Assembly (NCBI GenBank): GCA_944383185.1
Contig: CALWOS010000155.1
Coordinates: 1-32,888 of the forward strand
Source: an uncultured Oscillospiraceae bacterium
Lineage (GTDB): Bacteria > Bacillota > Clostridia > Oscillospirales > Oscillospiraceae
Direction: 5' to 3'
DNA: 32,888 nucleotides
The position numbers were made by a program, and so were the translations under genes. The notes beneath the pieces were generated by a model that saw only the letters and a list, made by a program, of their open reading frames with translations, had not been told where the DNA came from and did no database searches. Below are positions 1 through 32,888 of the stretch, one piece after another (position 1 is the first letter of the stretch; each line of letters opens with the position of its first letter).

Positions 1-6
1 ATGCAA

Positions 7-40
7 CCCGCCGCCTGCAAGCGCAGGCGGCGGGTTTTTG
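7..40 (+). terminator. Intrinsic terminator of an upstream gene
   Basis: A perfect 12-bp GC-rich stem (7-18 with 23-34, loop 19-22) is followed directly by TTTTTG. It must end a plus-strand gene lying left of the window, and it insulates the nucleotidase gene. Confidence 0.85.
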
Positions 41-136
41 TTGATGCACTTTGTGCAAGATTAAAGTAAAGTTTCTTTTAAATTTTCAAAAAATTGGGAA
101 ATTGCTGAATTCAGACTACCATCTACCGGAGGAATG

Positions 137-145
137 TGATATACT
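137..145 (+). promoter_or_regulatory. Extended -10 promoter for the SLH nucleotidase gene
   Basis: TG-A-TATACT matches an extended -10 (TGnTATAAT). No good -35 lies 17 bp upstream. The predicted transcript starts near 152 and leaves a leader of about 45 nt with a GGAGGG ribosome site at 185-190. Confidence 0.5.
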
Positions 146-196
146 GGCCTCGGACAATCCGTCCAAATATATTGACGATGAATTGGAGGGTAACAC

Positions 197-2416
197 ATGA
201 GCAAACGGATTCTTGCCGTGCTCCTGGTCCTGGTACTGGCTCTGGGGCTGATGGGCACGGGCGCCTTCGCCGCGGAGGGGGACATCGTCATCCTGCATAC
301 CAACGACGTCCACTGCGGCCTGCACGACGGCCTGGGCTATGACGGCCTGGCCGCCTACATGAAGGAGATGGAAGCCGAATACGGCGCGGACAACGTTACG
401 CTGATAGACGCCGGCGATGCCGTACAAGGCGCTGCCATCGGCACCCTCTCCGAGGGCGAGTACCTCATCGACATCATGAACTACCTGGGCTACGATTTCC
501 TGGTCCCCGGCAACCATGAATTCGACTACAAGGGCGTGCCCCGGCTCCTGGAGCTGGACGCCATGTCCGACGTGGGCTACTACGCCTGCAACTTCATAGA
601 CCTGCAGACCGGGGAACCGGTGTTTGACGCCTACAAGCTCATCACCTACGGGGAGACCACCGTGGCCTATGTGGGCATCTGCACCCCTGAGACCTTCACC
701 AAGTCCACCCCCGCCTATTTCCAGGATGAGGACGGTAACTTCATCTATGGCTTCTGCGAGGGGAACAACGGCCAGGACCTTTACGACGCGGTGCAGAAGG
801 CCATTGACGACGCCAAGGCCGAGGGCGCGGACTATGTCATTGCCGTGGGCCACCTGGGCGACAGCGAAGAGTCCGCCCCCTGGCGCAGCGAGGACGTGAT
901 CGCCAACGTGAGCGGGTTGAGCGCCTTCATCGACGGCCACTCCCACAGCACCGTCTCCGGCAAGGCTGTCACCGACAAGGACGGCAATACTGTCCTCCTC
1001 AACCAGACCGGTACGGAATTGGCCGCCATCGGCAAGATCATTCTCTCCGCTGACGGCAGCGTTACCGCGGAACTTATTACCGACTATACCGAGAAAGATC
1101 CTGAGACCACCGAGTTTATTGCCGGCATCGAGGCGGAATATGAGGACCTGACCAACGAGGTCGTGGCAAACACCGACATCGCGCTCACCACCATGGGCGC
1201 CGACGGCAACCGGGCCGTCCGGAACAAGGAGACTAACCTGGGCGACCTGTGCGCGGATTCCATCCGGTACGCCGTTGACTCCGACATCGCCATACTGGGC
1301 GGTGGCGGCATCCGGGCGGATCTGCCTGTGGATCACACCGATCCAGAGAGCGAAAACTACATTGCCGGCGCCAAGGCCGGAGACATCACCTATGGCGACA
1401 TCCTCGCCGTCCATCCCTACAACAATTCCCTCTGCTCCGCAGAGATCACAGGCGCCCAGCTGCTGGATGTACTGGAGATGTCCTGCTTTGCCACCCCCGG
1501 TGAGAGCGGCGGCTTCATGCAGGTCTCCGGCCTCACTTTCACCATTGATACCAGCGTCCCCACGCCGGTTGTGACCGATGAAAAGGGGCAGTTTGTGGAG
1601 ATCCCCGAGGGGGCCGCGCGCCGGGTCAGCGACGTCATGGTCAACGGCGAACCTCTGGAGCTGGACAAGACCTACACTCTCGGCAGCACCGGCTATTACC
1701 TGAAAGAAGCCGGCGACGGCTTCACCATGCTGACCACGCTCCCCCTGGTGCAGGAGGATGTGCAGCTGGACAGCCAGGCTCTGATCGCCTTCTTTGACTA
1801 CTTGGGCGCGGATGGGCTGGAGGATTACGCCGATCCCGCCGGCCAGGGCCGCATCACCATCCTGGAGGCCCCTGAGCAGGGCTTCACCGATGTGGAAGAA
1901 GGGGACTACTTCTATGACGCGGTGCTGTGGGCCGTGGAGAACGGCATCACCGAGGGAACCACGGACACCACCTTCGGCCCGGACGAGAGCTGCACCCGCG
2001 GCCAGATGGTGACCTTCCTGTGGCGCGCCGCCGGCTCTCCGGAGCCTGAGACCACCGAGAATCCCTTTACGGATGTGGTGGAGGACGCTTACTACTACAA
2101 AGCAATGCTGTGGGCCGTGGAGAACGGCATCACTGAGGGAACCAGCGATACCACCTTTGGCCCGGAGGAAACCGTGACCCGGGATCAGGCCGTGACCTTC
2201 CTCTACCGTGCCGCCGGTTCTCCGGAACCTGCGACCATAGAGAATCCCTTTACGGACTTGGTGGAGGACGCTTACTACTACAACGCGGTGCTGTGGGCTG
2301 TGGAGAACGACATCACCACCGGCACCACGACCACCACCTTTGGACCGGAGGAACCCTGTATCCGGGGCCAGGTTGTCACCTTCCTCTACCGCAGCAACCA
2401 AGCAGCTGTTGCTTGA
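197..2416 (+). CDS. Secreted 5'-nucleotidase / UDP-sugar hydrolase family protein with three SLH repeats
   Basis: A 739-aa exported metallophosphatase. The N-terminus is a signal peptide with likely cleavage after AFAA (residue 26). The metallophosphoesterase domain follows (about 28-300), with HTNDVH at 34-39, DAGD at 71-74, GNHEFD at 105-110 and a GHSHS motif near 247. The 5'-nucleotidase C-terminal substrate domain (about 330-550) has GGGGIRAD near 369. Three SLH repeats from about 561 to the end should tether it non-covalently to secondary cell-wall polymer. By family it removes phosphate from extracellular nucleotides, giving nucleosides; UDP-sugar or cyclic-nucleotide substrates cannot be excluded. 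The ATG follows GGAGGG with 6 nt spacing. It appears monocistronic. Together with the nucleoside importer and xpt in this window it suggests purine scavenging (inference). Confidence 0.93.
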   Translation: MSKRILAVLLVLVLALGLMGTGAFAAEGDIVILHTNDVHCGLHDGLGYDGLAAYMKEMEAEYGADNVTLIDAGDAVQGAAIGTLSEGEYLIDIMNYLGYDFLVPGNHEFDYKGVPRLLELDAMSDVGYYACNFIDLQTGEPVFDAYKLITYGETTVAYVGICTPETFTKSTPAYFQDEDGNFIYGFCEGNNGQDLYDAVQKAIDDAKAEGADYVIAVGHLGDSEESAPWRSEDVIANVSGLSAFIDGHSHSTVSGKAVTDKDGNTVLLNQTGTELAAIGKIILSADGSVTAELITDYTEKDPETTEFIAGIEAEYEDLTNEVVANTDIALTTMGADGNRAVRNKETNLGDLCADSIRYAVDSDIAILGGGGIRADLPVDHTDPESENYIAGAKAGDITYGDILAVHPYNNSLCSAEITGAQLLDVLEMSCFATPGESGGFMQVSGLTFTIDTSVPTPVVTDEKGQFVEIPEGAARRVSDVMVNGEPLELDKTYTLGSTGYYLKEAGDGFTMLTTLPLVQEDVQLDSQALIAFFDYLGADGLEDYADPAGQGRITILEAPEQGFTDVEEGDYFYDAVLWAVENGITEGTTDTTFGPDESCTRGQMVTFLWRAAGSPEPETTENPFTDVVEDAYYYKAMLWAVENGITEGTSDTTFGPEETVTRDQAVTFLYRAAGSPEPATIENPFTDLVEDAYYYNAVLWAVENDITTGTTTTTFGPEEPCIRGQVVTFLYRSNQAAVA
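1880..2410 (+). repeat. Three tandem SLH-coding repeats, 183-nt period
   Basis: Units begin at 1880, 2063 and 2246 (codons for G/P-F-T-D), exactly 183 nt (61 codons) apart. The last two are nearly identical at DNA level over long stretches, which suggests recent duplication or gene conversion. This is internal to the nucleotidase gene. Confidence 0.85.
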
Positions 2417-2459
2417 CGCCCCCGACCCGGAACCACAGCAAAACCAATAAAGCAAAAGG

Positions 2460-2484
2460 GCCCCGCCGGTTAAACCGGCGGGGC
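2460..2484. repeat. GC-rich palindrome after the nucleotidase gene
   Basis: An 11-bp perfect stem (2460-2470 with 2474-2484, loop TAA) lies 44 bp after the stop codon. The T-tract after it is weak (TTCGGCTT), so it is at best a moderate terminator. Its CCCCGCCGG...CCGGCGGGG core recurs at 2707-2733. Confidence 0.7.
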
Positions 2485-2621
2485 TTCGGCTTGCCAAAAG
2501 AGGTTTCTTTCCACGGAGTGGCCCCCCGGGCGGGGGAGCGTGAGGGGGCGGCAACCCGCCTCGCGTTGGATCGCCATGCCGCGCGAGGCCTTGCTGCGCA
2601 AGGCGCACACGTCGAGCGGAG

Positions 2622-2653
2622 CGTGGCCTTTTCGTCCGGGCGAAAAGGCCACG
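2622..2653. repeat. 13-bp intergenic hairpin
   Basis: A perfect inverted repeat: GTGGCCTTTTCG (2623-2634) pairs with CGAAAAGGCCAC (2641-2652), extended by one C-G pair, with a 6-nt loop. It is part of the palindrome cluster between two convergent genes and has no coding potential I can support. Confidence 0.75.
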
Positions 2654-2659
2654 GCATAT

Positions 2660-2705
2660 TCAGCCTGTCCCAAAAGTTGTGTGAAAGACTTTTGGGACAG
2701 GCTGA
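2660..2705. repeat. 18-bp perfect intergenic hairpin
   Basis: CAGCCTGTCCCAAAAGT (2661-2677) and its exact complement (2688-2704), plus a flanking T-A pair, enclose a 10-nt loop TGTGTGAAAG. Both sides lack a U-run, so it is not a typical terminator. Its symmetry suggests a repetitive intergenic palindrome. Confidence 0.8.
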
Positions 2706-2734
2706 GGGCCCCGCCGGTTTATCCGGCGGGGCCC
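2706..2734. repeat. 12-bp GC-rich palindrome near the end of the alcohol dehydrogenase gene
   Basis: GGGCCCCGCCGG pairs with CCGGCGGGGCCC around a TTTAT loop. It lies 23 bp past the minus-strand alcohol dehydrogenase stop and directly abuts the 18-bp hairpin. Without a U-tract on the minus side, termination there is uncertain. Its core matches the palindrome at 2460-2484. Confidence 0.7.
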
Positions 2735-2757
2735 ATGCAACGGTTTTTATGTTTTAC

Positions 2758-3819
2758 TTATTCCTCATAGGGGGTGATGGCCACCTTGATGCAGCCGTCC
2801 TCTTTGTTCATGAAGAAGTTATAGATATTGCTGATGTCGTTGAGGGGCTTGAAGTGGGTGAACAGGGGACGGGGGTTCAGCTTGCCCCCGGCAATGAGAT
2901 CTACCAGCATCTGGTTTTTGCTGGCGTCCACGCCGCCGGTCTTGAAGATGAGGTTCTTGCCGTACATGGAGGGCAGGGGCAGAACCTGATCCTCCTCGTA
3001 CATGGCGGTGAGGACTACGATGCCGTTGGGCCGCGCTACCTTCCAGGCCAGCTCGAAGGTGCCGTCCTTGCCGGCCATCTCGATGACGGAGTCCGCGCCC
3101 CGGCCGCCGGTGAGGCTCTTGACCACCTCTTCCACGTTCTGCTTCTTGGGGTTGATGAACACGTCCGCCCAACCCTGCTTCAGGGCGAACTCGCCCCGGT
3201 CGTCATGGCGGTCCACGGCGATGATCTGGGCGGGGCCGAACAGGCGGGCGCACATCATGCTGGTATAGCCGCAGGGGCCGCAGCCCAGGACCACCACAGT
3301 GTCGCCGGGGTGGATTTCCGCCAGCTCCGCGCCAAAGTAGCCGCTGGGCAGGACGCAGCTGCAGGCCAGCACGTCCACATAGTCCAGCTTCTCCGGAATG
3401 ATGGTCAGGCCGTTGTCGGCGATGGGAACCCTGACGTATTCCGTCTGGCAGCCGTCGATCCGGCAGCCCAGGTACCAGCCGCCCTCCACGCAGTTGTTCA
3501 CAAAGCCGCGCTTGCAGAAGAAGCACTCCCCGCAGAAGGTCTCCACGTTGGAGACGACCCGATCACCGGGCTTGATCTTTTTCACCGCGTCGCCCACGGC
3601 GATGACGTCGCCTACGAACTCATGGCCCAGGATGATGCCCTTGTTGGCGGAGGGCACAGCCCCGTGGAGCACATGGAAGTCGCTGGTGCAGATGGTGGAG
3701 AGCTGTACCTTCACAATGGCGTCCCGGGGATCCAGGATGGTGGGGATGTCCCGCTCCACAAAGCGGCCGTCGTTCACATCATGATACACAAAGGCCTTCA
3801 TCTTTCCGTTTCCAGACAT
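2758..3819 (-). CDS. Zinc-dependent, NAD-type alcohol dehydrogenase (MDR family)
   Basis: A 353-aa medium-chain dehydrogenase/reductase. Counting from the chosen ATG, catalytic zinc residues are C44 (CTSD) and H66-E67 (GHEF). The structural zinc loop has C96, C99, C102 and C110. The Rossmann motif GCGPCG is at 179-184, with D203 at the end of the next strand favouring NAD over NADP. It should interconvert an alcohol or polyol and a carbonyl compound; the substrate is unknown. An in-frame GTG lies 4 codons upstream (3829-3831), but GGAAAGGTGG sits ideally (about 8 nt) before the ATG at 3817-3819, so the shorter start is chosen. It lies 61 bp downstream of the YczE-like gene on the same strand and is probably co-transcribed with it. 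Confidence 0.9.
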   Translation of the reverse strand: MSGNGKMKAFVYHDVNDGRFVERDIPTILDPRDAIVKVQLSTICTSDFHVLHGAVPSANKGIILGHEFVGDVIAVGDAVKKIKPGDRVVSNVETFCGECFFCKRGFVNNCVEGGWYLGCRIDGCQTEYVRVPIADNGLTIIPEKLDYVDVLACSCVLPSGYFGAELAEIHPGDTVVVLGCGPCGYTSMMCARLFGPAQIIAVDRHDDRGEFALKQGWADVFINPKKQNVEEVVKSLTGGRGADSVIEMAGKDGTFELAWKVARPNGIVVLTAMYEEDQVLPLPSMYGKNLIFKTGGVDASKNQMLVDLIAGGKLNPRPLFTHFKPLNDISNIYNFFMNKEDGCIKVAITPYEE

Positions 3820-3880
3820 AATAGGTACCACCTTTCCATTTGATTTTTCTGTCTGCCATTTCCGGAATGCCGCGCCGCGG

Positions 3881-4543
3881 CTATTTCGCTACATACTCGA
3901 TGTCCTCGTTGCCGGACCACTTGTTGACCACAGGGGCCATTTTGTTGAGCACGGGTCCCAGGACCGGGCCCACCAGGAACATGCCCACCAGGGTGCCCAC
4001 ATGGACCACGCCGCCCAGGATCAGGGCGCCTACCACCATGATCACGTCGAAGATCATGCGCCACCAGCGCAGCTGCATTTTCAGTACCTTGGCCATGGTC
4101 TGGTTGAAGGCGTCGGACGGGCCGCAGCCGAACTCGGCGGACTGGTAGAAGCCCAGGCCGATGCCCAGGGCGATGGTGCCGGTGACGATCAGGATGACCC
4201 GGGAGACCATGGTGGGCTCCGGCCCGATGACCGCCACGATGAAGGGATCCAGCAAAGTGCAGAAGGTGCCCAGCAGGAAGGTGTAGAGCACCGTCCCGAT
4301 GCCGATGGTCTTGCGGTTCACGATGAGGATGATTACAAAGAAGATCACGTTGAACACGTTCATGGCCGTGCCGAACTCCAGGTTCAGCACATTGCCGAGG
4401 CCCTGTACAAATGCGGTTACAGGGTCGCTACCCAAGTTTGCCAGAACGAAGGCCTCCGCACCGTAAGCGGTGATGAGCACACCCACCAGGATCACAATAC
4501 AGCGGACAATGATGCTTCTGGCGGTGTATTTTCCTTTACCCAT
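3881..4543 (-). CDS. YczE/YyaS/YitT-family integral membrane protein
   Basis: A 220-aa polytopic membrane protein with about five hydrophobic segments. Paired motifs typical of the YczE group are visible: LGSDPVTAFVQG near residue 37 and GCGPSDAFNQ in the second half, suggesting an internal duplication. The molecular function of the family is not established. The open frame extends 31 codons further, but GGAAGGAG lies at optimal spacing before the ATG at 4541-4543 and the upstream residues are not membrane-like, so this start is chosen. It is the first gene of a probable two-gene unit with the alcohol dehydrogenase, driven by a promoter about 270 bp upstream. Confidence 0.85.
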   Translation of the reverse strand: MGKGKYTARSIIVRCIVILVGVLITAYGAEAFVLANLGSDPVTAFVQGLGNVLNLEFGTAMNVFNVIFFVIILIVNRKTIGIGTVLYTFLLGTFCTLLDPFIVAVIGPEPTMVSRVILIVTGTIALGIGLGFYQSAEFGCGPSDAFNQTMAKVLKMQLRWWRMIFDVIMVVGALILGGVVHVGTLVGMFLVGPVLGPVLNKMAPVVNKWSGNEDIEYVAK

Positions 4544-4814
4544 AAGCGAATTCTCCTTCCACATAATGTATTTCCGGCAGTCACGCTCTCCTTCACAGGG
4601 CTTTCCCATCCCGGCGTGATTCGCCGGGGACAACATTCACTCCTCTCTTTGGCCAGCCCCGGCCCAGGCGCCTTGACCGGGGGCAAGCAAAGGGAAACTC
4701 CCAGTGAAGTGAGATGCATACAGTTTTTCGGGCCCGGTCCCTTACCCGGGCGCGATTCGGGGCTCCCCCGGGGGATGGTATTTGCAGATCTACAGAGCAT
4801 CCGCCCTTATCCAC

Positions 4815-4843
4815 AGTATGCATGAATGTTTTGGGAAAGTCAA
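4815..4843 (-). promoter_or_regulatory. Sigma-A promoter for the yczE-like / alcohol dehydrogenase unit
   Basis: Read on the minus strand: TTGACT (4843-4838), 17 bp, CATACT (4820-4815). The predicted start near 4808 gives a leader of about 265 nt before the ATG at 4543. That leader is GC-rich, with a 7-bp hairpin at 4610-4628. Confidence 0.6.
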
Positions 4844-4870
4844 GGATGGTACTGTTGAATTTATACAAGC

Positions 4871-4893
4871 AACATTCCTCTAGGGGGAATGTT
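4871..4893. promoter_or_regulatory. 23-bp perfect palindrome, candidate operator
   Basis: AACATTCC (4871-4878) and GGAATGTT (4886-4893) flank a 7-bp centre, TCTAGGG. It lies 27 bp upstream of the -35 box at 4838-4843 and downstream of the minus-strand terminator at 4939-4981, in a position suited to a regulator of the yczE-like promoter. The CCTAGAGG-like centre resembles some MerR-family operators, but no 19-bp-spaced promoter is seen across it. Confidence 0.5.
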
Positions 4894-4938
4894 ATTATGC
4901 AAAACAATAATAAATGAGAGAAATTTTTGAACTATCTG

Positions 4939-4981
4939 TTAATAAAAAATGCCGGAGCGGACCAGAATGGTCCGTTCCGGC
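4939..4981 (-). terminator. Intrinsic terminator of the flavoprotein operon
   Basis: A 13-bp stem with one G-U pair (4951-4963 with 4969-4981). On the minus strand it is followed by ATTTTTTATTAA, 15 bp past the flavoprotein stop codon. Confidence 0.85.
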
Positions 4982-4995
4982 ACTTTTGTCTGGCT

Positions 4996-6594
4996 TCAAG
5001 AGGCACCGATCAGGGCCTCGGCGCAGCGCAGCCCATCCGCCGCGGCGGAGGTAATGCCACCGGCGTAGCCCGCCCCTTCCCCGCAAGGATAGAGGCCCGG
5101 CAGACCCGGGCTTTGAAAATCCTGCCCCCGGAGCAGGCGCACGGGGCTGCTGCTCCGGGTTTCCGGCCCGGTGAGGACGGCGTCCGGCAGGTCAAAGCCC
5201 CGGAGTTTTTTTCCCAGCTCCGGCAGGGACCAGGCCATGCCCGCCGCCACGCGCTCCGGCAGTACCGCCCAGAGGTCCCCCCAGGCCACCCCGGGGGCAT
5301 AGGTGGGCGGAACGGCTCCCGGTCCGGCGCCGGGACGGCGGGCGAGAAAGTCCTCCACCCGCTGGGCCGGGGCACGGTAGTCCCCGCCTCCCAGGCGGAA
5401 AGCCCGCTGTTCGATTTCCCGCTGCCAGTACATGCCTCCCAAGGGACCGGGGAAGGGGAAGTCCGCCGGCGTTACCCCCACCAGGAGGGCGCTGTTGGCG
5501 TTTGCCCCGTCCCGGGCGTGGAGGCTCATGCCGTTGGTGACCACGCCGCCGCGCTCCGAGGCTGCGGCCACCACCTGCCCCCCCGGGCACATGCAGAAGG
5601 TGTAAACTCCTCCGCCGCCGGGAAGGCGGCAGTTCAGGCGGTAATCCGCCGGGGGCAGGGTATCCCCCCGGGGGCGGCCATACTGGGCAAGATCCACCAG
5701 GGCCTGGGGGTGTTCCAGCCGGGCCCCCAGGGAGAAGGCCTTGGCCTCCATGGTCAGGCCCAGGGCGAAAAGCGCCTCCATGGTGTCCCGGGCGCTGTGG
5801 CCCAGGGCCAGAATGAGCCGCCGGCAGGGCAGGGTATAAGCCGTACCCCCCTGGGATACCGTGACGGCGTGGAGGGCGCCGTCTTTTTGGGAAAGGCTCT
5901 CCAGCCGGTGGCCGAAGCGCACCTCGCCCCCCACGGCGGCGATCCTCCGGCGCAGGGCGCACACCACCGCCGCGAGGATGTCCGTGCCTACATGGGGCCG
6001 GGCCTCCCAGCGGATGTCCTCCGGGGCGCCGAACTCCCAGAGGCGCTGCAAGATCCAGGGGATGCGCGGATCGTTGACGCCGGTGTTGAGTTTCCCGTCG
6101 GAGAAAGCACCGGCGCCGCCCTCCCCGAACTGGACGTTGTTCTCCTCCTCCAGAGGCCCGCCGGCCCAGAAACGGCGGACCGCCGCTGTGCGGGCGCCCA
6201 CGTCCTGGCCCCGTTCCAGGACGATGGGCCGCAGCCCCGCTTCCGCCAGGGCCAGGGCGGCGAACATCCCCGCCGGGCCGAAACCCGCCACCACCGGGGG
6301 CGGGCCCTCCCAGGGGCCGCGCCGCCGGGGCGGAATATAGGGGCGTTCCTCCCAGGGGGAGAGGCGGCCGCTCCTGTCCCGCCTCAGGAGCTTGGCTTCC
6401 TGCCGGGGTGGAAGGGAGAGGGCCAGAGTATAGCTCCAGTGGATGTCCTCTTTTCGCCGGGCGTCCAGGGAGCGGCGGAGGATGCGGAGACCCTGGATTT
6501 CCTCTTGGGGCAGCTTCAGATATGCCGCTGCGGCGGCGCGGAGGTCCGGTGTCCCCGGAGACGGGGGGACGCGGAGCTGGCTGAGGCGGATCAT
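4996..6594 (-). CDS. NAD(P)/FAD-dependent oxidoreductase (COG2509-type FAD-dependent dehydrogenase)
   Basis: A 532-aa cytoplasmic flavoprotein. A conserved N-terminal domain (about 1-95, with RSLDARRKEDIHW) precedes the FAD Rossmann motif GFGPAG at 104-109, with the acidic ribose-binding residue E127. A C-terminal GLYPCGEGAGYAGG motif closes the FAD site. The physiological substrate of this family is not known. The start is the ATG at 6592-6594, preceded by GGGAGGAA at 6 nt. This ATG overlaps the TGA of the upstream gene (ATGA), so the two are translationally coupled. Longer in-frame starts would run into the upstream gene. It is the last gene of the minus-strand operon with the HI0933-type flavoprotein and the CGGC protein, followed by a good terminator. 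Confidence 0.88.
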   Translation of the reverse strand: MIRLSQLRVPPSPGTPDLRAAAAAYLKLPQEEIQGLRILRRSLDARRKEDIHWSYTLALSLPPRQEAKLLRRDRSGRLSPWEERPYIPPRRRGPWEGPPPVVAGFGPAGMFAALALAEAGLRPIVLERGQDVGARTAAVRRFWAGGPLEEENNVQFGEGGAGAFSDGKLNTGVNDPRIPWILQRLWEFGAPEDIRWEARPHVGTDILAAVVCALRRRIAAVGGEVRFGHRLESLSQKDGALHAVTVSQGGTAYTLPCRRLILALGHSARDTMEALFALGLTMEAKAFSLGARLEHPQALVDLAQYGRPRGDTLPPADYRLNCRLPGGGGVYTFCMCPGGQVVAAASERGGVVTNGMSLHARDGANANSALLVGVTPADFPFPGPLGGMYWQREIEQRAFRLGGGDYRAPAQRVEDFLARRPGAGPGAVPPTYAPGVAWGDLWAVLPERVAAGMAWSLPELGKKLRGFDLPDAVLTGPETRSSSPVRLLRGQDFQSPGLPGLYPCGEGAGYAGGITSAAADGLRCAEALIGAS

Positions 6595-7799
6595 AGGAAA
6601 TTCCTCCCTGCCAGAAGCCCGCTGGACCAGGCCCACTGGAGGTTGTAGCCCCCGCAGGGGCCGTCCACGTCCAGCACCTCCCCGCAGGCATAGACGCCGG
6701 GGCACAGGCGGCTCTCCAGGGTCTCCGGGTCAAACTCCCGGGTGTCCGCGCCCCCCACGGTGACCTGGGCCTGGTCCAGGCCCGCCGCGCCCAGAACCGG
6801 AAGGACAAGGCCCTTGGCCGTCTCCGCCGCGGCCCGGAGCTGGGCGGGCGTCACCGTGGACATGGGCGCGGCGGGGATGCCCGCCGCCCGGCAGAGCATC
6901 TGCCCCAGGCGGCTGTGGAGGCAGCCGGTGAAGAGCTCCCGGGCCTCCAGGGCCGGGTCCTCCGCCCGGCGGCGGAGCAGGTACAGGATGTCTTCCAGGC
7001 TGTAGTCCCGGAGGAAGTCCAGCTCCAACGTGAGCGCCGGGCCCGGGCTGTGGGCCGCGCTCCGGGACAGGGCGAAGCCCACCGGGCCGCTGACCCCTGT
7101 CTCCGTAAACAGCAGCTCCCCGGTCTCCCGGGCCAGTTCCCGCCCACCGGCCAGGAGCCGGGCGGCCACATCGGCCTTCACCCCTTTGCAGCTCCGGGGC
7201 AGGACGGGGTCTGTGCGCAGGGGGACCAGGGCGGGGCGCAGGGGCACACGCCGGTGGCCCAGACTTTCCAGAAGGCGGCAGCCGTCCGCCGTGCCGCCCA
7301 GCTTGCCCCCCGCCGCCCCACCGCAGGCCACCACCACTTTGTGGGCGAAAAAGCGGTCTGTCTCCGTCTCCACGGCAAAGCCCGCCCCCTTCCGGCGGAG
7401 GGCCATGACGCACTGGGCGGTACACAGGCGGAGGTTTTCCCGCCGGGCCAGGGCAAAGCGCAGCACGTCCACCACGCTCCCGGCGTGGTCCGAGAGGGGA
7501 TAGACCCGCCCGTCCGGCTCCGCCGTGGTCAGCAGGCCCAGTTCCCGGAAGAAACGGAGGATCTCCCCCGGGGGAAAGGCCCGGAGCGCCGGGGCGCAGA
7601 ACGCCGCACCGCCCCCGGCGTAGTCCTCCGGGGCGGCGTGGAGATTGGTGAGGTTACAGCGCCCGTTGCCGGTGCTCAGGAGCTTGCGCCCCACCCGGGC
7701 CTGGCGCTCCAGGACCGTGACGCGGTTTTGGGGGTTTTGGGCCGCGGCGAGGGCGCAGGCCATGCCCGAGGCGCCGCCCCCCAGGATCAGGATGTCCAA
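6591..7799 (-). CDS. HI0933/YhiN-family FAD-binding flavoprotein
   Basis: A 402-aa protein opening with ILGGGASGMACALAAAQ (dinucleotide-binding motif from residue 4), then STGNGRCNLTN near 42-53. It ends in GVYACGEVLDVDGPCGGYNLQWAWSSG-type signatures (read in parts), all hallmarks of the HI0933 family, sometimes annotated as aminoacetone oxidase-like. Biochemical function is not settled. The start codon is TTG at 7797-7799, seven nt after AAGGGGAG; no better ATG is near. It overlaps the next flavoprotein by 4 nt (ATGA) and starts 34 bp after the CGGC gene. Two different FAD proteins tightly coupled in one transcript suggest a shared pathway (inference). Confidence 0.9.
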   Translation of the reverse strand: MDILILGGGASGMACALAAAQNPQNRVTVLERQARVGRKLLSTGNGRCNLTNLHAAPEDYAGGGAAFCAPALRAFPPGEILRFFRELGLLTTAEPDGRVYPLSDHAGSVVDVLRFALARRENLRLCTAQCVMALRRKGAGFAVETETDRFFAHKVVVACGGAAGGKLGGTADGCRLLESLGHRRVPLRPALVPLRTDPVLPRSCKGVKADVAARLLAGGRELARETGELLFTETGVSGPVGFALSRSAAHSPGPALTLELDFLRDYSLEDILYLLRRRAEDPALEARELFTGCLHSRLGQMLCRAAGIPAAPMSTVTPAQLRAAAETAKGLVLPVLGAAGLDQAQVTVGGADTREFDPETLESRLCPGVYACGEVLDVDGPCGGYNLQWAWSSGLLAGRNFL

Positions 7800-7833
7800 T
7801 GTGTCTCTCCCCTTCCCGTGCTGCGGAAGCTCT

Positions 7834-8163
7834 TCAATGGGTGTGGTCCAGGACGGCCGCGTCCGTTCCCACGGCGGCCCGGATGGCGGCGGTGAGGGCC
7901 TCCCGGTGGGGGCAGGGGAAGCCGATGGGCGTGCCCTTGTGGATGCAGGAGGCCAGGGCGATGGTATCCGCGCCCCGGCGCACCAGTTCCCTGGCCCGGG
8001 CTACGGCCCGCTTTCCGGGACAGCCGCCGCAGGAGACAAAGCCCACCACCTCCGCCTCCTCCGCGCCGGAAAAGGCGCCGGTGCGGCTGCGCACCGCGGC
8101 GAAATCCGCCGTGCCGGGGCACAGATCCTCCGTCTGCATACAGCGAATGATACCGACTTTCAT
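7834..8163 (-). CDS. CGGC-domain putative metal-binding protein
   Basis: A 109-aa protein with the signature C45-G-G-C48, plus C8, C15, C73 (SCIHKG), H75, C84 and H86 (PCPH). This is the pattern of the CGGC putative metal-binding domain family; metal and role are not established. The start ATG at 8161-8163 has GGAGG 8 nt upstream. The open frame continues 65 codons further, but those residues lie in the promoter region and look non-coding. It is the first gene of the three-gene minus-strand operon with two flavoproteins, so a redox or metal-cofactor connection is plausible but unproven. Confidence 0.8.
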   Translation of the reverse strand: MKVGIIRCMQTEDLCPGTADFAAVRSRTGAFSGAEEAEVVGFVSCGGCPGKRAVARARELVRRGADTIALASCIHKGTPIGFPCPHREALTAAIRAAVGTDAAVLDHTH

Positions 8164-8217
8164 CCTTGCGTCCTCCTTCAAGCTCCTACAGCGCCGCGCG
8201 GCGGCGGTTTTTCCCCC

Positions 8218-8246
8218 ATTGTACCATCGGCGGCCCGGCGGCGCAA
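8218..8246 (-). promoter_or_regulatory. Promoter of the CGGC-flavoprotein operon
   Basis: On the minus strand, TTGCGC (8246-8241), 17 bp, TACAAT (8223-8218). It is divergent from the zinc-ribbon gene's promoter about 100 bp away. The leader is about 50 nt. Confidence 0.5.
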
Positions 8247-8317
8247 GGCGCAAGGGGAGGAAAATGGCTGCCCTCCGTATGGGGCCCGGAGTGCTGAGCG
8301 GCGGAAAGAGAAGGACC

Positions 8318-8346
8318 TTGCCAAGAGGGGCGTTACCTGGTACGAT
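8318..8346 (+). promoter_or_regulatory. Promoter of the small zinc-ribbon gene
   Basis: TTGCCA (8318-8323), 17 bp, TACGAT (8341-8346), with a TGG extension before the -10. The transcript should start near 8353, about 28 nt before the ATG. Confidence 0.5.
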
Positions 8347-8380
8347 GAACGTAAGCATGAGAGAGGCAGGAGGTGCGGAT

Positions 8381-8614
8381 ATGGCAACAATGCGCTGTCC
8401 CCACTGTGGCAGCCCGGTCAGGATCCGGGGGCAGCGGTGGGAGTGCGGCTGGTGTGGGGACTCGGGTTATCTGGCCAGCCTGCCGTCGGAACAGGACGCC
8501 CCGGGTGTGGAGCTGACGTTTACGCTGGAGTTCCAGTGTCAGGAGCCGGAAGAGAAAGAGCCGGACCTTGCCGCCCACCTGGAGCAAGGCCCAAATTACG
8601 AGGGCCTCGATTGA
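8381..8614 (+). CDS. Small zinc-ribbon protein
   Basis: A 77-aa protein with two CxxC knuckles, C6-P-H-C9 and C22-G-W-C25, 12 residues apart, as in a zinc ribbon. An acidic tail follows (many E/D from residue 38 on) with no recognised domain. AGGAGG lies 7 nt before the ATG at 8381. Upstream ATGs in frame (8345) lack a ribosome site and fall on the promoter. It is monocistronic and divergent from the CGGC operon. Zinc ribbons with acidic tails can bind nucleic acid or protein partners; I do not recognise the family and assign no function. Confidence 0.75.
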   Translation: MATMRCPHCGSPVRIRGQRWECGWCGDSGYLASLPSEQDAPGVELTFTLEFQCQEPEEKEPDLAAHLEQGPNYEGLD

Positions 8615-8671
8615 TAGTTAACGATTGACAGTTGACACTTATGGTGGTTGTCGAAAGCCTCCGCGTACCCA

Positions 8672-8698
8672 AAGGCTCCCTTTGCACAAGGGAGCCTT
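8672..8698. repeat. 11-bp hairpin of an intergenic repeat
   Basis: AAGGCTCCCTT (8672-8682) pairs with AAGGGAGCCTT (8688-8698) around a TGCAC loop. It has no T-tract, so it is not a clean terminator although it lies 57 bp after the zinc-ribbon gene. It forms the left end of a palindrome-rich block reaching 8830. Confidence 0.75.
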
Positions 8699-8718
8699 CT
8701 CAAGGTGCCGCGTTCCAC

Positions 8719-8830
8719 GGCGTCCAAAATGGGCCGCCGGAGGCACACCCCGCCGGGAGGCGCTCCCCCTCATCCGCCGCGGTGAGCGCCGCGCCACCTT
8801 CCACCCGAGGGGAAGGCTTTTTTGGACGCC
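8719..8830. repeat. Long inverted-repeat element, 112 bp
   Basis: A perfect 11-bp outer repeat, GGCGTCCAAAA (8719-8729) with TTTTGGACGCC (8820-8830), encloses smaller hairpins such as CCTTCC...GGAAGG (8799-8815). The interior is GC-rich with no convincing reading frame. It looks like a non-autonomous intergenic repeat. Confidence 0.65.
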
Positions 8831-8903
8831 GATTGCCGCCTCTACGCAGAGACTTTCGTGAAATTGTACATTGTCTCAACTTTTGGAAGTTCTAAAAGCT
8901 GGC

Positions 8904-8934
8904 CCGCCCGCCGCGGCGGGCGGACTGGTTTTTT
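8904..8934 (+). terminator. Intrinsic terminator before the SLH gene
   Basis: An 8-10 bp GC-only stem (8904-8911 with 8916-8923) is followed by ACTGG and a six-T run at 8929-8934. It ends any plus-strand transcript from the zinc-ribbon/repeat region. Confidence 0.65.
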
Positions 8935-8958
8935 GCGGCCCTGGGGGCGGGCTGCGCC

Positions 8959-8988
8959 TTGACAGGAGAGGCGGCGGGAATTTATACT
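8959..8988 (+). promoter_or_regulatory. Sigma-A promoter of the SLH protein gene
   Basis: Consensus TTGACA (8959-8964), 18 bp, TATACT (8983-8988). The transcript begins near 8995, leaving a leader of about 57 nt. Confidence 0.75.
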
Positions 8989-9051
8989 ATACATAATAAA
9001 GGTATCCCGCCAATGGGCGGACCCGGTTTGAAACTATGGGAGGATTCCAGA

Positions 9052-10062
9052 ATGAAGCAGCGCATGCTTTGCCTTTTCCTGGCTCTGGCCCTGGCGGTGG
9101 GCCTGACCCCCGCCGCCAGAGCGGCGGGGCTGGAGAATTTTTCTCCGGTGCAGAGTTACACGGGGCAGTTTGCCGACGTGCCCCGGGACGCCTGGTTTTA
9201 TGACAGCGTGGGCGACGCCTATGCCTACGGCCTTATGAACGGCCGGAGCGCCGGCACCTTCGACCCGGACGGGACCGTGACCATCGCGGAGGTCATCACC
9301 CTCGCCGCCCGGCTCCACAAGCTCTACTATGAGGGCAGCCGGGATTTTCCCGCCTCCGACCCCTGGTATGAGAGCTATGTGGAATACGCTGAGGGCAATT
9401 TCATCATCTCATCCGGGGAGTTCGACGGCAGCTACGGCAGGGAGGCCACCCGCCAGGAAGTGGCCTGGATTCTGTGCAAGGCTTTCCCCGCCTCGGCCCT
9501 GCCCGCCATCAACGACCTGGGGACCATCCCGGACCTGAACGGCGCCGGAAGCATTGAAAAATACTACTGGGCCTCCGGCCTCATCCGCCGGATGTACGAG
9601 GCCGGCATCCTCACCGGCAGCGACAGCTATGGCAGCTTCCAGGGCTTCGCCCAGGTGAAGCGCAGCGAAGTGGCGGCCCTGGCGGTGCGCATGGCGGACC
9701 CGGCCCAGCGCCGGCGCTTTACCCTGCCTGAGCTTACAGAGCAGGAGATCCTCCTGGCCGGATACTGGAGCGACTACGGCGTCACCATCGGCACCCATGA
9801 GGTCTACCGTTTCTATGCCGACGGCAGCTATCGGGCCGATAGCGCCATGGGAACCCGCTACGGCAGCTATGACCTGGATGACCGGGCGGGACTCTTCATT
9901 TACGGAACCGCCATGTTCGCCACGATCACGGGTTACCTCCCCTACGATCCGGTGTCCGGCGTTTTTGGAAAGGACATCCAGGTAATTGTCCAGGGCCAGA
10001 CTGTGCGGACGGACGGCCTGACCCCCATCACCGCGGAGGAGTATCAGCGCTTTGTCGGCTGA
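9052..10062 (+). CDS. Secreted SLH-domain protein of unknown function
   Basis: A 336-aa exported protein. The signal peptide (hydrophobic about 5-20) has likely cleavage after AARAA. It is followed by about three SLH-like segments: FADVPRDAWFYDSV with GTFDPDG (about 39-95), SDPWYESYVEYA (about 103-150) and YYWASGLIRRMYEAGIL (about 168-225). The second and third are divergent. The last 100 residues form a tyrosine- and glycine-rich beta-like domain I do not recognise; it could be a small barrel. The long open frame begins in the promoter; the ATG at 9052 with GGGAGG upstream and a clear signal peptide decides the start. It is presumably attached to the cell-wall polymer like the nucleotidase. 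Confidence 0.85.
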   Translation: MKQRMLCLFLALALAVGLTPAARAAGLENFSPVQSYTGQFADVPRDAWFYDSVGDAYAYGLMNGRSAGTFDPDGTVTIAEVITLAARLHKLYYEGSRDFPASDPWYESYVEYAEGNFIISSGEFDGSYGREATRQEVAWILCKAFPASALPAINDLGTIPDLNGAGSIEKYYWASGLIRRMYEAGILTGSDSYGSFQGFAQVKRSEVAALAVRMADPAQRRRFTLPELTEQEILLAGYWSDYGVTIGTHEVYRFYADGSYRADSAMGTRYGSYDLDDRAGLFIYGTAMFATITGYLPYDPVSGVFGKDIQVIVQGQTVRTDGLTPITAEEYQRFVG

Positions 10063-10076
10063 GGGGGACGCCCCCT
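10062..10076 (+). terminator. Weak hairpin after the SLH gene
   Basis: AGGGGG (10062-10067) pairs with CCCCCT (10071-10076) around ACG, followed by GGGGTGGATTTT. It is short and poorly T-tailed, so termination is doubtful. Confidence 0.35.
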
Positions 10077-10090
10077 GGGGTGGATTTTCC

Positions 10091-10119
10091 TTGACATAAC
10101 AACCGCGGCGCGGTAAAAT
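10091..10119 (+). promoter_or_regulatory. Strong sigma-A promoter of rny
   Basis: TTGACA (10091-10096), exactly 17 bp, TAAAAT (10114-10119). The start is predicted near 10126, with a leader of about 118 nt before the ATG. Confidence 0.85.
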
Positions 10120-10243
10120 AGTACGAATGCTCCTTGGGGCCAGGGGAAGCCCCATGCTGCCTTTCACGCCCTTCGCTCCGGGGCTTTTCCATAAAAGGGG
10201 CGCACACCAAATTTTTACAAAGAGGGAGGTGTGTTTCGAAACT

Positions 10244-11800
10244 ATGCCACCAAGCATCGGCTGGATCATCGGCACCGTCGTGGTGCTGGTCGTGATAGGA
10301 GTCGCAGCATTTTTCAGCGGAATCCAATACCGCAGGCGCGTTTCCGAACGGGAAATCTCCAGCGCTGAGGAGGAGGCCACGCGGATCATCAACGAGGCCA
10401 TCAAGAGCGCGGAGAGCAAAAAGCGGGAGGCGCTGCTGGAGGCAAAGGAAGAAATACACAAAAACCGCAACGAGTACGAGCGGGAAGTCCGGGAACGCCG
10501 CAACGAGCTGCAAAAGCAGGAACACCGCCTGCAGCAGAAAGAGGAGAACCTGGACCGCAAGACCGATTCCATCGAAAAGAAAGAGGAGACCCTCTCCCGG
10601 AAGATCGCCGAGGCGGACGCCCAGCGGGAGGAGATCCGCACCATCAAGAAAAACCAGCTGGAGATGCTGGAAAAAATCTCCGGCTACACCATCGAAGAGG
10701 CCAAGGCCTACCTGATCCACAACCTGGAGTCTGAGGTCACCCACGAAATGGCCATGAAGGTCAAGGAGATCGAGACCCAGTACAAGGAGGAGGCGGACAG
10801 CCGTGCCCGGGAGATCCTCTCCACGGCCATCCAGCGCTGTGCCGCCGACCACACCAGCGAGATCACCGTCTCCGTCGTGCCTCTCCCCAACGACGAGATG
10901 AAAGGCCGCATCATCGGCCGCGAAGGGCGGAACATCCGCTCCATCGAGACGCTCACCGGCTGTGACCTCATCATCGACGACACCCCGGAGGCCATCACAG
11001 TCTCCAGCTTCGACCCCGTGCGCCGGGAGGTGGCCCGCCTGGCCCTGGAAAAGCTCATTCAGGACGGCCGCATCCACCCCGCCCGGATCGAGGAAATGGT
11101 GGCCAAGGCCCAGAAGGAGGTCAACGCCGTCATCAAGGCCGAGGGCGAGCGGGCCACCTTCGAGACCGGCGTCCACGGCCTGCACCCGGACATCATTAAG
11201 CTCCTGGGCCGCCAGAAATACCGCACCAGCTACGGCCAGAACGTCCTCAGCCACAGCATCGAGGTCTCCCACATCGCGGGGCTCCTGGCTGCGGAGCTGG
11301 GCGTGGACGTGAACACGGCCAAGCGCGCCGGACTGCTCCATGACCTGGGAAAGAGCATCGACCACGAGGTGGAGGGCAGTCACGTCACCATCGGCGTGGA
11401 CATCGCCCGGAAGTACAAGGAGTCCGAGGAAGTCATTCACGCCATCCACGCCCACCACGGGGACGTGGAACCCCGGACGGTGATCGCGTGTCTGGTCCAG
11501 GCGGCGGACACCATTTCCGCGGCCCGACCCGGCGCCCGGCGGGAGAACATCGAAAGCTATGTCAAGCGCCTGGAAAAGCTGGAAGAAGTCTCCAAGAGCT
11601 TCCCCGGCATCGCCGCCAGCTACGCCATCCAGGCCGGCCGGGAGATCCGGGTCATGGTCAAGCCCGAGGAAGTCAGCGAGGACCAGATGGTGCTCCTGGC
11701 CCGGGACATTGCCAAGAAAATCGAAAGCGAGCTGACCTATCCTGGCCAGATCAAAGTCCATGTGCTGCGGGAGACCAAGGCCATCGACTACGCCAAATAA
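10244..11800 (+). CDS. rny: Ribonuclease Y
   Basis: A 518-aa membrane-anchored endoribonuclease that starts mRNA turnover in Firmicutes. In order: an N-terminal membrane helix (about 6-28), a long charged coiled coil (about 30-205), a KH RNA-binding domain with [13 protein letters not shown] near 221-233, and an HD hydrolase domain with LLHDLGK near 364-370, where the H-D pair binds the catalytic metals. Length and order are those of the family. The frame opens at 10127, but conserved sequence begins at the ATG 10244. The GGGAGG site (10224-10229) is 14 nt away, longer than usual, so translation may be modest or helped by leader folding. It has its own promoter and terminator. Confidence 0.97.
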
Positions 11801-11810
11801 TCAAACGGAA

Positions 11811-11836
11811 AAAGGAGCCGCAAGGCTCCTTTTTTT
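11811..11836 (+). terminator. Intrinsic terminator of rny
   Basis: A 9-bp stem (11811-11819 with 11824-11832, loop GCAA) is followed by a T-run to 11836, 11 bp after the stop. Confidence 0.9.
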
Positions 11837-11849
11837 CAGCTTGCCGGAC

Positions 11850-11871
11850 AGCCCCCTGCCCAAAGGGGGCT
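11850..11871. repeat. Short palindrome downstream of rny
   Basis: AGCCCCC (11850-11856) pairs with GGGGGCT (11865-11871). It resembles the CCCTTTG/CAAAGGG-type hairpins of the other intergenic repeats. The rest of 11872-11986 holds only a 6-bp hairpin (11923-11943) and no gene that I can support. Confidence 0.45.
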
Positions 11872-11986
11872 TTGGGGCGCGGTTTCCCTGATAGAAACAC
11901 AGGGGCGCGCCTCTTGCGTGCACCCGCGAGAAAACCCCGCGGGGCGTATACCTCGGGAAAATGTGCGGAAAATCCGGCAGGTGCTC

Positions 11987-12015
11987 TTGTAATTCCCGGC
12001 GTTTTCATATATACT
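11987..12015 (+). promoter_or_regulatory. Sigma-A promoter of xpt
   Basis: TTGTAA (11987-11992), 17 bp, TATACT (12010-12015). The leader is only about 68 nt, too short for a purine riboswitch with terminator, and the conserved purine-riboswitch core is not seen. Confidence 0.7.
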
Positions 12016-12089
12016 GAACCATACCGTACTGCGCCGGCGGGGGCGGAAGGGCGCCCATCCGTCAGAGAGAAAGATGGAGGAGAGCGGCT

Positions 12090-12668
12090 ATGCAGCTTTT
12101 GCAGGATCGCATTCGGAAAGACGGTATTGTCAAAGCGGGGAATGTTCTGAAGGTGGATAACTTCCTGAACCATCAGGTGGACATTGACCTGCTCAATGAG
12201 ATGGGCAAGGAGTTTTACCGCCTGTTCGGCGACCTGCCCATCAACAAGATCCTTACCATCGAGGCCTCCGGCATCGCCATCGCCAGCATCACCGCCCAGT
12301 ACTTCCATGTGCCTGTGGTCTTTGCCAAAAAGGCCCAGAGCATCAACCTGGACGGGGAGAGCTACACCGCGAAGATCGAGTCCTTCACCCACAAGCGGGT
12401 GTACGATGTGATCGTGTCCAAGAAATACCTGTCCCCGGAGGATCATATCCTCATCATTGATGACTTCCTGGCCAACGGCAAGGCCCTGGAGGGCCTCATC
12501 GGCATCATCAACGCCGCCGGCGCCACAGTGGAGGGCATCGGTATCGCCATTGAAAAGGGTTTCCAGAACGGCGGCGCGGAGATCCGCGCCCGGGGCCTGC
12601 GCCTGGAGTCCCTGGCCATCGTGGACAAGATGGACTGCGAGACCGGGGAGATTACCTTCCGCACCTGA
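12090..12668 (+). CDS. xpt: Xanthine phosphoribosyltransferase
   Basis: A 192-aa type I phosphoribosyltransferase that converts xanthine and PRPP to XMP. The sequence from the start ([20 protein letters not shown]) matches the Xpt N-terminus. The PRPP loop reads [17 protein letters not shown], with the Asp-Asp pair and LANG typical of Xpt. Length is typical (about 190). The ribosome site GGAGGAGA lies about 7 nt upstream. It lies 87 bp before the BMP importer genes, so cytoplasmic base salvage sits next to nucleoside uptake. No purine riboswitch is visible upstream, unlike Bacillus subtilis xpt. Confidence 0.95.
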
Positions 12669-12755
12669 GGGCGGGAGGAGCCAAACTTGCCGATACGGCG
12701 CGTGCCTTGGGACGCGCGCTGTGAGGATAAAAACTTGAAGGAGGACAAACAAACC

Positions 12756-14042
12756 ATGAAAAAGATCCTTGCGCTGATGCTGGCGCTGGCGATGGTCTTT
12801 GCCCTGGCCGCCTGCGGCGGCACCGAGACCGAGACCCAGGCACCCAGCACGGACGCCCCCGCCACCGAGGCTCCTGCGACGGAAGCCCCCGAGACGGAAG
12901 CTCCCGCTGCCGGAGGCATTGCCAAAGAAGACCTGAAGGTGGGCTTCATTTTCCTGCATGACGAGAACTCCACCTACGACCTGAACTTCCTGAACGCTGC
13001 CAACGCCGCCCGGGATGCCCTGGGCTTCACTGAGGACCAGTTCATCTACCGCACCAACGTCCCTGAGGGCCAGGAGTGCTATGACGCCGCCTGCGAGCTG
13101 GCCGACATGGGCTGCAACATCATCTTCGCCGACTCCTTCGGCCACGAGGACTTCATGATCCAGGCGGCCAAGGAGTTCCCCGACGTGGAGTTCTGCCACG
13201 CCACCGGCACCCGCGCCCACACCGAGGGCCTGGACAACTTCCACAACGCCTTTGCCTCCATCTATGAGGGCCGCTACCTGGCCGGCGTTGCCGCCGGTTT
13301 GAAGCTCAACGAGATGATCGAGGCCGGCGAGTTCACCGCCGATGAGGCCAAGATGGGCTACGTGGGCGCGTTTACCTACGCGGAAGTGATTTCCGGCTAT
13401 ACCTCTTTCTACCTGGGCGCCAAGAGCGTGTGCCCCACCGTGACCATGGATGTCACCTTCACCGGCTCCTGGTATGACGAGACCGCCGAGAAGGAAGGCG
13501 CCAACAAGCTCATCGCCAACGGCTGCAAGCTCATCAGCCAGCATGCCGACTCCATGGGCGCCCCCACCGCCTGCGAAGAGGCCGGCGTGCCCAACGTCTC
13601 CTACAACGGCTCCACCATTGCCGCCTGCCCCAACACCTTCATCGTGTCTTCCAGCATCAACTGGGAGCCCTACTTTGAGTACATGATCAACTGCGTCCTG
13701 AACGGCGAGGCCATCGCCGCCGACTGGACCGGCACCATCGCCACCGGCTCCGTGGTCCTCACCGAGGTGAACGAGGCCGCCGCGGCCGCCGGTACCGCCG
13801 ACAAGATCGCCGAGGTCCAGGCTGCATTGGAGGACGGCAGCCTCCACGTCTTTGACGTCACCACCTTCACTGTGGACGGCGCCGCGATGGACAGCTACAT
13901 GGCGGATGTGGACACCGACGCGGACTACACCCCCGACACCGAGGCCATCAGCGACGGCTACTTCCACGAGTCCGAGTACCGTTCCGCTCCCTATTTTGAC
14001 CTGCGGATCGACGGTATCACCCTGCTGGACGAGATGTTCTAA
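12756..14042 (+). CDS. BMP-family nucleoside ABC transporter substrate-binding lipoprotein
   Basis: A 428-aa surface lipoprotein. The signal peptide ends in the lipobox LAAC with lipidated C20. Next is a low-complexity Thr/Pro/Ala/Glu linker (21-54) with repeated TEAP units, then the BMP/PnrA-like periplasmic-binding fold from about 60 (VGFIFLHDENSTYDLNF). Family members bind purine nucleosides. The frame opens at 12687, but AAGGAGG before the ATG at 12756 and the signal peptide set the start. Downstream genes encode the ATPase and two permeases of the importer. A strong terminator directly after this gene implies higher expression of the binding protein than of the membrane parts. Confidence 0.92.
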   Translation: MKKILALMLALAMVFALAACGGTETETQAPSTDAPATEAPATEAPETEAPAAGGIAKEDLKVGFIFLHDENSTYDLNFLNAANAARDALGFTEDQFIYRTNVPEGQECYDAACELADMGCNIIFADSFGHEDFMIQAAKEFPDVEFCHATGTRAHTEGLDNFHNAFASIYEGRYLAGVAAGLKLNEMIEAGEFTADEAKMGYVGAFTYAEVISGYTSFYLGAKSVCPTVTMDVTFTGSWYDETAEKEGANKLIANGCKLISQHADSMGAPTACEEAGVPNVSYNGSTIAACPNTFIVSSSINWEPYFEYMINCVLNGEAIAADWTGTIATGSVVLTEVNEAAAAAGTADKIAEVQAALEDGSLHVFDVTTFTVDGAAMDSYMADVDTDADYTPDTEAISDGYFHESEYRSAPYFDLRIDGITLLDEMF

Positions 14043-14059
14043 TGATCTGTTAAACTTGG

Positions 14060-14095
14060 GGAAAGTTCCGGCCTGTGGCCGGAACTTTCCTTAAT
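14060..14095 (+). terminator. Strong intrinsic terminator after the binding protein gene
   Basis: A perfect 14-bp stem (14060-14073 with 14077-14090, loop TGT) is followed by TTAATT. It separates the binding protein from the rest of the importer genes. Confidence 0.75.
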
Positions 14096-14197
14096 TATAC
14101 GGCAGCAAACACCGCAGAGGACCGCGCGGCGGGGCGCTCCCTGAGCCGCTCTCTGGGGTGTTTTTTCATTCCCGCCGATGTTTTTTTCGGGAAATCG

Positions 14198-14226
14198 TTG
14201 ACGAAATCCGGCAAATGCAATATGCT
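14198..14226 (+). promoter_or_regulatory. Promoter for the importer ATPase-permease genes
   Basis: TTGACG (14198-14203), 17 bp, TATGCT (14221-14226), about 45 bp before the start codon. It explains how the ATPase and permeases are transcribed past the terminator at 14060-14095. Confidence 0.6.
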
Positions 14227-14271
14227 AAATACAATGGGCGGACGCCTGTTCAAAAAAGGGAGGGAATGCCA

Positions 14272-15810
14272 TTGGGGAACGAGATCGCAGCAGTGGAAAT
14301 GCGCGACATTACCAAAACCTTCGGCACGGTTTTGGCCAACGACAAAGTGAATCTTGACATATACCGCGGCGAGATCCTGGCGCTGCTGGGCGAAAACGGC
14401 AGCGGCAAGACCACGCTGATGAACATGCTGGCCGGCATCTATTTTCCGGACAGCGGCCAGATCCGCATCGACGGTAAGGATGTGGTCATCCGGTCCCCCA
14501 AGGAGGCTTATGACTTGGGCGTCGGCATGATCCACCAGCACTTCAAGCTGGTAGATGTACTCACGGCGGCGGAAAACATCGTCCTGGGCCTGAAGGAAAA
14601 GGGCCGTCTCAACATTGACGCCGTGGCCAAGCGGGTGCGGAACATCTGCGAGGCCTATGGCTTTGAGGTGGATCCCTATCAGAAGATCTACGACATGTCC
14701 GTGTCCCAGAAGCAGACGGTGGAGATCGTCAAGGTGCTCTACCGGGGCGCGGATATCCTGATCCTGGATGAACCCACGGCGGTGCTCACCCCTCAGGAGA
14801 CAGACAAGCTTTTTGCCGTGCTGCGTAACATGAAGGCCGACGGCAAGGCCATCGTCATCATCACCCACAAGCTCCACGAGGTGCTGGATGTGTCCGACCG
14901 GGTGGCGGTGCTGCGCAAGGGGCAGTATGTAGGCAGCCTGGTGACAAAAAACACCAGCGCCCAGGAAATGACCAACATGATGGTGGGGCACACGGTGACG
15001 CTGAACATTGACCGTCCGGCCCCGGTGGATCCCAAGCCCAGGATCCAGGTCCAGGGCCTCACCGTGCGCAGCAGCGACGGCATCCTGAAGCTGGAGGACG
15101 TCTCCTTCACCGCCATGTCCGGGGAGATCCTGGGCGTGGCCGGCATCTCCGGCAGCGGACAGAAGGAGCTCCTGGAGGCCATCGCCGGGCTGCAGAGCGT
15201 GGAAAGCGGCAGCATCACCTATGTGGACGACGCCGGCAACCGGGAGGAACTCACCGGCAAGGACCCGCTGAAGATCGCCGCCCTGGGCGTCACGCTGTCC
15301 TTCGTGCCGGAGGACCGGCTGGGTATGGGCCTGGTGGGCAGCATGGACCTGACGGACAACATGATGCTCCGCTCCTTCCGGAGGGGCCGCTCGGTGTTTA
15401 CGGACCGGAAGAGTCCCAAGACTCTGGCGGAGCATGTGGTGCAAGAGCTGGAAGTGGACACCCCCGGCGTGAGCACGCCGGTGCGGCGCCTCTCCGGCGA
15501 CAACGTGCAGAAGGTGCTGGTGGGCCGGGAGATCTCCTCCGCCCCCACGGTACTGCTGACGGCTTATGCCGTCCGGGGGCTGGACATCAACTCCTCCTAT
15601 ACCATTTATGATCTCCTCAACAAGCAGAAAGCCAAGGGTGTCGCCGTGGTCTATGTGGGCGAGGACCTGGACGTGCTGCTGGAGCTGTGTGACCGGATCC
15701 TGGTTCTCTGCGGCGGCAAGGTCAGCGGGATTGTGGACGGCAGCAGCGCCACGAAACATCAGCTGGGTCTGCTGATGACCCGTCTGGGAGGTGAAGATGC
15801 CCATGAATAA
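14272..15810 (+). CDS. Nucleoside ABC importer ATP-binding protein (two fused ATPase domains)
   Basis: A 512-aa fused ABC ATPase of the simple-sugar/nucleoside importer type. Domain 1 has Walker A GENGSGKT at 40-47 and Walker B ILILDEPTAVL near 161-171. Its signature segment is MSVSQKQTVEI rather than the usual LSVGxQQ. Domain 2 has the expected degenerate P-loop (GISGSGQKEL), signature LSGDNVQK, and a switch region AYAVRGLDI where AQPTRGLDV is common. The start is taken as TTG 14272, because GGGAGGG is 7 nt before it; the ATG two codons earlier is only 1 nt from the ribosome site. It overlaps the first permease by 14 nt. Confidence 0.9.
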   Translation: MGNEIAAVEMRDITKTFGTVLANDKVNLDIYRGEILALLGENGSGKTTLMNMLAGIYFPDSGQIRIDGKDVVIRSPKEAYDLGVGMIHQHFKLVDVLTAAENIVLGLKEKGRLNIDAVAKRVRNICEAYGFEVDPYQKIYDMSVSQKQTVEIVKVLYRGADILILDEPTAVLTPQETDKLFAVLRNMKADGKAIVIITHKLHEVLDVSDRVAVLRKGQYVGSLVTKNTSAQEMTNMMVGHTVTLNIDRPAPVDPKPRIQVQGLTVRSSDGILKLEDVSFTAMSGEILGVAGISGSGQKELLEAIAGLQSVESGSITYVDDAGNREELTGKDPLKIAALGVTLSFVPEDRLGMGLVGSMDLTDNMMLRSFRRGRSVFTDRKSPKTLAEHVVQELEVDTPGVSTPVRRLSGDNVQKVLVGREISSAPTVLLTAYAVRGLDINSSYTIYDLLNKQKAKGVAVVYVGEDLDVLLELCDRILVLCGGKVSGIVDGSSATKHQLGLLMTRLGGEDAHE

Positions 15811-16903
15811 GCAGCAGCAAGCCCCCTTGTTCCATATTTCCAAGCGGAAGGCCCTTCCCTGGTATCAGGCATGGGGCATCCGGGGCGCGGCCATCATCCT
15901 GGCCTTGGTCGTGTGCGCCGTGGCCACCACGCTGATGACCGGCGAGGACCCCATCCAGGTATACATCACCATGTTCGAGGGCGCTTTTGGCACCAGCCGG
16001 AAGATCTGGATCCTATGCCAGAATATCGCCATTTTGTTGTGTGTCTCCCTGGCGGTGACGCCGGCGTTCAAAATGCGCTTCTGGAACCTGGGCGCCGAGG
16101 GACAGGTGCTGGCGGGCGGCCTGGCCACCGCCGCATGCATGATCCTCCTGGGGGACAGCGTGCCCAACTGGCTGCTGATCTGCATTATGATTGTGGCCAG
16201 CATCGCCGCCGGGGCCATCTGGGGCCTCATTCCCGCTTTCTTCAAAGCCAAGTGGAACACCAACGAGACGCTCTTTACCCTGATGATGAACTACGTGGCG
16301 ACCCAGCTGGTGGCCTTCTTTGTCATCGTCTGGGAGGTACCCAAGGGCGCCGGCAAGATCGGCATCATCAACCAATCCTCTGAGGCAGGCTGGCTGCCGG
16401 TAATCGGCGGGCAGAAATACCTGCTGAACATCTTGATCGTGGCGGCGCTCACCATCGGCATGTACGTTTATCTCCAGTATACCAAGCACGGCTATGAGAT
16501 TTCCGTGGTGGGCGAGAGCGAACGCACCGCCCGCTATGTGGGCATCAAGGTGGAGAAGGTCATTTTGCGCACCATGCTCCTCTCCGGCGCCGTCTGCGGC
16601 ATTGCCGGGCTGCTGCTGGTGGGCGGCACGGACCACACCATTACCACCACCATCGCCGGCGGCCGGGGCTTTACCGCGGTCATGGTGGCTTGGCTGGCCA
16701 AGTTCAACCCCATCTTCATGGTCTTAACCACGTTTCTGTTGTCCTTCCTGGACCGGGGCGCCAGTGAGATCAGCACCATCTTCGGTTTGAACAGCTCCTT
16801 CGGGGACATTCTCACCGGTATTATCTTGTTCTTTATCATCGGCAGCGAGTTCTTTATCTCTTACAAGCTGCATTTCCGCACGTCTGGGAAGAAGGAGGGC
16901 TGA
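15797..16903 (+). CDS. Nucleoside ABC transporter permease (YufP/NupP-like)
   Basis: A 368-aa membrane protein with an N-terminal cytoplasmic segment and about ten hydrophobic helices. Motifs such as FWNLGAEGQVLAG near 93-105 and NETLFTLMMNYVA belong to the BMP-system permease family. It forms half of the channel with the next gene. GGGAGG is 5 nt before the ATG 15797; a GTG two codons earlier overlaps the ribosome site and is less likely. It starts inside the 3' end of the ATPase gene, so translation is coupled. Confidence 0.9.
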   Translation: MPMNKQQQAPLFHISKRKALPWYQAWGIRGAAIILALVVCAVATTLMTGEDPIQVYITMFEGAFGTSRKIWILCQNIAILLCVSLAVTPAFKMRFWNLGAEGQVLAGGLATAACMILLGDSVPNWLLICIMIVASIAAGAIWGLIPAFFKAKWNTNETLFTLMMNYVATQLVAFFVIVWEVPKGAGKIGIINQSSEAGWLPVIGGQKYLLNILIVAALTIGMYVYLQYTKHGYEISVVGESERTARYVGIKVEKVILRTMLLSGAVCGIAGLLLVGGTDHTITTTIAGGRGFTAVMVAWLAKFNPIFMVLTTFLLSFLDRGASEISTIFGLNSSFGDILTGIILFFIIGSEFFISYKLHFRTSGKKEG

Positions 16904-16908
16904 GGGAA

Positions 16909-17907
16909 ATGTTTTCATTCCTTGTGACTTTTATCCCCCGGGCCGTGGCCCAGGGCATCCCCCTGCTCTTCGGTGCTACCGGCGAGACCATCACGGAGAA
17001 GTCCGGCAACCTGAACCTGGGCATTCCCGGCATTATGTATGTGGGCGCCATCTGCGGCGTTATCGGCTCGTTCCTCTATGAGCAGTCTCTGCCTGCACCG
17101 GAGGCCATCAACGGCTTTTTGGCGGTGGTCATCCCCATGCTGGCCTGCCTGCTGGGCTCTCTGCTCATGGGGCTGCTGTACTGTTTCCTGACGGTCAGCC
17201 TCCGGGCCAACCAGAACGTCACGGGCCTTGCCATGACCACCTTCGGCGTGGGCTTCGGCAACTTCTTCGGCGGCTCCCTGATCAAACTCACCGGCAGCGA
17301 GGTGCCCTCCATCGCCCTGTCTGCCACCAGCAGCTTTTTCAGCCGGTCCCTGCCCTTTGCCGATTCCCTGGGCTGGTTTGGCCAGGTCTTTTTGAGCTAT
17401 GGCTTCCTGGCCTACCTGGCCATCATCATCGCACTGGCGGCCTCCTATTTCCTCAAGCATACCCGAACAGGGCTGCACCTGCGGGCTGTGGGCGAGAACC
17501 CGGCCACGGCGGACGCGGCCGGCATCAACATCAGCCGGTACAAGTATGCGGCTACCTGCGTGGGCAGCATGATTGCCGGCTTGGGCGGGCTGTACTATGT
17601 CATGGACTACGCCAGCGGCGTGTGGAGCAACAACGCTTTCGGAGACCGGGGCTGGCTGGCCATTGCCCTGGTTATCTTCACCGTCTGGCGGCCCAACGTG
17701 GGTATCTTGTCCTCCATCCTCTTCGGCGGGCTGTATATTCTGTATCTCTATATCCCCTCCGGCACGGACCTGTCCATCAAGGAACTCTACAAGATGCTCC
17801 CCTATCTGGTGACCATCTTGGTGCTCATCATGGTGAGCCTGCGGAAAAAGCGGGAAGACCAGCCTCCTGCGCACCTGGGGCTTGCCTACTTCCGAGAAGA
17901 ACGATAG
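16909..17907 (+). CDS. Nucleoside ABC transporter permease (YufQ/NupQ-like)
   Basis: A 332-aa polytopic membrane protein, second permease of the importer. The N-terminal segment PLLFGATGETITEKSGNLNL and the internal LRAVGENPATADAAGI are typical of this family. It begins 5 nt after the first permease, with AGGAGG near the preceding stop codon. A strong terminator follows, closing the operon. Confidence 0.92.
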   Translation: MFSFLVTFIPRAVAQGIPLLFGATGETITEKSGNLNLGIPGIMYVGAICGVIGSFLYEQSLPAPEAINGFLAVVIPMLACLLGSLLMGLLYCFLTVSLRANQNVTGLAMTTFGVGFGNFFGGSLIKLTGSEVPSIALSATSSFFSRSLPFADSLGWFGQVFLSYGFLAYLAIIIALAASYFLKHTRTGLHLRAVGENPATADAAGINISRYKYAATCVGSMIAGLGGLYYVMDYASGVWSNNAFGDRGWLAIALVIFTVWRPNVGILSSILFGGLYILYLYIPSGTDLSIKELYKMLPYLVTILVLIMVSLRKKREDQPPAHLGLAYFREER

Positions 17908-17922
17908 CGGAAGAACCATCGA

Positions 17923-17963
17923 AAAAGCGCCCGGACAGCTTTGCTGTCCGGGCGCTTTTCCCT
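17923..17963. terminator. Bidirectional intrinsic terminator
   Basis: A 17-bp perfect stem (17923-17939 with 17943-17959, loop TTT), A-rich on the left and T-rich on the right. It ends the importer operon on the plus strand and the acyltransferase-fold gene on the minus strand. Confidence 0.9.
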
Positions 17964-17972
17964 TTGTTTGGG

Positions 17973-18857
17973 TCAGAAAATGTCCTCCTCCACATGCTCC
18001 GGGGGCGTTTCCAGAAGCTGGGGGTTACGCATGTAGTGCTTGATGTACTTGAAGGCGGAAGCGTAATAGAACCCGTCGCAGATGCGCTCGTCTGTGACCA
18101 CGGTGTAGTCCACGTATTTCCGCTCCACAGGCCGGCCCGCGTCGTCCAACTCTACCGCGCGGCGTTTGGCGCCAAAGGACAGAAACAGAGGCAGGTTGCC
18201 GAAATTGTAGAGGTGGTGATAGATGGGCGGGATGCCCAGGGAGCCCAGGTCCGTGATGATCAGGGAGCCGTGGAAGGGGCTGGCGGCCAGGAGATTCGGC
18301 GGGATGAGGCCGAAGTAATCCATAAAATACAGCAGCTTTACCGCGATGCGCAGCAGGAACCGGGGCAGACGGCACAGCGCCGCGGCCACGTCCTCGGTGT
18401 TGTTGGTCTCGTCGCTGGCCTTGATCTCCTCCACCTTCTCCGTGAGCTTCCGGTACACGTCGTACACTGTATCTGTGGGATCAAAGATCACTTTGATGGC
18501 GGTGTCCGGGGCGTTGGGGTCCATGCCGCGCTTCACCACCATGTTCACAGTGATGTCATACCGGGCATAGACCCGCTGGCCGGAGACGAAGCGGTTGATG
18601 CCGGGACGGCTGGCCACGGTGCGCACATAGGCCGCAAGGATCAGATGGAGAAAACCCAACCCCTTGTAGCCCTCCGCACGCTGGCGCCGGAGCCACCGGT
18701 CAATGTCGCTGACCTCGATTTTGTCGGAGAAGTAGTTGCTGGCGTCGTTCCGGTCCTTCATGACGAAGGGGATGAACTTGAAATAAGGCGCCAGGGAACG
18801 GAGCAGGCGGCCGTCGTTCCGGTCCCCGAAGCGCCGTTTGTAGTGGATATCTGCCAT
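17973..18857 (-). CDS. Stand-alone acyltransferase-fold (2-oxoacid dehydrogenase E2 / CAT-like) protein with altered active site
   Basis: A 294-aa protein resembling the E2 catalytic / chloramphenicol acetyltransferase fold, without lipoyl or E1/E3-binding domains. The core segments are GSLIITDLGSLGIPPIYHHL and, at 256-262, DERICDG. In E2 and CAT enzymes this motif is DHRxxDG or HHxxxDG, with His as general base; here the expected His is Glu257, while Arg258, Asp261 and Gly262 remain. Ordinary acetyltransferase chemistry is therefore doubtful. AAGGAGG lies 8 nt before the ATG at 18855-18857; an earlier in-frame start lacks a site. It is a single gene between the importer and V-ATPase operons with its own promoter. 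Residues about 178-195 are hydrophobic and could touch membrane. Function unknown. Confidence 0.75.
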   Translation of the reverse strand: MADIHYKRRFGDRNDGRLLRSLAPYFKFIPFVMKDRNDASNYFSDKIEVSDIDRWLRRQRAEGYKGLGFLHLILAAYVRTVASRPGINRFVSGQRVYARYDITVNMVVKRGMDPNAPDTAIKVIFDPTDTVYDVYRKLTEKVEEIKASDETNNTEDVAAALCRLPRFLLRIAVKLLYFMDYFGLIPPNLLAASPFHGSLIITDLGSLGIPPIYHHLYNFGNLPLFLSFGAKRRAVELDDAGRPVERKYVDYTVVTDERICDGFYYASAFKYIKHYMRNPQLLETPPEHVEEDIF

Positions 18858-18904
18858 ATGTGGAACCTCCTTGAGGATAACGGGCGATTGCGTCATACAC
18901 AGTC

Positions 18905-18933
18905 ATTATACCGGCTGGCCGGATAATATGCAA
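18905..18933 (-). promoter_or_regulatory. Promoter of the acyltransferase-fold gene
   Basis: On the minus strand, TTGCAT (18933-18928), 17 bp, perfect TATAAT (18910-18905). The start near 18898 leaves a leader of about 40 nt. Confidence 0.75.
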
Positions 18934-19059
18934 GAAAAAGCACCGGTTTTTCTGTTTGCGGCTTAAAAATTGTAGGATAATACAATACTTTAAAAAAATT
19001 CACAAAAACTATGCTATTTTTTTGTCAAAGAACGGGATCTGTTTTTCGCGGCGAATCCG

Positions 19060-19098
19060 TTGCGTTTGCAGAAAAAATCCTTTATGATATATGATAAT
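19060..19098 (+). promoter_or_regulatory. Promoter region of the V-type ATPase operon
   Basis: TTGCGT (19060-19065), 17 bp, TATGAT (19083-19088). An overlapping option, TTGCAG (19066-19071) with TATGAT (19090-19095), may also work. The surrounding 18960-19100 is AT-rich and otherwise empty. Confidence 0.6.
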
Positions 19099-19104
19099 GT
19101 GGAG

Positions 19105-19186
19105 TAGAATTCGACATTTCGTTTTCGTTGGAAAGCACAGAAACAGCTAGGGGCTGCTGTGACGAAACCGGCAATGCGGAATTCTA
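19105..19186 (+). promoter_or_regulatory. Foldable leader of the V-type ATPase transcript
   Basis: Nested complementary segments are visible: TAGAATTC (19105-19112) with GAATTCTA (19179-19186), TTTCGT (19117-19122) with ACGAAA (19162-19167), and an inner CAGC...GCTG pair. This would give one compact arm or junction ending about 12 nt before the ribosome site GGGAGG. No terminator follows, so if regulatory it would act on translation. Class unknown; a Na+-sensing RNA is a hypothesis only. Confidence 0.45.
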
Positions 19187-19211
19187 AGTTTTCCCAGCGG
19201 GAGGTGTTGGA

Positions 19212-19526
19212 ATGTCCCTGGAAGCGATAGAACGCATCCAAGAAGCGGAGGAGAGTGCAAGGCGCCGGAAGGCCGAGGCCCAAGCCGAGGCAAAGAAGGC
19301 GCTGAGCGAAGCCGAAGCCGCGGGCCAGGCAGCCATTGCGGCGGCCAAGGCCCAAGCGGGGGAGGAACTTTACGGCCTGCGGGCAAAGGCGGAGGCCAAG
19401 GCCGCCCAGGAAGCGGCGGCTGTGGCCAGCAATACGGAAAACCGCCTGGCCAGTATGCGCGTGAAGGCCGAGGGCCGCCTGGAAAAAGCGGCCGATCTTA
19501 TTGTGGAAAGGATCGTGAACAGCTAA
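19212..19526 (+). CDS. V-type ATPase peripheral-stalk subunit (G/H type, NtpF-like)
   Basis: A 104-aa Ala/Glu/Lys-rich protein predicted almost wholly as a long amphipathic coiled coil. It matches the small peripheral-stalk partner of subunit E, called NtpF in Enterococcus hirae and subunit H in archaeal-type ATPases. It holds the catalytic head still against rotor torque. GGGAGG precedes the ATG by about 6 nt. First gene of the operon; its stop codon directly abuts the ATG of subunit I. Confidence 0.85.
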   Translation: MSLEAIERIQEAEESARRRKAEAQAEAKKALSEAEAAGQAAIAAAKAQAGEELYGLRAKAEAKAAQEAAAVASNTENRLASMRVKAEGRLEKAADLIVERIVNS

Positions 19527-22006
<2,480 letters not shown>

Positions 22007-22044
22007 GCCGTCCGGGACATCACCGGAAAGGCTGGTAAACGCAT

Positions 22045-22635
22045 ATGAACGGAATTGAAAAGATCACAGCAAGGATCGAGTCCGACGCCAGCGCCGACGT
22101 GGAGGCCATCCGGGCCGAGGCGGAGGCCAAGTGTCAGGAGATCCGCGCTGCATACGATCAGAAGGCCCAGGACGCCTACTGGACCATCGTCAAGGCCGGG
22201 GCGGAGGAGTGTGAACAGAACGTCCTCCGGGCCAGCCGCACCGCCGGCATGGAGTCGAAGAAAACCGTACTGGCCATGAAGCAGGACATGGTTTCCCAGG
22301 CCTTTGACATGGCTATGGAAAAGCTGCTGTCCATGCCGGAGAAGCGCTATGTGGACTTCCTGGCCAAGCAGGCCGCCGCGGCGGCCCGGAAGGGTACGGA
22401 GCGCGTGGCCCTCAACGCCGCGGATCTGGAAAAGGTGGGTCCCCAGGTGGTGAAGGCCGCCAACGCCCTCCTGGACGGTGGGAAGCTGACCCTGGCCAAG
22501 AAACCTGTCGGCATCCGAGGCGGGCTTATCCTCCAGGACGGCGACATTCAGATCAATTGCAGCATCGAGCAGCTTATGGAGCAGTATCGCGGCCATTTGG
22601 CCGCCCAGGTTGCCGAGGTGCTGTTTGAGGCCTGA
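22045..22635 (+). CDS. ntpE: V-type ATPase subunit E (peripheral stalk)
   Basis: A 196-aa protein with an N-terminal charged coiled coil (about 1-90, many DAxADVEAIRAEAEAK-like heptads) and a C-terminal globular domain ending in QLMEQYRGHLAAQVAEVLF. This is the architecture of subunit E, which pairs with the G/H-type subunit of the first gene to form the outer stalk. The ribosome site is weak (GGAAAGG about 13 nt upstream). It lies 38 bp after ntpK. Confidence 0.9.
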   Translation: MNGIEKITARIESDASADVEAIRAEAEAKCQEIRAAYDQKAQDAYWTIVKAGAEECEQNVLRASRTAGMESKKTVLAMKQDMVSQAFDMAMEKLLSMPEKRYVDFLAKQAAAAARKGTERVALNAADLEKVGPQVVKAANALLDGGKLTLAKKPVGIRGGLILQDGDIQINCSIEQLMEQYRGHLAAQVAEVLFEA

Positions 22636-22664
22636 ACACATCGCCGGCGCAAGGAGGGAAGAAC

Positions 22665-23669
22665 TTGTCTAATGTGAAACATAAGGACACAGATTATCTG
22701 TTTTTGTCCACCATGCTCCGTGCGCGGGAACCCCGGATGCTGACCCGGGAAAAGGCCATGCGTATGCTGGATGCCTCCAGCTTTGAGGAGGCGGCCAAGC
22801 AGTTGGTGGACTGCGGCTATCCGGACATGTCCGGCATGACCGCCGGCGAGATCGAGGACACGCTGGCCCAGCGCCGCGCAACGGCATTCCAGGAACTGGC
22901 GCAGCTCTCTCCGGAGTCCGGGCTCATCGACGTGTTCCGGATGAAATACGACTATCATAACGCCAAAACCCTCATTAAGGCCGAGGGCGCCGGCGTCGAC
23001 GGGGCGCGGCTGCTGTCCCGCGCCGGGCGTATTTCCCCGGAGCAACTGGCGGAGGCCTACCACAACGAGAACTTCATCAGTATTCCCGGGCGTTTGGCCT
23101 CGGGCATGACGGAGGCCAAGAGCATCCTGGCCCGGACGTCTAACCCCCAGCTGGCGGACTTTGCCCTGGACAAGGCCTATTTTGCCGAGCTCTTGGAGAC
23201 GGCGGAACGCTTGGACAGCGATTTCCTTACCGGCTATGCGCAGGCGCAGATCGACAGCGCCAACCTCCGGGCGGCGGTGCGCACCCTGCGCATGGGCCGG
23301 GATACGGACTTTCTCCGCCAGGCCCTGGTTCCCGGGGGAACTTTGGGGCCGGATCGGATTCTGGGCGCCGCGTCCTCGGGCGAAGGGCTGGCCGCGCTGT
23401 TTGCCACCACGGCGGTGGCAGAGGCCGCGGCGCTGAGCGCCAGCGCCGCCTCCGGCGGAACGCTGACGGCTTTTGAGCTCAGCTGCGACGATGCCGTGAC
23501 CAACTATCTCCGCAAGGCCAAGCTCAAGGGTTTTGGCGAAGAGCCGGTTATCGCCTACATGGCCGCCCTGGAGGCGGAGATCACCGCCGCCAGGATGATC
23601 CTGACGGGACGGCTGTCCGGCATCGCGCCGGCGGTTATCCGGGAAAGGCTGCGTGAGACTTATGCTTAA
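22665..23669 (+). CDS. ntpC: V-type ATPase subunit C (V0 d-type, central stalk socket)
   Basis: A 334-aa soluble protein of the V-type subunit C / d family. It begins near YLFLSTMLRAREPRML and includes FRMKYDYHNAKTLIKAE, a conserved segment. It caps the K ring and links it to the D-F shaft. It starts with TTG at 22665, six nt after AAGGAGGG, with no better ATG. It overlaps the subunit F gene by 8 nt. Confidence 0.92.
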   Translation: MSNVKHKDTDYLFLSTMLRAREPRMLTREKAMRMLDASSFEEAAKQLVDCGYPDMSGMTAGEIEDTLAQRRATAFQELAQLSPESGLIDVFRMKYDYHNAKTLIKAEGAGVDGARLLSRAGRISPEQLAEAYHNENFISIPGRLASGMTEAKSILARTSNPQLADFALDKAYFAELLETAERLDSDFLTGYAQAQIDSANLRAAVRTLRMGRDTDFLRQALVPGGTLGPDRILGAASSGEGLAALFATTAVAEAAALSASAASGGTLTAFELSCDDAVTNYLRKAKLKGFGEEPVIAYMAALEAEITAARMILTGRLSGIAPAVIRERLRETYA

Positions 23670-23982
23670 GATTGCCGTAATCGGCGGCCGGGAGACGGTG
23701 ATGGGCTTCAAGGCCCTGGGCCTGGAGACCCGGCCCGCCGCCAATGCCGACGAGGCCCGCCGCATTCTCCACACCCTGGCAAGGTCTGAAGAGGACTACG
23801 CCATTATCTATGTGGAGGAGACTTTTGCGGCGGATGGGGACATGGCCCGGGAAATCGCCCGGTACAAGGACCTCCCCAAACCCGCCGTGATCCTGATCCC
23901 CGGCCGGGAAGGCCCTCTGGGACTGGGGCAGCAGGCCCTTCAGGAGGCTGTGGAGCGCGCTGTGGGAAGCGACATCCTGTGA
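23662..23982 (+). CDS. ntpG: V-type ATPase subunit F (central stalk; NtpG in E. hirae naming)
   Basis: A 106-aa protein beginning MLKIAVIGGRETVMGFKALG, the conserved opening of subunit F, which binds subunit D in the rotor shaft. A GTG three codons upstream (23653) is in frame, but homologous proteins start at the ATG chosen here. It overlaps ntpC by 8 nt, so it is probably translated by coupling; AAAGG at 23644-23648 is the only nearby site. Fifty-four bp separate it from ntpA. Confidence 0.92.
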   Translation: MLKIAVIGGRETVMGFKALGLETRPAANADEARRILHTLARSEEDYAIIYVEETFAADGDMAREIARYKDLPKPAVILIPGREGPLGLGQQALQEAVERAVGSDIL

Positions 23983-24036
23983 CGTGCGCTTCGACGTGCC
24001 GTTTTTCCTGCGAACCTAATGAAAGAAGGTAGGTTT

Positions 24037-25806
24037 ATGAGTGGTAAAGTAACGAAGGTGTCCGGGCCTCTGGTGGTTGCCAACGGGCTTGCGGACGCCA
24101 ACGTCTCCGACGTGGTTCGCGTCGGTGAGCAGAAGCTCATTGGCGAAATTCTGAATATGACCGGCGACGCGGCCTCCATCCAGGTCTATGAGGAGACCTC
24201 CGGCCTGGGGCCGGGGGCGGTGGTGGAGACCACCGGCTTCCCGTTGTCCGTGGAACTGGGGCCGGGCCTGCTGGAAGGCATTTATGACGGGATCCAGCGC
24301 CCCCTGACCGTGATCCGGGAGATGACCGGCCCCACCATCGCCAGGGGCATCACTGTCCCGGCTCTGGACCGGGAAAAGGCGTGGGATTTCCAGCCCACCG
24401 CCAAGGTAGGGGACAACGTGGTCCCCGGCGACATCATCGGCACGGTCCAGGAGACCAGCGCCATCCTCCACAAGATCATGGTGCCCATGGGGGTCAGCGG
24501 CCAGATCGTTGCCATCCAGGCGGGGCAGTACACCGTGGAGGACACCGTCTGCCTGGTGAAGGGAGACGACGGCAAGGACCACCAGCTCACCATGATGCAG
24601 AAGTGGCCGGTCCGTGTGAACCGGCCTTATACCCGCAAGCAGGTGCCCCTGCGTCCCCTTTGCTCCGGCCAGCGGGTCATTGACACCATGTTCCCCCTGG
24701 CCAAAGGCGGCACCGCCGCGGTCCCCGGCCCCTTCGGAAGCGGCAAGACCGTGGTGCAGCACCAGCTGGCCAAGTGGTCCGATGTGGACGTAGTGGTCTA
24801 TATCGGCTGCGGCGAGCGCGGCAATGAGATGACCGACGTGCTCATGGAGTTCCCCGAGCTGAAAGACCCCCGCACCGGCGAGCCTCTGATGAAGCGCACC
24901 GTGCTCATCGCCAACACCTCCGATATGCCCGTGGCCGCCCGTGAGGCGTCCATCTATACCGGCATCACCATCGCCGAGTATTTCCGCGACATGGGCTACG
25001 ACGTAGCTGTCATCGCCGATTCCACCTCCCGCTGGGCCGAGGCCCTCCGCGAGATGTCCGGCCGTCTGGAAGAGATGCCCGGTGAAGAGGGCTATCCCGC
25101 ATACCTGGCTTCCCGCCTGGCCCAGTTCTATGAGCGGGCCGGCGTGGTGGAGTGCCTGGGCAGCGACCAGCGTGTGGGCTCCCTGACCGCCATCGGCGCC
25201 GTGTCCCCTCCGGGCGGCGATACCTCTGAGCCTGTGAGCCAGGCCACCATGCGTATCGTCAAGGTGTTCTGGGGCCTGGATTCCTCCCTGGCCTATGCCC
25301 GCCACTTCCCGGCCATCAACTGGCTGACCTCCTACTCTTTGTATCTGGACAGCCTCAAACCCTGGTTCGATGAAAACTTCGGCGTGGAGTTCATGGCCCA
25401 CCGCGACAAGGCCATGAGCATCCTCCAGGAGGAGGCCGAGCTCCAGGAAATCGTCCGTCTGGTGGGCCAGGACAGCCTCTCTCCCAACGATAGGCTGACC
25501 CTGGAGACCGCCAAGATGATCCGGGAGGACTTCCTCCAGCAAAACGCCTTTGTGGACATCGACAGCTATTCCGACTACCGACGCCAGGCCCTGCTGCTGG
25601 GCCTGATCCTGGATTACGACAAGCTCTGCCGCGCCGCTTTGACCTCCGGCGCGGATCTCAACCGCATGTTTGTGATCCCCGCCCGGGAGCGCATTGGCCG
25701 CGCCAAGAGCGTGGAGGCTGACAAGTACGAGAGCGCCTATGCCGAGATCGCCGCCGAAATGAAGGCCGAGATCGAGGAGATCGCCGCAGGAGGTGAGGAG
25801 CTGTGA
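24037..25806 (+). CDS. ntpA: V-type ATPase catalytic subunit A
   Basis: A 589-aa catalytic subunit. The beta-barrel start ([16 protein letters not shown]) is followed by the A-subunit-specific insertion, then the P-loop GPFGSGKT at 231-238 and [13 protein letters not shown]. It hydrolyses or makes ATP at the A-B interface. An ATG six codons earlier is in frame, but GAAGG lies 7 nt before the ATG at 24037 and the family starts here. It ends in a GTGA overlap with ntpB. Length is typical. Confidence 0.97.
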
Positions 25807-27176
25807 TCAAAGAGTACAAGACGATCAAGGAAGTCGCCAGCCCTCTGATGCTGGTGCAGAACGTGGAAGGCGTCACCTACGACGAGCTGGCCGAGATCGA
25901 GTTGCCCAACGGGGAAGTCCGCCGGGGCAAGGTGCTGGAAGTGGACGGGGACACCGCCGTGCTCCAGCTCTATGAGTCCGCTGCCGGCATCAATCTGGCC
26001 GAGAGCAAGGTCCGCTTCCTGGGCCACCCCCTGGAGCTGGCGGTGAGCGAGGATATGCTTGGCCGCGTGTTCAACGGCGTGGGCCTGCCCATTGACGGCG
26101 GTCCCGACATCCTGGCGGAGGCCTATCTGGATGTGAACGGCCTGCCCATGAACCCCGCCGCCCGGGCCTACCCCGCCGAGTTCATCCAGACCGGCGTGAG
26201 CACCATCGACGGGCTGAACACCCTGGTGCGGGGACAGAAGCTGCCCATCTTCTCCTGCTCCGGCCTGCCCCACGCCGCCCTGGCTGCGCAGATCGCCCGT
26301 CAGGCCAAGGTGCTGGGCACCGAGAGCAGCTTCGCCGTGGTCTTCGCGGCCATCGGCATCACCTTTGAGGAGTCCGAGTACTTTGTCCAGGAGTTCCGGC
26401 GCACCGGCGCCATTGACAGGACCGTGCTGTTTACGAACCTGGCCAACGACCCCGCCGTGGAGCGTATCGCCACGCCGCGTATGGCCCTCACCGCCGCGGA
26501 GTATCTGGCCTTTGAAAAAGACATGCACGTGCTGGTCATCCTGACGGACATCACCAACTACGCCGAAGCGCTTCGGGAGATCTCCGCTGCCAAGAAGGAG
26601 GTTCCCGGCCGCCGCGGCTACCCCGGCTATCTGTACACCGACCTGGCCACCATGTACGAGCGGGCCGGCCGGCGCCTGGGCAAGGCGGGCTCCATTACCA
26701 TGATCCCCATCCTCACCATGCCCGAGGATGACAAGACCCACCCCATCCCCGACCTCACCGGCTATATCACCGAGGGGCAGATCATCCTCTCCCGGGAACT
26801 CCACCGCAAGGGCATCGTGCCCCCGGTGGATGTGCTGCCCAGCCTGAGCCGTCTGAAGGACAAGGGCATCGGCGCCGGCAAGACCCGGGAGGACCACTCC
26901 GGCACCATGAACCAGCTCTTCGCCGCCTATGCCCGAGGCAAGGACGCCAAGGAGCTCATGACCATCCTGGGCGAAGCCGCCCTGAGCGACACCGACAAGC
27001 TCTATGCCAAATTCGCCGAGGAGTTTGAGGAAAAGTACGTCAACCAGGGCAACGACACCAACCGGAGCATTGAGGAAACCCTGGACCTGGGCTGGGAGCT
27101 GTTGAGCATCCTGCCCACCGCGGAACTCAAGCGCGTCAAGCCGGAGTACATCGAGAAGTATATGCCCAAAAAGTAA
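25803..27176 (+). CDS. ntpB: V-type ATPase regulatory subunit B
   Basis: A 457-aa non-catalytic partner of subunit A. It starts [22 protein letters not shown] (read from residue 2), continues through [16 protein letters not shown] (the P-loop position has no GKT, as normal for B), and has [17 protein letters not shown]. The start codon is GTG at 25803, overlapping the ntpA stop (GTGA), with AGGAGG 9 nt upstream, so the two are produced in fixed ratio. Length is typical. Confidence 0.97.
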
Positions 27177-27211
27177 GGCCCCTGGAAAATCCCCGTGAAT
27201 GAGGTGATACC

Positions 27212-27856
27212 ATGGCAATCACACCAACCAGAATGGTCCTCAACCAACTGAAGGGCCGCCTGAAGACTGCCACCCGGGGCCACAAGCTGCTCAAGGACAA
27301 GCGGGATGAGCTCATGCGCCAGTTCATGGACGTGATCCGTAAGAACAAGGAGCTCCGCGCCCGGGTGGAACAGGGCCTCACCGAGGCCTTTTCCGCCTTG
27401 ACCGTGGCCAGCGCCATCATGTCCCCGGAGATGCTGGAGCAGTCCCTGCTGTATCCCCGGCAGAGTGTGGAGCTGGGCATGCGCTTCCAGAACATCATGA
27501 GCGTGAACGTCCCCGTGTACAGCTTCAAGACCCGCAGCGAGGACAGCGCCGACATCTTCAGCTACGGCTTTGCCCAGACCTCCGGTGAACTGGACGACGC
27601 CCTCACCCGCCTGGGCGAGGTGTTCCAGGACATGCTGGAGCTGGCTCAGGTGGAAAAGACCATGCAGATGCTGGCCCAGGAGATTGAAAAGACCCGCCGC
27701 CGGGTAAACGCCCTGGAATATGTGATGATACCGGAGATGCAGGAGAACATCAAATACATCTCCATGAAACTGGAGGAGAACGAAAACTCCACCAAAGTCC
27801 GCTTGATGAAAGTCAAGGAAATGGTCCTCCAGAAGGCCCACAACTTCCAGTACTAA
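27212..27856 (+). CDS. ntpD: V-type ATPase subunit D (central rotor shaft)
   Basis: A 214-aa protein whose N- and C-terminal parts form a long antiparallel coiled coil. It starts with the conserved TPTRMVLNQLKGRLKTATRGHKLLKDKRDEL-type segment (split over residues 4-34) and contains RRRVNALEYVMIPEM. It is the axle turning inside the A3B3 head. GAGGTG is a few nt before the ATG. Last gene of the operon, followed by a terminator. Confidence 0.95.
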   Translation: MAITPTRMVLNQLKGRLKTATRGHKLLKDKRDELMRQFMDVIRKNKELRARVEQGLTEAFSALTVASAIMSPEMLEQSLLYPRQSVELGMRFQNIMSVNVPVYSFKTRSEDSADIFSYGFAQTSGELDDALTRLGEVFQDMLELAQVEKTMQMLAQEIEKTRRRVNALEYVMIPEMQENIKYISMKLEENENSTKVRLMKVKEMVLQKAHNFQY

Positions 27857-27873
27857 GCCCCCAACGGCACAGC

Positions 27874-27909
27874 AAAAACCGCGGCCCCTGTCCGGGGACC
27901 GCGGTTTTT
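27874..27909 (+). terminator. Intrinsic terminator of the V-type ATPase operon
   Basis: An 11-bp stem AAAAACCGCGG / CCGCGGTTTTT (27874-27884 with 27899-27909), continued by CCCC/GGGG after a one-base bulge, ends in TTTTTG. It is 17 bp after the ntpD stop. Confidence 0.9.
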
Positions 27910-27971
27910 GTTCTTCTGGTTCCGGGCGGGAACGCCACCGGAAGAAAAAGTCCCCGCGTGAGGGAAACTGC

Positions 27972-28000
27972 TTGCAATCCAGGCAAAAGATGCATATACT
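27972..28000 (+). promoter_or_regulatory. Promoter of the CDF transporter gene
   Basis: TTGCAA (27972-27977), 17 bp, TATACT (27995-28000). The start codon is about 27 nt after the predicted transcription start. Confidence 0.75.
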
Positions 28001-28033
28001 GGAAAAAGCACTTCAAAAACGGAGGCGTTTTGC

Positions 28034-29200
28034 GTGATCTCACTTTTGAGCAGAATCTTTGTCCGGAACCGGGAACAAACGGACTCGCCCGCCGTCCGCC
28101 GGGCATACGGCAGCCTATGCAGCATCACAGGCATTTTTCTCAACCTGCTCCTGTTTGCGGGAAAATACTTTGCCGGCGTCCTGTCCGGTTCCATCGCCAT
28201 CACGGCAGACGCATTCAACAACCTGTCCGACGCGGGCAGCAGCCTCATTACCCTCATTGGCTTCCGCTTTGCCGGACGCAGGCCGGACAAGGACCACCCA
28301 TTTGGCCACGGCCGCTTTGAGTACATAGCCGGACTGGCGGTGGCGGCCATTATCCTGCTTATGGGCGTGGAGCTTTTGAAGAGCTCCGTGGAGAAGATCC
28401 TCAACCCCACGCTCCCGGATACCGGCCTTCTGCCCCTGGCGATCCTGGCCGCGTCCATCCTGGTCAAGCTCTACATGTTTGCCTATAACCGGGGCGTGGG
28501 CCGGAAGATCCACTCCTCCGCCATGGCTGCCACCGCGACGGACAGCCTCTCCGACGCCGTTGCCACCGCGGTGGTGCTTGTGTGTTCCCTGGTCGCCCGG
28601 CAGACGGGCCTTCTTTTGGACGGCTGGTGCGGCCTGGCGGTGGCGGCGTTTATCCTCTTCGCCGGTTATGGGGCGGCGAAGGACACCCTCAGCCCCCTGC
28701 TGGGCCAGGCGCCGGACCCGGCGTTTGTGGAACAGATCCGCCAGATCGTGGAGGCCAGCCCTGTGATCATCGGCATCCACGACCTGATGGTCCACGACTA
28801 CGGCCCTGGAAGACGGATCATCTCCCTCCATGGGGAAGTGCCTGCGGACGGGGATATGATGGAGATGCACGACGCCATCGATCTGGTGGAGCGGGAACTC
28901 CGGGAAAAGCTGGGCTGCGATGCGGTGATCCACATGGATCCCATCCGTACTGACGACACGGAGACCAACGCCCGCCGCGCCCAGGTTCTGGAGCTGGCCA
29001 AGGAGATTGATCCCCGGCTGACGGTCCACGATTTCCGCATGGTCCCAGGCCCTACCCACACCAACCTCATCTTCGACGTGGTGATGCCTCCGGATCTCTC
29101 CATGACGCCGGAGGCCCTTCGGGACGCGCTGGATGCCAAAATCCGCGCCGCCTGTCCGGGCTGCTTTACGGTCATCACTGTGGACCAGGCCTATGCCTAA
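28034..29200 (+). CDS. Cation diffusion facilitator transporter, probable Mn2+-type
   Basis: A 388-aa CDF exporter with six membrane helices (about 25-215) and a cytoplasmic C-terminal domain extended beyond the usual 300 aa. The metal site in helix 2 is N62-x3-D66 (within FNNLSD) and in helix 5 D170-x3-D174 (within TDSLSDAV). The NxxxD/DxxxD set is the pattern described for MntE-type Mn2+ exporters, whereas Zn exporters use H or D at these positions; selectivity is therefore inferred as Mn. It starts at GTG 28034 with GGAGG 8 nt upstream. The C-terminal extension (about 300-388) contains a second ferredoxin-like segment, DVVMPPDLSMTPEAL. Single gene with its own promoter. Confidence 0.88.
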   Translation: MISLLSRIFVRNREQTDSPAVRRAYGSLCSITGIFLNLLLFAGKYFAGVLSGSIAITADAFNNLSDAGSSLITLIGFRFAGRRPDKDHPFGHGRFEYIAGLAVAAIILLMGVELLKSSVEKILNPTLPDTGLLPLAILAASILVKLYMFAYNRGVGRKIHSSAMAATATDSLSDAVATAVVLVCSLVARQTGLLLDGWCGLAVAAFILFAGYGAAKDTLSPLLGQAPDPAFVEQIRQIVEASPVIIGIHDLMVHDYGPGRRIISLHGEVPADGDMMEMHDAIDLVERELREKLGCDAVIHMDPIRTDDTETNARRAQVLELAKEIDPRLTVHDFRMVPGPTHTNLIFDVVMPPDLSMTPEALRDALDAKIRAACPGCFTVITVDQAYA

Positions 29201-29328
29201 CGCTGCGAAAGGGCGTGTCATACCTTATATTATAAATGAATAAAAAAGGGCAGAGGCCGGATGAGCTCCGCCGGGTACAGGGGCCGGTTTCTGGTCTCGG
29301 ACGGGGGAGAGAGCGCTGTTATGTCAAC

Positions 29329-29347
29329 TTTGTGAAGCATTCACAAA
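29329..29347. promoter_or_regulatory. Palindrome upstream of the S10 promoter, Rex-like half-sites
   Basis: TTTGTGAA (29329-29336) and TTCACAAA (29340-29347) flank GCA. The half-sites equal those of Rex redox-repressor operators, but Rex sites have a 4-bp rather than a 3-bp spacer. The centre is 49 bp upstream of the -35. The rest of 29201-29328 shows no gene. Confidence 0.35.
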
Positions 29348-29386
29348 AATCGTGGGAAAATTTCTGAGAGAAATCCAAAAAACCTC

Positions 29387-29415
29387 TTGACATATTTCTT
29401 TAAGTTTGATATCCT
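29387..29415 (+). promoter_or_regulatory. Sigma-A promoter of the S10 ribosomal operon
   Basis: TTGACA (29387-29392), 17 bp, TATCCT (29410-29415). The transcript should start near 29422, exactly at the first leader stem, giving a leader of about 313 nt before rpsJ. A second palindrome, ATTTCT-GAG-AGAAAT, lies at 29360-29374. Confidence 0.75.
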
Positions 29416-29421
29416 ACAAAA

Positions 29422-29734
29422 GCGCCTGTGAAAAGGATTATAGGCGCACTATGCGATGAAGCGGGAGATTGCTCGCACCCCAAGCGAGGTAACTTCCGTG
29501 GAGTATGTCCGTTGCCGGGCCGCGTGCCCGGCAAGCAATCGGGCGGCTGAGATTTTTCTGAGGGGACGAGAATTGGGTATATCGTCCGAGCGGAAAGAAA
29601 CCGGCCAGATTTGAGCCGGTTTGTTTTTCGGGCGGAGTCTGATACGCACGGCCCAGTGTTCAGAAAAAATCTCATCCGTACGACCCCCGCGGACCCAATG
29701 CCGCGGAGCAAGTACAATTAGGAGGAAAGAAAAA
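29422..29734 (+). promoter_or_regulatory. Structured 5' leader of the S10 operon
   Basis: Stems visible by eye: GCGCCT/AGGCGC (29422-29427, 29442-29447), CTCGC/GCGAG (29472-29476, 29484-29488), a 9-bp TTGCCGGGC hairpin (29512-29534), GGACGA/TCGTCC (29564-29569, 29582-29587), the attenuator hairpin 29598-29622, and CCGCGG/CCGCGG (29687-29692, 29701-29706). A 13-bp long-range match joins 29549-29561 to 29660-29673. Loops 29572-29578 (ATTGGGT) and 29693-29699 (ACCCAAT) are exact complements. The region looks like an r-protein autoregulatory leader; the ligand is not identifiable. Confidence 0.6.
29598..29628 (+). terminator. Attenuator-type intrinsic terminator inside the S10 leader
   Basis: AAACCGGC (29598-29605) pairs with GCCGGTTT (29615-29622), followed by GTTTTTC. 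It lies 107 nt before rpsJ, so termination here would switch off the whole ribosomal operon. An upstream GCCGG (29514-29518) could compete for the CCGGC strand. Confidence 0.65.
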
Positions 29735-30052
29735 ATGGCAGCACCCAGCAAGAAAATGATCCGCATCCGGCTCAAGGCCTATGACCACCAGCTCATCGAC
29801 AAGGCCGCCGAGACCATTGTGGAGACCGCCAAGCGCACTGACGCCAAGGTCTCCGGCCCCATCCCCCTGCCCACCAAGAAGGAAATCGTCACCATCCTGC
29901 GGGCCGTCCACAAGTATAAGGACAGCCGGGAGCAGTTCGAGCGCCGGACCCACAAGCGCCTGATCGACATCATGAGCCCCACCCAGAAGACGGTGGAGGG
30001 CCTGATGGCTCTGGAGTTGCCCGCCGGCGTGGAGATCGAGATCAAGCTCTGA
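29735..30052 (+). CDS. rpsJ: 30S ribosomal protein S10
   Basis: A 105-aa ribosomal protein and NusE transcription factor. [34 protein letters not shown] and the [10 protein letters not shown] segment are diagnostic. GGAGG at 29721-29725 is 9 nt before the ATG. The frame extends 38 codons upstream into the leader, but those are not S10-like. First gene of the S10 operon. Confidence 0.98.
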
Positions 30053-30226
30053 TCCCCCGCTCCCTTGGCGCAGCACCTAAATATATGCCGCGCTTTGAAA
30101 CCCGATAACCCATTCGTCCGTGACTTGCGTGAGCGGACGAAGGTCAAGTCAGCAGCCTCTGTCCGGCGCCTTTGCCGCGCCGGTTAACGCGAGCTGACCA
30201 ATAACCTGAAGGAGGAAATACAGAAT
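30053..30226 (+). promoter_or_regulatory. Structured spacer between rpsJ and rplC
   Basis: The 174-nt gap holds several exact complementary pairs: TTCGTCCG/CGGACGAA (30113-30120, 30134-30141), TGACTTG/CAAGTCA (30121-30127, 30145-30151; the two together would be pseudoknotted), GTCAGC/GCTGAC (30148-30153, 30193-30198) and CCGGCGC/GCGCCGG (30163-30169, 30177-30183). No promoter or terminator is evident. It ends at the AAGGAGG of rplC. Confidence 0.45.
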
Positions 30227-30952
30227 ATGAAGAAAGCCATCATCGGCAAAAAGGTCGGCATGACGCAGATCTTTGATGAAGCTGGCAAGGTCGTTCCGGT
30301 TACCGTCATCGAGGCGGGGCCCTGCGTCGTCGTCCAGAAGAAGACCGAGGACAAGGAAGGCTATGCTTCCGTGCAGCTGGGCTTCGGCGCTGTCTCCGAC
30401 AAGCAACTGAGCAAGCCCGAAAAAGGCCACTTGGCCAAGGCCGGCGTGGAGAACTGCAAAGTCCTCAAGGAGTTCAAGCTGGACAACAGCGCCGAGCTCA
30501 ACGTGGGCGACGTGCTGAAGGCCGACGTCTTTGCCGAGTCCGACAAAGTGGATATCACCGGCATCAGCAAAGGTAAGGGCTACGCCGGCGTCATCAAGCG
30601 CTGGGGCGCCCAGCGCACCCCCACCAGCCACGGCGGCGGCCCTGTGCACCGGCACGCCGGCTCCATGGGCTCCGGCACCGATCCCAGCCGGATCTTCCCG
30701 GGCAAGATCGGCGCGGGCCATATGGGCGCCGAGCAGGTCACCGTTCAGAACCTGGACGTGGTGAAGGTGGACCCCGAGCTCAACATGATCGTGGTCCGGG
30801 GCGCCGTCCCCGGCCCCAAGGGCGGCATTGTGTTCATCAAGAGCACCGTCAAGACCCTCATCGAGAAGAAGGGCGATGCCGGCGTCAGCGTCAACCCGCA
30901 GAAGGCTTCCGCCCGCGTCAACCCGCAGAAGGCTTCCGCCCGTACCAAGTAA
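30227..30952 (+). CDS. rplC: 50S ribosomal protein L3 with repeated C-terminal tail
   Basis: A 241-aa protein, longer than the usual 205-215 aa. The body is canonical: [17 protein letters not shown], the [11 protein letters not shown] segment and [20 protein letters not shown]. After the normal end (near VKTLIEKK, about 212) there is an extra tail containing VNPQKASAR twice in tandem before TK. The tail is basic and Ala/Ser/Pro-rich, unlike the globular part. Ribosome site AAGGAGG lies about 10 nt upstream. L3 is an early-assembly protein near the peptidyl-transferase centre. Confidence 0.97.
30890..30943 (+). repeat. Two tandem 27-nt units in the 3' end of rplC
   Basis: Units 30890-30916 and 30917-30943 are identical except for the last base (C versus T). 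Each encodes VNPQKASAR. The near identity indicates a recent in-frame duplication. Confidence 0.95.
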
Positions 30953-30970
30953 GAAAGGAGAGAGTGTATC

Positions 30971-31594
30971 ATGCCGAAAGCGAATGTTTACGATATGTCT
31001 GGCAAGCAGATTGGCGAGATCGAGCTCTCCGAGGCGATTTTCGGGATCGAGCCCAACGCCGCTGTGCTGCATGACGCTGTGAAGAACCATCTGGCCAACT
31101 GCCGCCAGGGCACCCAGAGCGCCCTGACCAAAGGCGAGGTCAGCTACTCCACCCGCAAACCCTGGCGCCAGAAGGGCACCGGCCGCGCCCGCGCCGGCTA
31201 TACCGGCTCCCCCGTGTGGCGGCACGGCGGCGTGGCCTTTGCCCCCAAGCCCCGTTCCTATAGCTACACCCTCAACAAGAAGGTCAAGCGTCTGGCTCTG
31301 AAGAGCGCTCTGAGCGCCAAGGCCGCCGAGGGCTCCATCATCGTCATTGACGGACTGAAGATGGACGAGATCAAGACCAAGGCCTTCCATCAGTTCCTCA
31401 AGGCCCTCCCCGCCGCCGGCAAGACCCTGGTGGTCACCGAGAACGTGGACGAGAACGTAGTCAAGAGCGCCCGGAACATCCCCGGCGTCACCACCACCAT
31501 TGCCACCATCCTCAGCCCCTACGTCATCCTGAACAACAGCGCCCTGGTGGTCGACAAGGCTGCCCTGGCCAAGATCGAGGAGGTGTACGCATAA
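30971..31594 (+). CDS. rplD: 50S ribosomal protein L4
   Basis: A 207-aa protein of typical length with the conserved loop region KPWRQKGTGRARAGYTGSP and GGVAFAPKPRSY, which reaches into the exit tunnel. The C-terminal globular part follows. AGAAAGGAGAGAG precedes the ATG. Its TAA shares a base with the ATG of rplW. In gammaproteobacteria L4 represses its own operon; whether it acts on the leader here is unknown. Confidence 0.98.
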   Translation: MPKANVYDMSGKQIGEIELSEAIFGIEPNAAVLHDAVKNHLANCRQGTQSALTKGEVSYSTRKPWRQKGTGRARAGYTGSPVWRHGGVAFAPKPRSYSYTLNKKVKRLALKSALSAKAAEGSIIVIDGLKMDEIKTKAFHQFLKALPAAGKTLVVTENVDENVVKSARNIPGVTTTIATILSPYVILNNSALVVDKAALAKIEEVYA

Positions 31595-31890
31595 TGAAAT
31601 CCGCTTACGATATCATTATCCGCCCCATCATCACCGAGCAGTCCATGGAGGACCTGGACATCAAGAAGTACGTCTTTGAGGTGGCCCGGGACGCCGGCAA
31701 GATCGAGATCAAGAACGCCGTGGAAGAGATCTTTGGCGTAAAGGTCATCAAGGTGACCACCTGCCACGTCCGTGGCAAGGAAAAGCGCCTGGGCGCCCAG
31801 CCCAAGGGCCGCACGGCTTCCTGGAAAAAGGCTGTGGTCAAACTCAGCCAGGATTCCAAGAACATCGAGATCTTCGAGGGCATGGCGTAA
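31594..31890 (+). CDS. rplW: 50S ribosomal protein L23
   Basis: A 98-aa protein with YDIIIRPIITEQSM at the start and the KYVFEVARDAGKIEIKNAVEEIF core. It sits at the tunnel exit and docks trigger factor and SRP. It overlaps rplD by one base (TAATG), with GAGGAGG inside the rplD end as ribosome site. Confidence 0.98.
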   Translation: MKSAYDIIIRPIITEQSMEDLDIKKYVFEVARDAGKIEIKNAVEEIFGVKVIKVTTCHVRGKEKRLGAQPKGRTASWKKAVVKLSQDSKNIEIFEGMA

Positions 31891-31904
31891 GGAGGAAATG
31901 AGAT

Positions 31905-32741
31905 ATGTCCATTAAATCTTTCAGACCCACTACCCCGGCCCGCCGGCATATGACCGTCTCCGGCTTTGACGGCATCGACAAGCATGCCCGTCCCGAAAAG
32001 AGCCTGACGGAAGTGATGAAGAAGACCGCCGGACGCAACAGCTACGGCCGGATCACCGTCCGCCATCACGGCGGCGGCAACAAGCGGAAATACCGCATCA
32101 TTGACTTCAAGCGCAACAAGCTGGACATGCCCGCCAAGGTCCTGCGCCTGGAGTACGACCCCAACCGCAGCGCCAACATTGCCCTGGTGGAGTATGAGGA
32201 CGGCGAGCGCCGTTACATCCTGGCTCCCGTGGGCCTGGGCGCCGGGGACACCGTGGTGGCCGGCGCCGCCGCGGACATCAAGCCCGGCAACACTCTGCCC
32301 ATCGCCAACATCCCTGTGGGCACCGTGATCCACAACATCGAGCTCTACCCCGGCAAGGGCGCCCAGCTGGTGCGTTCCGCCGGCGTGGCGGCCCAGCTCA
32401 TGGCCAAGGAGGGCGCCATGGCTCAGGTCCGGCTCCCCTCCGGCGAGTACCGGAAGGTCCGCATGGAGTGCATGGCCACCATCGGCCAGGTGGGCAACGT
32501 GGACTATGCCAACATCTCCATCGGCAAGGCCGGCCGCAAACGCCACATGGGCTGGCGGCCCACCGCCCGCGGCAGTGTCATGAACCCCTGTGACCACCCC
32601 CATGGCGGCGGCGAGGGCAAGAGCCCCATTGGCCGTCCCGGCCCCGTGACCCCCTGGGGCAAGCCGGCCCTGGGTTACAAGACCCGCAAGACGAAGAACC
32701 GCACCGACAAGTTCATCGTCAAGCGCCGCAATGCAAAGTAA
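31905..32741 (+). CDS. rplB: 50S ribosomal protein L2
   Basis: A 278-aa protein of standard length. Hallmarks are [14 protein letters not shown] near the start, [17 protein letters not shown], and the C-terminal [19 protein letters not shown] with the conserved histidine near the peptidyl-transferase centre. AGGAGG lies about 9 nt before the ATG and 14 nt separate it from rplW. Confidence 0.98.
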
Positions 32742-32756
32742 GGAGGGAGTTACAAG

Positions 32757-32888
32757 ATGAGCAGAAGCATTAAGAAAGGCCCCTTTTGCGCCCCCGAGCT
32801 GCTCAAGCGGGTCGATGAGATGAACAAGACCGGTGAGAAGAAGGTGCTGAAGACCTGGAGCCGCGCCTCCACCATCTTCCCCTCCTTC
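32757..32888 (+). CDS. rpsS: 30S ribosomal protein S19 (cut by the window end)
   Basis: The first 44 codons are present. [20 protein letters not shown] and [13 protein letters not shown] are diagnostic of S19, normally about 92 aa. The reading frame is open to the last base. AGGAGGGAG lies upstream of the ATG at 32757. The order L2-S19 continues the standard S10 operon. Confidence 0.95.

What the first reader, a model, noticed from the sequence alone, without database searches (positions are those of the whole stretch)
29549..29706. S10 operon leader: predicted kissing loops, long-range helix and attenuator
Seen directly: hairpin 29564-29587 exposes ATTGGGT in its loop, and hairpin 29687-29706 exposes the exact complement ACCCAAT in its loop. 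Between them lies a classical U-tailed terminator (29598-29628), and a 13-bp match (29549-29561 with 29660-29673) would bring the two hairpins together. The second hairpin is 14 nt before the rpsJ ribosome site. This could couple transcription attenuation and translation initiation of a whole ribosomal operon through an RNA tertiary contact. I cannot identify a matching described r-protein leader by eye.
Basis: partly seen in the sequence, partly recalled or inferred. Interest (0 to 1): 0.75.

Follow-up and report, generated by a model that had tools for sequence, protein, structure and literature searches.

The report
Extended S10 operon leader with attenuator
[quoted passage not shown] the proposed loop-to-loop contact is found only in this genome.

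Summary
All the elements described are in the sequence. The flagged 29549-29706 belongs to a conserved 3' half of that leader that no Rfam family covers. A covariance model of 29537-29682 finds one copy in 93 of 100 genomes of the same family. In 98 genomes of the order it finds 19 copies, each next to an RF03136 match.

The long-range helix, a second inner helix, hairpin 1, the terminator and a helix next to the ribosome site are all supported by covariation or strand-swap tests. The kissing loops are not: loop 2 (CCAAUG, on a covarying stem) recurs in 36 sequences, the window included, but only this genome has the complementary loop 1.

Best reading: an autoregulatory r-protein leader combining an intrinsic attenuator with control near the ribosome site. 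It works like the E. coli L4/S10 leader; homology was not shown. Ligand (L4 most likely) and switching are inferred. A short ACRC[A/C]CGG-N4-GUGY hairpin, kept when a relative's leader lost everything else, is the best candidate protein site.

The parts
29387..29415 (+). promoter-like site TTGACA-17-TATCCT of the rpsJ transcript; start expected near 29422
   Evidence: 10 of 12 consensus letters; TTGACA-type sites at the same place are visible in relatives
29422..29447 (+). 5' hairpin GCGCCU..AGGCGC
   Evidence: minimum-energy fold of 29422-29628
29448..29534 (+). S10-Clostridia ribosomal leader, 5' domain (RF03136)
   Evidence: 42.1 bits against gathering score 35.1
29537..29682 (+). conserved 3' domain not covered by Rfam (model R1)
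   Evidence: 107.8 bits, E 9e-23 in the window (window sequence is in the seed); 93 of 100 family genomes, one copy each
29548..29561 (+). long-range helix, 5' strand (P_out, here merged with P_mid)
   Evidence: outer 5 pairs 94.5% standard in 100 sequences, each with changes on both sides; own energy -18.2 against -13.0 for swapped strands
29660..29674 (+). long-range helix, 3' strand
   Evidence: as for the 5' strand; 15.8 pairs own against 13.1 (sd 0.2) swapped
29564..29587 (+). hairpin 1 with conserved GUAUAUCG in its loop and 3' arm; alternative partner of the strand that also takes part in the long-range arm
   Evidence: own -9.27 against -7.89 (sd 0.17) kcal/mol for swapped arms; forms in the fold of the terminated transcript
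29598..29628 (+). intrinsic terminator (attenuator): near-invariant CCGGC/GCCGG stem and U tract
   Evidence: 98.3% standard pairs, 5 of 6 pairs with changes on both sides; median 6 U in the 8 nt after the stem in 100 sequences
29640..29659 (+). near-invariant UGAUACGCACGG plus GUGU; ACGCACGG-N4-GUGU hairpin, candidate protein site
   Evidence: conserved columns; variants in 48 of 61 other RF03136-type leaders; retained alone in a natural deletion
29676..29682 (+). CCGUACG: can pair with ACGG at 29648-29651 (pseudoknot) or with GUAC before the ribosome site
   Evidence: pseudoknot pair predicted by RNAalifold but nearly invariant, no compensatory changes; ribosome-site-side helix own -9.75 against -7.70 (sd 0.15) swapped in relatives; only 4 pairs in the window
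29687..29706 (+). hairpin 2 with CCCAAUG loop
   Evidence: CCAAUG loop on strongly covarying stems in 36 sequences
29712..29725 (+). GUAC partner strand and AGGAGG ribosome site of rpsJ
   Evidence: GTAC before the ribosome site in 69% of relatives against 9% in shuffles
29735..30052 (+). rpsJ (S10), followed by rplC, rplD, rplW, rplB
   Evidence: ORFs; orthologues with 73-95% identity in relatives

Best explanation
An extended S10-Clostridia r-protein leader of about 313 nt. Shown by sequence comparison: the known 5' domain is followed by a conserved 3' domain. In that domain one strand can pair locally (hairpin 1) or with strands beyond the terminator (long-range arm), and a terminator with a near-invariant stem sits between them. 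A conserved ACGCACGG-N4-GUGU element and a CCGUACG strand follow, and the latter can pair next to the ribosome site. Inferred: while RNA polymerase is near the U tract only hairpin 1 and the terminator exist, so a bound r-protein of the operon (most likely L4) favours termination near 29628. In read-through RNA the strands refold into the long arm, and choice of partner for CCGUACG tunes rpsJ translation. Excess r-protein thereby lowers both transcription and translation of the operon.
For: RF03136 hit. One model copy in 93 of 100 family genomes; positions compared with rpsJ coordinates lie just upstream on the same strand. In the order, all 19 R1 hits adjoin RF03136 hits. Covariation 0.281 against 0.160 shuffled and at most 0.097 when slid. 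Swap tests for long-range, inner, hairpin 1 and ribosome-site helices. U tract after the stem. The E. coli S10 leader is controlled by L4 at both termination and translation (PMC10931766), and prediction of a ligand by prior cases is the accepted heuristic (PMC7247131).
Against: No expression, term-seq or binding data. No sequence mimicry of 23S found for the ligand guess. No conserved antiterminator excluding the terminator was found, and strands beyond the terminator cannot act on it before it is transcribed. The pseudoknot pairing is invariant, hence untested. One RNA polymerase-independent alternative, pure translational control, is not excluded.
Confidence: 0.75

Rival explanations
1. One reading: hairpin 1 and hairpin 2 kiss through ATTGGGT/ACCCAAT, brought together by the long-range helix.
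For: Exact 7-nt complement of two loops in the window.
Against: Only the window of 36 sequences with loop 2 has the complement; own equals swapped complementarity over 139 leaders. Loop 1 overlaps the conserved GCGUAUAUCG, which in relatives pairs with AUACGC. No genus-mate is held, so a contact private to this genus cannot be excluded.
Confidence: 0.05
2. Control is purely translational or by RNA stability; the terminator-like hairpin is only a structural cap of the long arm and does not terminate.
For: The stem sequence CCGG is almost invariant, unusual for a terminator; the arm encloses the hairpin; no antiterminator is visible.
Against: U-rich tract in nearly all sequences: 90 of 100 have 5 or more U in 8 nt, against a mean of 1.9 U for random 8-mers of the same element. 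A terminator between the aptamer and the gene is the usual layout of attenuated leaders.
Confidence: 0.2
3. The ligand is another r-protein of the operon (S10, L3, L23, L2) or two different proteins bind the 5' and 3' domains.
For: The 3' hairpin motif survives without the 5' domain, so the two domains are separable.
Against: L4 is the only protein of this operon named as its regulator in the review read (PMC10931766).
Confidence: 0.35

Closest known systems
RF03136 S10-Clostridia ribosomal protein leader (S10 r-leader of Firmicutes; Eckert and Weinberg 2020, PMC7247131)
   Same: The 5' domain 29448-29534 is a member: hit above gathering score, upstream of rpsJ, in Clostridia.
   Different: The 81-position family ends before the flagged stretch; long-range arm, attenuator, conserved ACGCACGG element and ribosome-site helix are not in it.
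E. coli S10 leader regulated by L4 (PMC10931766; PMC10578931)
   Same: Same operon; hairpin followed by an intrinsic attenuator, plus translational control in one leader, is the layout proposed here.
   Different: Not shown to be homologous; the E. coli-type uL4 site is reported as restricted to some gamma-proteobacteria (PMC10931766). RF03136 was not found among the well-known control genomes except B. subtilis and L. lactis. L4 binding is untested here.
rpsJ motif RLC-47-1 of Peptostreptococcaceae (PMC11109978)
   Same: Candidate ribosomal leader upstream of rpsJ in Clostridia.
   Different: Reported only from three genera of another family; its consensus is in a figure that is not held, so overlap with the 3' domain could not be compared.

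Membership tests
RF03136 S10-Clostridia leader | covariance-model score above the curated gathering score | tested here: met
   42.1 bits against 35.1 at 29448-29534; covers the 5' domain only
RF03136 S10-Clostridia leader | located in the 5' UTR of rpsJ | tested here: met
   promoter 29387-29415, rpsJ at 29735
RF03136 S10-Clostridia leader | 3' domain 29537-29682 is part of the described family | tested here: not met
   no Rfam match over this stretch at E up to 1 in the window nor at gathering score in 20 related loci
Intrinsic-terminator attenuator | GC-rich stem followed by a U tract, conserved as a structure | tested here: met
   98.3% of cells paired, 5 of 6 pairs with double changes; median 6 U of 8
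Intrinsic-terminator attenuator | conditional termination in vivo | not testable with these tools
   needs term-seq or in vitro transcription
E. coli-type L4-controlled S10 leader | L4 binding and L4-dependent termination and translational repression | not testable with these tools
   no binding data
E. coli-type L4-controlled S10 leader | mimicry of the L4 site in 23S rRNA | tested here: inconclusive
   no exact match of the conserved motifs to 23S of relatives and no convincing equivalent hairpin; three-dimensional mimicry not tested
Kissing-loop regulated leader | complementary loops conserved with compensating changes | tested here: not met
   own 4.35 against swapped 4.45 nt; window alone has the complement

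The most novel reading that the evidence does not exclude
The 3' domain is a second, independent protein-binding module: an ACRC[A/C]CGG-N4-GUGY hairpin that is the true recognition site of the S10-leader regulator across Clostridia. In Paenibacillaceae the same motif sits in the apical loop of the 5' hairpin, i.e. the site has moved within the leader during evolution. It switches partners to control both the attenuator and the ribosome site.
Probability: 0.25. Interest if true: 0.65.

Novelty: new variant of a known kind. Interest (0 to 1): 0.45.

Why it matters
The S10 operon encodes about a dozen ribosomal proteins. In Clostridia its leader is known only as an 81-position consensus of unproven ligand. 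A conserved 3' half with covarying alternative helices, an attenuator and a retained minimal hairpin gives concrete, testable sites for ligand binding and regulation, and would extend Rfam RF03136 about threefold.

Tried and rejected
Kissing loops as a conserved contact: rejected. Sequence mimicry of 23S rRNA (a domain I idea from memory, permuted H18-H20): no exact motif found in 23S of three relatives, and hairpins of similar loop pattern are scattered; left open, not claimed. 16S rRNA was not fetched. A second TGATACGCACGG in the genome (G000:C235) lies in what looks like a GntR-type gene on the other strand, and R1 finds no second copy: chance. The P_mid helix is misaligned by model R1 (49.6% paired) because its spacing varies; it was judged by strand-swap tests instead. 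First sequestor swap script gave useless energies from failed duplexes and was redone. In other Clostridia the long-range helix is clear in some (L028, L030, L031, L086, L100, L101, L213), but over 45 loci the number of pairs does not exceed swapped pairs (13.5 both), only the energy does (-13.4 against -11.7, sd 0.4). The terminator scan tool found nothing because of its loop limit.

Full report
What is there. The window holds the start of an S10 operon: rpsJ at 29735-30052, then rplC, rplD, rplW and rplB. A sigma-70-type promoter, TTGACA-17-TATCCT, lies at 29387-29415, so the leader is about 313 nt.

Rfam RF03136, the S10-Clostridia ribosomal protein leader, matches 29448-29534 at 42.1 bits, above its gathering score. 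Eckert and Weinberg describe it as homologous to the S10 r-leader of Firmicutes (PMC7247131). The flagged stretch begins just after that family ends. No Rfam family matches it in the window at E up to 1, nor in 20 related loci at gathering score.

Relatives. rpsJ was located in 60 relatives and 300 family genomes and in 80 named genome contigs, mostly Oscillospiraceae and other Clostridia; 216 upstream regions were read. In 147 of them (139 distinct) three anchors could be placed: AATCGGGCGG, CGTATATCG and TGATACGCACGG. An alignment of 40 diverse sequences shows near-invariant blocks, and RNAalifold predicts, without being told, the terminator, an inner helix GCGUA/UACGC, a helix beyond it and ACGG/CCGU.

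Covariance model. Model R1 (136 positions) scores 53-118 bits in 100 of 100 chosen leaders; 31 weaker hits in a looser run are mostly the opposite strand of the same places. In unbiased samples it occurs once in 93 of 100 genomes of the family. It occurs in 19 of 98 genomes of the order, always adjoining an RF03136 hit, whereas RF03136 itself is found in 84 of 98. No genome had a second match. R1 is thus specific to this site, strongest in the window's own family, with weaker relatives in a few other families.

Covariation. On the 100-sequence alignment 82.4% of cells pair against 75.3% for shuffled partners and at most 43% when slid. The covariation score is 0.281 against 0.160, with 0 of 500 shuffles reaching it. 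The outer long-range helix, the inner helix next to the terminator and the terminator stem all show changes on both sides. The alignment was fitted to this structure, so I also used tests that do not depend on it: pairing one strand with its own partner or with that of another genome. Own pairs win for the long-range helix (-18.2 against -13.0 kcal/mol, 130 of 139 sequences; 15.8 against 13.1 pairs, sd 0.2). They also win for the inner helix (-9.58 against -6.59), for hairpin 1 (-9.27 against -7.89) and for a helix between CCGUACG and the strand just before the ribosome site (-9.75 against -7.70). Sequences are related, so these are not probabilities, but swapped partners share the same ancestry and conserved letters.

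Alternatives in one strand. Hairpin 1 and the long arm use the same 5' strand, and both are supported; this is the signature of a switch. In the window the terminated transcript (to 29628) folds with hairpin 1 and the terminator, while the complete leader prefers the long arm by 3 kcal/mol. Hairpin 1 and the outer helix can also coexist.

Kissing loops. 36 anchored sequences, the window included, carry a hairpin with a CCAAUG loop between CCGUACG and the ribosome site, on stems such as GGCGG/CCGCC, GGCAG/CUGCC and CACGG/CCGUG. Hairpin 2 is therefore a real conserved element. But only the window has TTGGG in the hairpin 1 region; the relatives have GCGUAUAUCG there. Own loop-region complementarity equals swapped (4.35 against 4.45 nt). 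The window's exact 7-nt match is most likely chance. No genus-mate is held, so a private contact cannot be excluded.

Terminator. The stem CCGGC/GCCGG is 98.3% paired and is followed by a median of 6 U in 8 nt. The near-invariance of CCGG is unusual for a terminator and suggests that something also reads its sequence. No upstream antiterminator conserved across relatives was seen (not searched exhaustively). This resembles the E. coli S10 leader, where L4 acts with NusA on a paused complex rather than through a classical antiterminator (PMC10931766).

Candidate protein site. UGAUACGCACGG-N4-GUGU is the best conserved block of the 3' domain. A related ACRC[A/C]CGG-N-GUG motif occurs in 48 of 61 other leaders that carry the RF03136 core. 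In one genus of the family there is a natural deletion series: genome G198 has a leader of about 80 nt in which only ACACACGGCACAGUGUG remains before the ribosome site, and G008 lacks the GGAGUAUGUCCG part and the terminator but keeps GAUACACACGGCAGAGUGUAUAG. These are draft genomes, so assembly error is possible. In three Paenibacillaceae leaders ACACCCGG lies in the apical loop of the 5' hairpin instead. This points to the CGG hairpin as the recognition element, with the rest as expression platform; that is inference.

Mechanism. Shown: structure, conservation, position. Inferred: ligand, conditional termination, and the exchange of CCGUACG between ACGG (pseudoknot, invariant and so untested) and the strand before the ribosome site (only 4 pairs in this window). 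Strands beyond the terminator cannot influence termination before they are made, so the long arm must act in read-through RNA, i.e. on translation or stability. L4 is the most likely ligand by the prior-case rule (PMC7247131); no 23S mimicry was found.

Verdict. A new variant of a known kind: a known r-protein leader with an uncatalogued conserved 3' half.

Noticed in passing
L151 (genome G198) and L011 (genome G008), upstream of rpsJ: Two genomes of one genus have lost the attenuator and part or all of the RF03136 domain but keep the ACACACGG-N4-GUGU hairpin.
   Followed up: partly
L108, L110, L111 upstream of rpsJ: Paenibacillaceae leaders carry ACACACCCGGCCCCTTTGCCAT in the apical loop of the 5' hairpin, the motif that Clostridia have downstream of the attenuator.
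   Followed up: partly
L062-L099, just before the rpsJ ribosome site: Many Ruminococcaceae-type leaders have CGCCCGCC before the ribosome site, complementary to CGGGCG of the RF03136 domain and partly to GGAGGCG; a different lineage-specific platform seems likely.
   Followed up: no
L063, L064 upstream of rpsJ: An additional AGGAGG lies directly before ACGCCCGGCGGTGTG, about 25 nt upstream of the real ribosome site.
   Followed up: no
L005, RF03136 domain: The apical loop of the 5' domain hairpin is enlarged by an insert of roughly 100 nt.
   Followed up: no
window 29693-29700 and relatives: The CCAAUG loop of hairpin 2 is conserved on changing stems in 36 sequences with no complement in the leader of most; its role is unexplained.
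   Followed up: partly
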